A DNA stretch of 64,000 nucleotides from Rhodobacterales bacterium HKCCE2091. Its GTDB lineage: Bacteria > Pseudomonadota > Alphaproteobacteria > Rhodobacterales > Rhodobacteraceae. Below, one piece after another: positions 1 through 64,000 of this stretch. Below the pieces are notes generated by a model. That model was not told where the DNA came from and searched no databases. It saw only the letters and a program-made list of their open reading frames with translations. The stretch spans positions 1 through 64,000 of the forward strand of contig WVSL01000021.1 in assembly GCA_015689685.1 (NCBI GenBank), given 5' to 3'. How positions within the stretch are numbered: the first letter of the stretch is position 1; each line of letters starts with the position of its first letter. Position numbers and translations under genes: made by a program.

Positions 1-354
1 CTCCGACTTGGTGCGGCCCCCGCCGCGCGGCCCGCGGGCGACCGGCGCAGCGGGCAGGGCTGTTCGGCCGGGACCGTGACGGCAACGGCCCGGGTGATCC
101 GCGACCCGCGGACGGAAAGCCTGGCCGCGGGCGAGATCCTCGTCGCGCGGCACACCGACCCGGGCTGGATCGCGGTCTTCGCCAACGCTTCGGGCATCGT
201 GGTCGAACGCGGGTCGCTGTTGTCGCATTCGGCCATCGTCGCGCGGGAACTGGGCATTCCCTGCGTCGTCGCGATCCCCGACGCGACGGCCTGGATCGAA
301 ACCGGCGAGACCATCGTGGTCGATGGCGGCACCGGGGAGGTCCGCAAGGCATGA
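1..354 (+). CDS. PEP-utilising enzyme mobile (phosphohistidine) domain, C-terminal end, 5'-truncated by window
   Basis: The frame is open from base 1, so this is the end of a longer protein that starts outside the window. The last ~95 residues form a PEP-utilising mobile (swivelling phosphohistidine) domain, as in phosphoenolpyruvate synthase, pyruvate phosphate dikinase and rifampin phosphotransferase. The motif GSLLSHSAIVARELGIPCVV carries the expected Ser-His pair; the His would carry the phosphoryl group. In related enzymes this domain shuttles phosphate between an ATP-grasp domain and an acceptor. The stop overlaps the next start by 4 bp, so it is translationally coupled to the four genes that follow. 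A GTG at 76 could be read as a start, but the domain would then be an orphan. The substrate cannot be told without the missing N-terminus. Confidence 0.8.
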   Translation, partial: LRLGAAPAARPAGDRRSGQGCSAGTVTATARVIRDPRTESLAAGEILVARHTDPGWIAVFANASGIVVERGSLLSHSAIVARELGIPCVVAIPDATAWIETGETIVVDGGTGEVRKA

Positions 355-1436
355 GCGGCATCGAGACCCGCGCGCGGTTCGACCGCATCCGCTACGCGCA
401 GCTTTGGGAGGACGGCGACGTCCTGAACGCGGCGATGGGCGATGTCGCGGGCGGTGTTCTGGTGTCGATCTGCTCGGCCGGGGACAACGCGATCGGGCTG
501 TTGCTGAAGGACCCGGCGGAGGTCTGGGCGGCGGACCTGTCGCCGGCGCAGCTTCATTGTCTCGCCCTGCGCGTCGCGGCCTACCCGGCGCTGGACCACG
601 GCGAGTTCCTGGAGCTGATGGGATCGCGCCCGAGCGACCGGCGTGGCGCGCTGCTCGACCGGGCGCTGGCCGACGCGCCCGAGGAGACGCGCGCGTTCTG
701 GCAGGCGCTGCGGCCCGAGGTCGAGGCGCACGGCGCGGGCGGGGCCGGCAAGTTCGAGCATTACTTCCGCCTGTTCGCCCGCCGCATCCTGCCCTTCGTC
801 CATTCGCGTCGCACGGTGCGGGACATCTTCGTGCCGCGCGCGCCCGACGACCGCCGCCGCTTCTTCGAGGAGCGGTTCGACACCTGGCGATGGCGGCTGC
901 TGGTACGGCTGTTCTTTTCCCGCTTCGCGATGGGGCGGCTCGGCCGGGACAAGGCGTTCTTCGACCAGGTCGACGGGTCCGTGTCCGACCACGTCCTGCG
1001 CCGGGTGCGCCACGCGGGCGTCGATACCGACCCGGCGGCGAACCCCTACCTGCACTGGATCATGACGGCCACCCACGGCGAGGCGCTGCCGCTGTCTTGG
1101 CGGGCGGAGCATTACGACACGATCCGCGCGCGTATCGGCCGCATCCGCCCGCATCTCGGGCCGGTGCAGACCGTGCCCGCGCGGGACGTGGCAGGGTTCA
1201 ACCTGTCGGACATCTTCGAGTACATGACCCCGGCGGAGGCCGAGGCGATCTATGCCGCGATCCTCGACATGGCGCGACCCGGCGCGCGGCTGGTCTACTG
1301 GAACATGATGGCGCCGCGCCGCGTGCCCCCCGCGCTCGCTCACCGGGTCGAGACGCTGGCCGGGGTGGAGGCGGCGGGCAAGGCCGTCGACAAGGCCTTT
1401 TTCTACAGCGATTTCGTGGTCGAGGCGGTGCGGTGA
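351..1436 (+). CDS. DUF3419 / BtaA-like S-adenosylmethionine-dependent 3-amino-3-carboxypropyl transferase
   Basis: This 361-residue protein begins IETRARFDRIRYAQLWEDGD and continues with an SAM-fold-like SICSAGDNAI segment (about residues 39-48) and AADLSPAQLHCLALR. These are the hallmarks of the DUF3419 family. Its characterised member BtaA moves the 3-amino-3-carboxypropyl group of SAM to diacylglycerol, the first step of betaine-lipid (DGTS) synthesis. It is somewhat shorter than rhodobacterial BtaA. No BtaB-type N-methyltransferase lies beside it, so a betaine lipid is not the obvious product. It overlaps the upstream phosphotransferase gene and the downstream kinase gene by 4 bp each. 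The family assignment is fairly firm; the acceptor lipid is unknown. Confidence 0.75.
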   Translation: MSGIETRARFDRIRYAQLWEDGDVLNAAMGDVAGGVLVSICSAGDNAIGLLLKDPAEVWAADLSPAQLHCLALRVAAYPALDHGEFLELMGSRPSDRRGALLDRALADAPEETRAFWQALRPEVEAHGAGGAGKFEHYFRLFARRILPFVHSRRTVRDIFVPRAPDDRRRFFEERFDTWRWRLLVRLFFSRFAMGRLGRDKAFFDQVDGSVSDHVLRRVRHAGVDTDPAANPYLHWIMTATHGEALPLSWRAEHYDTIRARIGRIRPHLGPVQTVPARDVAGFNLSDIFEYMTPAEAEAIYAAILDMARPGARLVYWNMMAPRRVPPALAHRVETLAGVEAAGKAVDKAFFYSDFVVEAVR

Positions 1437-2722
1437 TCGGCGCGCTCGCCGTCGCCGCGCTGGTCGCCTGCCTGCTCGCGGCGATGGCGCTCGTCCGCCG
1501 GGTCGCGGTGGCCCGCGGCTGGCAGGCGGAGACGCAGCGTAAGATCGTGCATGTCGGCGCGGGTGCGCTGTCGATGACGCTGCCGTGGCTGTTGTCGCAT
1601 CCGTGGCAGGTCTGGCTTCTGCTCGGGCTGACCGCGCTGGCGATGCTGGCGCTGCGGACCGGCGGCGGTCTCGGCGGGATCGGCGGCGCGCTGCACGGGG
1701 TGGAGCGCAAGTCCTGGGGCGATTTCCTGCTGGTCGCGGCGGTGGCGCTGACCTTCCTGCTGCATGACGGCCGCGCGATCCTCTACGTCCTGCCGCTCGC
1801 GATCCTCACGCTCGGCGACGCGGCGGCGGCGCTGGCCGGGGTGCGCTACGGCCGGGTCTTCTACCAGACCGAGGACGGGCGGAAGAGCGTCGAGGGCAGC
1901 GCGATGTTCTTCCTCGTCGCGCTGATCCTGTCGATGGTCTGCCTGTTGCTGCTGACCGACGTACCGCGGGTCAGCGTCATCGTCCTGGCCACCGCCGTCG
2001 CCGGGTTCGCGACACTGGTGGAGGCCGATAGCTGGCAGGGCTTCGACAACCTGTTCCTTCCCATGGGGGTCCTGATCTTTCTCTGGCCGCTGATCGACGC
2101 GGCGGCGGGGGATGCCGCGTTACGCGCGGGTCTGACGCTCGCGGTTTCGGGCGCGGTCTACGCGCTGGTCCGCGCGCTCGGCCTGACCCCGCGGATGGCG
2201 CGGATCCACGCGGTCGCGGCGTTCCTCCTGGTGTCCGCGACGACGCCGGTGAACGCGATCCTGCCGTTGGCGCTGCTGGTGACCCACGCGCTGCTGGCGT
2301 CGGGACCGGAGCGGGGGCCGCAGACGCTGAGCGTGATCGCCGCGCTGGCGGTGGTCAGCTTCGTCTTCCTCGCGGCGGGGGCGGTCCTGGGGCGGACGGC
2401 GATCAACCTGTTCGGGCTGGCGGCGGCGGCAATGGCGGCGGGCCGGATCGCGCTTGGCCCCGGCGACGCGGCGTGGCGGATCCTGCGGGCCGCGATCTGC
2501 GCGGCGGGGCTCTGGGGGTTCTGGCGGCTGGTGGTCGCGGCGAACGGGCCGGCGGCGGACTGGCACGGGCCGCTCGGGCCGGTGGCGGCGGTGCTGGTCG
2601 CGGCGGCGGCGGCGCTGTCGCTGGCGCGCCCCGGCTGGTTCCGGAGCGGCATCGGGCCGAAACTGGCGATCACCGGCGCGGTGCCCGCGCTGATCGTGCT
2701 GGCATGGGAGGCGACGCGATGA
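1433..2722 (+). CDS. Dolichol/phytol-kinase-type (SEC59/DGK1/VTE5-like) integral membrane protein
   Basis: This 429-residue, strongly hydrophobic protein has roughly ten to twelve membrane segments. The N-terminal half contains TQRKIVHVGAGALSM and LTLGDAAAALAGVRYGR, followed by KSVEGSAMFF. This His/Gly, Asp-Ala and Lys-Ser-x-Glu-Gly pattern is typical of CTP-dependent dolichol, phytol and diacylglycerol kinases. The C-terminal ~200 residues add more helices, making it about twice as long as a minimal phytol kinase, so it may be a fusion with a second membrane module. The start is a GTG overlapping the upstream TGA. Within the operon it probably phosphorylates a lipid alcohol in the inner membrane. 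The exact alcohol is inferred only at class level. Confidence 0.75.
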   Translation: MIGALAVAALVACLLAAMALVRRVAVARGWQAETQRKIVHVGAGALSMTLPWLLSHPWQVWLLLGLTALAMLALRTGGGLGGIGGALHGVERKSWGDFLLVAAVALTFLLHDGRAILYVLPLAILTLGDAAAALAGVRYGRVFYQTEDGRKSVEGSAMFFLVALILSMVCLLLLTDVPRVSVIVLATAVAGFATLVEADSWQGFDNLFLPMGVLIFLWPLIDAAAGDAALRAGLTLAVSGAVYALVRALGLTPRMARIHAVAAFLLVSATTPVNAILPLALLVTHALLASGPERGPQTLSVIAALAVVSFVFLAAGAVLGRTAINLFGLAAAAMAAGRIALGPGDAAWRILRAAICAAGLWGFWRLVVAANGPAADWHGPLGPVAAVLVAAAAALSLARPGWFRSGIGPKLAITGAVPALIVLAWEATR

Positions 2723-3558
2723 CACCCGAAACCCGCAAGGCCGAGGGGGCCAGCGCGAAGATCTGGCGGCAGGGGCCGGACTGGGACGGCGCGCCGGCCG
2801 CGGCCATCGGCGCGTTCCGCTGCGACAGCGCCGGGTCGGGGACGGCGCTGTTGTCGGCCATCGTCGCGGAGCTGGCGGCCGAGGGCGTGACCCGCATCCT
2901 CGGCCCGATGGACGGCGACACCTGGCATTCCTACCGCCTCGTGTCGGAAAGCGATGGCAGCCCGCCCTTCCTGATGGAGCCGACCTCCGCCCCCGATGCG
3001 CTCGCGGCCTGGGAGGGGGCGGGGTTCGCGCCGGTCAGCCGCTACTTCTCGGCCCGGGCGGCGGTCGCCTCGGGGATCGGGGCGGCGCCCCGCCCGGTGC
3101 CGGGGCTGGTCGTCCGCCCGTGGGACGGCACCGCGCCCCAGACGCAGTTCGCCCATGTCCACGCGCTGTCGGTGCGGGCCTTCGCGGGCAATGCCTTCTA
3201 CGTCCCGATCGGGCTCGACGACTTCCTCGCGATGTACATGCCCTTCGTGCCGATGCTGCGGAAGGAGCTGATATTCCTAGCGGAAATCGACGGAGAGCTG
3301 CAAGGCTTCCTGTTCGGCATCCCGAACTACGCCGAGGGGCCGGGGTCGAAGACGGTGATCCTGAAGACCTACGCGGGGCTTGTGCCCGGGATCGGCCATC
3401 ACCTCGTCCACGCCTTTGACCTCGCCGCCCGCGATCTCGGGTTCGAGACGGTGATCCACGCGCTGATCCACGACGACAACCGGTCCGCCGAGCGGAGCCG
3501 GCAGCACGGCGGCGAGATCTTCCGCCGCTACCTGCTGATGGGGCGGAGACCGGAATGA
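2719..3558 (+). CDS. GNAT-like acyltransferase of unknown substrate
   Basis: This 279-residue protein starts at an ATG that overlaps the stop of the kinase gene. The C-terminal half (LIFLAEIDGELQGFLFGIPN, then GIGHHLVHAFDLAARDLGF and HDDNRSAERSRQHGGEIFRRY) follows a GNAT acyl-CoA fold: a strand with a beta-bulge, an acyl-CoA-binding helix start and a C-terminal strand. The N-terminal ~100 residues resemble the first lobe of a double-GNAT protein (GPMDGDTWHSYRLV). Two-lobed GNATs of this type occur next to lipid and peptidyl acyl-transfer genes. In this operon it could pass an acyl group, activated by the neighbouring ligase, to an amino group placed by the DUF3419 enzyme. That role is inference. 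Confidence 0.65.
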   Translation: MTPETRKAEGASAKIWRQGPDWDGAPAAAIGAFRCDSAGSGTALLSAIVAELAAEGVTRILGPMDGDTWHSYRLVSESDGSPPFLMEPTSAPDALAAWEGAGFAPVSRYFSARAAVASGIGAAPRPVPGLVVRPWDGTAPQTQFAHVHALSVRAFAGNAFYVPIGLDDFLAMYMPFVPMLRKELIFLAEIDGELQGFLFGIPNYAEGPGSKTVILKTYAGLVPGIGHHLVHAFDLAARDLGFETVIHALIHDDNRSAERSRQHGGEIFRRYLLMGRRPE

Positions 3559-4961
3559 CGGACCTCGTTTCCGTCTTCGCGTCGAGGGCGGCGGCGGAAG
3601 GCGGGCGGATCGCGCTCGTCGACCGTCGGGGGGAGATCGGCTTCGACGCGCTGGAGGCACGGGCGGCGGGGTTCGCGGGCCGCGCGGCCGCGCGCGGGAT
3701 CGGCAGGGGCGACCGGGTGCTGGTCGCGATGCCGGTGGGGATTGACCTGTTCGTGGCGCTGGCGGCGTGCTGGCGGCTTGGCGCGGTGGCGGTGTTCCCG
3801 GAACCGGCGATGGGGCTGAAGGGGGTGCGCCACGCCATCGCCGCGACCCGCCCGAAGGCGTTCTTCGCCGCGGGCATCTACCGGGCGCTGAAACTCCTGC
3901 CTGCCCTCTGGCCGCTTCGCCTCTGCGTGCCGGGGGCGGAGACGGGCGGCCCGGAGCCGGTGCCGCTGTCGCCCGACGACCCGGCGCTGATCTCGTTCAC
4001 CAGCGGCTCCACCGGCAGGCCCAAGGCGATCTCGCGCAGCCACGGTTTCCTGATGGCGCAGCACGCGGCGGTGGCGCCGTTGCTGGAGGGCGAGGGGCCG
4101 GACCTCGTGGCCTTCCCGGTCTTCACGCTCGTCAACCTCGCGGCCGGGCGCAGGTCGGTGCTGCCCGACTGGCGGCTGTCGCGGCCCGACCGTGTCGGTC
4201 CCGAGGCGCTGGCGTCGTGGATCGGGCGGACGGGGTGCAGGCGGGCGCTGCTGCCGCCGGTGCTGGCCGGGACCCTCGCGCGGGCGGAACGGCCGGGTGC
4301 GCTGCGGACGGTGTTCACCGGCGGCGGGCCGGTGAAACCGGCGCTGGTCGCGGCGCTGCGGGACCGGGGGCTGCGGGTCGTCTCGGTCTACGGATCGACT
4401 GAGGCGGAGCCGATCGCGGAACTGGACTGGGCCGAGGCGACCGACGCGGACCTCGCCGCGATGGACGCGGGGGCGGGGCTGCTGGCCGGGCCGCCGGTTC
4501 CGGGGCTGGACCTGCGGCTGGTCGACGACGAGATCCAGGTCGCGGGCGCGCACGTGAACCCCGGCTATCTCGATCCCGCGCAGGATGCCGGGATCAAGGT
4601 CCGAGAGGGCGGGCGGGTCTGGCACCGGACCGGCGATGCCGGCCGGCTCGACGATGCCGGGCGGCTCTGGCTGCTCGGGCGGCGCTCGGCGGTGGTGGAG
4701 CGCGACGGCGCGCGGCTGTTCCCGTTCGCGGTCGAACTGGCGGCGGAGGGCTGGCCCGGCATCGCCCGCGCCGCGCTTACATTGGACGGCGACGGGCCGG
4801 TCCTGGCGGTCGAGGGCGCGGGGCCGCCCGACATCGATGCCCGCGCCGCGGGGATGGGGATCGGCCGGGTCGTCCGGCTCGACGCGATCCCGCTCGACCG
4901 GCGGCACCGGTCCAAGATCGACTACCCCGCGCTGGCGCGGCGTCTCAGTCGGCGAAGGTGA
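3555..4961 (+). CDS. AMP-forming acyl ligase, OleC-like (fatty-acid CoA ligase family)
   Basis: This 468-residue member of the ANL superfamily shows the adenylation core motifs in order. There is a P-loop ISFTSGSTGRPKAISRSH (about residues 146-163), YGSTEAEPIAE, and HRTGDAGRLDDAGRLWLLGR. The C-terminal PLDRRHRSKIDY supplies the catalytic lysine. The RHxSKI ending is typical of OleC-type and related fatty-acid ligases rather than acetyl-CoA synthetase. It is about 50-80 residues shorter than common acyl-CoA synthetases, mainly in the C-terminal lid. It is the last gene of the five-gene operon and overlaps the GNAT gene by 4 bp. It also overlaps the convergent histidine kinase gene by 17 bp. 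A likely role is ATP-dependent activation of a long-chain or hydroxy-acyl substrate. Confidence 0.8.
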   Translation: MTDLVSVFASRAAAEGGRIALVDRRGEIGFDALEARAAGFAGRAAARGIGRGDRVLVAMPVGIDLFVALAACWRLGAVAVFPEPAMGLKGVRHAIAATRPKAFFAAGIYRALKLLPALWPLRLCVPGAETGGPEPVPLSPDDPALISFTSGSTGRPKAISRSHGFLMAQHAAVAPLLEGEGPDLVAFPVFTLVNLAAGRRSVLPDWRLSRPDRVGPEALASWIGRTGCRRALLPPVLAGTLARAERPGALRTVFTGGGPVKPALVAALRDRGLRVVSVYGSTEAEPIAELDWAEATDADLAAMDAGAGLLAGPPVPGLDLRLVDDEIQVAGAHVNPGYLDPAQDAGIKVREGGRVWHRTGDAGRLDDAGRLWLLGRRSAVVERDGARLFPFAVELAAEGWPGIARAALTLDGDGPVLAVEGAGPPDIDARAAGMGIGRVVRLDAIPLDRRHRSKIDYPALARRLSRRR

Positions 4962-5901
4962 TCTCGAACGCCGCGCCGCCGTTCGCGTCGGGGGTATCGG
5001 CGACGGCGATCTCGGCCCGGTGCGCGGCCAGCACGCTCTGCACGATGGCAAGCCCCATGCCGGTGCCGCCGCCCTCGCGGCGGGTGGTGAAGAACGGCTG
5101 GAAGATGCGGTCGCGGTTGCCGGGCGGGATGCCGCTGCCGTTGTCCGCGACGACGAGACGGCCGGGGGCGGCCTCGACCCGCACCGACGTCGCCCCGTGC
5201 GAGGCGGCGTTCGACAGGAGCTGGTCGAGCACCAGCCCCAGTCCCTCGGCAGTCAGCGGCACCGGGGCATCGCCCGCGATGTCGACCGACAGGCCCGGGT
5301 ACTTGCGGTCGAGGTCGGGCAGCACCTCGGACGGGCGGGCCTCGCCGCGGTAATCGGCCTCGCGCGCGCGGGCCACGCGGCGGAGCGCGTCGAGCTGGCG
5401 GTTCATCTCGGCCGCCGCGCCCGCGACCTGGTCGACCAGCGCCCGGTCGGCGCCGTCGAGCGGGCGGTCCTGCAGCAATTCGGCCGCCGCGACCATCGCC
5501 GAGACCGGGCTTTTCAGTTCGTGGGTGACGTGATCGGAATAGCTGCGGATCGTGGCCTCGCGCAGTCGCAGGGCCTCGGCCATCTCGACCACCGACCCGG
5601 CGAGCGCGTGAAGTTCGCGGGTGCCGAAATGCTGCGGCAGCGGGCCGACATGGCCGCGCCGCATGTCCGACGCGTAGCGGGCCAGCGCCCGGATCGGGCC
5701 GATCAGGAAGCGGATCAGGAGCGCGCCGAGACCCGAGGTCAGACCGAGGATCACGAGCGCGATGAGTTGGCCCGCGTTGCGGAACCCGATCTCGGGGCCG
5801 AGCAGGCGCAGTGCGATCAGGCCGATGAGCGAGAAGACCAGCGTGAAGGCCAGCGCGCCCGAGAGCACCAGCGCCAGCGATGGCCGCCACTTGCGGGTCA
5901 T
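4945..5901 (-). CDS. Sensor histidine kinase with minimal sensor region
   Basis: This 318-residue kinase has two membrane helices (about 9-34 and 43-67) joined by only about eight residues. It therefore has practically no periplasmic sensor domain. A HAMP-like linker (about 68-120) leads to the H-box THELKSP with phospho-acceptor His127. A HATPase domain follows, with N-box LLSNAASHG, G1 VADNGSGI and G2 GGTGMGLAI. It probably senses a membrane or intramembrane signal, or depends on a partner protein. Its ATG overlaps the stop of the response-regulator gene upstream, giving a coupled two-component operon. Its 3' end overlaps the ligase gene that comes from the other side. Confidence 0.9.
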   Translation of the reverse strand: MTRKWRPSLALVLSGALAFTLVFSLIGLIALRLLGPEIGFRNAGQLIALVILGLTSGLGALLIRFLIGPIRALARYASDMRRGHVGPLPQHFGTRELHALAGSVVEMAEALRLREATIRSYSDHVTHELKSPVSAMVAAAELLQDRPLDGADRALVDQVAGAAAEMNRQLDALRRVARAREADYRGEARPSEVLPDLDRKYPGLSVDIAGDAPVPLTAEGLGLVLDQLLSNAASHGATSVRVEAAPGRLVVADNGSGIPPGNRDRIFQPFFTTRREGGGTGMGLAIVQSVLAAHRAEIAVADTPDANGGAAFEITFAD

Positions 5902-6590
5902 GCCGCGCAGGGCCCGAGCCGGATGCCGACGCCGTGCACGGTTTCGATGGCGTCGCCGCAGCCGGCATCGCTCAGCTTCTTGCGGAGGTTGCGCAGGTGG
6001 CTGTCGAGCGTGCGGTCGGCGATGTCCGAGCCGTCGCCCCAGAGCGCATCGACGAGCTGCACGCGGGTGTGCACCTGGTTCGGCGCGCGCATGATCTGCG
6101 ACATCAGCGCGAACTCGGTCGCGGTCAGCGACACCGGGCGGTCGCCCACGGCGCAGCGGTGGGAATTGTTGTCGAGGCTGAGCTTGGCGCGCCGCAGCAC
6201 CGCGCGTTCGCTGACGCCGCTGGTGCGCTTCAGGATCGCGCGGATGCGGGCGACGAGTTCGCGCGGCGAGAACGGCTTCGTCACGTAGTCGTCGGCACCG
6301 AGCTCAAGCCCGAGGATGCGGTCGACCTCGTCGTCGTGCGCGGTCAGGAACAGCACCGGCACATCCGACCGGGCGCGGATCCGGCGGCAGACCTCGAAGC
6401 CGTCGGCTTCGGGCAGGCCCACGTCGAGCACGACGAGATCGGGGCTTTCGCGCCCCTCGTGGGTCAGCGCGGCGCGCCCGTCCGCTGCGGTCAGCACGCC
6501 GTAGCCCGCACCCTCCAGCGCCACCCGCACGAGTTCCCTGAGCCGCGGGTCGTCATCGACCACGAGGATCTTTCCAGCCGTCTGCGTCAT
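5898..6590 (-). CDS. OmpR/PhoB-family response regulator
   Basis: From the chosen start (MTQTAGKILVVDDD) the protein has 230 residues. The receiver domain shows the acidic pair DD12-13, phospho-acceptor Asp56 in VVLDVGLP and Lys105 in TKPFSP. The C-terminal winged helix contains VSLTATEFALMSQI and DRTLDSHLRNLRKKL, the PhoB-type recognition region. An in-frame ATG 45 bp upstream would add 15 residues that match nothing in the family, so the internal ATG is preferred. It is paired with the histidine kinase encoded immediately downstream (4-bp overlap). Targets are unknown; the nearest candidates are the YqiJ/flotillin genes just upstream on the same strand. Confidence 0.9.
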   Translation of the reverse strand: MTQTAGKILVVDDDPRLRELVRVALEGAGYGVLTAADGRAALTHEGRESPDLVVLDVGLPEADGFEVCRRIRARSDVPVLFLTAHDDEVDRILGLELGADDYVTKPFSPRELVARIRAILKRTSGVSERAVLRRAKLSLDNNSHRCAVGDRPVSLTATEFALMSQIMRAPNQVHTRVQLVDALWGDGSDIADRTLDSHLRNLRKKLSDAGCGDAIETVHGVGIRLGPCAA

Positions 6591-6683
6591 CGTCCCATCC
6601 GTTCCGTCATGGCTCCGAAACCCAATGCGCTGCACCGATCATATGACGGGTGCAGCGCCTGTGCAGGATTTTCGCAGGCCGTG

Positions 6684-8384
6684 TCAGGCCTTGGGGTCCT
6701 CTGCCACCTGGCCGGCATCCGCGCCGTTGGCCTTCGGCGGGGCGGAGGCCGCGCCGTTCAGCGCGTCGTCGGCGGCGAGAACGCCGGCCAGCCCGTCCTC
6801 GAGGCTGATGCCGACTTCCTCGCCGAGCTTCTTCAGCGCCGGCAGCTGGAACGCCATCGAGCCGATGGCATCGACCGCCTGGGTCACGGGCGAGGTGCCC
6901 GCGCCTGCCGCGGCGCCGCCGCCGGCACCGAGACCGCCGCCGAGACCGGTGACGTGGTGGATCTTGATCGAGTCGATCTTCTCGGCAGGCTTGACCATCT
7001 GCGCGACGATCTCGGGCAGGGCCTGGAGCCGGGCAAGCTGGACCTTCATCGCCACGATCTCGGCCGACAGGGCGTTGTCGGCATCGACGAGCGCGCGGGC
7101 GCCCTCGGCCTCGGCCAGCTTGTCGAGCTTCTTGGCCTCGGCGCGGATCTTGACCGCGTCGGCATCGGCCTGGGCTTCCTCGCGGACCGCCTGCGCCCGG
7201 TCGGCCGCGGCCTCGCGTTCGGCCTGGGCCGACAGCTTGACCTGCGTGGCGGCGCGCTCGGCCTCCCGCTGCGCCTCGATGATGGCGATGGCCTTGGCGC
7301 GGTCGGCCTCGGCCAGTTCCCGCGCCGTGGCGATGGCCTCGGATGCCTTCACGGCCTCGGCGCGGGCGGCGTCGGCGGAGGCACGCGCGCGGCTTTCCTC
7401 CTCGGACTTCACCGCGATCACGATCTGACGTTCCTGGTCCGCGACCTCGATCTGCCGTTCCTTGGCGATCTCGGCGGCGCGGATGGCCTCCTCGCGCTGG
7501 ATCTCGGCCTCTCGCACCGCGCGTTCCTTGGCGATGCGGGCGGATTCCGATTCCTGTTCCGACCGGGCGCGCTGGCGGGCGACCTCGGCCTCCTGCGCGG
7601 CGCGCAGCGTCGCGATCTCCTGGGCCTGCGCGATCTTGGCCTGTTCCTCCTCGCGGTCGATTTCCAGCTTGCGCTTGGCGGCCTGCATCGCGGCCTGGCG
7701 CACGGCGGTATCGGCCTCGGCGTCGATCAGGGCGCGCTTCTTCTTGGAATCCGCGATCACCTCGGCCAGTTGCCGCATCCCGACCGCGTTGAACGCGTTG
7801 TTCTCGTCGAGGCTTTCGAACGGGGTCTGGTCGAGCGCGGTCAGCGAGACGGATTCAAGCTCCAGCCCGTTCTTCAGCAGGTCCTCCGAAACCGTGTTCT
7901 GCACCTCCTGCACGAACTCGGCGCGGTTCTCGTGGAGATCGTCCATCGTCATCTTGGCGGCCACGGCGCGCAGGCCGTCGATCAGCTTGCCCTCGATCAG
8001 CTCGCGGAGCTGGTCGACGTAGAAGGTGCGGTCGCCGAGCGTCTGGGCGGCCCGCGCGATGCCGTCCTCGGTCGCGTTGACCGAGACGTAGAACTCCACC
8101 CCCACGTCGACGCGCATCCGGTCACGGGTGATCAGGCTGCCTTCGCCCTGGCGCTGCACCTCCAGCCGCAGGGTCTTCATGTTGACGGGGGAAATTTCGT
8201 GGAGAAGCGGGATCACGATGGTGCCGCCGTCCATGATGACCTGCCGCCCGCCGGCGCCGGTCTTCACCAGCGAAACCTCGCGCGTGGCGCGGCGGTAGAG
8301 GCGGGCCATCACGAGGCCCACGAACAGGAGGAAGGCGATGACGGCGATCACGGGGATCGCGACGGAAACGAGCGTGTCGGTCAC
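6684..8384 (-). CDS. Flotillin-family membrane scaffold protein (YqiK-like)
   Basis: This 566-residue protein has an N-terminal membrane helix (about residues 7-28). A SPFH/band-7 domain follows (about 30-200, including GTIVIPLLHEISPVNMKTL and VEFYVSVNATEDGIARAA). A very long Ala/Glu/Arg-rich coiled coil spans about 210-460, and a Gly/Ala-rich C-terminal tail closes it. Flotillins assemble into cages or microdomains at the inner membrane, and YqiK belongs to this class. The start is GTG with a clear AAGGAG ribosome site 7 nt upstream. It lies 27 bp after the yqiJ-like gene, the same order as yqiJ-yqiK in enterobacteria. Confidence 0.9.
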   Translation of the reverse strand: MTDTLVSVAIPVIAVIAFLLFVGLVMARLYRRATREVSLVKTGAGGRQVIMDGGTIVIPLLHEISPVNMKTLRLEVQRQGEGSLITRDRMRVDVGVEFYVSVNATEDGIARAAQTLGDRTFYVDQLRELIEGKLIDGLRAVAAKMTMDDLHENRAEFVQEVQNTVSEDLLKNGLELESVSLTALDQTPFESLDENNAFNAVGMRQLAEVIADSKKKRALIDAEADTAVRQAAMQAAKRKLEIDREEEQAKIAQAQEIATLRAAQEAEVARQRARSEQESESARIAKERAVREAEIQREEAIRAAEIAKERQIEVADQERQIVIAVKSEEESRARASADAARAEAVKASEAIATARELAEADRAKAIAIIEAQREAERAATQVKLSAQAEREAAADRAQAVREEAQADADAVKIRAEAKKLDKLAEAEGARALVDADNALSAEIVAMKVQLARLQALPEIVAQMVKPAEKIDSIKIHHVTGLGGGLGAGGGAAAGAGTSPVTQAVDAIGSMAFQLPALKKLGEEVGISLEDGLAGVLAADDALNGAASAPPKANGADAGQVAEDPKA

Positions 8385-8411
8385 GGGGAATCTCCTTGTG
8401 TGAAAGGCGTT

Positions 8412-9155
8412 TCAGTCGGACAGGCGCAGGGCCTTGAGGGTGCCGTCGCGGGCACGGAGGATGGCGATCTCGGTGCCCTGGGGCAGCGGATCGGCGGAGT
8501 CGAGCGGCACCACCATCGCGTAGTGGAAATTGCCGTGCCGGTCGGTGAAGCGGGCCTGCGCGGGCTTGTCGGCGCGGGCGGTGCCCACGGTGATGACGCC
8601 GCGGCGGCGGTTGTAGGAGCGGGTCGAGATGGCCGTCGTGACCTTCTTCGGGAACAGGCGCGCGATGCCGCGGGCCACGCGAGCACCGACCATCAGCGCG
8701 GGCAGAAGCGTGACCAGCACCGCGATCCAGGCCGGGGCCGGGGCACCGAAGACGGCGGCGATGGCCAGTTGCAGGACGTAGCCGATCACGCCGAACGAGG
8801 TCAGCACGCCCGCGATCCAGATTGACAGCGGCACCGCGCCGAGCCCGAGCCAGCTGAGAGCGCCCGCCGCGCCGCCGGCCTGGTCCGTGTCGGCGCCGCC
8901 GGAAAGCTCCGCGTCCGGGTCGATGTCGGCGGACATGCCGGTATCGAGCTCGAATTCCGCGTCGAGCCCGTCGAAATCAAGGTCGAGATCCGCGTCGGCA
9001 TCGAGGTCGATGCCCGCGTCGCCCTCCACCTCGCCCATCAGCGACAGGCCGAGCTGGTTGACCACCACTTCGAGCAGCAGGAGCCCGGCGACGATCCCGA
9101 CGGCGATTTCGAACGGCCGGAGGCCGGGATGAATGAGCAGATCGAGAATCGTCAC
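8412..9155 (-). CDS. YqiJ-like membrane protein with NfeD-type OB domain
   Basis: From GTG 9155 the protein has 247 residues. The start is chosen because AAGGA lies about 8 nt upstream and because the first membrane helix follows directly; the open frame continues further upstream but has no matching content. Helix 1 spans about 15-36. A strongly acidic loop (42-89) is followed by helices at about 105-132 and 140-158. The C-terminal beta-rich domain (ITVGTARADKPAQARFTDRHGNFHYAMV, given here by its ends) is of the NfeD/OB type. The family partners flotillins in microdomain organisation. The gene sits directly upstream of the flotillin gene in an obvious operon and diverges from a small HTH regulator gene. 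Confidence 0.8.
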   Translation of the reverse strand: MTILDLLIHPGLRPFEIAVGIVAGLLLLEVVVNQLGLSLMGEVEGDAGIDLDADADLDLDFDGLDAEFELDTGMSADIDPDAELSGGADTDQAGGAAGALSWLGLGAVPLSIWIAGVLTSFGVIGYVLQLAIAAVFGAPAPAWIAVLVTLLPALMVGARVARGIARLFPKKVTTAISTRSYNRRRGVITVGTARADKPAQARFTDRHGNFHYAMVVPLDSADPLPQGTEIAILRARDGTLKALRLSD

Positions 9156-9202
9156 CGGCAACGTCCTTGTTCTAATCCCGCTGGATAGGCAGGGAATGTG
9201 GA

Positions 9203-9231
9203 TTGAATATGACCTTTCCTGCATATATAGT
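9203..9231 (+). promoter_or_regulatory. Sigma-70-type promoter for the small HTH gene
   Basis: TTGAAT (9203-9208), a 17-nt spacer and TATAGT (9226-9231) form one of the few clear consensus-like promoters in this GC-rich window. It faces the HTH gene, whose ATG lies 34 nt downstream of the -10 box. The same 110-bp gap must hold the promoter for the divergent yqiJ-flotillin operon, so the regulator may control both. Confidence 0.5.
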
Positions 9232-9264
9232 GCGAGAAGTTGCCAATTTAAGTGCCTTCCGCCC

Positions 9265-9516
9265 ATGATCCGACGCCAACAGATCGCCGCGGCCCGCGCG
9301 CTCCTGTCCTGGAGCCGCGCCGATCTCGCGGAGCGTTCGGGTGTGTCGCTCCGGACGGTCGCGCGGTTCGAAAGCGGCGAGGGCGACATCACGACATCGA
9401 AGCTCGACCAGCTCGAACTTGCGCTGACGGCCGCGGGGGTGGAGTTCATCGACGCCGGCGTACGGCTTCCGGAGCTCGCGCGGCGGGTGCCTGGCGCGGG
9501 ACGGGGCGGGGGATGA
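9265..9516 (+). CDS. Small XRE-family helix-turn-helix regulator
   Basis: This 83-residue protein is almost entirely one HTH_XRE domain: IAAARALLSWSRADLAERSG, then VSLRTVARFESGEGDITTSKL and LELALTAAGVEFI. The start at ATG 9265 matches the usual beginning of this class (MIRRQQIAAARALL) and follows a good promoter. The open frame extends upstream to 9133, but that part overlaps the promoter and the yqiJ start. It diverges from yqiJ-flotillin, a position typical of a local repressor. No toxin gene is adjacent, so an antitoxin role is not supported. Confidence 0.75.
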   Translation: MIRRQQIAAARALLSWSRADLAERSGVSLRTVARFESGEGDITTSKLDQLELALTAAGVEFIDAGVRLPELARRVPGAGRGGG

Positions 9517-9540
9517 TGCGGGGATGATCCTGCGGGAAAA

Positions 9541-9615
<75 letters not shown>

Positions 9616-9706
9616 CTGCCTGCGGCGTGGGCGGTGGTTAGACGCAATCGGGCCATGACGCAAGCGCATTCTGGACCGTCGCCGCGCCGTCATGTAGACA
9701 CCGGCC

Positions 9707-9853
9707 ATGGAGCGGAAAACGGGCGGAAAGGCGGGGGCCAAATCGGCCGGTTCGCGGGAGGAGCGGTTGAAATCCGCGCTCAAGGCGAACCTCGCACGGC
9801 GCAAGGCACAGGCCCGCGCGCGCGACGAAGCGGCGAAGCCGGACAAGAAATAA
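9707..9853 (+). CDS. Small basic protein upstream of murA
   Basis: This open frame encodes 48 residues ([10 protein letters not shown] at the start, [20 protein letters not shown] in the middle, PDKK at the end). The last 28 residues are an Arg/Lys/Ala-rich amphipathic helix. Small proteins with this [20 protein letters not shown] pattern are known to the annotator directly before murA in related alphaproteobacteria, which argues that the frame is real. It ends 11 bp before the murA ATG and is probably co-transcribed with it. No function is known; nucleic-acid binding is possible given the charge. Confidence 0.65.
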
Positions 9854-9864
9854 GGGCAGGCGGC

Positions 9865-11136
9865 ATGGACCAGATCATCGTGCGCGGCAACGGGCCGCTC
9901 AAGGGGCAGATCCCGATATCCGGGGCGAAAAACACCTGCCTGAAACTGATGACGGCCTCGCTGCTGACGGACGAGCCGCTGACGCTGACCAACGTGCCGC
10001 GGCTGGTCGATATCGAGACCCTGTCGCAGGTGCTGGAATCGCTCGGGGTGGAGGTCGCGCGGCTTGCCGCCGGCCGGGTCATGGTCCTGTCCGGGCGGCA
10101 GCTGACCTCGCGCCGGGCCGATTACGACCTCGTCCGCAAGCTGCGCGCGTCGTTCAACGTGCTCGGCCCGCTGCTCGCGCGGGAACACGAGGCGATCGTG
10201 TCGCTGCCCGGTGGCTGCGCCATCGGCGCGCGCAAGGTCGATCTGCACATCCAGGCGCTGGAAGCGATGGGCGCGGAAATCGAGCTGGAGGCCGGCTACG
10301 TCCACGCCGTCGCCCCCGGCGGGCTGAAGGGCGCGCGGATCGACTTTCCGTTCGTCTCCGTCGGTGCCACGGAAAACGCGATGGCCGCCGCGGTGCTGGC
10401 GAAGGGCGAGACGATCATCACCAACGCCGCGCAGGAACCGGACACGGTCGCGCTCGCCGACTGCCTCGTCGCGATGGGCGCGAAGATCGAGGGGATCGGC
10501 ACGCGCGAATTGCGGATCGAGGGCGTCGACCGGCTTCACGGCACGACGCACGAGGTCATCCCCGACCGGATCGAGCTTGGCACCTTCATGATCGCACCCG
10601 CCGTCTGCGGCGGCGAGGTTGAGCTGATCGGCGGCCGCCGGGATCTCGCCGAGGCGTTCTGTGAGAAGCTGGAAGCCGCGGGCGTGACCATCACCGAGAC
10701 CGAGACCGGCCTGAAGGTCGCGCGCGGCAATGCCGGGATCGACGCGGTGGACGTGACGACTGCGCCGTTCCCCGGCTTCCCGACCGACCTGCAGGCGCAG
10801 TTCATGGCGCTGATGTGCACCGCGAAGGGCACCAGCCGGCTGGAAGAGACGATCTTCGAGAACAGGTTCATGCACGCGCCCGAACTGATCCGCATGGGGG
10901 CGGAGATCGACGTGCAGGGCGGTGTCGCCACCGTCACCGGGGTCGAGAAGCTGAAGGGCGCGCCGGTGATGGCGACCGACCTCAGGGCGAGCGTTTCGCT
11001 GATCCTCGCCGGGCTCGCCGCCGAGGGGGAGACCGTGGTCAGCCGGGTCTACCACCTCGACCGGGGCTACGAGCGGATCGAGGAAAAGCTCGGCGCCGTC
11101 GGCGCGGACATCCGCAGGACGCGCGAGCATGGCTGA
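9865..11136 (+). CDS. murA: UDP-N-acetylglucosamine 1-carboxyvinyltransferase MurA
   Basis: The 423-residue protein has the standard length. The enzyme transfers enolpyruvate from PEP to UDP-GlcNAc, the first committed step of peptidoglycan synthesis, in the cytoplasm. Visible signatures are [10 protein letters not shown] with Lys22 at the N-terminus, the catalytic loop [15 protein letters not shown] with Cys118 (the PEP-reactive, fosfomycin-target cysteine), and [15 protein letters not shown] Cys rather than Asp at 118 predicts the normal fosfomycin-sensitive form. The start is ATG 9865. The 3' end overlaps the following DUF2948 gene by 8 bp. Confidence 0.97.
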
Positions 11137-11593
11137 GGACGCGAGGTTCGAGGACGCCGACGGCGGCCCGCTGCGCCTTCGCGCGCTCGACGCGGAGGAC
11201 CTGCAGGTCATCTCCACCCTGACGCAGGACGCGATCTTCCCGATCACCGAGATGACCTGGGACCGCAGGCGCCGCCGCTTCGGCTGCCTTCTGAACCGTT
11301 TCCGGTGGGAGGAAGGCAGCGCGCACGGGCCCGAGCGGGTGCAGTCCGTGCTCGCGGTCGAGGACGTCCAGTCCGTGCGCAGCCAGGGCATCGACCGGGC
11401 CGACACGGACATGATCCTGTCGCTCCTGTCGCTCGACTGGCAGCCGGGCGAGGACGGCACCGGTCGGCTGTCGCTGGTGCTGGCGGGCGACGGCGCGGTG
11501 GAACTGGAGGTCGAAGCGCTGGAAGTCACGCTCCGCGACGTGACCCGGCCCTACGTCGCGCCCTCGGGTCACCGCCCCGACCACCCGGAATGA
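11129..11593 (+). CDS. DUF2948 family protein
   Basis: This 154-residue protein has characteristic DUF2948 segments: [40 protein letters not shown], and the closing [23 protein letters not shown]2948 proteins are confined largely to alphaproteobacteria and commonly sit between murA and hisD, as here. The fold is unknown; no membrane segment or signal peptide is seen. The start overlaps the end of murA by 8 bp and its stop overlaps the next ATG by 4 bp, so it is translationally coupled on both sides. Confidence 0.85.
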
Positions 11594-12096
11594 TCCTGCG
11601 ACGGCTCGCGCCCGGGGACTGGGCGGCGTTCCGCGACATCCGGCTTGCGATGCTGCGAAGCGACCCGACCGCCTATGGCAGCCGCTACGACGACTGGGCC
11701 GGGAAGACCCGGGCCGAGATCGAGGACTGGCTGGAACGCATCCACCTGTTCGCCGCGATCGACGGCGGGCGCTGCCTCGCCAGCGCGGGCTGGCATCCCG
11801 AAGGCACGGGCGTCGTCGCCCATCGCGGTCATGTCATCTGCGTCTACACCCGGCCCGAGGCGCGGGGGCAGGGGCTGATGGGCCGGGTTCTGTCGGCGCT
11901 GGCCGAGGACGCCGCGGCGGCGGGCATCCTGCAGCTGGAGCTGGCCGTGGCCGAAGACGGCGCCGCCGCCCGCGCGGCCTATGCCGCCGCGGGCTATGTC
12001 GAGACCGGCCGCATTCCCCGCGCGCTCCGCCACGACGGCCGCTTCCGCGACGTCCTGTGCATGGTCCGCGCACTCGACGGGGCAGGCATCGCTTGA
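11590..12096 (+). CDS. GNAT family N-acetyltransferase
   Basis: This 168-residue protein is a single GNAT domain. The acetyl-CoA-binding motif A is HVICVYTRPEARGQGLMGRV (about residues 79-98), with the R/Q-x-x-G-x-G/A pattern in EARGQGLMG. The ending EDGAAARAAYAAAGYVETGR is also typical. The substrate is not predictable. Its ATG overlaps the stop of the DUF2948 gene. Its position between DUF2948 and hisD is not one the annotator regards as universal in the family, so it may be a lineage-specific addition to an otherwise conserved block. Confidence 0.85.
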   Translation: MILRRLAPGDWAAFRDIRLAMLRSDPTAYGSRYDDWAGKTRAEIEDWLERIHLFAAIDGGRCLASAGWHPEGTGVVAHRGHVICVYTRPEARGQGLMGRVLSALAEDAAAAGILQLELAVAEDGAAARAAYAAAGYVETGRIPRALRHDGRFRDVLCMVRALDGAGIA

Positions 12097-12145
12097 GACC
12101 CGCGCGCGCGTGGGCTATGCCGCGTTGCGGATAAAGGGAACCTTC

Positions 12146-13447
12146 ATGCCGGTCTTTCTCGACACGTCCGAACCCGACTTCGAGACGCGGTTCACGGCGC
12201 TCCTGTCCGCCAAGCGCGAGGATGCGCCGGACGTTCACGGAACCGTCGAGGGGATCATCGCCGACATCCGGTCGCGCGGGGATTCCGCGCTGATCGAGCT
12301 GACCGAGCGGTTCGACAAGCTGACGCTGACGCCCGAGACGCTGGCCTTCGACGAGGCGGAGATCGACGAGGCGGTGGCGCGGGTCCCGCCGGAGGAGGCG
12401 GAGGCGCTGTCGCTCGCCGCCGAGCGCATCCGCGCCTACCACGCGCGGCAACTGCCAGAAGACGCGCGCTGGACCGATCCCGACGGCGCGGAACTTGGCT
12501 GGCGCTGGACGCCGGTGGAGGCCGCGGGGCTCTACGTTCCGGGCGGGCTGGCGAGCTACCCGTCTTCGGTGCTGATGAATGCGATCCCGGCCAAGGTCGC
12601 CGGCGTGGACCGGCTGGTCGTCACGACGCCCACGCCCGGCGGCGCGGTCAATCCGCTGGTCCTGCTCGCGGCGCGACTCGCGGGGGTGGAGACGGTCTAC
12701 CGGGTCGGCGGCGCGCAGGCGATCGCGGCGCTGGCCTACGGGACCGAGACGATCCGGCCCGTCGACAAGATCATCGGCCCCGGCAACGCCTTCGTCGCCG
12801 CGGCGAAGCGCCGGGTGTTCGGCAAGGTCGGCATCGACATGATCGCGGGGCCGTCCGAGATCCTGGTGATCGCGGATGCCGGGGCTGACCCCGACTGGGT
12901 CGCCATCGACCTCCTGAGCCAGGCCGAGCACGACGAGAGCGCGCAGTCCATCGTCATCACCGACGACGCAAGGTTCGGGCGTGCCGTCGCGGAGGCGGTC
13001 GAGGCACGGCTCGCGACGCTCGACCGTGCCGCCATCGCCCGGCCGAGCTGGCGCGACTACGGTGCCGTCGTCATCGTGCGCGACATGACCGAGGCGGCGG
13101 AGCTGTCGAACCGGATCGCGCCGGAGCACCTGGAAATCTGCACCGCCGATCCCGACGCGATCCTGCCGATGATCCGCCATGCCGGCGCGATCTTCCTCGG
13201 CGCGTGGACGCCCGAGGCCATCGGCGACTATGTCGGCGGACCCAACCATGTCCTGCCGACGGCGCGCTCGGCGCGGTTCTCCTCGGGGCTCAGCGCGCTC
13301 GACTTCCTCAAGCGCACCACGCTGGCGCGGATGAGCCCCGGCGCGCTTGCCGCGATCGGCCCGGCCGCCGAGGTGCTGGCCCGGTCCGAAAGCCTCGGGG
13401 CGCACGGGCTGTCCGTGCGCGCACGCCTTGACCGTCTCAACGAGTAA
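12146..13447 (+). CDS. hisD: Histidinol dehydrogenase
   Basis: The 433-residue enzyme oxidises L-histidinol to L-histidine in two NAD+-dependent steps, the last reactions of histidine synthesis. Typical segments are GLYVPGGLASYPSSVLMN, the NAD/substrate segment KIIGPGNAFVAAAKR, MIAGPSEILVIAD, the zinc/active-site region QAEHDESAQSI, and GPNHVLPTARSARF near the C-terminus. The start at ATG 12146 gives the normal family length. It is isolated from other his genes, as is common in alphaproteobacteria, and lies 12 bp before the UPF0262 gene, with which it is probably co-transcribed. Confidence 0.96.
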   Translation: MPVFLDTSEPDFETRFTALLSAKREDAPDVHGTVEGIIADIRSRGDSALIELTERFDKLTLTPETLAFDEAEIDEAVARVPPEEAEALSLAAERIRAYHARQLPEDARWTDPDGAELGWRWTPVEAAGLYVPGGLASYPSSVLMNAIPAKVAGVDRLVVTTPTPGGAVNPLVLLAARLAGVETVYRVGGAQAIAALAYGTETIRPVDKIIGPGNAFVAAAKRRVFGKVGIDMIAGPSEILVIADAGADPDWVAIDLLSQAEHDESAQSIVITDDARFGRAVAEAVEARLATLDRAAIARPSWRDYGAVVIVRDMTEAAELSNRIAPEHLEICTADPDAILPMIRHAGAIFLGAWTPEAIGDYVGGPNHVLPTARSARFSSGLSALDFLKRTTLARMSPGALAAIGPAAEVLARSESLGAHGLSVRARLDRLNE

Positions 13448-13459
13448 CCAGAGTTTTCC

Positions 13460-13927
13460 ATGCGTATCAGCCAGATAGAGATAGACGACGAGGGGCTGCC
13501 ACGGCCGACGCCCGAGATCGAACAGGAACGGAAGGTCGCGATCTTCGACCTTCTCGAGGACAACAGCTTCGTCCTGCCCGGACGCGAGGACGCGCCCGGG
13601 CCGTTCCGCCTGCTGCTCGCGATCCGCGACAAGCGGCTGGTGTTCGACGTCGACACCGAGGACGGCGCGGACGCCGCCGAGTTCCACCTGTCGCTGTCGC
13701 CGTTCCGGCAGGTCGTGAAGGACTACTGGCAGATCTGCGAAAGCTACTACGACGCGGTGAAGCGCCTGCCGCCGAGCCAGATCGAGGCCATCGACATGGC
13801 CCGCCGCGGCATCCACAACGAGGGCGCACGCGTCGTGCAGGAACGGCTGGAGGGCAAGGCGGAGGTCGACACCGACACCGCGCGCCGGCTCTTCACGCTG
13901 ATCTGCGTCCTCCATTTCGGCGGGTGA
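13460..13927 (+). CDS. UPF0262 family protein
   Basis: This 155-residue protein matches the UPF0262 pattern: EIEQERKVAIFDLLEDNSF, LHLSLSPFRQVVKDY-type text at FHLSLSPFRQVVKDYWQIC, and the ending DTARRLFTLICVLHFGG. UPF0262 is an alphaproteobacterial family of unknown function that follows hisD in many genomes. It appears cytoplasmic, with no membrane segment. The spacing to hisD (12 bp) and to the phosphatase gene (6 bp) indicates one operon. Confidence 0.9.
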   Translation: MRISQIEIDDEGLPRPTPEIEQERKVAIFDLLEDNSFVLPGREDAPGPFRLLLAIRDKRLVFDVDTEDGADAAEFHLSLSPFRQVVKDYWQICESYYDAVKRLPPSQIEAIDMARRGIHNEGARVVQERLEGKAEVDTDTARRLFTLICVLHFGG

Positions 13928-13933
13928 CGGGGG

Positions 13934-14401
13934 ATGGAGAACCAGGATTTTCCCCACTCGGTTCTCTTCTGCTGCGACTACAACTCCATCCGCTCCCCGA
14001 TGGCGGAGGGGCTGATGAAGAAGTTCTACGGGACACGGGCTTACGTCCAGTCCGCGGGGGTGAAGCACGACCTTGAGGTGGACGGTTTCGCGGTCGCCGT
14101 CTGCGCCGAGCTTGGGGTGGAACTGGAGGCCCACCGCGCCCGAAGCTTCGACGAGATGGAGCAGTGGGGCGACGACCTGTCGGGGTTCGACCTGATCGTG
14201 GCGCTCAGCCCCGCGAGCCAGCGCCGCGCACTCGACCTGACCCGTCACTACCACCTCGCAGTCGAATACTGGCCGATCCTCGACCCCTCGGGCCTCGGCG
14301 AGACGCGGGACGACAAGCTCGCCGCCTATCGCCAGTCGCGCGACCAGATCGTCCAGCGGATGACCGACCGTTTCGGCCCGCCGACGGAACCGGACGCGTG
14401 A
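13934..14401 (+). CDS. Low-molecular-weight protein-tyrosine-phosphatase family protein
   Basis: This 155-residue protein has the LMW-PTP/arsenate-reductase fold. The P-loop is VLFCCDYNSIRSPMAEGL, with nucleophile Cys14 and Arg20 in a Cys-x5-Arg arrangement and Ser21 after it. The general acid is Asp117 in PILDPSGLGE. The loop reads CDYNSIRS rather than the classic CxGNICRS, a divergence often seen in alphaproteobacterial members next to UPF0262. It could act on phosphotyrosine proteins or on small phosphorylated substrates. It lies 6 bp after UPF0262, and its stop overlaps the GTG of the next gene. Confidence 0.85.
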   Translation: MENQDFPHSVLFCCDYNSIRSPMAEGLMKKFYGTRAYVQSAGVKHDLEVDGFAVAVCAELGVELEAHRARSFDEMEQWGDDLSGFDLIVALSPASQRRALDLTRHYHLAVEYWPILDPSGLGETRDDKLAAYRQSRDQIVQRMTDRFGPPTEPDA

Positions 14402-14991
14402 GCCTGACCTACCGCCAGCACCACCGCGACGAGGTCGCCGCGGTGATCGGGCCGCTGGCACGCCTCCGGATCGCGGTGTTCCGGGACTGGCCTTATCTTT
14501 ACGATGGAAACATCGACTACGAGATGCGCTTCCTCGCCGGCTACGCCGAGGGCGACGGGATGGTCGTGACGGCGCATGAGGGCGACCGCCTGGTCGGGGC
14601 CTCGACCGCGACGGCGTTGCGCGACCAGCCGGCGGAGGTCCGCGACGCGCTTGCGGGCTGCGGCCATGACGTCGACGACATCTATTACTGCGCCGAATCC
14701 GTCCTGTTGCCTGAATACCGGGGCAGGGGCGCGGGGCACGTCTTCTTCGATGCGCGCGAGGCGAACGCCCTGCACCGCGACTACGCCGCCACCGCCTTCT
14801 GCGCCGTCATCCGGCCGGACGATCACCCGGCGCGGCCGGACGGCTATCGCCCGCTCGACGCATTCTGGTGCAAGCGTGGCTACGCGCCGGTGCCGGGCGC
14901 GGTCGCGCGGATCGGCTGGCGCGACGTGGGCGAAGCGGAGGACACAGTGAAGGACCTGCAATTCTGGCTGAGACCCTTGGCGCGGACATGA
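14398..14991 (+). CDS. GNAT family acetyltransferase
   Basis: This 197-residue protein starts at a GTG that overlaps the upstream TGA. The GNAT core is visible as AESVLLPEYRGRGAGHVFFD (about residues 99-118), containing the acetyl-CoA-binding R-G-R-G-A-G loop, followed by AFCAVIRPDDHPARPDGYRP and WCKRGYAPVPGAVARIGWRD. Proteins of this form are usually found beside a carbon-nitrogen hydrolase in Rhodobacteraceae, as here; the two may act on the same small amide or amine. The stop overlaps the hydrolase ATG by 4 bp. Confidence 0.85.
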   Translation: MSLTYRQHHRDEVAAVIGPLARLRIAVFRDWPYLYDGNIDYEMRFLAGYAEGDGMVVTAHEGDRLVGASTATALRDQPAEVRDALAGCGHDVDDIYYCAESVLLPEYRGRGAGHVFFDAREANALHRDYAATAFCAVIRPDDHPARPDGYRPLDAFWCKRGYAPVPGAVARIGWRDVGEAEDTVKDLQFWLRPLART

Positions 14992-15854
14992 GGATCGCCG
15001 CCGCAGCCTACCCGCTCGATCCGCTGACCGGCTGGCCGGATTACGAAAACAAGCTCTCCGCCTGGGTGGCCGAGGCCGCGGGGCAGGGGGCGGAGCTGCT
15101 GGTGTTCCCCGAGTACGGCGCGATGGAACTCGCCCATCTCGACGGGCCCGAGGCAGCGGGAGACCTGCAACGCTGCCTTCGTTCCGTGGCACGGCACTTT
15201 CCCCGGGCCGACGAACTGCACGACAGGCTGGCCCGCGCCCACGGGGTCCACATTCTCGCGGCCTCGGGGCCGGTCTTCGAGGGCGCCGCCCCCGTCAACC
15301 GGGCGCGCCTGTTCGGGCCCGACGGCCCGCTCGGCCACCAGGACAAGCAGGTGATGACCCGGTTCGAACGCGACTGGGGCGTGGTGCCCGGCGGGCCGCT
15401 TCGAACTTTCGATGTTTCCGGTGTCAGGATCGGCGTGCTGATCTGTTACGACGCGGAATTTCCCCTGCTGGGCAGGGCGCTGTCGGACGACGGCGTCGAA
15501 GTGGTCCTGACGCCCTCCTGCACCGACAGCGTGGCGGGGTTCACCCGTGTCCGCGTCGGCGCGATGGCGCGGGCGCTGGAGGCCCAGTGCGTCGTCGTGC
15601 ATTCGCCCACGGTCGGAGTGGCGGAGTGGTGCCCCGCGGTGGACGAGAACCGCGGCCGCGCGGCGATCTACGGCCCGCCGGACCTCGGCTTTCCCGAAAC
15701 CGGGGTCATCGCCGAAGGTGCGATGGACGCGCCCGGCTGGACCTTCGCGGACATCGACCCGGCCGCCATCGCCCGTGTCCGTGCCGAGGGCCGCGTGCTG
15801 AACCGCGCGCACTGGCCCGAAAGCGCCGCGCGGGCCGTCGTCCGCGACGATTAA
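14988..15854 (+). CDS. Carbon-nitrogen hydrolase (nitrilase superfamily amidase)
   Basis: This 288-residue protein carries the full Glu-Lys-Cys triad of the nitrilase superfamily. Glu42 is in LLVFPEYGAMEL, Lys120 in LGHQDKQVMTRFE and Cys153 in GVLICYDAEFPL. It hydrolyses or transfers the acyl part of an amide; which amide is unknown. The 4-bp overlap with the GNAT gene indicates coupled synthesis and possibly a shared pathway (deacylation and acylation of one metabolite). No signal peptide is present, so it acts in the cytoplasm. Confidence 0.88.
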   Translation: MRIAAAAYPLDPLTGWPDYENKLSAWVAEAAGQGAELLVFPEYGAMELAHLDGPEAAGDLQRCLRSVARHFPRADELHDRLARAHGVHILAASGPVFEGAAPVNRARLFGPDGPLGHQDKQVMTRFERDWGVVPGGPLRTFDVSGVRIGVLICYDAEFPLLGRALSDDGVEVVLTPSCTDSVAGFTRVRVGAMARALEAQCVVVHSPTVGVAEWCPAVDENRGRAAIYGPPDLGFPETGVIAEGAMDAPGWTFADIDPAAIARVRAEGRVLNRAHWPESAARAVVRDD

Positions 15855-15898
15855 GATTCGCCTTGAAAAACGCCGCCGAACGGCGCATTTACCCGGTG

Positions 15899-15912
15899 CC
15901 CGCGAAAGCGGG
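15899..15912. repeat. Perfect GAAA-loop hairpin upstream of infA
   Basis: CCCGC-GAAA-GCGGG is a perfect 5-bp stem with a GNRA-type tetraloop, 21 bp before the infA start. It may be a leader-RNA structure for infA or one copy of a short dispersed palindrome. No poly-T follows, so it is not read as a terminator. Confidence 0.4.
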
Positions 15913-15933
15913 GTGGATTAGCACGGAGAGACC

Positions 15934-16152
15934 ATGGCCAAGGAAGAAATGCTCGAATTTCCCGGCGTCGTGAAGGAACTCCTGCCGAATGCGACGTTCA
16001 GGGTCGAGCTTGAGAATGGCCATGAGATCATCGCGCATACGGCAGGAAAGATGCGGAAGAACCGCATCCGCGTTCTGGCCGGGGACAAGGTCCAGGTGGA
16101 AATGACCCCCTACGACCTGACCAAGGGGCGCATCAACTACCGCTTCAAGTAG
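15934..16152 (+). CDS. infA: Translation initiation factor IF-1
   Basis: This 72-residue single S1/OB-fold protein has the exact family length. It has [20 protein letters not shown] at the start, then [20 protein letters not shown] and [22 protein letters not shown]-1 binds the ribosomal A site during initiation. The maf GTG follows directly after the stop codon with no gap, so the two are co-transcribed and probably translationally coupled. Confidence 0.98.
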
Positions 16153-16725
16153 GTGCGTCTGATCCTCGGATCGGGATCGCCCCGGCGGCGGGAACTTCTC
16201 GCCATCCTGGGTGTGACGCCCGACGCGATCACCGCCCCTGACATCGACGAGACACCCGTGGCGGGCGAACTGCCGCGGGTCTACTGCGCGCGGGTGACGC
16301 GCGCAAAGGCCGAGGCGATCGAGGCCGCGCCGGAGGATGTCGTGCTGGCCGCGGACACCACCGTCGCGCTCGGCCGCCGGATTCTCGGCAAGGCCGCGGA
16401 CGAGGCCGAGGCGCGGGCATTTCTGACCGCGCTGTCGGGCCGTCGTCACCGTGTGATCACGGGCCTCGCGGTGCGCCGCGGCGACCGGGTCTGGACCCGC
16501 GAAGTGGAAAGCCGGGTACAGGTGAAACGCCTGTCCGAACAGGAGCTTGCGGGCTACCTTTCAACCGGCGACTGGCGCGGCAAGGCCGGCGCCTACTCGA
16601 TCCAGGGACCGGCCGGGGCCTTCATCCCGTGGATCAGCGGCAGCCACTCCGCCATCGTCGGCCTGCCGCTCCACGAGACCGCGAACCTGTTGCAGGCGGC
16701 GGGCTACCCGCTGTGGCCGGCATGA
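16153..16725 (+). CDS. maf: Maf family nucleotide pyrophosphatase
   Basis: This 190-residue protein begins [18 protein letters not shown], the Maf substrate loop. It has AADTTVALG with catalytic Asp68 and the closing [19 protein letters not shown]. Maf proteins hydrolyse non-canonical or house-cleaning nucleoside triphosphates to monophosphates. The start is a GTG adjoining the infA stop. The 3' end overlaps the RNase E/G-like gene by 4 bp. The infA-maf-RNase E/G-like-yacG order is typical of Rhodobacterales. Confidence 0.93.
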
Positions 16726-17759
16726 AGGGCCGCGTCGTCATCCTCGACCATGTCGGCGGCCGCGAGGCCGCGGCGCTGATGGTCGACGGCCGGCTCGAGG
16801 ACCTGCTGATCGACCCGCCCGAAACCGCGCCCTACGCGCCCGGCAGCATCCTGCGCGGTGTCGTGGGACGGCCGGCGAAGGGGCAGGGTGGGGCGCTGGT
16901 GACACTTCCCGACGGCGAGGGGTTCCTGCGGCAGGCCAAGGGGCTCGCGGCGGGCACGCGCCTCCTGGTCCAGGTGTCGGGCGTGGCGGAGCCGGGCAAG
17001 GCGCCGCCCCTGACCACGCGGCTTCTGTTCAAGAGCCGTTACGCCATCGCGACGCCGGGCGCCCCGGGCATCAACGTCGCCCGTTCCATCCGCGACGACG
17101 ACGAACGCGACCGCCTGCAACTGGTCGCGAACGAGACCGGCGCGGGCGGCCACGGCCTAATACTGCGCAGTGCCGCCGAGGGCGTCGACGCGGACGCGCT
17201 GGCGGAGGACATCGCCGCGGTGCGCGACCTCGCCGACGCCGTGCTCGCCGATGCGGACGGTCCGCCCGCGCTATTGGTCGCCGCGCCGGGCGCGCATGAA
17301 CTCGCGTGGCGCGACTGGTCGCGCCCCGACCCCGACGAGGTGGTGGACGGCGAGGGCAGCTTTGCCGGTCACGGCATCGACGAGGCGGTCGAGGCGGTCC
17401 TGTCGCCCCGGGTGCCGCTGCCCGCGGGCGCGCACGCGATGATCGAGCCGACCGCCGCGCTGATCGGCGTCGACGTGAATACCGGCGCGGACTTCTCGCT
17501 CGCCGCCGGGCTGAAGGCGAACCTCGCGCTGGTCCGCGACCTGCCGCGGCAGCTTCGCCTGCGCGGTCTCGCGGGGCAGGTCGTGCTCGACCTCGCGCCG
17601 ATGCCCAAGAAGGACCGCCGCGCTGTGGAGGACGCGCTGAAGCGCGCGCTCCGCCAGGACGGCACCGAGACCGTGGTTGCGGGCTGGACCCCGCTCGGCC
17701 ATCTTGAACTGCAACGCAAGCGCGACCGCTGGCCGCTGAAGGATCTCTGGCCCCGATGA
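16722..17759 (+). CDS. Short ribonuclease E/G-like protein
   Basis: This 345-residue protein keeps the DNase-I-like catalytic region of the RNase E/G family. [12 protein letters not shown] contains Asp251 and [16 protein letters not shown] contains Asp290; these correspond to the two metal-binding aspartates of RNase E. The N-terminal S1-type domain is reduced and diverged, and the Zn-link and C-terminal domains are absent. It is much shorter than RNase G (about 490) or RNase E (about 1000). It may be a specialised endonuclease; a full-length RNase E is expected elsewhere in the genome. It overlaps maf and yacG by 4 bp each. Confidence 0.85.
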
Positions 17760-17938
17760 CCTGCCCGATCTGCGACAGGGAAAGCACCGACCGCTATCGC
17801 CCGTTCTGCTCTCGCCGCTGTGCGGACGTCGACCTCGGCCGCTGGATGACCGGCGCCTACCGCGTCCCGTCGGAAGAGCTGGAAGACGTCGACGACCCGG
17901 CCGAAGCGGCGGAAAAGGCACCGGAAAAACCCCACTGA
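17756..17938 (+). CDS. yacG: Zinc-binding DNA gyrase inhibitor YacG
   Basis: This 60-residue protein has the YacG four-cysteine zinc site: Cys3 and Cys6 in TCPICDRES, Cys18 and Cys22 in PFCSRRCADVDLGRWM. The C-terminal tail is acidic. In E. coli, YacG binds GyrB and inhibits gyrase. It is the final gene of the infA-maf cluster and overlaps the RNase E/G-like gene by 4 bp. tRNA-Phe follows 94 bp later. Confidence 0.93.
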   Translation: MTCPICDRESTDRYRPFCSRRCADVDLGRWMTGAYRVPSEELEDVDDPAEAAEKAPEKPH

Positions 17939-18032
17939 CAGGGCCCGCGATTTTCCGCCCGCGGCCACTGGACACCCCCCCGTGAAAGCCCTAGAAGGCC
18001 TCCACCCGACGGCGCACCCGCGCCGTCCCGGC

Positions 18033-18107
18033 GCCCGGGTAGCTCAGGGGTAGAGCAGTGGATTGAAAATCCTCGTGTCGGTGGTTCGATTCCGCCCCCG
18101 GGCACCA
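18033..18107 (+). tRNA. tRNA-Phe (anticodon GAA)
   Basis: The 75-nt sequence runs from GCCCGGG to CCCGGGC-A-CCA. It has a 7-bp acceptor stem, D-arm GCTC/GAGC, an anticodon loop centred on GAA within GGATTGAAAATCC, and T-loop TTCGATT. CCA is encoded. It lies between yacG and the convergent Wzt-like gene. No attachment-site duplication or integrase is seen beside it. Confidence 0.97.
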
Positions 18108-18133
18108 CTACAGCTTCTAGCTCCCGACTCCCC

Positions 18134-19375
18134 TCAAACCTCCCCGAAACTCCAGTTCCTCGGAGGCGAGAGCGGGCCGGTTCCGTTCGGGCCGTCGGCG
18201 ATCTCGAACGGGTAGGCGTCGCGGTGGAGGTCGAGGGCGTGGGTCCAGTCGGCTTCGAGCAGGCCGACGGTCAGGAGGTAGCGGCCTGGCGCGAGGTCGA
18301 GGCGGTCGAAGAAGAGGGACACGGGCTGGTCTCCGTCGCGCAGGACGATCTCGTGTCCGTCGGTCGCGCTGTTGAACTCGAACGCGCGGGTTCCGTCCTC
18401 TGCGGCGACGCCGACATGGAAATGGGCGGAGGCGAGTGCGGGGTCGCGGCGCGATATGCGCGCCGTCAGCCGCAGGGGGTCGCCGGGGCGGAGGACCGGG
18501 ATGCCGCCGGGATCGGCCGACGGGCCGGTGAGGCGGACGTCGGACACAACCGCCCCCATCGACCCGATCCGGTTGTCCCCGAGGCGGAGCCCGTCCTGGC
18601 CCGCGTCCGGCACGGCTTCGGTCGGGGTCAGGGCCGCAGACGCCGCGTCGAAGCCCGCCCGGTAGGCGGCGACGGCGTCCCGCGGCGGGCCCTCGTATTC
18701 TAGCGCCCCGCGGCGGAGCCAGAGCGCGCGGTCGCACATCCCCTCGATCTGGCCGAGGTCGTGCGAGATCAGGACGATCGACATCCCGGCCTGCTTCATC
18801 TCGCGGATCCGGTCGAGGCACTTGGTCTGGAAGGCGAGGTCGCCCACGGCCAGAACCTCGTCGACGAGCAGGATCTTCGGGTCGGCGTGGATCGCGACCG
18901 AGAAGCCGAGCCGCAGCTTCATCCCGGCGGAGTAGGTCCGGAGCGGCTGGTCGATGGCGTGGCCGAGTTCCGCGAAGTCCACGATGCTGTCGTAGCGGTC
19001 GTGGATCTCGCGCATCAGGAGCCCGAGGATGCTGCCGCTGATGAACAGGTTCTCGCGCCCGGTCAGCTCGTTGTGCATCCCGGCGTTGAGGTCGAGAAGC
19101 CCGTTGACGGGGTGGGCGGCGCTGACGTGCCCCTCGTCGGGACGCAGCACCTGGCTGAGACAGCGCAGCAGCGTCGTCTTGCCCGAGCCGTTCGAGCCGA
19201 TGACGCCGAGCATCTCGCCCTCGGCCACCGCGAAGGAGACGTGCCGAAGCGCCCAGAACGCCTCGGTCGCGGCGGGACTGAACCGGCCGGCGAAGGTGCC
19301 AAGCAGCGTCGTCGGCCCTTCGCGCCGCTTGAAGCGCTTGCCGAGATCCTCGGCGGTGAGAACGGGGGCGGTCAT
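18134..19375 (-). CDS. Polysaccharide ABC transporter ATPase with C-terminal carbohydrate-binding domain (Wzt-like)
   Basis: This 413-residue protein starts at ATG 19375, which overlaps the permease stop. The ATPase domain (1-~245) has Walker A GSNGSGKT (60-67), a YSAGM signature in place of LSGGQ (usual for Wzt/KpsT/TagH proteins) and Walker B ILLVDEVLAVGD. The C-terminal ~165 residues form a beta-rich domain. It resembles the Wzt carbohydrate-recognition domain, which selects the finished glycan for export. With the permease it should export a lipid-linked polysaccharide to the periplasm. The open frame continues 36 codons upstream inside the permease gene and is not used. Confidence 0.92.
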   Translation of the reverse strand: MTAPVLTAEDLGKRFKRREGPTTLLGTFAGRFSPAATEAFWALRHVSFAVAEGEMLGVIGSNGSGKTTLLRCLSQVLRPDEGHVSAAHPVNGLLDLNAGMHNELTGRENLFISGSILGLLMREIHDRYDSIVDFAELGHAIDQPLRTYSAGMKLRLGFSVAIHADPKILLVDEVLAVGDLAFQTKCLDRIREMKQAGMSIVLISHDLGQIEGMCDRALWLRRGALEYEGPPRDAVAAYRAGFDAASAALTPTEAVPDAGQDGLRLGDNRIGSMGAVVSDVRLTGPSADPGGIPVLRPGDPLRLTARISRRDPALASAHFHVGVAAEDGTRAFEFNSATDGHEIVLRDGDQPVSLFFDRLDLAPGRYLLTVGLLEADWTHALDLHRDAYPFEIADGPNGTGPLSPPRNWSFGEV

Positions 19376-20151
19376 ATCTCTTCGAGGAACCGGAGACGGC
19401 CCATCTGGAACACCGTGAGCCCGAGGCCGAGCCCGACAAGGCTCAGCACGAACACGATGCCGAGGGTCGACCAGTCCGGCCATGCCCCATGCAGGAGGAT
19501 CGCGCGATACCCGTCAAGGACATGGACCATCGGGTTCAGCGCAAGAAGCCGCTGCGCGCCCTCCGAAAGCATGCTGGTGTCGTAGAAGATCGGGGTCGCG
19601 AAGTAGCCGAGCAGGAGCAGCGAGAAGATGATCTGTTGCACGTCGCGGAACGGCACGTTGAGCGCGGCGGCGAAATAGCAGACGGCGAGCATCATGGTGA
19701 ACTGGATCACGATCACCGCCGGAAGCGCCACGAGGCTGAGACCCGGCGCCGCGCCCTCGATCAGCATCAGCACGAGGAGCGGGGGCAGCGAGATCAGGAA
19801 CGGCACCAGGTTCGACACCACCGTCGCCACCACGATCGCCGCGACCGGCATCCGGGGTTGCGCGACGAGGCCGGGGTTGGAGGAGATGCACTGCGTCGCC
19901 TCGGCGATGCTGGCCTGGAACCAGGTCCAGGCGATCACGCCGGAGAAGACATAGGCCGCGTAGTGCTCGATCTGGATGCCGAGCACGAGCGCGAACAGGA
20001 AGTAGAACACGCAGAGAAACAGGAGCGGATGCACCAGCGCCCAGACGAGGCCGAGCGCGGTGTTGCGGTAGCGAGCCTTCTGGTCGCGCGAGACCAGCGC
20101 CCAGACAAGCTCGATACCGTGCCGGATCCGCCGCGGGGTCAGGCCGGTCAC
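19372..20151 (-). CDS. Polysaccharide ABC transporter permease (Wzm-like, ABC-2)
   Basis: This 259-residue protein has six predicted membrane helices. N-terminal ARYRNTALGLVWALVHPLLF is the classic ABC-2 polysaccharide-permease entry motif; LNVPFRDVQQI and FATPIFYDTSML are also typical. It forms the transmembrane channel with the adjacent Wzt-like ATPase and overlaps it by 4 bp. The gene is divergent from the UDP-sugar genes across a 384-bp gap, indicating one polysaccharide locus read in both directions. Confidence 0.92.
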   Translation of the reverse strand: MTGLTPRRIRHGIELVWALVSRDQKARYRNTALGLVWALVHPLLFLCVFYFLFALVLGIQIEHYAAYVFSGVIAWTWFQASIAEATQCISSNPGLVAQPRMPVAAIVVATVVSNLVPFLISLPPLLVLMLIEGAAPGLSLVALPAVIVIQFTMMLAVCYFAAALNVPFRDVQQIIFSLLLLGYFATPIFYDTSMLSEGAQRLLALNPMVHVLDGYRAILLHGAWPDWSTLGIVFVLSLVGLGLGLTVFQMGRLRFLEEI

Positions 20152-20535
20152 GCGTCAGCGCCCCTCGGCCCCTTGGCCTTCCGCGAGATAAGAAATTGAT
20201 GGCGGCGCAAGCCCCTGTCCCTCGTCATGTCACCCGGTCCGTCCCCGTTCTTCGTGCCGCGACCATGCCCGCTACAGGGGCCGCTGCGCCACCGATTCCA
20301 CGACCGTCAGATGATTCGCCATGCGGTTGCCCATTTTTCAGGCAGATCGCCCGGATGGCGCCAGAAGGCCCCAATATCCCCGCTGCCTCAACAGACTTTG
20401 CACGACGCTGCACCGCAACACGGAAATATCGAGATGGTGGCAAACTGTCATATGGTGTAGGTACAGTATGGGTCGGTTGCACGAGGGGATTGCCTGAAGT
20501 GTAATCCTTTACAGTGCCGGGTGGTGGGTTCGTTT
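20152..20535. other. 384-bp divergent intergenic region
   Basis: This gap separates the exporter genes from the sugar-nucleotide genes and should hold both promoters. It is visibly less GC-rich than its surroundings from about 20380 to 20480 (for example the stretch with ATATCGAG and GTCATATGGTGTAGG). No consensus-like -35/-10 pair, terminator or convincing reading frame was found. The lower GC suggests regulatory DNA, possibly a binding site for a MucR- or H-NS-like protein. Confidence 0.4.
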
Positions 20536-21525
20536 ATGGTCTTGAGCAAGAAGAAAAGGGCTGTCGTGACAGGTGGGGCAGGTTTCCTCGGAAGCCACCT
20601 CTGCGAGGAATTGCTGAAGCGCGACCTCCACGTCACCTGTGTCGACAACCTTTCCAGCGGCCGATTCGAGAACGTCTCGCATATCGAGAAGCTTCCCGAA
20701 TTCGAGTTCGTCGAGCACGACGTCATCGATCCGCTGCCGGATCTCAAGGCGGACTACGTGTTCAACCTCGCCTGTCCGGCGTCGCCCGGGCTTTACCAGG
20801 CGGACCCGTTGCGCACCGCGAAGACCGCGGCCTTCGGCACGCTGAACGCGCTGGAACTCGCGCGGGCGAACGGGGCGCAGTACCTGCAGGCCTCGACCTC
20901 CGAGATCTACGGCGACCCTGAAATCCACCCTCAGGTCGAAGGCTACTGGGGCAACGTCTCCAGCACCGGGCCGCGCGCCTGCTACGACGAGGGCAAGCGG
21001 TTCGGCGAGGCGCTGTGCTTCGACTTCCGCCGTGTCTACGACCTCGAGATCAAGGTCGTGCGCATCTTCAACACCTACGGGCCCCGGATGCAGGCCGAGG
21101 ACGGCCGCGTGGTGTCCAACTTCATCGTGCAGGCGCTCCAGGGCATGCCGATCACGATCTACGGCGACGGATCGCAGACGCGGTCTTTCTGCTTCGTGAG
21201 CGACCTCGTCTCGGCGATGCTCGCCGTCAGCGACACGCCCTCGGGCGTGCTCGGACCGTTCAACATCGGCAATCCCGAAGAGGTCACGGTGCTGGAACTC
21301 GCGAAGATCATTCAACAGGAGATCGGCCTTCCCGAGAACCTCGTGTTCAAGGATAAGGCCGTGGACGACCCGCGCCGGAGACGGCCGGATATCAGCAAGG
21401 TGAGGGCGGCGACCGGCTGGCAGCCGGAAGTGCCGCTGTCACAGGGTATTGCCGAGACGATCGCATATTTTCGGGGGGAACTCGCCAGGTTGGAAGTTCC
21501 CGCGATCACGGCTGTTGCGGAATAA
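20536..21525 (+). CDS. UDP-glucuronate decarboxylase-like extended SDR (UDP-xylose synthase family)
   Basis: This 329-residue extended SDR has the NAD motif TGGAGFLGSH (12-21). Its active site has the Thr121/Ser122/Glu123 segment (STSEIYGDP) and Tyr150-x3-Lys154 (ACYDEGKRFGE). LACPASPGLYQADPLRTAKT and NTYGPRM are diagnostic of UDP-glucuronate decarboxylases, which convert UDP-GlcA to UDP-xylose. ATG 20536 is preferred to a GTG 15 bp upstream because the mature fold begins at once. It is the first gene of a + strand run that leads into an FAD-dependent sugar-mutase-like gene and a GT2 gene, so it probably supplies an activated pentose for surface polysaccharide. Confidence 0.85.
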   Translation: MVLSKKKRAVVTGGAGFLGSHLCEELLKRDLHVTCVDNLSSGRFENVSHIEKLPEFEFVEHDVIDPLPDLKADYVFNLACPASPGLYQADPLRTAKTAAFGTLNALELARANGAQYLQASTSEIYGDPEIHPQVEGYWGNVSSTGPRACYDEGKRFGEALCFDFRRVYDLEIKVVRIFNTYGPRMQAEDGRVVSNFIVQALQGMPITIYGDGSQTRSFCFVSDLVSAMLAVSDTPSGVLGPFNIGNPEEVTVLELAKIIQQEIGLPENLVFKDKAVDDPRRRRPDISKVRAATGWQPEVPLSQGIAETIAYFRGELARLEVPAITAVAE

Positions 21526-21535
21526 GGGGTAAGCC

Positions 21536-23017
21536 ATGTTTGGGGAGGAGAAGGCCGACATCGGTCACACGGTGGTCGTCGGCGGCGGACCGGCCGGGTT
21601 GTCGGCGGCATACGAGTTGCAGAGGCTCGCACCTGACGCGAAGGTCACGGTGTTCGAGGCAAGCTCGTGGCTCGGCGGGATCGCCCGCACCGAGAATTAC
21701 AAGGGTTTCCGCTTCGACATCGGCGGACACCGGTTCTTCACCAAGGTGCCCGAGGTGGAGAGCATGTGGCGCGAGGTGCTGGGAAGCGATTTCCTGCGCC
21801 GTCCGCGCCTGAGCCGCATCTTCTATCGCAACCGCTTCTTCGACTACCCGCTGAAGCCGTTCGACGCGCTGATGAAGATCGGACCCTACGAGACGTTCCG
21901 GATCATCCTCAGCTACTTCAAGTGGAAGGTCCGCCCCTACGAGCAGGAGGACTCGTTCGAGGAATGGGTCATCAACCGCTTCGGCGGGCGGCTCTACATG
22001 CACTTCTTCGCCAGCTACACCGAGAAGGTGTGGGGCATCCACCCGCGCGAGATCCAGGCCGACTGGGCCGCGCAGCGGATCAAGTCGATGTCGCTCAAGA
22101 CCGCGGTCCTGAACGCGTTTTCGCGCAAGACCACCGCCGTGTCGCTGATCGAGGAATTCGATTACCCCCGCAAGGGCCCCGGCATGATGTGGGAAAAGAC
22201 CGGCGAGGCGATCGAGGCCAAGGGCGGCACCGTCCGCATGAACGCGCCGGTCGTCGCGCTGGAACGGTCGGGCAACCGGATCGAGGCCGTCGTGGTCGAG
22301 ACGCCGGACGGGCGCGAGCGGATCGAGGCCGACAACTTCATCAACTCGATGGACCTGCGCACGCTGATCCACTGCATCGACCCGCCGCCGCCGCCCGAGG
22401 TGGTCGAGGCCGCGAGCCGCCTGCGGTTCCGTGACTTCATCCTCGTCGCGTTGGTCGTCGACAAGCCCGACCCGTTCCCGGACAACTGGATCTACATCCA
22501 CTCCAACGACGTGCAGGTGGGCCGCATCCAGAACTTCCGCGCCTGGTCGCGCGAGATGGTCCCGAACGACACCCAGGCCTCCATCGGCATGGAATACTTC
22601 TGCTGGGAAGAGGACGATCTCTGGAAGGCCGACGACGCCGACCTCATCGACCTCGCCGCGCGCGAGCTCGAGAAGATCGGCCTCGCCAAGTTCGAGGACG
22701 TGGTGGACGGCACCGTGGTGCGACAGCCGAAGGCCTACCCGGTCTACGACACCGTCTACCGCGAGGCGCTCGACATCGTGGTCGACTGGCTTGGCACGCT
22801 GGAAAACTTCCAGACCGTCGGCCGCAACGGCCAGCACCGCTACAACAACCAGGATCACTCGATGCTGACGGGGATGCTGGCGGCGCGGAACCTGCTCGGG
22901 GACAACCACGACGTCTGGGCGGTCAACGTCGACCGCGCCTACCACGAACAGTTCGAGCGAGAACGACCCGAGACCGCGCGTGGCGAGCCTGCGACGGTGG
23001 GCGCCGGCCGTTCGTGA
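21536..23017 (+). CDS. FAD-dependent oxidoreductase, UDP-galactopyranose-mutase/protoporphyrinogen-oxidase-like
   Basis: This 493-residue flavoprotein has an N-terminal FAD motif VVVGGGPAGLSAAYEL (13-28). ASSWLGGIARTENYKGFRFDIGGHRFF, given here by its ends, is typical of UDP-galactopyranose-mutase-related amine oxidases. Further sites include YTEKVWGIHPREI and the C-terminal FAD contact NGQHRYNNQDHSMLTGMLAA. Homologues are commonly found in exopolysaccharide loci without a proven reaction. It lies 10 bp after the UDP-xylose-synthase-like gene and overlaps the next gene by 4 bp. A sugar ring-contraction or redox step is plausible but unproven. Confidence 0.8.
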   Translation: MFGEEKADIGHTVVVGGGPAGLSAAYELQRLAPDAKVTVFEASSWLGGIARTENYKGFRFDIGGHRFFTKVPEVESMWREVLGSDFLRRPRLSRIFYRNRFFDYPLKPFDALMKIGPYETFRIILSYFKWKVRPYEQEDSFEEWVINRFGGRLYMHFFASYTEKVWGIHPREIQADWAAQRIKSMSLKTAVLNAFSRKTTAVSLIEEFDYPRKGPGMMWEKTGEAIEAKGGTVRMNAPVVALERSGNRIEAVVVETPDGRERIEADNFINSMDLRTLIHCIDPPPPPEVVEAASRLRFRDFILVALVVDKPDPFPDNWIYIHSNDVQVGRIQNFRAWSREMVPNDTQASIGMEYFCWEEDDLWKADDADLIDLAARELEKIGLAKFEDVVDGTVVRQPKAYPVYDTVYREALDIVVDWLGTLENFQTVGRNGQHRYNNQDHSMLTGMLAARNLLGDNHDVWAVNVDRAYHEQFERERPETARGEPATVGAGRS

Positions 23018-24459
23018 ACCCAGGATCCGGAGCTGCGCCGACGGCCGGCGGCCGGATCCGAACCACCTCGGCCCCGCTGTTCACGCTGCGGGGCCTCGGG
23101 CTTGCCATACCCTTCGCGCTCGTCCTGTGCTGGCCGACGGTCCTGACCGGGCATCTCAGCGCCTTCTACGACACCGCGGGCTACCTCTCGGGCGGCGATA
23201 CCTTCTGGCGCATTCTCGGCCAGACGCTGTTTCCCGCCGGCGCCGGTGACAGCGGCGGGGCAGGGGCCGGCGGGACTGCAGGGCCGGGCGGTGTCGATGT
23301 CTCGGTCTACAGCAGGTCGCTGACATATTCCGCGCTCTTCAGCGCCGTCGTCCGCACGCTCGGGCCGGTTCCGATGATGCTCCTCCAGGCGTTCATGGTC
23401 TCGCTCGCCGTCATGGCCGCGATCGACCGCCGCGCGCTGGACCGGCCGGTGCTGCTGGCGGCGGGGCTCGTCCTGGTCGTCGCGTTCAGCCCCCTGGCCT
23501 GGATGACGGTCTACCTGATGCCGGATGTGCTCGGCGCCATCGTCCTGATCCTGTCCGCGCTGCTGATCGACCGGATCGACGGCTTCAACGGGGCGCAGAA
23601 GGTCGCGATGACCCTGCTGGCCGCCTTCGCGGTCTCGTCCCACTACGGCAACATGCCGGTCGCCTTCGCGGCGGTCGGGCTCGCGCTCCTGTTGCGGCTG
23701 ATCGCGTCGAACCGGCCGTCGCGGCGGCGGGCGCGGCGGGCCGCCGTACTCGCCGGGCTGACCGTGGTCGCCACCGCACCGGCGCTCAACCTCGCGGCCA
23801 GTTCCGTCGCGCTCGGCACGCCGAGCATCATGCCGCTGCATCCGCCCGTCGCGCTTGCCCGGTCGCTGGAGGACGGGCCGGCGCGCTGGTACCTGCAGGG
23901 CCGCTGCGCGGAAGCGGCCGAGGATGAACTCTGCGCCGGCTTCGACGAAAGCGTGCCGGATAGCGGCTTCGACTTTCTCTGGGGGACGGAGCGCCTGACC
24001 GACCGCGATGCCGAGACGGTGGAGGCGGTCCGGAACAACGAATGGCGCATCGTGGTGGCCGCGGCGCTGGAGTATCCCGGCCAGCAACTGCGCGCGACCT
24101 TCCAGCATACCGGCCGTCAGCTCGCGCTGGTGGCCGAAAGCGGAACGCCCGCGCGCTGGACCGGCGAGGAGATCGAGCTTCTGTTCGACGTCACGCACCC
24201 CGATTGGGTGCGCCCGGCGATGCGGATCAGCGTGGCGGCCTCTGCGATGGTTCTCCTGCTCCTCCTGGTGACACGGCGGCTCGACCGGTCGCAGACCCTC
24301 ATGCTTGCCGTGATCCTGTTCGGCCTGATGGCGAACGCCTTCGTCTTCGGGGCGGTGTCGGTGCCGGCCGACCGCTACCAGGCGCGGGTCGCCTGGCTCC
24401 TTCCCCTCATGGCGGCGCTGTTCATCGCGGAACGCGGTTTCGCCCGGAGACCCGGATGA
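23014..24459 (+). CDS. Polytopic membrane protein of unknown function in polysaccharide locus
   Basis: This 481-residue protein starts at a GTG overlapping the upstream stop. It has about nine to ten hydrophobic helices arranged as a GT-C-type or polymerase-like protein. A periplasmic loop follows helix 1 (HLSAFYDTAGYLSGGDTFWR, then a Gly-rich stretch around residues 76-93), and a second large loop spans about residues 275-395. The early Asp/Asp pair (FYDTAGY, GGDTFW) could be catalytic in a GT-C enzyme, but no family is recognised. The context (UDP-sugar enzymes before, GT2 after) suggests glycosyl transfer or polymerisation on the periplasmic side. Confidence 0.7.
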   Translation: MNPGSGAAPTAGGRIRTTSAPLFTLRGLGLAIPFALVLCWPTVLTGHLSAFYDTAGYLSGGDTFWRILGQTLFPAGAGDSGGAGAGGTAGPGGVDVSVYSRSLTYSALFSAVVRTLGPVPMMLLQAFMVSLAVMAAIDRRALDRPVLLAAGLVLVVAFSPLAWMTVYLMPDVLGAIVLILSALLIDRIDGFNGAQKVAMTLLAAFAVSSHYGNMPVAFAAVGLALLLRLIASNRPSRRRARRAAVLAGLTVVATAPALNLAASSVALGTPSIMPLHPPVALARSLEDGPARWYLQGRCAEAAEDELCAGFDESVPDSGFDFLWGTERLTDRDAETVEAVRNNEWRIVVAAALEYPGQQLRATFQHTGRQLALVAESGTPARWTGEEIELLFDVTHPDWVRPAMRISVAASAMVLLLLLVTRRLDRSQTLMLAVILFGLMANAFVFGAVSVPADRYQARVAWLLPLMAALFIAERGFARRPG

Positions 24460-24466
24460 AGCCCAA

Positions 24467-25507
24467 GTGACGCGCGTCTCCGTCGTTATCCCTGCCTACA
24501 ATGCTTCCACGACCCTCGACAGGACGCTGGATTCGGTGCGGGCGCAGACCGTCTCGGATATCGAGATCCTCGTCGTCGATGACGGTTCCGTCGACGACAC
24601 CGCCGCGAAGGCCGCGCGCCACGCCGATGAGGATCCGCGCGTCCGGGTCATCTCCCAGCCCAACGCGGGCGTCGCGGCGGGGCGGAACGCGGGGATCGCG
24701 GCGGCGACCGGCGACTGGGTCGCGCCACTGGATGCGGACGACATCTGGCACCCCCGCACAGTTGAACGCTTCCTCGCGGCGGCCGACGCCGCCCCAGAGC
24801 CCGTGGTCTTCGTCTACACCTGGTCGCGGCGGATCGACGGCGAGGACCGCGTGATCTCGGACCTCGGCACGCCCGAAATCGCGGGCCGGGCGTTCCATCA
24901 CCTGCTGGCCGGGAACTTCATCCGCAACGCCAGCGCGACGATGCTCGACCGCGAGGCGGTGCAGACGGTCGGCGGCTACGACCGCGGCTTCCAGGCCGAG
25001 GGGGCCTTCGGGGCGGAGGATATCGACCTCTACCTCCGGCTCGCGCGGCTCGGCCCGATCGCCGTCGCGCCGGGCTACCACGTCGGCTACCGCCAGATGG
25101 CCGGCAGCATGTCGGGCAGCAGCGCCGAGAGGATGCGGCGATCGGTGGAACTGGTGCTGGAAAAGGTCGAACGCGAAACACCGGGCGTGTCCGCGGCGGC
25201 GCTGGACCGGTCGCGCGCCAACTACGACCTCTATGCCGCCGGCCTGTCATTCTCGGGCGGGCGGGTCGGCGACGTCGCGCGCTACGCGGCTGACGCCATG
25301 CGCAAGGCACCGGTGTCCTCCTTCGTGCAACTCGGGCTGCTCGGGGCCTACGCGACGCTGGTGAAGTTCCGCCCCTGGCAGATGCCGCTGTTCGCGGACC
25401 TCGACCCGGACCGCGGCGTGACGCTGCCGGTCGCGGATGTCTGCCTGCTGATCCAGGAACGGCTGGCCGGGCCGCCGCTGCACACCTCCGGGCAGGCGGT
25501 GCCATGA
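24467..25507 (+). CDS. Family 2 glycosyltransferase
   Basis: This 346-residue GT-A enzyme begins VSVVIPAYNASTTLDRTLDS. It has ILVVDDGSVDDT, the metal-binding DxD in VAPLDADDIWHP, and an acceptor-side Glu-Asp in FGAEDIDLYLRLARLG. It would transfer a sugar from a nucleotide-sugar donor at the cytoplasmic face. Start codon GTG 24467 gives the standard N-terminus. It is 7 bp downstream of the membrane protein gene. The C-terminal ~90 residues contain helices of unknown role. Confidence 0.9.
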   Translation: MTRVSVVIPAYNASTTLDRTLDSVRAQTVSDIEILVVDDGSVDDTAAKAARHADEDPRVRVISQPNAGVAAGRNAGIAAATGDWVAPLDADDIWHPRTVERFLAAADAAPEPVVFVYTWSRRIDGEDRVISDLGTPEIAGRAFHHLLAGNFIRNASATMLDREAVQTVGGYDRGFQAEGAFGAEDIDLYLRLARLGPIAVAPGYHVGYRQMAGSMSGSSAERMRRSVELVLEKVERETPGVSAAALDRSRANYDLYAAGLSFSGGRVGDVARYAADAMRKAPVSSFVQLGLLGAYATLVKFRPWQMPLFADLDPDRGVTLPVADVCLLIQERLAGPPLHTSGQAVP

Positions 25508-25607
25508 ACGGCGGCACCCCGCCGCGCGCCGGCCCGTTCCGCGCATTCCGCGGGACAATCGGCGTTCTGCGGGGCATGACTGGGCCGGGGGCCTGAAAGG
25601 AGACGTG

Positions 25608-26615
25608 ATGCGCGGAAACGTTCTGGTCACCGGCGGCGCGGGGTATATCGGCAGCCACACCTGCAAGGCGCTCGCCGCCGCCGGTTTCGTGCCGGTGACC
25701 TATGACAACCTGTCGATCGGCAACCGGTGGGCGGTGAAGTGGGGACCGTTGGAAATCGGCGATATCTCCGACGTCGCGCGGTTGGCCGAGGTCGTCCGCA
25801 GGTACGAGCCGGTCGGGATCATCCACTTCGCCGCGCTGGCGCTGGTGGGGGAATCGGTGACCGAACCCGCGCTCTACTACCGCCAGAACGTCGGCGGCAC
25901 GCTCGCCGTGCTGGAGGCCGCGCGCGCCTGCGGCCTGCCGCCCTTCGTGTTCTCCTCGACCTGCGCGGTCTACGGCACGCCGCCCGACCGTCCCATCGAC
26001 GAGGCGACACCGAAAGCGCCGATCAATCCCTACGGGGCATCGAAACTCATGGTCGAGCGCATCCTCGACGATTACGGCACCGGCTACGGCCTGCGCTCGG
26101 CGGCGCTGCGCTATTTCAACGCCGCCGGCGCCGACCCGGACGGCGAGATCGGCGAGTTCCGGGCGGTGGAAACCCATCTCGTGCCGAATGCCATCGAGGC
26201 GCTACTGGGCCGCAAGCCGCCGCTGAAGCTGTTCGGCGGCGACTACCCGACCCCGGACGGCACCGCGATCCGGGACTACGTCCATGTCTCGGACCTCGCG
26301 CTCGCCCATGTCCGGGCGCTGGAACGGCTGCTCGGCGGGGGCGAACGGTTCGTCTGCAATCTCGGCACCGGAACCGGCCTGTCGGTGTCCGAGGTGATCG
26401 CGGGGATCGACCGGCTGTCGAACCGGCAGGTGCCGTGGGAAGGCGCGCCGCGACGGGCCGGGGATCCGCCCCGGCTGGTCGCCGATCCGAGCCTGTCGCG
26501 CGAGCTTCTGGGCGACGGGCTGACCGAACGCTCGGACCTCGACACGATCCTGCGGACCGCGCTCGACTGGCACCAGGGCGACCGCGTCACGCAGCTCCTG
26601 TCCGATCCCGGCTGA
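25608..26615 (+). CDS. galE: UDP-glucose 4-epimerase
   Basis: From ATG 25608 the protein has 335 residues. The ATG is chosen over the GTG three bases upstream because AAAGGAG ends 5 nt before it. Features are the NAD motif VTGGAGYIGSHT (7-18), Ser117/Thr118 in VFSSTCAVYG, Tyr142-x3-Lys146 in NPYGASK and RYFNAAGADPDGEIGE. The enzyme interconverts UDP-glucose and UDP-galactose. It closes the polysaccharide run on the + strand. Its 3' end faces the end of the large glycosyltransferase gene, only 12 bp away. Confidence 0.93.
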   Translation: MRGNVLVTGGAGYIGSHTCKALAAAGFVPVTYDNLSIGNRWAVKWGPLEIGDISDVARLAEVVRRYEPVGIIHFAALALVGESVTEPALYYRQNVGGTLAVLEAARACGLPPFVFSSTCAVYGTPPDRPIDEATPKAPINPYGASKLMVERILDDYGTGYGLRSAALRYFNAAGADPDGEIGEFRAVETHLVPNAIEALLGRKPPLKLFGGDYPTPDGTAIRDYVHVSDLALAHVRALERLLGGGERFVCNLGTGTGLSVSEVIAGIDRLSNRQVPWEGAPRRAGDPPRLVADPSLSRELLGDGLTERSDLDTILRTALDWHQGDRVTQLLSDPG

Positions 26616-26627
26616 TCCGCCGGCGCC

Positions 26628-29333
26628 TCAGCGGTCGTCGGCGGGCGTCATCACGCGGGCGAGCCGCGGCGGAAACGCCTCTGCCCCGGTCCCCGGGCCC
26701 GCGCGTGGCGGGATCGGGTCCGCCCGGCCGCCCCGGGGCCGGACCAGCGCCGCGTATCCCGACAGGTTTCCGAGGAACTCCTGCCACGACAGGTCCAGCG
26801 GATAGCTCCGCCGCCCGATCAGGCGCAGGAACACCAGCCGGAGGTGATAGGCGGGCAGACCTATCACCAGGAGCCGAAGCGCACGCAGGTCGCGGTGCCG
26901 CGCCAACGTGGCGACCTGGCCCGCGATGAAGCTCCGGCCGTGGTCGCGGATGTCCCGCCGCAGTTGCGCACGCGTTGGCCGGTGGTCGTGTCGTAGCCAG
27001 GCGGTCGGCTCGTAAAGCACCGTGCCACCGGCCGTGATGATCTTGTATATGAAGTAATCCTCCCCGCCGCCGGTGCCGGAGGATGCGGCGGGGGCAAGCT
27101 CGGACTCCATCGGCCCGATGTCGGGCTCGCGCGGGACGGCGGCCCGGACGGCGAAATGCGCGGTCGGCCCGAATTCCCAGGTCCGGACCGCACGAAGCGG
27201 CGTTTCCTCCAGCTTGTCCCGGTCGGCCTCCCGCCGCTGGTAGCGGCGCCCGAGTTTCTCGACCCGGAACCGTTCGAACGCGATCTGCTCCGCCGTTTCC
27301 ATCGCGGCGGGAAGGGTGTTGCCGGTGACGCAGGCGACGTCCTGCCGGGCGAAGGGGGCCATTAGGTGTTCGAGCCAGCCGGGCGGCGCGATCACGTCCT
27401 CCTGCACCATCACCACGATCTCTCCCGTTGCCGCTGCGAAGCCGGTGTTGCGGGCGTGGGCAAGGTTGTCGCGGGGTTCCTCGACGACCGAGACACCCGG
27501 GAAACCGGCCGCGACCGAGGCGCTGCGACCGGAGGCAGGGTCGGTATCGACCACGACGACCTCCACGGCGCGGCCGGTCTCCTGCGCGGTGACCGACCGG
27601 AGCGTTTCGGAAAGCTGATCCGGTCTGCCCCCCGCGATAACGACGACCGAAACCGGGACCGCCGGATCGAGTTCCGCTTCGGCCGCGTCTTCGGGCGCCG
27701 TTCCCGCCGCGCCATCCTCCGCGAGGAACCGGGCGAAGGCGGTCCGCGCGGCCGCCTTCCCCGCCTTTTCCCGGTCGGGATCGCCCGCCATGCGTTCGGA
27801 CAGGGCCAGGAGCCTCGGGGTGAGCGCGGACACGGCGGCATCGGCGAGCCGCCGCGCGCTGACCGGCGCGTATCCGTTCGACAGATCGACATGCCCGACG
27901 GCCCGTCCGCGATGAAGGAAGAAGACCCGGTTCCGCGCGTGGTGTGATAGCGTCTCGGGCGCGTGAAAGGCCGAGAGGTCGACAAGGTGAACACCGATCA
28001 CGTCCGGGGCCGCGCCCGGGGTGGCCCGCGCCGGTGCGGGGGCGATGTCGAACGCCTCCTGCGGGCCGTGTTCCCGCTGCACCTCCTCTGCGCGGGCGCG
28101 GGATGCCTTCCACAGCCGGGGCGCGCGGAAGCTCGCGATCAGTTCGCCCACGTGGATGTCCGGGGAGATCCTTCGGGGGTAGAGCAGGCCCGCGATCATC
28201 CGGCGCGTGATCCCGAAGACCGCCCAGTAAGCCGAGATCCGCAGGATCTGCCAGCGGTTCAAAGGATAGTCCCGCCACGCCTTCTGCATGACGATGTAGA
28301 ACGAGCCGTTGTCGCGGATCTGCCGCTTCAGCTGCTCGCGATTGCGGCGGTGCCTGTGGCGGATCAGGGCGCGGGGTTCGTAGGCGAAGGGGAAGCCCTT
28401 CGCGATCACGCGCAGGAACATCTCCACGTCGCCGCCGCCGTTCGAGGGCGTTCCCACGTCGAGCGCGGGGTCGAACGGGCCGACGTCCGCGAAGACGCTG
28501 CGCCTGAAGGCCATGTTCGCGCCCGCGCCGAGCTCCCCGGTGCCGAAGTCCTGCCAGCGAAGCCCGTGACCGCCCGGGAAGTGGTGACGCCGCCGCTTCA
28601 CCCCGCGGTCGAACCCGGTGTTGAACTCGAACATGGCCTGCGCCTCGGTCTCGATCTCGTAGGGGATCACGAGACCGGTCATCGCCGCGAGGTCCGGTTC
28701 CTCCGCGAAGGCGTCACGGATCGCGCCGATCCAGTCCGGCTCCACCGCCGTGTCGTCGTCGGTGAAGGCGATGATCTCGCTCCGCGCCTCGATGACCGCG
28801 CGGTTGCGGGCCCAGTCTAGGCCGGGCCGATGTTCGCGGACGTGGCGGATCGCGGGTCCGCGCCCGGCGGCGTTCAACTCCTCCACCAGCCGTTCCAGTC
28901 CGTCCGTGGTGGAGGCATTGTCGACCACCACCACCTCGTCGGGGGCCGGGTCCAGCGCCGCGACATGGGCGAGGCAGCGGCGCATGTCATCGACGCGGTC
29001 GCGGGTGCAGATCGCGACGGTGACGGTCGGTTTCGGACCCGGCGTCTCGGCCCTCGGAAGTCGCAGGAGGGTGTCTATGGGCGCGCCCGCCTGTGACGAG
29101 AGGAGCGCATTCGCAAGGACCTCGTGCAGCACCCGGTCGAACACCCGGTCGACCGCGCCACGGCCGAGCGCGGCGCGGTCGATCCGCCCGTTCACGATCG
29201 GCACGTCGATCCAGCCGACAGGCTGCCCGCGCCAGCGCATCAGCACGCGCGCCCGCGCGAACCGCGACAGGTCCTCGTCCGCGGACGGTTTGCCGGTCGC
29301 CTCCAGCACCGCGATCTTCGTCAGACCCCACAT
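26628..29333 (-). CDS. Large glycosyltransferase with two GT2 domains in tandem
   Basis: From ATG 29333 (GGAGG 6 nt upstream) the protein has 901 residues. It reads as two copies of one plan. Each has a short beta-rich leader (RGQPVGWIDVPIVNGRIDR; RGRAVGHVDLSNGYAPVSAR) and then a GT2 domain. GT2-A (from about 105, VTVAICTRDRVDDMRRCL) has an intact metal site AFTDDDTAVEPDW. GT2-B (from about residue 573, VSVVVIAGGRPDQLSETLRS) has VMVQEDVIAPPGW, so the DxD aspartates are partly lost. Both end in a C-terminal helical region with an H-R-R/H-D-H-R pattern. Likely cytoplasmic, membrane-associated and involved in polysaccharide or glycolipid assembly. It converges on galE. Confidence 0.88.
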   Translation of the reverse strand: MWGLTKIAVLEATGKPSADEDLSRFARARVLMRWRGQPVGWIDVPIVNGRIDRAALGRGAVDRVFDRVLHEVLANALLSSQAGAPIDTLLRLPRAETPGPKPTVTVAICTRDRVDDMRRCLAHVAALDPAPDEVVVVDNASTTDGLERLVEELNAAGRGPAIRHVREHRPGLDWARNRAVIEARSEIIAFTDDDTAVEPDWIGAIRDAFAEEPDLAAMTGLVIPYEIETEAQAMFEFNTGFDRGVKRRRHHFPGGHGLRWQDFGTGELGAGANMAFRRSVFADVGPFDPALDVGTPSNGGGDVEMFLRVIAKGFPFAYEPRALIRHRHRRNREQLKRQIRDNGSFYIVMQKAWRDYPLNRWQILRISAYWAVFGITRRMIAGLLYPRRISPDIHVGELIASFRAPRLWKASRARAEEVQREHGPQEAFDIAPAPARATPGAAPDVIGVHLVDLSAFHAPETLSHHARNRVFFLHRGRAVGHVDLSNGYAPVSARRLADAAVSALTPRLLALSERMAGDPDREKAGKAAARTAFARFLAEDGAAGTAPEDAAEAELDPAVPVSVVVIAGGRPDQLSETLRSVTAQETGRAVEVVVVDTDPASGRSASVAAGFPGVSVVEEPRDNLAHARNTGFAAATGEIVVMVQEDVIAPPGWLEHLMAPFARQDVACVTGNTLPAAMETAEQIAFERFRVEKLGRRYQRREADRDKLEETPLRAVRTWEFGPTAHFAVRAAVPREPDIGPMESELAPAASSGTGGGEDYFIYKIITAGGTVLYEPTAWLRHDHRPTRAQLRRDIRDHGRSFIAGQVATLARHRDLRALRLLVIGLPAYHLRLVFLRLIGRRSYPLDLSWQEFLGNLSGYAALVRPRGGRADPIPPRAGPGTGAEAFPPRLARVMTPADDR

Positions 29334-29628
29334 GATCCCTCCGGGGCGCGCCCGGACCCTCCGCGGCGCATTCGTCGGCAGTGTTTCGCGAACGGTCGGA
29401 GAGTCCAGCCATATGTGCCCGAACGCGCGCCCGCGGCGGCCCGAAGCGCCCGGACGTGTCCCTTTCCCGGCCGTCTGCCCGTGTGCCGGGCAACCCGCGA
29501 TCCCGGCGAGCACGGGGCAATGTGGCCCCGGAAATTCCGCCCGCTTTCAGATGACCTTAACCCCGATCTCCTAGCCCCGGCCGAGGGGGTCGGGCAGCGA
29601 CAGCACCCCCCGCGACGAGGTGACGGCA
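29334..29628. other. 295-bp divergent intergenic region between GT2 and RTX genes
   Basis: The gap carries the start signals of both genes. The only structures noticed are a GGAAATTCC palindrome (29531-29539) and a possible GGGGGT/ACCCCC stem around 29586-29610 before the RTX start. No consensus promoter was identified. Confidence 0.3.
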
Positions 29629-32600
29629 ATGGGGACGATGTATTCCGGGCTCGGCGGGTCCGCGGGCTACGGCGAAACCGCGTTCTCCGGCCTTGCCAAG
29701 ACCGCCGGAACCGATGCCGACGGTAGCGTCTACCTCGACCTGACCGCGACCATGCCCGATGGCCTGACCATCGGCGGTACCACCTATTCCGGGCTCTACC
29801 TCAACTCCAACGGCGTCCTCACCTTCGACGGGCCGGAGCTTGGGGCGAACGGCGACCTCGCGACCTATGCCGGCCCGGCCATCGCGCCGTTCTGGGGCGA
29901 TTTCGACATCACCGCGGGTGGCGAGATCTGGATCGACCAGGACGCCGCCAGCGGGCGGCTCACGATCACCTGGCTCGACGCCCAGCCCGCGGGCGGCGGG
30001 GCGGGCAACGACGTTCAGGTGGTCCTGACCGCGACCGGCGGCGGCGATTTCCTCGCGGAGTTCGTCTACGGCGACATCGTCACGGCGACGGCGGGCGGCG
30101 GCACCGCCAGCGCCGGTGTCACGGACGGGGACGGGAACGTCTACCTCCTGCCCGGTTCGGGCGACGATGCCGCGATGACGGCCTACGAGACCGCCGACTT
30201 CGGCCAGGACAGGCCCGACGGTGCGTTCGCCACGCTCTACTCCGACGGTGTGGCGGATGTCGCGCCGCCGGGCGACGGGACCGTCGACGGAACCGCCGAC
30301 GGCGACACGCTGGCGACCGGCTACACCGATGCCGACGGCGACGGCATCACCATCGGCGACGACAGCATCGACGGCGGAGACGGTGCGGACAGCCTCGACG
30401 GCGGTGGCGGCGACGACACGGTGGTCGGCGGCGCGGGCGACGACACGATCCTGTCCGGCGGCACCGGATACGCGGTCGACTGGACCACCGTGACCACCGG
30501 CCAGTCCGTGACCGGCACGGACGAGGCGGACTTCCTCCGCCTCGTCGCGACCCCCGATGCCACCGCCACGATCGCGCTCGGCTCCGACGCCGGTGCAGGC
30601 GTCGGCGATGGGCTGCAGGACTGGATCGAGATCTCCACCGACGAAAGCACCGGCTGGATCGAGTTCCGCAACTTCGACATGGGCCTCGACAAGGTGGTGC
30701 TGCAGGGCGCGCCGATCACCGGGGCGCAGTACAACGGCGCGGGCTACTACGAGCTTCGGGTCGACTACAGCGACGGCGCGCAGCAGTTCTTCCGCTTCTA
30801 CACAGACGACGGCTGGTTCGACCCCTACCAGATCTTCACCCTGTCCGACCCGACGGCCAATTCCAGCGACGACAGCCTTTCGGGCGGGGACGGCTCCGAC
30901 ACCTTCGTTCTGACCGACGGGTTCGGCAGCGACACCATCGTCGGCGGCGAAACCGGCAGCGACCGCGACGTGATCGACCTGACCGGGCTGACAGGGGCGG
31001 TGACCGTCAGCTTCTCCGGCACCGGCGCCGGGACACTGACATCGGGCGGCGACACCGCGTCCTTCAGCGAAATCGAGTCGCTGATCCTGACCGGGGGCAA
31101 CGACAGCGTCGACGCGACCGCCGACCTCGCGGGGGTGGAGATCATCTCCGGCGACGGCGCCGACACGCTCCACACCGGATCCGGGGACGATACCATCGAC
31201 GCGGGCGCGGGTGACGACCGGATCGAAAGCGGTGACGGCGCCGACTGGATCGACGGCGGCGCCGGGAACGATTCCATCATGTACGGCGCCGGAGATTCCA
31301 CCGTCTTCGGCGGCGACGGCGACGACACGATCGACGACGTGAACGGCTCCAACCTCGTCGGGGACAACTCGCTCGACGGCGGGGCGGGCAACGACCTGAT
31401 CTGGGGCGGGTTCGGCGACGACACGATCCTGGGCGGCACCGGCAACGACAACATGGCGGGCGAGGAAGGCAACGACCTCTTTCTGCTGGCCGACGACTTC
31501 GGCAACGACACGATTTCCGGCGGCACCGACAGCGACACGATCAGCGCGACGGCGGTGAGTTACGGGGTCACCGTCACCTATACCGGCGACTGGGCGGGCA
31601 GCATCACCGCGAACGGCGACACGGTCACGTTCAGCAGCGTCGAACACCTCAAGCTGACGACCCAGGGCGACTACATCGACGCCAGCATGTCCTGGGCGGG
31701 CATGTCGATCGACGCCGGGGGCGGCGGCGACACGCTGATCGGGGGCGATGGCGGCGACACTCTCGACGGCGGCCACGGCGCCGACCGGCTGGACGGCGGG
31801 CTCGGCAACGACAGCCTGATCGGCGGCGGCGGCGGGGATGTCTTCGTCCTTGGAGCGAACGGCGGTGCCGACACGATCGCCGACTTCGACACCGGCGACA
31901 ACGATGCCGACGGGCTCTTCAACGACCAACTCGATGTCGCCGGGCTACTCGGCGGCACCGGGGACGGGGGCACGATCACCACTGACGACGTGACGGTGAC
32001 CGATGACGGGTTCGGCAATGCCCTCCTGACCTTTCCGAACGGCGAGACGGTCGTCCTGCAGGGCGTCGCGCCGTCTGAGATATCTTCGCCGTCGCAACTC
32101 CACTCGGCGGGGATTCCCTGTTTCACCGCCGGTACGATGATCGCGACGCCGACGGGCCGGGTGCCGGTGGAACGAATCCGTCCCGGCGATCTGGTCCTCA
32201 CGCGCGATGACGGGCCGCGGCCGGTGATCTGGGCCGCGGCGCGCAGGCTTCGCGCCGGCGATCTCGCTGCTGCGCCGCGCCTCCGCCCGGTCCTGGTGAA
32301 CGCCGGAGTGTTCGGCCATGACGAGCCGCTGGCGGTCTCGCCGCAGCACGGCATCCTCCTGCGCGACGGGCACGGGACGGAGCGTCTCGTCCGCGCGGCA
32401 CATCTCGCGCGGATGCCGGGCGGCGGGGTACGGGTCATGCGCGGCTGCCGTGGGGTGGTTTACGTCCACCTCATGTTCGAACGGCACCAGGTCGTGTTCT
32501 CGAACGGCCGGCTGAGCGAAAGCTACTATCCCGGTCCGGTCGCCCGTGCCGGGCTGGATCCGGCCGCGCGGACGGAACTCCTTGGCCTGTTCCCGGCCCT

Positions 32601-32715
32601 CGCGGCGGCGCCGAACCGCCGCGCGACGGCGCGGGCCTACTCCGCACCCGCCCGGGATTACTCGCGCTGGAACGCGGTGCCGGACCATGTCGAGGTGTAC
32701 CGGGCGCCGCGCTGA
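29629..32715 (+). CDS. Exoprotein with N-terminal NIDO-like domain, RTX calcium-binding repeats and C-terminal Hint domain
   Basis: This 1028-residue, very acidic protein has no N-terminal signal peptide. Residues ~15-200 resemble a nidogen-type (NIDO) beta domain (LYLNSNGVLTFDG, APFWGDFDIT, TLYSDG). Several blocks of RTX nonapeptides (GGxGxDxx) follow at about 240-285, 415-445, 505-620 and 695-745. From Cys831 there is a Hint (hedgehog/intein-type) domain: CFTAGTMIATPTGRVPVERI, then GDLVLTRDDGPRPVIWA and HGILLRDG. RTX proteins leave by type I secretion and bind calcium outside; this Hint class is common in rhodobacteral exoproteins and may self-process. ATG 29629 is preferred to GTG 29620 by spacing from GAGGTGA. 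No type I secretion genes lie nearby. Confidence 0.88.
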   Translation: MGTMYSGLGGSAGYGETAFSGLAKTAGTDADGSVYLDLTATMPDGLTIGGTTYSGLYLNSNGVLTFDGPELGANGDLATYAGPAIAPFWGDFDITAGGEIWIDQDAASGRLTITWLDAQPAGGGAGNDVQVVLTATGGGDFLAEFVYGDIVTATAGGGTASAGVTDGDGNVYLLPGSGDDAAMTAYETADFGQDRPDGAFATLYSDGVADVAPPGDGTVDGTADGDTLATGYTDADGDGITIGDDSIDGGDGADSLDGGGGDDTVVGGAGDDTILSGGTGYAVDWTTVTTGQSVTGTDEADFLRLVATPDATATIALGSDAGAGVGDGLQDWIEISTDESTGWIEFRNFDMGLDKVVLQGAPITGAQYNGAGYYELRVDYSDGAQQFFRFYTDDGWFDPYQIFTLSDPTANSSDDSLSGGDGSDTFVLTDGFGSDTIVGGETGSDRDVIDLTGLTGAVTVSFSGTGAGTLTSGGDTASFSEIESLILTGGNDSVDATADLAGVEIISGDGADTLHTGSGDDTIDAGAGDDRIESGDGADWIDGGAGNDSIMYGAGDSTVFGGDGDDTIDDVNGSNLVGDNSLDGGAGNDLIWGGFGDDTILGGTGNDNMAGEEGNDLFLLADDFGNDTISGGTDSDTISATAVSYGVTVTYTGDWAGSITANGDTVTFSSVEHLKLTTQGDYIDASMSWAGMSIDAGGGGDTLIGGDGGDTLDGGHGADRLDGGLGNDSLIGGGGGDVFVLGANGGADTIADFDTGDNDADGLFNDQLDVAGLLGGTGDGGTITTDDVTVTDDGFGNALLTFPNGETVVLQGVAPSEISSPSQLHSAGIPCFTAGTMIATPTGRVPVERIRPGDLVLTRDDGPRPVIWAAARRLRAGDLAAAPRLRPVLVNAGVFGHDEPLAVSPQHGILLRDGHGTERLVRAAHLARMPGGGVRVMRGCRGVVYVHLMFERHQVVFSNGRLSESYYPGPVARAGLDPAARTELLGLFPALAAAPNRRATARAYSAPARDYSRWNAVPDHVEVYRAPR

Positions 32716-32777
32716 CCGAAGGACAAATCGAACATACTTCGCGCCTCGAAGCCGCGGAACGCACCGATCTGCTGTAC

Positions 32778-34670
32778 CTATCGAACTTTCCCGCGTCGTG
32801 CGCGCGACATGACCCTCGCCGTGCTCTGCAACCGCGGATCGGATAGCAACTCGCACACGCCGGAGGACAGTTTCCGCCGCCAGTTCGGGTGCCCGTCCAC
32901 CGTTCCGGGCAGGTTCGGCTGCTCTGCGGCGTCGAGCACGGTCTCTGCCTGGACCGCCACCATCCGCGACGGCGTGTCGGCAAGGAACGCGTGGAGTCCC
33001 TCCGCGTCCGGTCGCCCGATCACCGCGTCGAACGCGGCGATGTCGCGCCGCCGCGTCGCCCCGGCCTTCCGCCGCGCGGCGGGCGTCAGCGCGCCGAGCG
33101 CCGCCCAGGCATCGAGGTCCGTTTCCGCCCGCCAGCCTGCCCAGGTCGGCAGGTCGTGGGTGGAGAAACTCGCGATGGCCGCCTCGGGGTAGGCCGATGC
33201 CGGGTGGAACGGGCCGCCGTCGTCGCCGCGCTCGAACATGGCGAGGCGGCAGCCGAGGATCCCGGCCTCGGACAAGCGCTTGCGCAGCCCCGGCGGCACC
33301 ACGCCCAGGTCCTCGCCCACGATCACCGCGCCGACCCGCGCGGCCTCGATCCGCGCCACGGCCAGCATCGCCTCTCGCGGCATCGCGATGTAGGCGCCCG
33401 GCGCGCCGGTGTCGGGCACCCAGAACGCGCGCTCGAACCCCAGGATGTGGTCGATCCGCAGGGCACCGGAGTGGCGAAGCTGGCGGCGCAGGGTCTCGGC
33501 GAGCGGCCGGAACTCCTGAGCGACCAGCGCCAGCGGGTCGAGCGGGGCGAGGTTCCAGGTCTGCCCGGCGGCGGTGAAGGCGTCGGGCGGCGCGCCGAGA
33601 GACACGCCGCGGACGAAACTGTCGCGATCCTCCCACGTCTCCGCGCCGTAGGGGTGGGTTCCGACCGCGAGGTCGAGGTAGAGGCCGAGGGTCAGCCCGC
33701 CCGCACGGGCGCGGGACTGCGCCGCGGCAAGCTCCGTCTCCGCCCGCCACTGCGCCCAGGAATGGAACGCGATCTCGGCGGACAGGTCATCCGCGGCCGC
33801 GCGCGCGGCGGCGGAGCCGGGATCCCGGAGGTCGCCGGGCCAGTCGTTCCAGTAGGCGCCGTGGCGGTCCGACAGCGCCTGGTGGAGCGCGAAGGTCGCC
33901 AGCGCCGGTCCTTCGGCGTTCCGGAAGGCGTCGAAGGCCGGGTCGCCGGTGAAGGCGGCGAATTCCGACCGGAGCGCGGCGAGCTTCGCGGCGATCTCGG
34001 CGGGGTAGTCGATCAGCCGCCCCGACGCGGCGCCGCCGCCCGGCAGATGCAGGATGTTGAGCCGCCTCCGGTGGGACGGCTGGTAGGGCGAGTGCGCGCC
34101 GGGGTCGGCGGGAAATCCCGCGTGGACCGGGTTCAGCCCGAGAAACCCTGCGCCGAGCCGCCCGAGCCCTTCGCCGAGCGCGCCGAGGTCACGGTAATCG
34201 CCGACCCCCGCGGTGTCGGCGCCCTTCAGACCCCAGAGCGGAACGATCAGGCCCCAGGTGGGATCCGGCAGCGGCAGCCGTGGCGGAGCGGACAGGATCG
34301 TGCAGGTCTCGTCGCCCAGGTTCAGCCGGTGGATGCCGTTCGGCAGGGCGGGCAGGGCGGCGGGGCCGCGGCCCTCGGTCTGGGTGCCGTCCTCCTGCAG
34401 AAGCGACCAGGCCGCGTCGTCGGGAACGGCCACGTCCGGTACGGTCCCGGCGTCGGAGACGTGCCATTCGGGCAGGCGGCGCGCGGCGTGCGCGGCCTCG
34501 ACCCCCGCCAGCGCATCCCGCGCCTGCCGATCGGTCGCCACGTCCAGCCCAAGCGCGGCCAGCATCGCGCGGGCGGTGTCGGGCCCGGTTTCCCGCTGTG
34601 TCCCGGTCAAGTCGGTATAGACCGGCAGGACGCCCATCGCCCCGGCCAGCCGCATGAGCGCGTCACTCAT
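32778..34670 (-). CDS. malQ: 4-alpha-glucanotransferase (amylomaltase)
   Basis: This 630-residue GH77 protein has nucleophile Asp in LRIDHILGFERAFWVP, acid/base Glu in IVGEDLGVVPPGL and the third Asp in ASFSTHDLPTWAGW. It transfers maltosyl units between alpha-1,4-glucans and processes oligosaccharides released from glycogen. An N-terminal domain of ~130 residues precedes the barrel, as in MalQ proteins of proteobacteria. Its start overlaps the glgX stop by 8 bp, making it the last gene of the glycogen operon. Confidence 0.93.
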   Translation of the reverse strand: MSDALMRLAGAMGVLPVYTDLTGTQRETGPDTARAMLAALGLDVATDRQARDALAGVEAAHAARRLPEWHVSDAGTVPDVAVPDDAAWSLLQEDGTQTEGRGPAALPALPNGIHRLNLGDETCTILSAPPRLPLPDPTWGLIVPLWGLKGADTAGVGDYRDLGALGEGLGRLGAGFLGLNPVHAGFPADPGAHSPYQPSHRRRLNILHLPGGGAASGRLIDYPAEIAAKLAALRSEFAAFTGDPAFDAFRNAEGPALATFALHQALSDRHGAYWNDWPGDLRDPGSAAARAAADDLSAEIAFHSWAQWRAETELAAAQSRARAGGLTLGLYLDLAVGTHPYGAETWEDRDSFVRGVSLGAPPDAFTAAGQTWNLAPLDPLALVAQEFRPLAETLRRQLRHSGALRIDHILGFERAFWVPDTGAPGAYIAMPREAMLAVARIEAARVGAVIVGEDLGVVPPGLRKRLSEAGILGCRLAMFERGDDGGPFHPASAYPEAAIASFSTHDLPTWAGWRAETDLDAWAALGALTPAARRKAGATRRRDIAAFDAVIGRPDAEGLHAFLADTPSRMVAVQAETVLDAAEQPNLPGTVDGHPNWRRKLSSGVCELLSDPRLQSTARVMSRARRGKVR

Positions 34671-36765
34671 CCGGGACCGCTTCCAGCACCATCGCCATGA
34701 CGCTTTCCGCCGGGGCCTCGACGACCGCGCCCGCGATGCGGCCGGTCGGACCGCCGTCGGGCTCGCTCGTGTCGATCATGATCCGCCAGCGCCGCCGCTC
34801 GGACACCGGGGGCAGGGTGACGTCGACCTCCGGCCCGCGATTGAAAACGAGGAAGATCGCGTCTTCGCGCGCGGCGTAGCCCGGCGTGCCGGACGCCATC
34901 CGCAACTCGACACAGATGACGTGCTCGGCCTCGGCCCATCTCGCGTCGTCCATCGGCTCGCCGTCCGGGCGCCACCAGAACAGGTCGGACAGCCCGTCTT
35001 CGGGCCGCTCGCGCGAATGCAGGAAGCGTTTCTGACGCAGGATCGGGTGCCGCCGCCGGATCGCGATGAGCCGGCGGGTGAACTCGGCGAATCCGGTATC
35101 GGCGCGAGGCCAGTCGATCCAGCCGGTTTCGTTGTCCTGGGCATAGGCGTTGTTGTTGCCGCCCTGGGAATTGCCGATCTCGTCCCCGGCGAGGATCATC
35201 GGCGTGCCCTGCGACAGCAGGAGTGTCGCCATCATGTTGCGCCGCCGCCGCGCCCTGCGGTCGCGGATGCGCGGATCGTCGGTCGGCCCCTCGACCCCGA
35301 GGTTGTCCGAGAAATTCTCGGAATGGCCGTCGCGGTTCCCCTCGCCGTTGGCCTCGTTGTGGCGGTCGCGGTAGGCGACCCAGTCGGCCAGCGTGAACCC
35401 GTCATGGGCGGTGACGAAGTTGACCGAGGAGGTCGCGGGACGGCCGGAATGGTCGAATTGAAGGGCGGAGCCGCTGAGCCTGTCCGCGAGCGCGGGCAGC
35501 ATCGCCTCGTCGCCGCGCCAGAACCGCCGCACCCCGTCGCGGTACTTGTCGTTCCATTCGTGGAACGGTGGCGGGAAGGCGCCGACCTGGTAGCCGCCGG
35601 GCCCGATGTCCCAGGGCTCCGCGATCAGTTTGACGCGGGTCAGGACCGGATCCTGCCGCACCGCGTCGAAGAAGGCAGCGCCCGGATCGAAGCCGGCCTC
35701 GGTCCGGCCGAGCGTGGCGCAGAGGTCGAAGCGGAACCCGTCGACGCCCATCACCTCGACCCAGTAGCGCAAGGAATCCATCACCATCCGAAGGACCATC
35801 GGGTGGTCGAGGTTCAGCGTGTTCCCGGTGCCGGTATCGTTGACGTAGTACCGCGGGTCGCCGTCGGTGAGCCGGTAGTAGGCGCGGTTGTCGAGCCCGC
35901 GGAACGACAGCGTCGGGCCAAGCTCGCTGCCCTCGCCGGTGTGGTTGTAGACCACGTCGAGAATGATCTCGATCCCGGCATCGTGAAGCCGTGCGACCAT
36001 GTGCTGGAATTCCCAGAGCTGGCCGCGGTGCAGGTAGCGCGGATCGGGCGCGAAGAAGCCGATCGTCTGGTAACCCCAGTAGTTCCGCAGCCCCTTCTGC
36101 ACGAGGAACCGGTCGTTGAGGAAGGCGTGGACCGGCAGAAGCTCCACCGCCGTCACGCCGAGCCGGGTGAGGTGTTCCAGCATCGGGTCCGAGGCCACGC
36201 CGAGGAAGGTGCCCTTCGGCGCGGCCTGCGGGTGCAACTGCGTCAGCCCCTTGACGTGGGCCTCGTAGATCACCGTCTCGTCCATCGGCGTCAGCGGCGG
36301 GCGGGTGGCGCCCCAGGAAAACGCCGGGTCCTCGACCACGCAGCGCGGCATGAACGGTGCGCTGTCGCGGGTGTCGAAGCTGAGGTCGGCATCGTGGGCA
36401 CCGACGGTGTAGCCCATCAGCGCGTCGTGCCAGACCGGGTGCGCGGTGATCCGGCGCGCATAGGGATCGAGCAGGAGCTTGTGGCGGTTGAACCGGTGCC
36501 CGTCGGCCGGGGCATAGGGGCCTTCGGCGCGGAGCCCGTAGAACGCGCCGGGCGGCAGGCCGGGCACGAAGCCGTGCCACACGTCGCCGTCGCGTTCGGG
36601 CAGGGGCAGGCACTGCGTTTCCCGCCGTCCGTCCTCGGAGAACAGGCAGACATGAACCTGCGTCGCGTGCTGCGAGAATACGGCGAAGTTGACGCCGTCG
36701 CCCCGAAAGGTCGCGCCGAGGGGCGCGGGGCGCCCCCCCACGATCGACCATGTCATGTCACTCAT
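34663..36765 (-). CDS. glgX: Glycogen debranching enzyme GlgX
   Basis: This 700-residue GH13 enzyme has an N-terminal CBM48 domain (LGATFRGDGVNFAVFSQHAT) and a TIM barrel. Catalytic motifs are VDGFRFDLCATLGR (nucleophile Asp), KLIAEPWDIGPGGYQVG (acid/base Glu) and NFVTAHDGFTLADWV. GlgX removes alpha-1,6-linked chains left after phosphorylase action. ATG 36765 overlaps the glgA stop by 4 bp. An open frame continuing far upstream through glgA is an artefact of GC content, not a fusion. Confidence 0.95.
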   Translation of the reverse strand: MSDMTWSIVGGRPAPLGATFRGDGVNFAVFSQHATQVHVCLFSEDGRRETQCLPLPERDGDVWHGFVPGLPPGAFYGLRAEGPYAPADGHRFNRHKLLLDPYARRITAHPVWHDALMGYTVGAHDADLSFDTRDSAPFMPRCVVEDPAFSWGATRPPLTPMDETVIYEAHVKGLTQLHPQAAPKGTFLGVASDPMLEHLTRLGVTAVELLPVHAFLNDRFLVQKGLRNYWGYQTIGFFAPDPRYLHRGQLWEFQHMVARLHDAGIEIILDVVYNHTGEGSELGPTLSFRGLDNRAYYRLTDGDPRYYVNDTGTGNTLNLDHPMVLRMVMDSLRYWVEVMGVDGFRFDLCATLGRTEAGFDPGAAFFDAVRQDPVLTRVKLIAEPWDIGPGGYQVGAFPPPFHEWNDKYRDGVRRFWRGDEAMLPALADRLSGSALQFDHSGRPATSSVNFVTAHDGFTLADWVAYRDRHNEANGEGNRDGHSENFSDNLGVEGPTDDPRIRDRRARRRRNMMATLLLSQGTPMILAGDEIGNSQGGNNNAYAQDNETGWIDWPRADTGFAEFTRRLIAIRRRHPILRQKRFLHSRERPEDGLSDLFWWRPDGEPMDDARWAEAEHVICVELRMASGTPGYAAREDAIFLVFNRGPEVDVTLPPVSERRRWRIMIDTSEPDGGPTGRIAGAVVEAPAESVMAMVLEAVPDE

Positions 36766-38180
36766 GCGGGTTCTTTTACGAGCCCTTTCAGCAACGCGCC
36801 ATAGGCCTCCGCGCTGGCCGGCCAGCCGACCGGATGCGACATCGCGTTTCGCTGCATCCGCGCCCAGATCTTGGGCTGCCGGTAAAGCTCCGCCATGTGG
36901 GTGATCGCGTCGGCAAGCGCCTGTGCGGTGACCGGGTGGAACTGGAACCCGGTCGCCACCCCCGCCATCACCGCCGCGGCGTTGGCCGGGATCACGGTGT
37001 CGGCCAGCCCGCCCGTCAGCGCGACGAGCGGCAGGGTTCCGAACCGCAGGCCGTAGAGTTGCGTCAGCCCGCAGGGTTCGAACCGCGACGGCACCAGGAT
37101 CGTGTCGCCGCCGGTCACCAGCATCCGCGCGAGATCCTCGTCGTAGCCGATTTCCACGGCGAGGTTCGGCTCGGCCTCGGCCATCGCGCGGTAGGCGGTC
37201 TCCAGCTCCGGGTCGCCGGAGCCGAGGACGGCGAGTTGGCCGCCCTGCGCGAACAGGGCCGGCAGAGCCTCGAGCAGGAGGTCGAGCCCCTTCTGCTGCG
37301 TTAGCCGCGACACCACCACCGCGAGCGGGCCATCGGCCGCGGGCAGGCCCATGCGGTCGCGCAACGCCGTCTTGTGTGCGGCCTTGCCCTTCGCGGTCTT
37401 GTAGGGCGGCGTCCAGACGCTTTCGTCTATGCCATTGAGAATGCCGATGAAATCCGCCTTCCGCGATCGCAGGACGCCTTCCAGCCCCATGCCGAAATCC
37501 ATCGTCATCAGCTCTTCGGCGTAGGTCGGGCTGACGGTCGAGATGCGGTCGGCGTAGACCAGCCCGGCCTTCAGCGCGCTGATCTTGCCGTAAAATTCGA
37601 ACCCGTCGGGCTGGAAGCCCCACCGCGGCAGGGCGAGCTGGTCGAGCATCGCGGCAGGGGCGAGGCCCTGGAAGGCGATGTTGTGGATGGTGACCAGCGT
37701 GCCGACCCGTCCCTCGGCGCCGAGAAGCCGAAGGTAGACCGGCGCGAGCGCGGCCTGCCAGTCGTGCAGGTGCAGGACCTGCGGCCGCCAGCCCGCGACG
37801 CCCTCGGCCCCTATCCGCGCGGCGGCGAGCGACAGGGCGGCGAAGCGCTGCGGGTTGTCGGGCCAGTCCTGCCCGTTGTCGTCGAGGTAGATCCGCCCCG
37901 GCCGGTCGAAGAGATGCGGCGCGTCGAGCGCGTAGAGCATGTGACCGCCGAGATCGCCCTTCAGCAGCCGCGCCGGCCCGCCGAAGAGATCGCCGAGGTC
38001 CGCCAGAACCGTCCGGCCCGGCAGCGCGGACAGGACGGCGGGGTAGGCGGGCAGGAGCGTATGCACCTCGACCCCTTGCGGGGCCAGGGCCGCGGGCAGC
38101 GCACCGGCGACGTCGGCAAGCCCGCCGGTCTTGACCAGCGGCACGCATTCCGACGCGACCGAAAGGACGCGGGTGGTCAT
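36762..38180 (-). CDS. glgA: Glycogen synthase (ADP-glucose dependent)
   Basis: This 472-residue GT5 enzyme begins [20 protein letters not shown], with the ADP-glucose-binding KTGGLADV motif at residues 17-24. [20 protein letters not shown] and [20 protein letters not shown] complete the synthase fold. It extends alpha-1,4-glucan chains from ADP-glucose. The start at 38180 overlaps the stop of glgC by 4 bp. Confidence 0.96.
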
Positions 38181-39445
38181 GTAAGCGCCGCCTCTCGCCG
38201 GTCGAGCATCGCCTGGGTGATGAGCGTGACGCCCGTGTCGGTCACGCGGAACCACTTCGCGTCCTCCTCAGGATCCTCGCCGACGACGAGGCCGTTCGGG
38301 ATCTCCACGCCGCGGTCGATGACGCAGGAGTGCAGCCGGGCGTGGCGGTGGACGACGACCTTCGGCAGGGCGACCACGCGGGTCAGCGAGGCGTAGGAAT
38401 TCGTGTGGCAGTTGGTGAACAGGAGCGATTCCCGGATCTCGGTGCCGGAGACGATGCAGCCCCCCGCGACCATCGACGAAATCGCCAGCCCGCGCCGGTC
38501 GCTTTCGTCGTGGATGAACTTCGCCGGCGGCACAATCTCGGAATAGGTCCAGATCGGCCAGTCGTGGTCCCAGAGGTCCAGTTCGGGCGTGAAGTTGGTG
38601 AGGTCGATGTTGGCCTTCCAGAACGCGTCCACCGTGCCGACGTCGCGCCAGTAGGACGGCGCCTCCTTCGACGACCGCACGCAGCTGTCGGTGAAGCGGT
38701 GCGCCTGCGCCTTTCCGTTCTTCACGATGTCGGGGATCAGGTCGCCGCCGAAGTCGTGGGCGGAGTTCGGGTCGTCCGCGTCGGCCAGGAGCAGTTCGCG
38801 CAGGTATGGCCAACTGAAGACGTAGATCCCCATCGAGGCGAGCGCGACGGATGGATCGTCGGGCGTGCCAGGCGGATCCTTCGGCTTTTCGAGGAACGAG
38901 GTGATGCGGTCGTTCGCGTCCACCGCCATGACGCCGAAGGCCGTCGCCTCCTCGCGCGGGACGGTCAGGCAGCCCACGGTCACGTCGGCACCGGATTCGA
39001 CGTGCTGCCGCAGCATGACCTCGTAATCCATCTTGTAGATGTGGTCGCCCGCCAGGATCACGATGTAGTCGATGTCGTAGCTGTCCACGATGTCGATGTT
39101 CTGGGTCACCGCGTCGGCGGTGCCGCGATACCACCGGTTCTCGTCGACGCGCTGGCTGGCGGGCAGGATGTCGAGGAACTCGTTGCGCTCGGCCCGGAAG
39201 AAGTTCCAGCCGCGCTGGCAGTGGCGGATCAGGCTGTGGGCCTTGTACTGGGTCGCGATCGCCATCTTGCGGATGCCCGAGTTCAGCGCGTTCGACAGCG
39301 CGAAGTCGATGATCCGTGTCTTGCCGCCGAAATAGACCGCGGGCTTCACCCGGTTGTCGGTCAGTTCCTTGAGGCGGCTCCCGCGTCCCCCGGCCAGGAC
39401 GAAGGCCATGGACCGCGCGGCCAGCCGGTTGCTCCTGTCTCCCAT
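38177..39445 (-). CDS. glgC: Glucose-1-phosphate adenylyltransferase
   Basis: This 422-residue enzyme makes ADP-glucose from ATP and glucose-1-phosphate, the committed and usually allosterically regulated step. It has the pyrophosphorylase motif [20 protein letters not shown] (14-33), [15 protein letters not shown], catalytic [14 protein letters not shown] and [14 protein letters not shown]-terminal left-handed beta-helix region follows ([20 protein letters not shown]). It lies 42 bp after glgB and overlaps glgA by 4 bp. Confidence 0.96.
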
Positions 39446-39487
39446 CGCAATCTCTCCCTTCGGTTCCGTGCCTCCGCCGCGTGTCAG

Positions 39488-41692
39488 TCAGGACTCCCGC
39501 AGCAGGTAGATGGTTCCAAGCGGCGGGACGGTGATCTCGGCGCTAGCGGGCTGGCCCTGCCAGGCCGTGTCCGTCGCGGTGACGCCGCCGCCATTGCCCA
39601 TCCCGCTGCCGCCATAGTCGGTGGCGTCCGTGTTCAGGATCTCGCGCCACCGGCCCGTCGCGGGCAGGCCGATGCGCAGGCCGCCTCGCGGGACCGGCGT
39701 GAAGTTGCAGATCACCACCGCCTCCGCGTCGCGGGGCCCGCCGCGCCGCACCCACGAATAGACCGAGGTGTCGGCGTCGTTGGATTCGATCCACTGGAAG
39801 CCCTCGGGCTCGCTGTCCTTGGCGTGCAGCGCCGGGGTCTCGCGGTAGACGCGGTTCAGGTCGCGCACCAGCGCCCGGACGCCCGCATGGGCAGGGGCAT
39901 CCGCGTAGCCCCAGGCGATCTCGCCCTCGTGGTTCCATTCCTCGCGCTGGCCGAACTCCTGCCCCATGAACAGGAGCTTCTTGCCCGGGTGCCCCCACAT
40001 GAAGCCGTAATAGGCGCGCAGGTTGGCGAATTGCTGCCAGTCGTCGCCCGGCATCCGGCCAAGGATCGAGCCCTTGCCGTGCACCACCTCGTCATGGCTG
40101 AGCGGCAGGATGAAATTCTCGGAAAACGCGTAGTGCAGGCCAAAGGTCATCTGGTGGTGATGGTGTTTGCGGTGGATCGGTTCCCGCCCCATGTAGTCGA
40201 GCGTGTCGTTCATCCAGCCCATGTTCCACTTGTAGCCGAAGCCGAGCCCGCCCGCGTCCACCGGCGCGGAGACCTTGGGGTAGGACGTGCTTTCCTCCGC
40301 CGCGGTCAGGATGCCGGGGCATTCGCCATAGGCCAGCACGTTCATCGCTTGCAGCATGGCGATGGCCTCGTAGTTCTCCCGCCCGCCGTCCTTGTTCGGC
40401 ACCCACTCACCGTCCTTGCGGCTGTAGTCGCGGTAGAGCATCGAGGCCACGGCATCCACGCGCAGCCCATCGGTGTGGTATTCTTCCAGCCAATACAGCG
40501 CGTTGGAGGTCAGGTAGTTCTTCACCTCGGTTCGACCGTAGTTGAAGATCAGCGTGTTCCAGTCGGTGTGGAAGCCCTCTCGCGGGTCGGCGTGTTCGTA
40601 AAGCGGCGTGCCGTCGAAACGGCCAAGCCCGTGGGCGTCGGTCGGGAAATGCCCCGGCACCCAGTCGAGGATGACGCCGAGCCCGGCCCGGTGCGCCGCG
40701 TTCACGAGGTCGCGGAATTCGTGCGGCGGGCCGTGGCGGATCGTCGGCGCGAACAGGCCCACGGGCTGGTAGCCCCAGGACCCGTCGAAGGGATACTCGC
40801 TCAGCGGCAGGAACTCGATATGGGTGAAGCCCATGTCCTTCGCGTAGCCGACGAGTTCCTCCGCCGCCTCCTTGTAGGATATGAACCGCCCGCCGTCCTT
40901 CCGCCGCCAGGACCCCAGGTGGACCTCGTAGATCGAGATCGGGGAGGTGCGGGCGTTCCGCAGGACACGTTCCTGCATCCAGCCGTCGTCGGACCAGCCG
41001 TAGCCCGAGATGTCGCGCACGACCGAGGCGTTCGACGGCGCGTGTTCCGACCCGAAGCCGACGGGGTCGGACTTGAGCGGCAGGACGGTGCCGTCGGGGT
41101 CGACGATCTCGTACTTGTAGGCTTCGCCGTCGCCGATTCCGGGGACAAAGATTTCCCAGATGCCGGTGGTCCCGCGGGCCCGCATCGCGTGGCGGCGGCC
41201 GTCCCAGGCGTTGAACCCGCCCACGACCGACACCCGTGTCGCATTCGGGGCCCAGACCGCGAAATGGGTGCCCTGCACGCCTTCGTGCTCGCACGGATGC
41301 GCGCCGAGTACCTTCCACAGCCGCCGGTGCGATCCCTCGCCGAAATAGTACTCGTCCTGTTCGCCGAGTACGGGGCCGAAGCGGTAGGGATCCTCGACGC
41401 TCCATTCCTGGCCGAGCGCGTTGCGGCCTTCCAGCGTGTAGGGTTTGCCGCCGGGGATCTTGCCCTGGAACAGGCCGGGCTGGCCGTCGATCCGGGGCAG
41501 GGGATGGCGGCGGCCGTCGACGCGGGCCGCCAGCGTCTCGGCGCCGGGGTCGAAGGCGGTCAGCCAGGTGGCGCGGCCGCGCTTGTGGGGGCCGAGGATC
41601 GAGAACGGGTTGCCGTGGCGCCCCTCGCGGATCGCCGCGAAGTCCGCCGCGCTGCCGACGGCCGGGGTCGTGTCGGGCTGGCTCTCCTCCAT
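39488..41692 (-). CDS. glgB: 1,4-alpha-glucan branching enzyme
   Basis: This 734-residue GH13 enzyme has two N-terminal beta domains (up to ~220, including a CBM48-type [20 protein letters not shown]) and a TIM barrel. Catalytic regions are [20 protein letters not shown] (nucleophile Asp), [12 protein letters not shown] (Glu) and [15 protein letters not shown] (Asp). It creates alpha-1,6 branches. It sits between glgP and glgC in the same orientation with gaps of 64 and 42 bp, so probably one transcript. Confidence 0.96.
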
Positions 41693-41756
41693 GAGCCGAC
41701 TCTAGCCCGATGCCGGTGGCTTGCAAGCGTCGTGGCGGGCCGCCCGGTGCTGCAGC

Positions 41757-44123
41757 TCAGAGCAGCGCCTTCGCCCCCCAGATGTCGTGCATGTAGCCCC
41801 GGATCGTGCGGTCGGACGAGAACCATCCGGACCGCGCGGTGTTCAGCGCCGCCATCCGCCGCCAGCCGGTCTGGTCGGCGAAGGCGGCGTCGGCCTCGCG
41901 CTGCGCGCGCCAGTAATCGGTGAAGTCCGAGGCCACGAGGAAGTAATCATGGCCCGAGACGTTGGCCGCGATATGGGCGTAGCGGTCGGGCTCGCCGGGG
42001 CTGAAGCCGCCGTCGCGGATCAGGGCCACGGCGCGTTTCAGGCGCGGGTCCGCCGCGATCGCCTTCGCCGCGTGGCCGTCGAGCTCGCGGCGCGCCACGA
42101 CCTCGTCCGCCGTCATCCCGAAGAGAAAGAAGTTCTCCGCCCCCACGCGGTCGCGGATTTCCACGTTGGCGCCGTCGAGCGTGCCGATGGTCGGCGCGCC
42201 GTTCAGGGCGAACTTCATGTTGCCGGTGCCGGAGGCCTCCTTGCCTGCGGTGGAGATCTGTTCCGACAGGTCCGCGGCCGGGATCAGCCGTTCGGCCAGC
42301 GTCACGTTGTAGTTGGGCAGGAAGGCGATCTGAAGGTAGTCCCGCGTCTTCGGATCGGCGTTCACGACATGGGCGACGTCGTTGATGAGCCGGATGATGT
42401 CCTTGGCGAAGAAGTATCCCGGCGCCGCCTTGCCCGCGAAAATCTTGACCCGCGGCGTCCAGCCCGCGTTCGGCGCCTCGCGGATCGCCTGCCACAGCGC
42501 GATCGCCTCGATGATGTTGAGATGCTGGCGCTTGTATTCGTGCATCCGCTTGATCTGGACGTCGAACATCCATGTCGGGTCGAGGTTGAGCCCCATGTGC
42601 TCGGACAGGAAGTCCGACAGCTCCGCCTTGTTGGCCGTCTTGGCCTCGGCATAGCGTTCGAGGAAGGAGGCGTCGTCCAGGTGCGGCTCCAGCGCCTTCA
42701 GCTTCTCTAGGTCCGCGACCCAGTCCTCCCCGATCGCCTCGGTGATCAGCGCCGAAAGACGCGGGTTGCAGGTGTGAAGCCAGCGGCGCGGCGTGACGCC
42801 GTTGGTCTCGTTCACGATCCGCTCGGGGTGAAGCCGGTGCAGTTCCTTGAACACGGTCGTCTTCATCAGGTCGGTGTGCAGCGCCGAGACGCCGTTGACC
42901 TTCTGCGCCATGATGAAGCTCAACTCGCCCATCCGCACCTGCCCGCCGGACCGCGCGGAGACCTTGCGGGTCGGGTTCTCCTTCGCGTGAAGCTGGTCGA
43001 TCCGGTCGATCAGTTGCAGGTGGCGCGGCAACAGCTTGCCCATCAGCGACTCGGGCCAGGCCTCCAGCGCCTCGGGCAGGAGCGTGTGGTTGGTGTAGTT
43101 CAGGACTCCGCGCGCGTTCTCGACCGCGTCGGCGAAGCTCATCTTCCGCTCGTCGTGCAACAGCCGCACCAGTTCCGGCCCGGCGATGGCGGGGTGGGTG
43201 TCGTTGAGCTGGATCGCGACCTTGGCGGGCAGGGCGCGCAGGTCGCCGTGTTCGCTGTCGAAGCGGCGCAGGATGTCCGCGAGCGAGGCGGCGGTGAAGA
43301 AGTATTCCTGCTTCAGCCGCAGCTCCTTGCCCTGCTCGGTGGTGTCGTCGGGATATAGCACCCGGCTCAGCGTGCGGGCACCCGCCTCGGGCTCCGCGGC
43401 GGCGGCGTAGTCGCCCCGGTTGAACCGGTCGAGGTCGAAGCCGTGCTCGGCCCGCCCGGACCAGAGCCGCAGCGTGTTGGCCCACCGGCCCTTCCAGCCG
43501 ACGACGGGCGTGTCCCATGCCTGCGCCATCACCGCCTCGGCGGGCGACCACGTCGCGGTCCGGCCGGCCTCGGCCACGACGCCGCCGAAGCCGATGCGAT
43601 AGCGCACCTCGGGGCGTTCGAATTCCCACGGGTGCGGCTCGTCCAGCCAGGTTTCCGGCGCCTCCATCTGGCGCCCCTCGGAGATCGACTGCCGGAACAG
43701 CCCGTGTTCGTAGCGGATGCCGTAGCCGTGGGCGGGGCAGCCGAGCGTCGAGAGGCTTTCGAGGAAGCAGGCCGCGAGCCGGCCGAGCCCGCCGTTGCCG
43801 AGCGCCGCGTCCGGTTCGTCATGCACCACGGTATCGAAGTCGAGACCGAGCCCGGCCATCGCCTCCTGCACGTCGTCCAGCAGTTCGAGGTTCACGATCC
43901 CGTCCTGAAGGAGCCGCCCGATCAGGAATTCCATCGACAGGTAGTAGACCCGCTTGGCCCCGGCGGCGTAGGTGGCGCGGGTCGCGGCGAACCAGCTGTC
44001 GACGATGCGGTCGCGGATTGCGTGGCTTAGCGCCATCCGCCAGTCGCGGGTTTGCGCGTGGTCCGGGTCCTTGCCGACGGAATAGCTCAGGTGGCCGAGG
44101 ATCGCGTCCTTCATCGTGGGCAT
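41757..44123 (-). CDS. glgP: Glycogen phosphorylase
   Basis: This 788-residue enzyme releases glucose-1-phosphate from glycogen. Visible sites are YYLSMEFLIGRLLQDGIVNL near the N-terminus, GNGGLGRLAACFLES, and the pyridoxal-phosphate lysine in KEASGTGNMKFALNGAP. It is the first gene of the six-gene glycogen operon. The leader and promoter should lie between 44124 and the terminator at 44217. Confidence 0.96.
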   Translation of the reverse strand: MPTMKDAILGHLSYSVGKDPDHAQTRDWRMALSHAIRDRIVDSWFAATRATYAAGAKRVYYLSMEFLIGRLLQDGIVNLELLDDVQEAMAGLGLDFDTVVHDEPDAALGNGGLGRLAACFLESLSTLGCPAHGYGIRYEHGLFRQSISEGRQMEAPETWLDEPHPWEFERPEVRYRIGFGGVVAEAGRTATWSPAEAVMAQAWDTPVVGWKGRWANTLRLWSGRAEHGFDLDRFNRGDYAAAAEPEAGARTLSRVLYPDDTTEQGKELRLKQEYFFTAASLADILRRFDSEHGDLRALPAKVAIQLNDTHPAIAGPELVRLLHDERKMSFADAVENARGVLNYTNHTLLPEALEAWPESLMGKLLPRHLQLIDRIDQLHAKENPTRKVSARSGGQVRMGELSFIMAQKVNGVSALHTDLMKTTVFKELHRLHPERIVNETNGVTPRRWLHTCNPRLSALITEAIGEDWVADLEKLKALEPHLDDASFLERYAEAKTANKAELSDFLSEHMGLNLDPTWMFDVQIKRMHEYKRQHLNIIEAIALWQAIREAPNAGWTPRVKIFAGKAAPGYFFAKDIIRLINDVAHVVNADPKTRDYLQIAFLPNYNVTLAERLIPAADLSEQISTAGKEASGTGNMKFALNGAPTIGTLDGANVEIRDRVGAENFFLFGMTADEVVARRELDGHAAKAIAADPRLKRAVALIRDGGFSPGEPDRYAHIAANVSGHDYFLVASDFTDYWRAQREADAAFADQTGWRRMAALNTARSGWFSSDRTIRGYMHDIWGAKALL

Positions 44124-44216
44124 GCGGGGTTCTTTCGTTCTTTACCGGGGGCGGCGTCGCGCCGCGCCGCCCGATTGATGGGGATGCCGGGCCGGAGCGC
44201 AAGTGGCGGGGCCCGG

Positions 44217-44240
44217 AAAACCCGGCCATGCGGGGCCGGG
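44217..44240 (-). terminator. Rho-independent terminator of the MCE operon
   Basis: On the minus strand, CCCGGCC - 6-nt loop - GGCCGGG is followed by TTTT. It lies 24 bp after the stop of the lipoprotein gene that ends the MCE operon and before the glgP promoter region, so it insulates the two operons. The U-tract is short. Confidence 0.55.
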
Positions 44241-44264
44241 GCGGGGTCTCGTGCGAAAATCGGG

Positions 44265-44891
44265 CTAGAGCGGCCGGCCGAGGCGCGCCATTGCCCACGG
44301 CGTGAACTCGGCCAGGATTTCCGACATCGCGGCGTCGAAGGCGGCCACCACCTCGTCGGCATCCGTGCCCGCGGCCACGGCCTCGGCGGCGAAGTTGCGG
44401 CTGGCGAAGACCACCACGTCGCGCTCGCGCAGGATGCGCACGGTCATCGCGATCCGCACCAGCGGCGGCTCGTCCCCCGACGCCTCGGCCTGGAAATCCA
44501 CGAGGTCGGTAACGATGGAGTAGTCGCCGTAGCTCGACAGCGGGTCGCGGCCCACGTAGAGCAGCCCGCCGGTCGCGGACAGGCTCCGCACCATCAGGGT
44601 CTGCACCATCTTCGGCGCCTCCTCGCCCCACCGCGCGCCTGGCAGGTACTGCGCCTGGTAGGGGTCGGGGCGGATCATGATCCGGTCGGTGTCGATGGTG
44701 CCGGATGCGACCGGCAGGCCGACCACAACCTCCCGCTGCAACGGTGTGCCCGAGGTCGTCGGCAGGTTCGCGGGCGGCCGCAGTTCGTAGACGTCGAGCG
44801 GCCGCGACGCCCCGCCGAGCGCGCCGAGCGCCCCGCAGGAGGGCAGGAGGGCGAGGAGCGCAATCGCGATCAGGATCCGCATTCGGGTCAC
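44265..44891 (-). CDS. ABC-type transport auxiliary lipoprotein (MCE system outer-membrane component)
   Basis: This 208-residue protein begins with a lipoprotein signal ending LLPSC; Cys19 would be lipidated. The mature part (LDVYELRPPANLPTT, GTIDTDRIMIRPDPYQAQYL, GARWGEEAPKMVQTLM) matches the PqiC/ABC_trans_aux family, which forms the outer-membrane end of MCE lipid transporters. It is the last gene of the mlaE-like/ATPase/MCE/lipoprotein operon and overlaps the MCE gene by 4 bp. Confidence 0.88.
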   Translation of the reverse strand: MTRMRILIAIALLALLPSCGALGALGGASRPLDVYELRPPANLPTTSGTPLQREVVVGLPVASGTIDTDRIMIRPDPYQAQYLPGARWGEEAPKMVQTLMVRSLSATGGLLYVGRDPLSSYGDYSIVTDLVDFQAEASGDEPPLVRIAMTVRILRERDVVVFASRNFAAEAVAAGTDADEVVAAFDAAMSEILAEFTPWAMARLGRPL

Positions 44892-46624
44892 CTCCGGAAT
44901 TCGGGCGCGTTGTTGTTGAGGAAGAACCGTGCCGGGTCACGCTCGATCCGGCTGACCAGCGCGTCGAGCGACCGGGCGAGGTTGCGGGCCTCGCGGGCGA
45001 GGTCCGTGTATTGCGGCAGGCCCTCGGCGGCGAAGGTCTGGATCGCCGGCCCCGACGCGTTCACCGCGGCGGAGATGCCGGCGAAGGCGTCCTCTGCCGC
45101 GCGGCTGGCCTCCGACAGGTTCGCGGAAATGCCCGGCAGGTCCTCCGACACCTGCGCCACCGCGGCGTCGAGCCCGTCGAGCGTTTCACGCAGCCGGGTC
45201 ACGAGCCCGCCGATCTCCTCGCCCATGACGCGGTCGGCGCTGTCGAAGGCGCGGGTCGCCGCGGCCAGCGTGTCCTCGCCCATCGTCATGGCGGAGGTCA
45301 CGGCCTCCAGCGTCTCGTTCGCGGTGGCGAAGGTCTCTCGCGCGTCCTCCAACGCGGCCAGCGCGCCGCCGCTCAGCTCCTCGATCCGGCCCGAGGCGGC
45401 GGTCAGGTCGTTGCCGATCGTCGCGGAGACCGAGGCGATGGTCTCCGCCGCGCGGTCCACCTCGGCGAGGATGCCGGGCAGGTCGACTTCCGCCGCCTGC
45501 CGGATCGCGGTCACGGTCGCGTCGGCGTTGGCGATCATCTCGCGCGTCTCCGAGATCAGCGCGGTGCCGTCGCCTGCCACGAGCGTTCCGAACCCGGTCG
45601 CAGCCTCCTCGACCGCGGCCATCGTGGCGTTGGTCTCAGCGATCAGGGCGTCGAGCCCGGTGAGCGTCTCCTCCACCTCGGCCAGGCGCTGGTTCGCGAG
45701 CGAGCCGGTCTCGGTGAAGGTGGACAGCATGGTCTGCCCCTGCGCCGACAGTGCCGCCACGTCCTCCTGCAACTGGCCGAGCGCGGCGCGAAGCTCCACG
45801 GTGGTCGCGGCGAGATCCTCGTCGATGTAGGTTCCGGCCCGCCCGAGCGTGTCGGTCGCGGTCTCCAGCGTCGTGGTGCCGGTGTCGAGGAAGCCGGTCA
45901 CGTCGCCCGCCACGTCGCCCCAGAGCGTGATGGTCTCGTCCGCCGAGATCAGCAGCGTGTCGAAGTCGGCCGCGATGGTCTGGATGATCGCGTTGAAGCG
46001 TTCGATCTCGGCCACGAACTGGTCCACCGTCCCGGCCACGTTCGAGAAGCTTTCCAGCGTCGCGGAGAAGTCGGCCGATGCGTCCTCCACGTTGACGATG
46101 ATGTTCTCGATCCGGCTGCGGTTCTCGTCGCTGAAGACCTCCGACAGGTCCCGGATGACGCCGAGCGTCTCGGTCAGAAGCGCGGGCGCGTCCTCGGACA
46201 GCGACTGGATCACCGACCGGCCGGATTCGATCTCGGGGATCTCGCCGGGCTGGGGTTCGAGCAACTCGCCATCCGGCGTGCCGGGGCCGATGGACACGAA
46301 GGATACACCGGTCACGCCCTGGCTTTCGATGGTGGCGATGGAATCGCTGCGCACCGGCGTCGCGGCCTCGACCTCGACCCGCACCAGAACCGTGCCGTCG
46401 CGTTCGGGCGCCAGCCGCACGTCGACGACCTGGCCCACGGGCAACCCGGCGAAGCGCACGTCCGAGGCCTCGCTGAGCCCTGCGACCGACGAGAAGCGCG
46501 CGTCGTAATAGGCCAGCGCGGTATCGAACTCCCGCCGCGCGAAGGCGAAGAAGAACACCAGGATTCCGATGATGCCCGCGATGGTGAAGGCGCCGATGAG
46601 GATGTAGTTGGCTCTGGTTTCCAT
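44888..46624 (-). CDS. MCE (MlaD-family) protein with one MCE domain and a very long helical tail
   Basis: This 578-residue protein has one N-terminal membrane helix (about 8-28) and one MCE domain (about 35-120: ARFSSVAGLSEASDVRFAGL, PVGQVVDVRL, ESQGVTGVSFVSIGPG). About 420 residues of Ala/Glu/Thr/Leu-rich sequence follow, with strong coiled-coil or heptad character up to the end. MCE proteins form hexameric channels that carry lipids across the periplasm. A single MCE ring followed by a long helical segment resembles the needle-type architecture described for mycobacterial Mce proteins, rather than stacked-ring PqiB/LetB. Overlaps the lipoprotein gene; 8 bp after the ATPase gene. Confidence 0.9.
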   Translation of the reverse strand: METRANYILIGAFTIAGIIGILVFFFAFARREFDTALAYYDARFSSVAGLSEASDVRFAGLPVGQVVDVRLAPERDGTVLVRVEVEAATPVRSDSIATIESQGVTGVSFVSIGPGTPDGELLEPQPGEIPEIESGRSVIQSLSEDAPALLTETLGVIRDLSEVFSDENRSRIENIIVNVEDASADFSATLESFSNVAGTVDQFVAEIERFNAIIQTIAADFDTLLISADETITLWGDVAGDVTGFLDTGTTTLETATDTLGRAGTYIDEDLAATTVELRAALGQLQEDVAALSAQGQTMLSTFTETGSLANQRLAEVEETLTGLDALIAETNATMAAVEEAATGFGTLVAGDGTALISETREMIANADATVTAIRQAAEVDLPGILAEVDRAAETIASVSATIGNDLTAASGRIEELSGGALAALEDARETFATANETLEAVTSAMTMGEDTLAAATRAFDSADRVMGEEIGGLVTRLRETLDGLDAAVAQVSEDLPGISANLSEASRAAEDAFAGISAAVNASGPAIQTFAAEGLPQYTDLAREARNLARSLDALVSRIERDPARFFLNNNAPEFRR

Positions 46625-46632
46625 GGGCGCCC

Positions 46633-47415
46633 TCAGTTGCCGATCGCTTCGGCGGCGTCAATGGCCGCCCGGGCTCTTGGCCCGTGGAAATAGGACCGCA
46701 CCCAGGGATGGTCCACTTCCAGCATCTCCGCCATCGTGCCGGTGACCAGCACCTTCTTCTCCGCCAGCACCGCGATCCGGGTGCAGATCGCGTGCAGCGT
46801 GTCGAGGTCGTGGGTCACCAGGAACACCGTAAGCCCCATCGTGTCGCGGAGATCCTTGATGAGGTTGTCGAAGTCCGCCGCGCCGATCGGGTCGAGACCG
46901 GCCGTGGGCTCGTCGAGGAACACGATATCGGGGTCGAGCGCGAGCGCGCGGGCCAGCCCCGCCCGCTTGCGCATCCCGCCCGACAGTTCCGACGGATACT
47001 TGTCGCCGGCCAGGTAGGGCAGGCCCGAAAGCGCGATCTTCAGGTCCGCGAGTTCCCGCCGCAATTTGGGGTCGAGCCCGCGGACGGATTTCAGCGGTAC
47101 CTCCACGTTCTCGCGGACAGTCAGGGCGGAGAACAGCGCGCCGTCCTGGAACATCACGCCCCAGTGATGCTGCAATTCCTCCAGCGCGTCCTCGTCGGCG
47201 CGCAGGACATCGGTGCCAAGCACCTCGACCGTGCCCGCCTGTGGCCGGCGCAGCCCGGCGATCGTGCGCAGCAGGACCGACTTTCCGGTGCCCGACCCGC
47301 CGACCACGCCGAGGATCTCGCCCCGGTACACGTCGAGATCGAGCCCGTCATGCACCACCTGCGGGCCGAAGGCATTGACGATGCCGCGCAGGCGGATGAT
47401 CGGATCCTCCGCCAC
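46633..47415 (-). CDS. MCE-type lipid ABC transporter ATPase (MlaF-like)
   Basis: From GTG 47415 (two bases after the permease stop) the protein has 260 residues. It has Walker A GGSGTGKS (39-46), signature LSGGMRKRAGLARAL and Walker B IVFLDEPTAGLDP, as in MlaF. It powers lipid movement through the MlaE-like permease and the MCE channel. The open frame extends upstream inside the permease gene in another frame and is not used. Confidence 0.92.
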   Translation of the reverse strand: MAEDPIIRLRGIVNAFGPQVVHDGLDLDVYRGEILGVVGGSGTGKSVLLRTIAGLRRPQAGTVEVLGTDVLRADEDALEELQHHWGVMFQDGALFSALTVRENVEVPLKSVRGLDPKLRRELADLKIALSGLPYLAGDKYPSELSGGMRKRAGLARALALDPDIVFLDEPTAGLDPIGAADFDNLIKDLRDTMGLTVFLVTHDLDTLHAICTRIAVLAEKKVLVTGTMAEMLEVDHPWVRSYFHGPRARAAIDAAEAIGN

Positions 47416-47417
47416 CG

Positions 47418-48539
47418 TCAGATCCCCACCTTGGCGAAGAAGATCGAGAAGGCGGCGTCCGCGACAATGACCGCGAAGATCGCCGCGACCACCGCCGACG
47501 AGGTCATCCGGCCGAGCGATTCCGCGTTGCCGCCGACCTTCATTCCGGCCCGGCAGCCGATGATCCCGATCAGGATCGCGAAGGCCGGCGCCTTCACCAG
47601 ACCGACCATGACATGCTTCGGATCGGTGCCTTCCAGAAGCCGCGTCTGGAACATCGGTGGCGAGATGCCGAGCTCCAGCCACGACATGATCGCGCCGCCG
47701 ATCAGACCCGACAGGTCCGCGATCAGCCCGAGGATCGGCAGCGTGATGAGCAGAGCGAGGATGCGCGGCACGATCAGCGCGGCGGCGGGGTCGATGGCGA
47801 GCGTCCGCATCGCGTCGATTTCTTCTCGCATCTTCATCGAACCGATGGCCGCGGTGAAGGCCGACGCCGTGCGGCCCGCGACGATGATCGCGGTCAGGAG
47901 GATGCCGAGCTCGCGCAGGACGGAAATCGCGATCAGGTCGACGACGAAGACCTCCGCCCCGAACTGGCGCAGCTGGACCGAGCCCTGGAAGGCGAGGACC
48001 ACGCCGATCAGGAAGGACATCAGTGCCACGATGGGAACGGCCTTCAGACCGACCTCCTGGCAGTGATGCACCAGCGCGGTCAGGCGGAACTCGGACGGAT
48101 GCAGGATCGACCGGACGAGCCGGTGCAGGAAGATGCCGAAATACCCCAGGAGCTCGCCGAGGAACGCGACCGCCTCCGACACGCGACGGCCGAGCAGTTC
48201 GACGCGGTCCGGGATGGACAGGCGGGCCGGGGTCTCGGTGTCGGGCTTCGGCAGGGATTCGCGGATCCGGGCCAGAAGCGCACGGGTCTCCGAACTGCCG
48301 CCGCGGAAGCTCAGCCGTCCGCCCGCCCGCGCCTCGGCCCGGAGAAGGGCGTAGGCGGCGGCGGTGTCCAGCCGGTCCACCCCGTCGAGGTCGATTTCCA
48401 GCGGTTCGTCCTTCGGCAGGGCGTCGAGCCGGGACGCGAGAACCGTCGCGTCGGCGAGCGTCGCGGGACCGCTGAGCGCCACGTTCACGCCACCCGAGGC
48501 GGCGGTCACACCGATCTGGAGCCGGGCCGTGCCCGCCAT
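47418..48539 (-). CDS. MlaE-family permease with N-terminal STAS domain
   Basis: From ATG 48539 the protein has 373 residues. The first ~95 form a STAS-like domain (PLEIDLDGVDRLDTAAAYAL-type core). The rest is the MlaE permease: FEV-type entry, FLIGVVLAFQGSVQLRQFGA, RELGILLTAIIVAGRTASAF, MREEIDAMRTLAIDP and VVAAIFAVIVADAAFSIFF. A STAS domain fused to the permease replaces the separate MlaB subunit of E. coli. It is the first gene of the four-gene MCE operon and is divergent from soeA. Confidence 0.92.
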   Translation of the reverse strand: MAGTARLQIGVTAASGGVNVALSGPATLADATVLASRLDALPKDEPLEIDLDGVDRLDTAAAYALLRAEARAGGRLSFRGGSSETRALLARIRESLPKPDTETPARLSIPDRVELLGRRVSEAVAFLGELLGYFGIFLHRLVRSILHPSEFRLTALVHHCQEVGLKAVPIVALMSFLIGVVLAFQGSVQLRQFGAEVFVVDLIAISVLRELGILLTAIIVAGRTASAFTAAIGSMKMREEIDAMRTLAIDPAAALIVPRILALLITLPILGLIADLSGLIGGAIMSWLELGISPPMFQTRLLEGTDPKHVMVGLVKAPAFAILIGIIGCRAGMKVGGNAESLGRMTSSAVVAAIFAVIVADAAFSIFFAKVGI

Positions 48540-48687
48540 CGCATCCCCCCGGATACCGCGGGTTTTCCCGCCTCGAGCCGGTCTATCAGCCTGCCGTCCG
48601 GTGCGACAGGGCAAATGGCGGCGCAGCATTGACACCGGCCGCGGTTTGTTGCCGCCTGACCCCGCAGAAGACGCCAGAGGACCCGCG

Positions 48688-51513
48688 GTGACCGCCCCCC
48701 CGAAGCTCGATCTTTCGCCCAAGGTCTCCGACGAGATCCGCAAGACGACTTGCTACATGTGCGCCTGCCGCTGCGGCATCGACGTGCACCTGCGGGCGGG
48801 CGAGGACGGCAGGCCGAAGGTGCGCTTCATCGAGGGCAACCGGGACCACCCGGTGAACCGCGGGGTGCTTTGCGCGAAGGGCTCCGCCGGGATCATGCAG
48901 CAGTATTCCCCCGCCCGCCTGCGCGCGCCCCTGCGCCGGGTCGGCCCGCGCGGGTGCGGCGAGTTCCAGGAGATCTCGTGGGACGAGGCGCTGCAACAGG
49001 CCGTCGACTGGCTCGGCCCGATTCGCGACAAGGACCCGAAAAGGCTGGCCTTTTTCACCGGCCGCGATCAGTCGCAAAGCTTCACCGGATGGTGGGCGCA
49101 GCAGTTCGGCACGCCGAATTACGCGGCGCATGGCGGCTTCTGCTCGGTCAACATGGCGGCGGCGGGCATCTACACGATGGGCGGCGCGTTTTGGGAATTC
49201 GGCAGCCCCGACTGGGAACGGACGGAGCTGTTCCTGCTGTTCGGCGTGGCGGAGGACCACGATTCGAACCCGATCAAGATGGGCCTGGGCCGGCTGAAGG
49301 AACGCGGCGCGAAGGTGATCGCGGTGAACCCCGTGCGCACCGGCTACAACGCCGTCGCGGACGAATGGGTGGGCATCACGCCGGGCACGGACGGCCTGTT
49401 CGTCCTGTCGCTGATCCACGAGCTTCTGCGCGGCGGGCACGTCGATCTCGACTACCTGCTGCGCTACACCAACGCGCCGCAACTGGTGGTGCAGAACCCC
49501 GGCGGCGCCGATCACGGCCTGATCGCGCGGGACGCGGACGGAACGCCGCTGGTCTGGGACCGGGCGGAGCGGCGGGCGCGGCCGTGGCAGGAGGTCTCGA
49601 CCGGTGCCGCGTTGCATGGCGAAGTCACGTTGGCCGACGGCCGCAAGGCGTTGCCATCCTTCGAAATTCTCGTCTCGCGCTACATGTCCAACGATTACGC
49701 GCCGGAGGCCGTGGCCGCGCGGTGCGGGGTCGAGGCCGACACCATCCGGCGGATCGCGGCCGAACTCGCCGGGGCGGCCTTCGGCAAGGAAATCCGCCTT
49801 TCGCGGCCGTGGACGGACCTGCGCGGAGAACGCCACCAAGAGATGGTCGGACGCCCCGTGTCGGTCCACGCGATGCGCGGAATCTCGGCCCATTCCAACG
49901 GCTTCCAGACCGCCCGCGCGATCCACCTCCTGCAGATCCTGCTCGGCTCGGTCGACTGCCCCGGCGGGTTCCGGTTCAAGCCGCCGTATCCCAAGCCCGT
50001 CCGCGCCCACCCCACGCCGCATACCGAGGCGCATCCCCGCGCACCGCTGCCGGGCCCGCACCTGGGCTACCCCCGCGGGCCAGAGGACCTGCGGATCGAC
50101 GCAGAAGGCCGGCCCGAACGCATCGACAAAGCGTTTTCCTGGGATGCGCCCCTGGCCGTGCATGGCCTCATGCACATGGTAATTTCGAACGCCGTGGCAG
50201 GAGATCCCTACGAGATCGACACGCTTTTCTTGTACATGGCGAACATGGCGTGGAATTCGTCGATGAACACGGCGCAGGTCATGGAGATGCTGACCGCGAC
50301 GGGGGACGACGGCGAATACCGCATCCCTCACATCATCTATTCCGATGCCTATTCGTCCGAGATGGTGGCCTACGCCGACCTGATCCTGCCCGACACGACG
50401 TATCTCGAACGCCACGACTGCATCTCGCTCCTCGACCGCCCGATCTCGGAGCCCGAAGCCGCCGCGGATGCGATCCGCTGGCCGGTGCTGGAGCCCGATC
50501 GCGACGTGCGCGGGTTCCAGTCGGTTCTGATCGACCTCGGCGCGCGGCTCGGGCTACCCGGCTTCGTCAACGACGATGGAAGCCATCGGTACAAGGACTA
50601 TGCCGACTATATCGCCCGCCACGAACGCCGCCCCGGAATCGGGCCGCTCGCGGGGTTCCGGGGCGACGGGTCGCAGACGGGCAGGGGCGCGCCGAACCCC
50701 GGCCAGGTCGATCGCTACAGGGAAAACGGCGGCTTCTTCACCGCCCACATCCCCGAGGAAGGGCACTATTTCAAGATGGCGAACCGGGCCTACCAGGACT
50801 GGGCCGTGTCGATGGGGTTCTTCGACGAACCGCTCGCCTTCACCTTCGATATCTACCAGGAAACGCTCAGGAAATTCCAGCTGGCCGCCGAGGGCCACGG
50901 CCCGCGCGAGCCCCCCGATCACCTGCGCGAAACGATCCGCGCCGCCTTCGACCCGCTGCCGTCCTGGGCCCCCGTGCCCGCGCCCGAGGGCTACCCGCTT
51001 CACGCCGTCACGCAGCGGCCCGCCGCGATGTACCATTCCTGGGGCTCGCAGAACGCGTGGCTGAGGCAGATCCACGGGGCGGTGCCGCTTTACGTGCCGG
51101 AACCCGTGATGCAGGCGGCCGGTCTCGCGGACGGCGACTGGGCCTGGGTGATCTCGCCCCACGGAAGGATCCGCGTGCCCGTCGCGATGACCCGCGCGGC
51201 CAGCCCCACGACGCTCTGGACCTGGAACGCCATCGGCAAGCGGCGCGGCGCCTGGGCGTTGGGCCTGAACGCGCCGGAGGCAGATAAATCGTTCCTTCTC
51301 AATCACCTGATAAGCGAACTTCACCCGCCGAAAGGCGACGGCCTGCGTTGGTCGAACTCGGACCCGGTGACCGGGCAGGCGGCGTGGTACGACCTGCGCG
51401 TGAGGATCGAGAAGGCCGATGGCGGGCCGCTTCATCCCGACACCGGCGCGCAGGAAAGCCCGGTCGGGCGCGGGCGGGGGCATCTCACTTTCGGCCGCGA
51501 GTGGACAGAATGA
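48688..51513 (+). CDS. soeA: Molybdopterin oxidoreductase, SoeA-type sulfite dehydrogenase catalytic subunit
   Basis: From GTG 48688 (AGAGGA 8 nt upstream) the protein has 941 residues. The N-terminus has a [4Fe-4S] site: Cys22-x2-Cys25-x3-Cys29 and Cys62 (GVLCAKG). The Mo-bisMGD domains of the DMSO-reductase family follow, with NPVRTGYNAVADEWVGI, TPGTDGLFVLSLIHELL and a C-terminal cofactor domain. There is no Tat signal, so the enzyme is cytoplasmic. That fits SoeA, the membrane-bound, cytoplasm-facing sulfite:quinone oxidoreductase of purple sulfur and roseobacter-type bacteria. The Fe-S and anchor subunits follow, separated from it by one unexpected gene. Thiosulfate/polysulfide reductase is the main alternative; those are normally exported. 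Confidence 0.82.
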   Translation: MTAPPKLDLSPKVSDEIRKTTCYMCACRCGIDVHLRAGEDGRPKVRFIEGNRDHPVNRGVLCAKGSAGIMQQYSPARLRAPLRRVGPRGCGEFQEISWDEALQQAVDWLGPIRDKDPKRLAFFTGRDQSQSFTGWWAQQFGTPNYAAHGGFCSVNMAAAGIYTMGGAFWEFGSPDWERTELFLLFGVAEDHDSNPIKMGLGRLKERGAKVIAVNPVRTGYNAVADEWVGITPGTDGLFVLSLIHELLRGGHVDLDYLLRYTNAPQLVVQNPGGADHGLIARDADGTPLVWDRAERRARPWQEVSTGAALHGEVTLADGRKALPSFEILVSRYMSNDYAPEAVAARCGVEADTIRRIAAELAGAAFGKEIRLSRPWTDLRGERHQEMVGRPVSVHAMRGISAHSNGFQTARAIHLLQILLGSVDCPGGFRFKPPYPKPVRAHPTPHTEAHPRAPLPGPHLGYPRGPEDLRIDAEGRPERIDKAFSWDAPLAVHGLMHMVISNAVAGDPYEIDTLFLYMANMAWNSSMNTAQVMEMLTATGDDGEYRIPHIIYSDAYSSEMVAYADLILPDTTYLERHDCISLLDRPISEPEAAADAIRWPVLEPDRDVRGFQSVLIDLGARLGLPGFVNDDGSHRYKDYADYIARHERRPGIGPLAGFRGDGSQTGRGAPNPGQVDRYRENGGFFTAHIPEEGHYFKMANRAYQDWAVSMGFFDEPLAFTFDIYQETLRKFQLAAEGHGPREPPDHLRETIRAAFDPLPSWAPVPAPEGYPLHAVTQRPAAMYHSWGSQNAWLRQIHGAVPLYVPEPVMQAAGLADGDWAWVISPHGRIRVPVAMTRAASPTTLWTWNAIGKRRGAWALGLNAPEADKSFLLNHLISELHPPKGDGLRWSNSDPVTGQAAWYDLRVRIEKADGGPLHPDTGAQESPVGRGRGHLTFGREWTE

Positions 51514-51588
51514 ATCACACTCCCGCCGCATCAGCGCCACATGCCGGGGCCATTCCCACTCCGATAGGCAACTTTCGGAGCACTTGCG

Positions 51589-52146
51589 ATGGCCTGTGGG
51601 GGCAGTATCCAGACTCAGAACGGGTTCCAGGGCGAAGGGGTGTTTCCCCGCTGCCCGGATTGCGGGGGGTATCACCGCGACACGACCCCGGCCTTCCAGG
51701 GCCTCGTTCTGGAAGCCTGCGCCGCCGTGATCCCGAGTTCGACCCGGCTCAGCCGGGAATTCCATGCCGACGACGCGGCCGGCAACTGGCGCTTCGACAC
51801 CGGCACCGGGCTCTTCACCATCGAGGCGCCGGGCAGCGGGCGCAGCCACGCGGAATTCCATACCATCGGGCTCTGGGACGAGGACAGCGGCCGGTTCCGC
51901 TGGTCCTGGGCCTGGGAAGAGGGCAGCCGCCCGCCCACGATCAAGGCCGCGGAACATGCCCGAGCGGTGGGCAAGCACTACTGGCTGCGCGCCCTGACCG
52001 CCCCGGAACTCTACGTGGGCGAGACCGAGGCCTGGCACCTCACGATGGTCGCCGCCTACCTGTCGGACCTGCCGATGGTCGCGGCCACCCCGGCCGAGGT
52101 CGGCAAGATCTTCATGGCGCTGCACCGGCCGGTCTGGGAAAACTGA
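51589..52146 (+). CDS. DUF6882-like protein of unknown function inserted in the soe operon
   Basis: This 185-residue protein starts at ATG 51589, with CGGAG 8 nt upstream. The N-terminus contains a possible Cys-x2-Cys site (FPRCPDCGGYH; residues ~22-25) plus Cys3. The middle reads FHTIGLWDEDSGRFRWSWAW, similar in style to DUF6882 proteins, and the end (LTMVAAYLSDLPMVAATPAE) is also of that type. The family call is tentative. It lies 75 bp after soeA and 34 bp before soeB, so it is probably co-transcribed. No signal peptide is seen. A role in enzyme maturation or a chance insertion are both possible. Confidence 0.6.
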   Translation: MACGGSIQTQNGFQGEGVFPRCPDCGGYHRDTTPAFQGLVLEACAAVIPSSTRLSREFHADDAAGNWRFDTGTGLFTIEAPGSGRSHAEFHTIGLWDEDSGRFRWSWAWEEGSRPPTIKAAEHARAVGKHYWLRALTAPELYVGETEAWHLTMVAAYLSDLPMVAATPAEVGKIFMALHRPVWEN

Positions 52147-52180
52147 CGCCCCGAACGCCCCGAACGTTGCGGGTCCCCCG

Positions 52181-52921
52181 ATGACGGCGCTTCCGGGCAA
52201 GACGGACCGGACGCTCGGCCTCGTCATCGACCTCGACACCTGCGTCGGCTGCCATGCCTGCGTCGTATCCTGCAAGGAATGGAACACCGGCGGCTACGGC
52301 GCGCCGCTCGCGGATGCGGATGCCTGGGGGGCGGAACCCGTGGGCGCGTTCCTCAACCGGGTCCATACCTTCGAGGTCACGCCGGACAGCGGCGCGGCGA
52401 TGAACGTGCATTTCCCGAAATCCTGCCTGCACTGCGCCGACGCGCCCTGCGTCACCGTCTGCCCCACGGGCGCGAGCTACAAGCGCGCCGAGGACGGGAT
52501 CGTGCTGGTGAACGAAACCGCGTGCATCGGCTGCGGGCTCTGCGCCTGGGCCTGCCCCTACGGCGCGCGGGAACAGGACCCGGTCGAGAAGGTGATGAAG
52601 AAATGCACCCTCTGCGTCGACCGGATCTACAACGACAACATTCCCGAACAGGACCGGATCCCGGCCTGCGTCCGAACCTGCCCGGCCGGCGCGCGGCATT
52701 TCGGCGACCTGTCCGATCCCGGCTCCGAGGTGTCGCGGCTGGTGGCGGAACGGGGCGGGTTCGACCTGATGCCCGAGCAGGGCACGTCACCGGTCAACAA
52801 GTACCTCCCGCCCCGCGCGCGGGAACCCGAGAGCATCGACCTCGCCGCCCTGTGCGATACCGATCTTGCTGAACCCACGGGCTTCTTCGCCTGGCTCGAC
52901 CGGGCGCTGGAGCGGCTCTGA
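52181..52921 (+). CDS. soeB: Four-cluster ferredoxin subunit, SoeB-type
   Basis: This 246-residue protein has four [4Fe-4S] cysteine groups: CVGCHACVVSC (Cys21, 24, 27, 31), CLHCADAPCVTVCP, CIGCGLCAWACP and the CTLCVDR...CVRTCP pair. This is the DmsB/SoeB electron-transfer subunit, which carries electrons between the Mo subunit and the membrane anchor. No signal peptide, consistent with a cytoplasmic soluble part. It ends 1 bp before the soeC start. Confidence 0.88.
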   Translation: MTALPGKTDRTLGLVIDLDTCVGCHACVVSCKEWNTGGYGAPLADADAWGAEPVGAFLNRVHTFEVTPDSGAAMNVHFPKSCLHCADAPCVTVCPTGASYKRAEDGIVLVNETACIGCGLCAWACPYGAREQDPVEKVMKKCTLCVDRIYNDNIPEQDRIPACVRTCPAGARHFGDLSDPGSEVSRLVAERGGFDLMPEQGTSPVNKYLPPRAREPESIDLAALCDTDLAEPTGFFAWLDRALERL

Positions 52922-52922
52922 C

Positions 52923-53849
52923 ATGCACCCGGCGGCCTCGATCATCGCCTTCACGGTGGCCTCCGGCGCGGGCTTCGGCCTGATCGCGGCCCTCGGCCTG
53001 CCGGCGGCCTGGGGCGCGGCGCCCACGGGCGCGCTGTTCTGGTGGGGCTTCGTCGTCGCCTTCGCGCTTGCGATCGGCGGGCTCCTGGCCTCCACGCTCC
53101 ACCTCGGCCATCCCGAACGCGCCGTCCGGGCCTTCAGCCAGTGGCGCACGTCCTGGCTCAGCCGCGAAGGCGTGCTGGCCGTCGCCACGCTCGCGGTCGC
53201 CGGGGCCTATGCGCTGTCGATCCTCGGCGGGCTGCCGGTCGCGCGGATCCTCGGACCGGTCGCGGCGGTCCTGTCGCTCGTCACCGTCTTCGCCACCTCG
53301 ATGATCTACGCGCAACTCCGCACGGTCGATCGCTGGCACACGCCGCTGACCCCGGTCGCCTTCCTCGGCTTCGCGCTCGGCTCCGGCGTCACCATCGCCG
53401 CCGCCCTTCACGCCGCGACGGGGGAGGCGCGGCTCTGGCCGATCGCGGCGCTGGTCTTCACCGCCATCGGCTGGATCGCCCGCCGCCGGGCCTGGAACGC
53501 CGGCGACCGCCGTGCGCCGACCTCCACCCCGGAGACGGCGACCGGACTCGGCCATCTCGGCCGGGTCCGGCTGTTCGAGGCGCCCCATACCGGGCCGAAC
53601 TACCTGCTGAAGGAAATGGGCTTCGTCGTCGCCCGCCGCCACGCCGAGAAACTGCGCATCCTCGCCGCCGGGGTCGGGGGCTTCGTGCCCATGATCCTCG
53701 ACATCGTGGCCTGGGCCGGGGTCGCGCCGGCGCTGCTCCTGTCGCTGTCCGCGATCCTCCTCCTGGCCGGGCTGGTGGTCGAACGCTGGCTCTTCTTCGC
53801 CGAGGCCCGGCACGCGCAGATGGCCTTCTACGACCGCTCCCACACCTGA
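52923..53849 (+). CDS. soeC: Membrane anchor subunit, SoeC-type (DmsC family)
   Basis: This 308-residue protein has eight predicted membrane helices. It has DmsC-type features: STLHLGHPERAVRAFSQWRT, SWLSREGVL and a TSMIYAQLRTVDRWHTPLTP segment. It would anchor SoeAB and exchange electrons with the quinone pool. ATG 52923 lies one base after the soeB stop. It closes the operon; the ECF sigma gene follows 90 bp later. Confidence 0.88.
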   Translation: MHPAASIIAFTVASGAGFGLIAALGLPAAWGAAPTGALFWWGFVVAFALAIGGLLASTLHLGHPERAVRAFSQWRTSWLSREGVLAVATLAVAGAYALSILGGLPVARILGPVAAVLSLVTVFATSMIYAQLRTVDRWHTPLTPVAFLGFALGSGVTIAAALHAATGEARLWPIAALVFTAIGWIARRRAWNAGDRRAPTSTPETATGLGHLGRVRLFEAPHTGPNYLLKEMGFVVARRHAEKLRILAAGVGGFVPMILDIVAWAGVAPALLLSLSAILLLAGLVVERWLFFAEARHAQMAFYDRSHT

Positions 53850-53867
53850 GATCTGCAAGCAAGGTCA

Positions 53868-53899
53868 GGGAATTCGCCCTTTTGCCGTAGGGGTAATCT
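53868..53899 (+). promoter_or_regulatory. Possible ECF-type promoter before the sigma-factor gene
   Basis: GGGAATT (53868-53874) is followed by CCGTAGG around 53885-53891 and TAATCT at 53894-53899. GGGAAT-like -35 and CGT-like -10 elements are typical of ECF autoregulated promoters, but the GGGAAT to CGTA gap is only 12 nt, shorter than the usual 15-17. Listed as a candidate only. Confidence 0.25.
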
Positions 53900-53939
53900 G
53901 TGCTGATATGCCCTCGGGACGGACCAAGGGCGGGGCGCA

Positions 53940-54500
53940 ATGGCCAGCGACCAGCAGCAACGCGCGCTGATGAGCGCCATTGCCGGAGGCGACAAGCAGG
54001 CGCTCGCCGCGCTCTACCGGGCGCTGGAAAAGCCCGTGTTCCGCTTCATCCGATCCCGTTTGAACGATCCCTTCGAGGCCGGCGACATACTCCACGACGT
54101 GTTCATGGAAGTCTGGCGATCCGCCGGACGGTTCGAAGGAAGATCGAAAGTGCAGACCTGGATATTCGGCATCGCCTACCGCAAGGTCATCGACGCCCAT
54201 CGCCGACGCGGGCGGATGGACGTGACCGATGAATTTCCCGACACCCCCGACGACAGCCCCGACGCCGTCGCCTGCCTCGCCTCGGCCGAGGAGGCCGAGC
54301 ACGTGCGCCACTGTCTCGGCAAGCTCAAGGACGACCATCGCGCGGCCATCTCGATGGCGTTCTACGACGACATGACCTACGCCGAGATCGCCGAGGTCGC
54401 GGGCGTGCCGGAAGGCACGGTCAAGACGCGGGTGTTCCACGCCAAGAAATTGCTGATGCACTGCTTGGAGGGCCTGATGGGCCGGAGGGTGCCGGCATGA
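53940..54500 (+). CDS. ECF RNA polymerase sigma factor
   Basis: This 186-residue sigma factor has region 2 (FEAGDILHDVFMEVWRSAGR, then VQTWIFGIAYRKVIDAHRRR) and region 4 (ISMAFYDDMTYAEIAEVAGV, PEGTVKTRVFHAKKLL). It begins ASDQQQRALMSAIAGGDKQA. It is probably held by the membrane anti-sigma factor encoded next (4-bp overlap). The downstream exported protein genes are likely regulon members. A weak ECF-type motif lies upstream. Confidence 0.93.
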   Translation: MASDQQQRALMSAIAGGDKQALAALYRALEKPVFRFIRSRLNDPFEAGDILHDVFMEVWRSAGRFEGRSKVQTWIFGIAYRKVIDAHRRRGRMDVTDEFPDTPDDSPDAVACLASAEEAEHVRHCLGKLKDDHRAAISMAFYDDMTYAEIAEVAGVPEGTVKTRVFHAKKLLMHCLEGLMGRRVPA

Positions 54501-55117
54501 CCCGTACCGAGATCGAGGAACTGCTGCCGTTCCTGGCCAACGACACGCTCGACGGGCCGGAACGGGCCGAGGTGGAGGCCGCCGTGGCCTCCGACGCCGC
54601 GCTCGCTGCCGAACTCGCCGCGCTGAAAGCGATCCGCACGCGGATGCAGGCCGAGGAGGCGGAGGCCAGCCCCGGCGAACTGGGCCTCGCCCGGCTCATG
54701 CGCGACATCGACCGCGAAAGCGCCGAAACCGGCCCCGTCGCGGCGACACCGCCCGCCAACGTCGTGCCGATCTCGCGCCTGCGGATCTGGCAGGTCGCCG
54801 CGGCGGTCGTCCTCGCCCTCGCGCTCGGCCAGGCGCTGCTGGTGCCGGGCGCGGACCAGACCCAGGGCGGCGATTTCGGGCTTGCCAGCGGCGACGGCCC
54901 CGACGCCGCCTTCCGCGTGATCTTCGCGCCGGGGGTGACAGAGGCCGAGATGCGGGGGATCATCCTCGACGCCGGCCTGGAGATCGTCGGCGGTCCCTCG
55001 GCGCTCGGGTTCTACGACCTCGCGCCGCTGGACGGCGAGGCCGGGATGGATGCCGCGCGGACGGCGCTCGATGCCGCCGGACCGCTGATCGAGACGATCG
55101 AGGAGACGCAGGACTGA
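54497..55117 (+). CDS. Membrane anti-sigma factor with possible protease-propeptide-like periplasmic domain
   Basis: This 206-residue protein has a cytoplasmic N-terminus (1-~95; LLPFLANDTLDGPERAEVEA) with no HxxxCxxC zinc motif. One membrane helix (about 97-115; IWQVAAAVVLALALGQALLV) leads to a periplasmic domain of ~90 residues. That domain (FRVIFAPGVTEAEMRGIILD to AAGPLIETIEE) follows a beta-alpha-beta-beta-alpha-beta pattern like subtilisin propeptides. It is translationally coupled to the sigma gene and 19 bp upstream of an S8 protease gene. It would sequester the sigma factor until a periplasmic signal arrives. Confidence 0.8.
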   Translation: MTRTEIEELLPFLANDTLDGPERAEVEAAVASDAALAAELAALKAIRTRMQAEEAEASPGELGLARLMRDIDRESAETGPVAATPPANVVPISRLRIWQVAAAVVLALALGQALLVPGADQTQGGDFGLASGDGPDAAFRVIFAPGVTEAEMRGIILDAGLEIVGGPSALGFYDLAPLDGEAGMDAARTALDAAGPLIETIEETQD

Positions 55118-55136
55118 CCCCGAAGGGAGGCCCCGG

Positions 55137-56357
55137 ATGTCGTATCTGAAACCGAAGATCCTCGCGCTGGCGGTGCTGGCCGGCCTGATGGCGCTGCCGC
55201 ATCTCGCGGCGGCGCAGGGAGTTCCGGGCAACAGCAACAATACCCGCGTGACGACCGTGGACCGGGACGAACCGCGCGAGCCGATGCGCGGGCGCGACCG
55301 CGTGACCGCCCCGAGCGGCCGGGCCGAGGTCGTGGTGATGAGCCCGCCCGGGCAGTCTCAGGCGGTGATCGACACGCTTTCCGCGGCGGGGGCGCAGCTC
55401 GTCCGGTACCGCGACTACCCGAACCTGTCGCGGCGGGGGCATTTCTTCGACTTCCCGCGCGGTCTCGACGTGGACGAGGCGCGGCTGCTGCTCGCCGGTC
55501 CCGCGCCGGGCGCGGTGGTCTCGATCCATGTCATCTACCGCTATGCCCAAGGCGGTCCGCGGGTCTACGCGGCGGAACTGGTCGGCATCACGAACATCAG
55601 CGCCTGCCGCGCCGGCGGGGCCGTGGTCGGCATCATCGACGGGCCGGTGAACCCGGGCCACCCGGCGCTGGCCGGGGCCTCGGTCCGGGTCGAGAGCGTG
55701 CTCAGCGACGGCGACAGCCCGGTCGGCCCCGATCACGGCACCGCCGTCGCGGCGCTGATCGCCGGACAGGACGGGTCCGGGGCGCTGGCCGGCTTCGCGG
55801 GCGGCGCGCGGCTTTTCGCGGTAACTGCCTTCGCGCGGGAAAACGGCGACGAGGGCGCCGATACCGAACGCGTCACCGCCGCGCTCGACCGGCTGATCGG
55901 GCAGGGCGTGCGGCTGGTGAACATGTCCTTCGCGGGTCCGCCGAACGCGGTGATGGAGGATATCCTGTCCGCGGCAGCGGGCCGGGGCGCGGTGATGATC
56001 GCGGCGGCGGGGAACGACGGGCAACGCTTCGCGGCCTATCCCGCGGGGTCCCCGAACGTGATCGCCGTCACCGCGGTAGATGCCGGGCTGAACCTCTATC
56101 GCCGGGCGAACACCGGCTCTCATATCGAGTTCGCGGCCCCCGGCGTCGATGTCTTCGTCGCCTCGTCGGGCGGCGGGCGCTACCAGTCCGGCACCTCCTA
56201 CGCCGCGCCGATCGTGACCGCGATTGCGGCGCGGCTCGCCCCGGGCGGCTCGCTGTCGACGGTGCGGGCCCGGCTCCAGAGCGCGTCGCAGGATCTCGGC
56301 AACCCGGGCCGGGACGGGCAGTTCGGATGGGGTCTCGTCCACGCCCCCGGCTGCTGA
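55137..56357 (+). CDS. Exported S8 (subtilisin-like) serine protease
   Basis: This 406-residue protein has a Sec signal peptide (1-~26, ending AAAQG). The propeptide-like region (about 62-140) runs from EVVVMSPPGQSQAVIDTLSA to VVSIHVIY. The catalytic domain has Asp168 (VVGIIDGPV), His200 (DHGTAVAALIAG), oxyanion Asn293 (AAAGNDG) and Ser354 (SGTSYAAPIVTA). All triad residues are present. It should act in the periplasm or be secreted. It follows the sigma/anti-sigma pair by 19 bp. Its position and shared propeptide-like fold suggest a functional link to the anti-sigma factor. Confidence 0.9.
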   Translation: MSYLKPKILALAVLAGLMALPHLAAAQGVPGNSNNTRVTTVDRDEPREPMRGRDRVTAPSGRAEVVVMSPPGQSQAVIDTLSAAGAQLVRYRDYPNLSRRGHFFDFPRGLDVDEARLLLAGPAPGAVVSIHVIYRYAQGGPRVYAAELVGITNISACRAGGAVVGIIDGPVNPGHPALAGASVRVESVLSDGDSPVGPDHGTAVAALIAGQDGSGALAGFAGGARLFAVTAFARENGDEGADTERVTAALDRLIGQGVRLVNMSFAGPPNAVMEDILSAAAGRGAVMIAAAGNDGQRFAAYPAGSPNVIAVTAVDAGLNLYRRANTGSHIEFAAPGVDVFVASSGGGRYQSGTSYAAPIVTAIAARLAPGGSLSTVRARLQSASQDLGNPGRDGQFGWGLVHAPGC

Positions 56358-56370
56358 CGGTCCTCACCCC

Positions 56371-56404
56371 GATGTTTCCGCCGGAAATTTCCGACGGAAA
56401 CATC
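56371..56404. repeat. 34-bp near-perfect palindrome made of two TTTCC-N3-GGAAA units
   Basis: TTTCCGCCGGAAA (56375-56387) is followed immediately by TTTCCGACGGAAA (56388-56400), flanked by GATG and CATC. The whole 34 nt equals its own reverse complement at 32 of 34 positions. It lies 14 bp after the protease stop codon. Confidence 0.8.
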
Positions 56405-56436
56405 GTGCTTCTCCGTGTCATCCAGGTGCGAGCGAG

Positions 56437-56463
56437 GTTTCCAGTGGAAATTCCACCGGAAAC
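56437..56463. repeat. Second pair of TTTCC-N3-GGAAA units
   Basis: TTTCCAGTGGAAA (56438-56450) is followed by TTCCACCGGAAA (56451-56462), again head to tail, flanked by G and C. Same motif as at 56371 and 60076. Confidence 0.75.
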
Positions 56464-56599
56464 TGAACCGGGCGGCGCCCTGCCGCGACCCATGATCGTA
56501 CAGGCGGCCGGGGGGCTTGTCCCTCCTCCCGGCCAGGCCTACGGCGGCGGGTCTTCCCCCGGACCCGCCGCGACCCCCGGGCCGCCCCCCGGCCCGGAT

Positions 56600-56633
56600 G
56601 CCCGCCCCGAATGTTCCGGGGCGGGCCTTTTTC
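56600..56633 (+). terminator. Rho-independent terminator
   Basis: A 10-bp perfect stem GCCCGCCCCG/CGGGGCGGGC with a 7-nt loop (56610-56616) is followed by CTTTTTCCTT. It stops transcription from the sigma/anti-sigma/protease operon before the small exported protein gene. The 401-bp gap 56358-56758 holds only this, the two palindromes and a GC-rich spacer with no supportable gene. Confidence 0.85.
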
Positions 56634-56758
56634 CTTCACAATAACGGTCACTTGAACCCGGATGTTGAACCGCCCGGTGCGGCCGCCCGACCCACAGTCA
56701 CGACCGCCAGCGCGGGTAATCCCGTCGGCGGCATCGCTGCCAAACCGGAGTGACCGAC

Positions 56759-57079
56759 ATGACCCGCCTGATCCTTCCCGCCGCGCTCGCCGCGCTTCTT
56801 TCCGCCCAGGCCGCCGCGGCCGACCCAGCCGCGGGCGCCGCCTGCGCCGCGCAGGTCAATGCCCATTGCACCGCCGCGGGCATATCCGAACCCGGCCTCT
56901 GCCTCGCCGCCGGTCTCACCGCCTGCGAGCGCATGGGCGGCGGGGCCGGCCCAGCGGGCGACCTGCTCGCGACCGTCGCGGTGTCGCGGCTCCTGCAGGA
57001 GCTCTTCACCGCCAGCGCGCCCGAGGCGCCCGAGGCCCCGGTTCTGCCGCCGCCTCCGGTCCTGCCCGAAGGGGTCTGA
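56759..57079 (+). CDS. Small exported protein of unknown function
   Basis: This 106-residue protein has a signal peptide (1-~21: MTRLILPAALAALLSAQAAA) and a short mature part. It carries four cysteines (ACAAQVNAHC, then LCLAAGLTAC) and a proline-rich C-terminus. The Cys spacing suggests two disulfides. ATG 56759 is favoured over a GTG 9 bp upstream because CGGAG lies 8 nt before it. It is not recognised. It precedes two other exported-protein genes downstream of the ECF locus. Confidence 0.6.
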   Translation: MTRLILPAALAALLSAQAAAADPAAGAACAAQVNAHCTAAGISEPGLCLAAGLTACERMGGGAGPAGDLLATVAVSRLLQELFTASAPEAPEAPVLPPPPVLPEGV

Positions 57080-57298
57080 CCGCCAGCCGCGCGCCGCCCC
57101 GGCCCGATGCAGGTGCAACCCGCCGCGGGACCGGGCAGGGGCGGATCCAGATGCCACAGTGCAGCGAATTTGATCGAACGCTACGGGATCCCCCCGTTGC
57201 GCGGCCCGGGGAAAGCCTGCAAGGTTTCGCCGACTTCAGATCCTCCGCATGGCCGGGATCGCGACGCCCGGCTCGAGATTTCCCAGCAGGAGCCCGAC

Positions 57299-59011
57299 TT
57301 GCCCGTGACGATTTCCGCCCGCGTACTGATTGCCTCCGCCGTTTCCACCGCCCTCGCCGCGCCGCTGTCGGCCGAGGGCATCGCGCCGCCGGACCCGTCG
57401 GTCGTGGCCGAGCGGATCGCGCAGATGTCCGCGCCGATCCCCGGCAACTCCGTCTACGCCCTGAACCCGTTCCACAACGACGCCATCGCGACCGCTTCGG
57501 ACGGCACCTCGCTCAGGCTCGTGTCGCTGAACCCCTACCGCAATTCGTGGTACGTGCTCGAGGTCACCGGCGACGGCGGCCGCACGCGCACCTTCCACCT
57601 GGAAAACGCCGACCCGGCGGAGTGGACGCTGAACCTGTCGTCCGACGGCGAACTGATGCTGGAAAGCGCCGACGACGCCTTCACCTGCGCCGCCCCGATC
57701 GACGGCGAACTGGAAGAGGCCGCGTCCTCGGGCCTGCCCTACGCGCCGGTCTGCGACTGGTCGCTGTTCCTGCGCAACGCGACGCAGGGCAACCGGTCGA
57801 GCCGCGAGGCGGTGGCCGATTTCCTTCGCGACAACGTGCTGTTCGGCGACAGCATCGTGAACCTCATCAAGGGCGCCTTCTACGAGGACGCGTTCATGGT
57901 GTCGTCGGACGAGGCCGAGGCCGAGGATCCGGGCGACGTCGTCGCGATCCTGGGCCAGGCGCAGCTCGACAGCCGGCCGATCATGCGGCCGCGCACCGGG
58001 CTCGACCTGATCGGCGCCGAGGCCGGGATGGAGGCCGGGTCGTGGTACGCCGTCGCCGACGCGCCCGGCATCTATGCCAGCGTCATGCAGCCCGGCCAGA
58101 TCTCGCAATTCGTTCTGCAGGTTCCCGGTGCCAACTACCTCGACGGGGTCGAGGGCCGGGCCGACGTGAATCTCGTCGCCTTCGACATGAGCCATTTCGA
58201 GATCGGCTACGAGGTCGGCACCGATCACCCGCGGGTCAACTGGTCGCCGCGGCCCTCGGGCGCGGGCCGGACGAACTCGGCGGGCCCCGACGGCTTCAAC
58301 ACGACCGAGCCGCTGGTGCGGACCGGGATGATCCCGCCATCGCTCACCGACCGCGTCGCGGCCAGCTTCACCGGCGGGTTCAAGCGCGAACACGGCGCCT
58401 GGCGCTTCGGCCCGATGTCGCAGTTCAACTGGGGCCACCACTACGGCTTCATGCAGAACGGCGTGATGCTGTCGCGGCTCTGGCCCGGCCTGTCGACGCT
58501 CTACATGCTCGACGACGGCACCATCGAGATGCGCGCCTGGACCGAAGAGGACGTGGCCCTGCTGCCGCATATCGTCTTCGCCCGCCAGAACGGCGTGCCG
58601 CTGATCGAGAACGGCGTGCCCGGCGAACAGGTGACGTCCTGGGGCGGTGGTAACTGGTCGGGTTCGGCCGAGGCCAACCTCCGCACCGTACGCTCCGGCG
58701 TGTGCCTGCGCCGCGCCGCCGACCGCGATTTCCTGATCTACGCCTATTTCAGCTCCGCCACGCCCTCGGCCCAGGCCCGCACGTTCCAGGCCTATGGCTG
58801 CGACCACGCGATGCTGCTCGACATGAACTCGCCCGAGCTGACCTACTCGGCGGTCTACATTCACGACGACGAGGACGAGGAGATCGAGATCCAGCATCTC
58901 GTGTCCGGCATGGCCGAGGTCGATCTCGTCGGCCGCGACGGCACCCGCCTGCCGCGCTTCCTGTCCTATGCCGACAACCGGGATTTCTTCTACCTGATCC
59001 GCCGCGAATAG
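57299..59011 (+). CDS. Exported protein with phosphodiester-glycosidase (NAGPA)-like C-terminal region
   Basis: From TTG 57299 (AGGAG 6 nt upstream) the protein has 570 residues; GTG 57305 is the alternative with poorer spacing. A signal peptide covers the first ~28 residues (ending APLSAEG). The N-terminal half is unrecognised. The C-terminal half resembles NAGPA-like phosphodiester glycosidases: AASFTGGFKREHGAWRFGPM, FMQNGVMLSRLWPGLSTLYM, then VRSGVCLRRAADRDFLIYAY and CDHAMLLDMNSPELTYSAVY. The family is known for uncovering enzymes acting on sugar phosphodiesters, so a periplasmic glycan role is possible. The similarity is by eye and partial. The FGE-like gene follows 22 bp later. Confidence 0.65.
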   Translation: MPVTISARVLIASAVSTALAAPLSAEGIAPPDPSVVAERIAQMSAPIPGNSVYALNPFHNDAIATASDGTSLRLVSLNPYRNSWYVLEVTGDGGRTRTFHLENADPAEWTLNLSSDGELMLESADDAFTCAAPIDGELEEAASSGLPYAPVCDWSLFLRNATQGNRSSREAVADFLRDNVLFGDSIVNLIKGAFYEDAFMVSSDEAEAEDPGDVVAILGQAQLDSRPIMRPRTGLDLIGAEAGMEAGSWYAVADAPGIYASVMQPGQISQFVLQVPGANYLDGVEGRADVNLVAFDMSHFEIGYEVGTDHPRVNWSPRPSGAGRTNSAGPDGFNTTEPLVRTGMIPPSLTDRVAASFTGGFKREHGAWRFGPMSQFNWGHHYGFMQNGVMLSRLWPGLSTLYMLDDGTIEMRAWTEEDVALLPHIVFARQNGVPLIENGVPGEQVTSWGGGNWSGSAEANLRTVRSGVCLRRAADRDFLIYAYFSSATPSAQARTFQAYGCDHAMLLDMNSPELTYSAVYIHDDEDEEIEIQHLVSGMAEVDLVGRDGTRLPRFLSYADNRDFFYLIRRE

Positions 59012-59033
59012 GCGGGCGACCAAGGGAGGCGAC

Positions 59034-60053
59034 ATGATCCGAACGATACTGGCGGCCGCCACGGCGGCCTTCGTGGCCATCGGTGGCATCGGGGCCGGGG
59101 CGCAATCGCTCCAGCAGCTCAACGAGGCGATGTTCTCCGAGATGCAGTCGGTGCGGGGGGTGTCGAATTCCCAGATCGCGCGGATCCGGCAGATCTTCGC
59201 AGGCTCGCCCAATGGCTGGATCGGGCAGGGCAATCCCGCCGTCACGCAGCACCCGCTCACCCCCGAAGAGGCCGCCGCGCGGCTCGGCGGATCGGTCCAG
59301 CAGGTGCGCGAAAGCTACCGCAACCGCCAGTGGGAACGGATCTGCGGCGGCCGCTACCGCGCGCCGCTCTACGATCCGGCGACGCAGCGGCCCGAGGATG
59401 CGACGGTCTGCGTCGACATGTTCGAATGGCCGAACGTGCCGCTGACCTACCCGGTGGTCTGGGTCCGCGCGAACGAGGCCGCGCTGCTCTGCGCGGCCGA
59501 GGGCGGGCGGATCGGCGACGCCCACGAGTGGGAAGGCGCATCGGCCGGGCAGCTCCTGCCGCCGGACTACCCGTTCGACATGATCCGCGGCATGGGCCTG
59601 TCCCAGGCCGTAAACACGATGCGCAACTGGCACAACAACCACTACGCCTCCACCGCCGGCACCTACTCGATCGGGTCGTGGCGGCCCGGCGTCTGCGCAA
59701 CGGGGTCGTTCAAGAACGCCTCGTGCAACGGCGGCAGCTTCACCGGCTGCGGGTCGAACACCTACCCGGCGGGGTCGTTCCCGCAATGCCACAGCCCGCT
59801 CGGCGCCTACGATATCGACGGCAACGCGGCGGAACACATGAACCTGCCGCTCGCGCCCGACCAGATGGCGAGCGCGGGGTCTCAGACGCTCGGCGTGACC
59901 GAGATGAAGGGGTCGTGGTTCATCTGGGACACGATCCGCGCCCACGAGCACTGGAGCCGCTGGCGCGCCCCGTTCTGGCACGGCACGCGGCTGATGTCCG
60001 AAGGCAGCCACCGGAACTACCATCTCGGGTTCAGGTGCTTCCACGACGTCTGA
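59034..60053 (+). CDS. Exported FGE-sulfatase (SUMF1)-domain protein
   Basis: This 339-residue protein has a signal peptide (1-~23: MIRTILAAATAAFVAIGGIG, ending AGA) and a formylglycine-generating-enzyme-type domain. That domain has TVCVDMFEWPNVPLTYPVVW, then EAALLCAAEGGRIGDAHEWE, GAYDIDGNAAEHMNLPL and the closing YHLGFRCFHD. True FGE uses a redox Cys pair to oxidise a sulfatase Cys. Here the C-terminal region contains Cys-rich loops (CATGSFKNASCNGGSFTGCG), but the catalytic Cys pair is not clearly placed and no sulfatase is nearby. It may be a structural or lectin-like member. GGGAGG precedes the ATG. Confidence 0.8.
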   Translation: MIRTILAAATAAFVAIGGIGAGAQSLQQLNEAMFSEMQSVRGVSNSQIARIRQIFAGSPNGWIGQGNPAVTQHPLTPEEAAARLGGSVQQVRESYRNRQWERICGGRYRAPLYDPATQRPEDATVCVDMFEWPNVPLTYPVVWVRANEAALLCAAEGGRIGDAHEWEGASAGQLLPPDYPFDMIRGMGLSQAVNTMRNWHNNHYASTAGTYSIGSWRPGVCATGSFKNASCNGGSFTGCGSNTYPAGSFPQCHSPLGAYDIDGNAAEHMNLPLAPDQMASAGSQTLGVTEMKGSWFIWDTIRAHEHWSRWRAPFWHGTRLMSEGSHRNYHLGFRCFHDV

Positions 60054-60075
60054 GTGGCGGCACGTTTGCAGTCAG

Positions 60076-60088
60076 TTTCCAGTGGAAA
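60076..60088. repeat. Single TTTCC-AGT-GGAAA palindrome
   Basis: Identical to the unit at 56438-56450, and followed by CATCGAGCTG; the 56388 unit is followed by CATCGTGCTT, so some flanking sequence is also shared. It lies 22 bp after the FGE-like stop codon. Confidence 0.7.
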
Positions 60089-60310
60089 CATCGAGCTGAG
60101 AGCGAGTGGAGGTCGGCGTCTGGCGGCGCCGGCCAGCCGAGTTCGCCGGGGCATGGCGTTCGCCACGCCAGGTCGGCATCACCGAACGGAGGTAATCTGC
60201 GCGGGGTCCAGACCCGCGGATGCCCGGTTCGGTGTTCCGGTCCTGTTGGCGCAGGCGCACCGAAAGCGCAGTCCCGGGTGAGCTATGCCGCGTAAACACC
60301 GACCCTGAAA

Positions 60311-60337
60311 GGAAAAAACGAGGCCCGATGGGCCTCG
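60311..60337 (-). terminator. Rho-independent terminator of the anchored-protein gene
   Basis: Read on the minus strand: CGAGGCCC - 3-nt loop - GGGCCTCG (60337-60319) followed by TTTTTT (60318-60313). It lies 57 bp beyond the stop codon of the gene ending at 60394. Confidence 0.85.
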
Positions 60338-60393
60338 TCTTCCGCCCGGCTCTCCTCCCAAAGTTCCGGACGCTGTTCCCGTGAGTGCGGGGC

Positions 60394-62016
60394 TTACCGC
60401 AGGCTGGCCATCTGGACCGCGCGACCGGTGATCGGGCCGTCGGAGTTCAGGAGCCAGGCGTACTGCGCATCGGTCAGGAGCTGGCCGAGGTCCATCGCGC
60501 GGCCGCCGACATAGGCGGTGCGGCTGACCAGCCGGATACCGTGGCTGTAATCGGCGTATTGCGCGCCGTGCACGGTCGAAAGCGGCTGGATCGGGCTGCC
60601 CGTGCCGCGGTGCCAGCCGTAGATCGCGACCTGCGTCGGGTTGGCCGACAGGCGGTTGGCGAGCACCACGTCCTTCTTGTGACCGGCGACCAGCAGGCCG
60701 AGCGGGCGGCCGGTCCGTGCGTATTGTTCATCCACCATCGCGTCGTGCCGCATGAAGTACCCGGTGGAGGTCATCTGCGGGCCGGGGTTCATCGGCTGCG
60801 GCGACAGGCGCAGGTCGGCGGCGGCGTAGATCTGGTCGACCATTCGCGGCGTCGGCAGCATCATGTCGTAGCGTTCCGCCAGCCGAAGCGCGGCGGGCAG
60901 GCCGAGCGGCACGCGCACGAAGTCGCGGTTGGTGCCGACGGCGAAGTAGTCGGGCATCACGCAGATGGTGACGGCCATCGCGCGGCCGGAACTGTCGTTG
61001 CCCGAGATCGTGACCGGGTGGAGATCGCGCAGGAAATCCGGGACCTGGCCGCGGAACGCCGCGTCGAGCACGCGCGCGTCGCGGTCCGAACCGCCCATGC
61101 CTTCGAGCGGGCCGACGATGGCGCTGCCGGGCTGGTTGCCGCCGCCGGGAATGGCGCGGGTCAGCGCGCGGGCGCCGCAGAGATTGCCGCTGCCGGTGCG
61201 GACCACGCCCGCGATCTCGGGCGGCCGGACCGAGGCCGGGGTCAGCGCGAGATCGGCGGCCGGTGCGCGGGCGACCTCGATGCCCGAGGGTTCCTCGGAC
61301 TGGTTCGGCCGGCGCGCGGACGCGACGACCGCGGCGAAGTTGGCGGGGCGGGAGCCCGGGCGCGGCGAGGCATCGACACCGTCGCCGAGATCCGCGGTCT
61401 CGGCCGGGAAGGTCGAAGCGCGGGGGGCCGGCGCGGTTTCGAACGCCTCGGTCAGCGCGGCCTGGACGGCGCCCGCGATCTCGAAATCGGCGGTCGGCCG
61501 GGCGGACGGCCCGGGCAGCGCGCGTGCATCGGCCGCGGTCAGGGCGCGAGCGACCCGCACCAGCTCACGCGGCTGGCCCGGACGCGGCTGCGACAGGATC
61601 GGCGGCTGACCGGCGATGCGGCGCACCGCGGGTTCGGCGGCGTCCTCGGTCGGAAGCGTCCCGCCGAGCGGGCCGGTCGCGGCAAGCCGCGGTGCTTCGG
61701 TGATCGCCCGGGGCAGGGTGGCCTCGGCATCGCTTTCGACGTGGAAGGTGCCGAGCGGCGACAGCGTCGCCTGCGCGAAAGGTGCCTCCGCCCCGCGCGC
61801 GACGGCCGGTGCCGTGACCGGCGCGGGGGCCAGTGCCGCCGCGGTCTCGGTCTCCGCGAAGGGGGAGAGGATGTAGTCGATGGCGACCCATGCCGCGCCC
61901 GCGCTCACGCAGGCGGAGACCGCGAGGGCGGCGAATACGCCCGCGGTGCTGCCGGTCAGTTCGGATCTGAGGCCGCGTTGGCGCAACGTCTGCCGCGCCA
62001 GGATTGTCCCGTTCAT
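60394..62016 (-). CDS. Membrane-anchored periplasmic protein of unknown function
   Basis: This 540-residue protein has one N-terminal membrane helix (about 26-50; AGVFAALAVSACVSAGAAWV). A Pro/Ala-rich, probably disordered linker (about 55-270) follows. Then comes a compact domain (about 275-540) with NLCGARALTRAIPGGGNQPG, VPLGLPAALRLAERYDMMLP, LLVAGHKKDVVLANRLSANP, QVAIYGWHRGTGSPIQPLST and VHGAQYADYSHGIRLVSRTA. The domain is rich in His/Lys/Asp motifs and looks enzymatic or ligand-binding, but it is not recognised. It is a single-gene unit with its own terminator. Confidence 0.7.
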   Translation of the reverse strand: MNGTILARQTLRQRGLRSELTGSTAGVFAALAVSACVSAGAAWVAIDYILSPFAETETAAALAPAPVTAPAVARGAEAPFAQATLSPLGTFHVESDAEATLPRAITEAPRLAATGPLGGTLPTEDAAEPAVRRIAGQPPILSQPRPGQPRELVRVARALTAADARALPGPSARPTADFEIAGAVQAALTEAFETAPAPRASTFPAETADLGDGVDASPRPGSRPANFAAVVASARRPNQSEEPSGIEVARAPAADLALTPASVRPPEIAGVVRTGSGNLCGARALTRAIPGGGNQPGSAIVGPLEGMGGSDRDARVLDAAFRGQVPDFLRDLHPVTISGNDSSGRAMAVTICVMPDYFAVGTNRDFVRVPLGLPAALRLAERYDMMLPTPRMVDQIYAAADLRLSPQPMNPGPQMTSTGYFMRHDAMVDEQYARTGRPLGLLVAGHKKDVVLANRLSANPTQVAIYGWHRGTGSPIQPLSTVHGAQYADYSHGIRLVSRTAYVGGRAMDLGQLLTDAQYAWLLNSDGPITGRAVQMASLR

Positions 62017-62146
62017 CTGCCCTGAGTGTCCCTTTTGGCTTCGGGCCGAATAGGCAGATATTAGTTATGGAAACAAGAATGCCGCGGTGCAGAGAAGTGA
62101 ATCCGGGGATAAGACGGCGGAAATCCGCCGCCTGACGCAGGGTCCG

Positions 62147-62881
62147 TCACAGGCTGGTTTTCTTGAAGATTGGCTCCGGAAGGGCGCGGATGATGGTCAT
62201 GACGACCTGCCAGACCGGACGCACGTAGATGATATTCCGGCCTTTTTCCACCCCGCGCAGGACCGCGGCGCCGACCTCGGAGGGCTCGGCGGTTAGGCGG
62301 TCGGGCAGATCGAGCCCTTCGGTCATCCGAGTGCGGACGAATCCCGGCAGCACCGTCACGACATGCACGCCGCGCTTCGCGAGGCGATTCCTCAGCCCCG
62401 ACAGGTAGGCGGTGAACCCGGCCTTCGCCGCGCCGTAGACGTAGTTGCTGGCCCGCCCGCGCAGCCCGGCGACGGAGCTGATGCCCACGATCGTGCCCGA
62501 CCCGCGCGCTTCCATCGCGTCGGCCAGGCGTTCGAGGATGCTGGCCGGGCCCTCGAAATTCGTGCGCATCACGCGGGCCGCGGCCTCCGGATCGGCGGCG
62601 GTCTCGGCCTGGTCGCCCATCAGGCCGACGGCGCAGACGGCGATCTCGGGCAGCTCCGGCAGCCCGGCGACGAAGCCTGCGTGCGCGGCGGTGTCGAGCG
62701 CGTCGAACGCGTGCAGTGTGACCGGGACGCCGAAGCGGGTTTCGAGATCGGCCTTGTCGTCGGCGAGCCGTTCCGGGACGCGGGCAGCGAGGCGGATCGG
62801 GTGGCCCTTCGCGGCGAAGGCGCGCGCGATCTCGCGCGCCATGTCCGAGGTCGCACCAAGGACCAGCACCGCGCCGCTCAC
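62147..62881 (-). CDS. Short-chain dehydrogenase, DprE2-like
   Basis: From GTG 62881 (overlapping the stop of the oxidase gene) the protein has 244 residues. It has NAD(P) motif VLVLGATSDMAREIARAFAA near the N-terminus, ISSVAGLRGRASNYVYGAAK with the Tyr-x3-Lys pair, and a C-terminal IIYVRPVWQVVMTIIRALPE that may be a membrane-associated helix. Together with the FAD oxidase it matches DprE2 in the DprE1/DprE2 epimerase pair, which converts decaprenylphosphoryl-ribose to -arabinose via a keto intermediate. Confidence 0.8.
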   Translation of the reverse strand: MSGAVLVLGATSDMAREIARAFAAKGHPIRLAARVPERLADDKADLETRFGVPVTLHAFDALDTAAHAGFVAGLPELPEIAVCAVGLMGDQAETAADPEAAARVMRTNFEGPASILERLADAMEARGSGTIVGISSVAGLRGRASNYVYGAAKAGFTAYLSGLRNRLAKRGVHVVTVLPGFVRTRMTEGLDLPDRLTAEPSEVGAAVLRGVEKGRNIIYVRPVWQVVMTIIRALPEPIFKKTSL

Positions 62882-64000
62882 AGCTTCAGCCTTTCGGACT
62901 GGGCGGAGGCGAAGACCCGGTCGGCCCCGCTGCGCGCGCGTTCGGCCCGGAATGCCTCGACACGGGGGTCGGTCGCGGCGAGGCGGCGGGCGGGCAGGCG
63001 GGAATCCTTGGCGAGGTAGAACCGGCCGCCGTGGCCGTCGGTGATGTCGTCTAGCGCCGTCATGAGGGCGAGGCTCCGGTCGGAAACGGGGAAGTCGAGC
63101 GCAAGCGTATAGCCCTCCATCGGAAAGGAAAACCGCCCCGCCTGCGGACCCATCCGCTTCAGGACGGCGAGCGGAGAGGCAAGCCCGGCCGCGGCGATCC
63201 GGTCGAGGAGCGCGGCGAGGCCCGCGCGCGATGTTTCCAGCGGCAACACGCATTGGAACTGCATGAACCCGCGCCTTCCGTAAAGCCGCGGCCAGTGCTT
63301 GAGCGCGTCGAGCGGGTAGAAGTAGCGCGCCCAGTCCACGAGGTGCGGCCCCTTTGCCTCCGCCCGCCGGCCGGCGGCGAGGTTGGCCGCGTTGAAGGCG
63401 CGGACGGTGAAGCGGTTCAGCGCGAAATCCGGAAGGTGGAATGGCACTGGCACCTCGCGCCTGCGCGGAACGGCGAAGGGGTCCGTGCGGGCCTCTGGCG
63501 GCAGGTCGTCGCGCGCGGCATGGCGGCCGAAGGCGATGACTGAACGGCCGAGCGCGGCCCCGCGCGCCAGCCCGTCGATCCAGGCCACGGCATAGGGCGC
63601 ATCCAGGCGGGATTCGAACGCCTCCACCGCCTCGTCGAGCGTGTCGGCGACCCGCACCTCCTGCCGGATCCAGCCGCTTTCCACCGGCCGGAGCCGCAGC
63701 CCCGCGCGCAGCACGATCCCGGTCAGGCCCATCGCGCCGCGGATCCAGTCGAAGCCCGGATCGTCGCGCGCGACCCGGCGCACCGCGCCGCCGGGGCCGA
63801 TCATGTCCACCCAGTCCACGAAATCGCAGAACGACCCGTCGAGATGGTGGTTCTTGCCGTGGACATCCGCCGCGATCGCGCCGCCGAGCGTGACGAACCG
63901 CGTGCCCGGCGTCACGGCGGGAAACCAGCCGCGGGGCAGGAAAGCCTCGATCACGTCGGACAGGAGGACACCGGCCTCGGCCGTCAGCACGCCGTCCGCG
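62878..64000 (-). CDS. FAD-dependent oxidase, DprE1-like, truncated by the window edge
   Basis: The frame is open to base 64000, so the N-terminal part of the FAD domain is missing; 373 codons plus the stop codon are present. AADVHGKNHHLDGSFCDFVD is the hallmark segment of DprE1-type oxidases. LYGRRGFMQFQCVLP, GRFSFPMEGYTLALDFPV and GGRFYLAKDSRLPARRLA follow the DprE1 C-terminal half. The cysteine known in mycobacterial DprE1 (within NICVDF) aligns here with Ala (TLALDF), while the Lys of AKDSR is kept. It likely oxidises the 2-OH of a polyprenyl-phosphate-linked pentose; the coupled SDR (4-bp overlap) would reduce it to the epimer. Confidence 0.82.
   Translation of the reverse strand, partial: ADGVLTAEAGVLLSDVIEAFLPRGWFPAVTPGTRFVTLGGAIAADVHGKNHHLDGSFCDFVDWVDMIGPGGAVRRVARDDPGFDWIRGAMGLTGIVLRAGLRLRPVESGWIRQEVRVADTLDEAVEAFESRLDAPYAVAWIDGLARGAALGRSVIAFGRHAARDDLPPEARTDPFAVPRRREVPVPFHLPDFALNRFTVRAFNAANLAAGRRAEAKGPHLVDWARYFYPLDALKHWPRLYGRRGFMQFQCVLPLETSRAGLAALLDRIAAAGLASPLAVLKRMGPQAGRFSFPMEGYTLALDFPVSDRSLALMTALDDITDGHGGRFYLAKDSRLPARRLAATDPRVEAFRAERARSGADRVFASAQSERLKL

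Follow-up and report, generated by a model that had tools for sequence, protein, structure and literature searches.

Why a membrane-bound anti-sigma factor carries, outside the cytoplasmic membrane, a domain that looks like the propeptide of the protease encoded next to it is the question raised by this locus. The window (the whole analyzed stretch of 64,000 nucleotides from Rhodobacterales bacterium HKCCE2091) contains three consecutive genes in the order ECF sigma factor, anti-sigma factor, and S8 subtilase precursor. Only a minority of ECF sigma factors have a known signal. In this module, the sensor domain points to its own partner, as it is a mimic of a protease propeptide that lies beside the protease. 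If the mechanism proposed below is true, it would be a new way of coupling a protease to transcription, and it would predict a ligand for a module that was found in 11-18% of sampled genomes from two proteobacterial orders. A literature search of partial coverage returned no description of either the mechanism or the pairing; the 2021 ECF re-classification may note the pairing.

The sigma gene (53940..54500, +) encodes a 186-aa protein with matches to Sigma70_r2 (6e-15) and Sigma70_r4_2 (1e-14), and its stop shares four bases (ATGA) with the start of the anti-sigma gene (54497..55117, +; 206 aa). Matches of the anti-sigma factor to the NCBIfam anti-sigma family NF052375 (5.5e-11) and to zf-HC2 (0.0046) both fall under the families' own cut-offs, and the assignment also draws on a hydrophobic segment and on the sigma gene that adjoins it in relatives. 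The protein has the build of a membrane-bound ECF anti-sigma factor, with an N-terminal anti-sigma domain, one transmembrane segment predicted from the sequence at about residues 99-116 (54791..54844, +), a periplasmic domain, and a sigma factor as neighbor.

The protease gene (55137..56357, +) encodes a 406-aa precursor that matches Peptidase_S8 (1.6e-31) and was modeled with a pLDDT of 93.9. The initial annotation had placed the anti-sigma factor and the protease together at 54497-56357, and correctly so. With its S8 fold, D-H-S triad, and propeptide of its own, the protease is an S8 subtilase. A signal peptide is predicted at residues 1-26 (55137..55214, +), likewise by reading the sequence, and the propeptide spans about residues 62-137 (55320..55547, +), as judged by AlphaFold2 strands and helices at residues 65-130, PF22148 matches in relatives, profile-profile comparison, and PDB comparison. 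The catalytic residues Asp168 (55638..55640, +), His200 (55734..55736, +), and Ser354 (56196..56198, +) are each kept in 47/47 neighboring proteases, and an intact triad throughout argues that protease activity is under selection.

The anti-sigma domain and subtilase propeptides

The initial annotation had read a common beta-alpha-beta-beta-alpha-beta plan in the periplasmic domain of the anti-sigma factor and in the propeptide of the protease, and it had named structure prediction of both domains as a check. The C-terminal domain of the anti-sigma factor was modeled with AlphaFold2 from an alignment that included 55 relatives (model residue i is protein residue i+125). The model, in which the core has a pLDDT of 93-96, gave strands and helices at E14-18, H24-33, E36-40, E48-52, H55-72, and E73-78, which is the beta-alpha-beta-beta-alpha-beta order. 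The AlphaFold2 model of the protease propeptide (residue i is protein residue i+54) gave E11-15, H17-29, E33-40, E45-51, H58-65, and E73-76, and in the model of the native protease (pTM 0.91), the propeptide had a pLDDT of 93-98. Thus, both predictions give the same topology at high pLDDT, at residues 136-204 of the anti-sigma factor and 65-136 of the protease, and the plan read earlier is borne out.

Structural comparison placed the anti-sigma domain nearest to propeptides. The best PDB rows, 3whi, 1spb_P, 1scj_B, and 3cnq_P (Z 7.6-7.8), are propeptides of subtilisin E and BPN', and next came POIA1 (Z 7.0-7.1) with the Tk-subtilisin propeptide near. Many other ferredoxin-like proteins score Z 6-7.5 against the domain, and because the fold is ferredoxin-like and unrelated proteins score similarly, a Z below 8 is not decisive by itself. 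The protease model could be superposed over its whole length, propeptide and C terminus included, on pro-Tk-subtilisin (Z 38.8, 328 residues) and on pro-subtilisin E.

Sequence comparison pointed the same way. The fervidolysin N-terminal prodomain, PF22148, was the sole Pfam family to match more than one of the 55 anti-sigma domains: it matched 21/55 at E<=0.5 (best, 1.5e-6), and two full-length anti-sigma relatives that were tested passed its curated cut-off (27.0 and 24.7 versus 21 bits). PF22148 was also the top family for the propeptides of neighboring proteases, of which 7/48 matched. The window's own anti-sigma domain and protease propeptide had no Pfam match by themselves, and PF05922 (I9 inhibitor) had none in the whole genome or among the 55 anti-sigma domains. 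When the profile of the anti-sigma domain was aligned with that of the neighboring propeptides by hhalign, the match was colinear over 61-63 columns with a probability of 64-78% and a score of 26-30. Controls with reversed profiles, 100 column permutations, catalytic-domain windows, and the anti-sigma N terminus reached at most a score of 15 and a probability of 2.8%. Against PDB chain sequences, the anti-sigma domain profile had no match below E 0.1, and the best match of the propeptide profile was a 97-aa subtilisin-like protease chain (0.049). The evidence from PF22148 and hhalign adds to the likeness in fold, and homology of the periplasmic domain of the anti-sigma factor to subtilase propeptides is well supported.

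The homolog, which spans residues 136-206 (54902..55114, +) as supported by AlphaFold2, PDB, PF22148, and profile-profile comparison, is without the inhibitory tail. In subtilase zymogens, the C-terminal tail of the propeptide occupies the S4-S1 pockets. The last residue of the window's anti-sigma factor aligns structurally with residue 73 of a 77-residue prosegment, and thus the P4-P1 part that fills S4-S1 is absent. Across the 55 relatives, a median of 2 residues follow strand 4, and just 8 have at least 8. I9-type inhibitors end in a C-terminal tail that reaches S4-S1, and the anti-sigma domain does not. Moreover, zymogen propeptides are N-terminal with an S8 domain in the same chain, as is the protease's own propeptide, whereas the anti-sigma domain is the C-terminal end of its protein. 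The domain therefore has the same beta-alpha-beta-beta-alpha-beta fold as the subtilisin BPN' propeptide, POIA1 (PF05922), and the fervidolysin prodomain (PF22148, which matches many relatives), but it differs from propeptides and I9 inhibitors in its place at the end of an anti-sigma factor, with neither a catalytic domain after it nor an active-site tail. The initial annotation had supposed that the anti-sigma factor could bind the protease active site, and because the domain stops before the S4-S1 tail in most of the 55 relatives, that part of the proposal loses its support in the product-like sense. The tail raises affinity and inhibition, yet some subtilases can do without it (PMC10580911, PMC6993865), and so docking alone may still inhibit in trans, even if weakly.

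Two further regions of the anti-sigma factor may bear on docking. In the beta2-beta3 hairpin (G-P-S-A-L-G), the turn position L170 is L in 23 and I in 7 of 50 relatives, and the SUB1 propeptide and SUB1-ProM bear a hydrophobic plug at the corresponding turn (PMC6993865). Helix-capping acidic positions of the domain are kept in part only. Between membrane and domain, about 7 residues before strand 1, lies a linker motif, A-[ST]-G, which is A130-S131-G132 in the window (54884..54892, +) and which we propose as the region of cleavage. Relatives conserve A in 33/53, S or T in 33/53, and G in 31/53, and no such motif was seen by eye in the inspected anti-sigma factors that lack the propeptide-like domain. 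In a ferredoxin-like fold, the strand order is 4-1-3-2, so that strand 1 begins next to where strand 4 ends; the linker that precedes strand 1 would thus come close to the cleft into which the absent tail would have reached.

Pairing of the domain with an S8 gene

Relatives of the anti-sigma factor were found in 18/149 genomes of the same family, with sigma and S8 genes adjoining nearly always. When 292 genomes of the same order and 200 of another were then searched with just the C-terminal domain, 60 loci were found, and an S8 gene was adjacent in 59/60, the exception ending at a contig border. Anti-sigma loci without the domain had an S8 gene near in 3/34, each divergent from sigma. The difference is significant by Fisher test (3e-20), a value that is overstated because the relatives are not phylogenetically independent. 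The near-constant adjacency of look-alike domain and subtilase suggests that genes are turned on when the subtilase reads or cuts this imitation of its own cap. The anti-sigma domain is not a simple replacement for a lost propeptide, however, as all 60 distinct aligned protease N termini bear a propeptide-like segment of their own. The propeptide plan of the anti-sigma domain and its homology have good support, as does its link to the neighboring protease.

In a mirror-tree comparison, sigma and catalytic-domain distances agreed (r 0.82), but once the sigma background was accounted for, the anti-sigma domain showed no coupling to the catalytic domain (partial r 0.075), and docking therefore gains no support from distance-based co-evolution.

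Layouts vary. In 96 loci, the genes run in line as sigma, anti-sigma, and S8; in 12, the middle gene, that of the anti-sigma factor, has the opposite orientation, and a few loci are arranged otherwise. Inverted loci include L011, L013, L015, L016, L020, L022, and L052, and the module motif described below often precedes the anti-sigma gene in them. By a simple pattern, the protease has a lipobox in 8/12 inverted loci, and those proteases would thus be membrane anchored. In other classes, examined with wider flanks, S8 was present in nearly all loci, the exceptions being L079, L088, L089, and L093. In L079 (4953-6985, -), the gene after an anti-sigma relative with the propeptide-like domain encodes a caspase-type peptidase (PF00656, 1.8e-39) rather than S8. 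No S8 gene was found in about 12 kb of flanks in L088, L089, and L093, and L088 (5414-6701, -) has two tandem anti-sigma-like genes with the propeptide-like domain and no S8 within about 5 kb. Finally, L038, L179, and L181 represent a second S8-linked ECF layout, in which S8 is divergent from sigma and the anti-sigma factor has no propeptide-like domain.

How the subtilase might release sigma

How domain and protease would act on sigma can be framed as a self-contained extracytoplasmic module, a reading that we favor tentatively and at somewhat less than an even chance: the subtilase would dock on its tail-less propeptide homolog and cut the linker, and sigma would be released. The mature subtilase, its own cis propeptide removed, would dock on the anti-sigma domain by means of its propeptide-binding surface, and docking would bring the juxtamembrane linker to the catalytic cleft for site-1 cleavage. 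An RseP-type protease would then finish the anti-sigma factor and free sigma. The cis propeptide, which would use the same protease surface, may gate the reaction. The signal would run from protease to sigma, and the freed sigma would drive genes for exported proteins; in many relatives, its targets would also include the module. Docking and linker cleavage are favored because of the missing tail, the strand geometry, the conserved linker motif, and an M50 (RseP-family) protease encoded in the genome (8.6e-64). The module as a whole is further supported by the propeptide-like fold and homology, the pairing with S8, the conserved triad, the cis propeptides of the proteases, and the shared promoter motif. 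Binding in trans has a precedent in SUB1-ProM, an inhibitor that resembles a propeptide but stands alone and is encoded next to subtilases (PMC6993865), and according to the title of PDB 3a3n, the Tk-propeptide minus two C-terminal residues still forms a complex. In a wider form, to which we give about the same chance, sigma would read the level of mature, propeptide-free periplasmic protease through the tail-less mimic, a maturation sensor made from a copy of the protease's cap and used in Alpha- and Gammaproteobacteria. The proposal in the initial annotation that protease action or titration triggers sigma release is a sound hypothesis.

Several observations count against docking and cleavage. 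Besides the lack of coupling between domain and catalytic domain, L079 pairs the domain with a caspase-type peptidase, and no S8 gene lies within about 12 kb in L088, L089, and L093. The missing tail could mean that the domain no longer docks in a propeptide-like manner, the helix-capping acidic positions are incompletely kept, and DegS-like site-1 proteases may do the cutting instead. Were the domain a membrane-tethered inhibitor or titration sensor that keeps the mature subtilase docked and restrained at the inner membrane, occupancy or displacement, not cutting, would alter the grip on sigma. Such a sensor would make sense of a fold that is the same as in I9-type inhibitors and propeptides, and of the hydrophobic L170 at the turn where propeptides bear their plug; moreover, stand-alone propeptide-like inhibitors exist (PMC6993865), and in cucumisin and PfSUB1, inhibition does not require the tail (PMC10580911). 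We nonetheless consider such a sensor unlikely, as most relatives lack the part responsible for tight, product-like inhibition, a single-pass anti-sigma factor offers no obvious route to relay occupancy without proteolysis, and proteolysis switches most known membrane anti-sigma factors (PMC8103513).

Alternatively, a propeptide fold might have been reused for another job, such as dimerization or ligand sensing, with S8 adjacent merely as a target of sigma. Homology to the propeptide of the very protease class that adjoins it in 59/60 loci would then be coincidence, and the absence of the domain from the anti-sigma factors of other S8-linked loci also makes reuse rather improbable, even though ferredoxin-like folds are widely reused and unrelated proteins also reach Z <8. 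In Sinorhizobium meliloti, RpoE6 activates the serine protease SMa0142 (PMC6180224), and 3 of our loci have motif sites ahead of S8, both as expected of a sigma target; the caspase-type locus and the lack of an added co-evolution signal fit as well. Least probable by far is a trans-acting folding chaperone of the subtilase, by which sigma status would report protease maturation. Subtilase propeptides are indeed folding chaperones (PMC10580911), but each distinct protease examined has a cis propeptide segment, and a second foldase thus seems unneeded.

The docking and cleavage model combines features of known systems. Like the domain here, SUB1-ProM of Plasmodium is a propeptide-like domain encoded beside subtilase genes and separate from its presumed partner protease, but it is a soluble inhibitor with a tail, without fusion to a transmembrane anti-sigma factor and without a transcriptional role (PMC6993865). 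The RseA/DegS/RseP system of Escherichia coli sigma-E shares the ECF sigma, the single-pass anti-sigma factor, the RseP-family protease, and a periplasmic serine protease. DegS, however, is of the HtrA type and senses OMP peptides by its PDZ domain, and RseA has no propeptide-like domain, its site-1 protease not being co-encoded with a matching domain (PMC8103513). In the ECF26 system RpoE6-EcfR6/SMa0142 of S. meliloti, an ECF sigma, an anti-sigma factor, and a serine protease adjoin as they do here and the protease is a sigma target, but the layout is divergent and the promoter is of the GGAAT type (PMC6180224). It is this system that L038, L179, and L181 resemble in arrangement, and their anti-sigma factors are the ones without the propeptide-like domain. 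Finally, RsiV of Bacillus subtilis sigma-V resembles the model in that an anti-sigma ectodomain is an enzyme receptor and proteolysis is triggered; the enzyme, lysozyme, is an external muramidase and not a co-encoded protease, and the ectodomain is a different one (PMC4183432).

A promoter motif and candidate targets

What the sigma factor might transcribe is suggested by a motif, TGAACC-N16-CGAC (CGAACC in one group), which occurs with exact spacing 44-67 nt before sigma in 23/79 loci, all outside the window's family. Within the window's family, the motif lies just downstream of S8 in 10 loci, the window included, and 13 sites stand ahead of the anti-sigma gene or of S8, for the most part where the anti-sigma gene is inverted. 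The motif is not upstream of sigma in the window. Instead, a module-type site, TGAACC-N16-CGACC, lies downstream of the protease (56464..56490, +), and a second, TTGAACC-N16-CGACC (56665..56692, +), lies 66 nt before the next gene. That gene (56759..57079, +) encodes a small exported protein of 106 aa with no Pfam family, likely a sigma target given the site upstream.

Position is what ties TTGAACC-N16-CGACC to the sigma of the module, which would read it. The extended motif has 7 sites in the genome (L203-L209) versus 0 for a reversed control, and 6/7 are followed within 30-75 nt by a gene whose product is exported; two RTX repeat proteins are among these products, as are secreted proteins encoded in tandem pairs. 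None of 24 TGAACC sites without the preceding T has a gene with a Sec signal behind it, though the test for signal peptides was a crude one and many of the 24 seem to lie in coding sequence. From the motif, an initial set of exported proteins can be proposed as a candidate regulon.

Two features downstream of the protease gene deserve mention. About 110 nt past the motif at 56464 comes a strong intrinsic terminator-like site (56600..56632, +), and together these would bound a short transcript, possibly an RNA of ~135 nt that contains CCTCCTCCC; window 56464-56632 had no convincing Rfam match. In addition, the repeat element TTTCCNNNGGAAA is present in four copies (56375-56400, 56438-56450, and 60076-60088; expected, 0.01), both 3' of the protease gene and around the 60-kb position.
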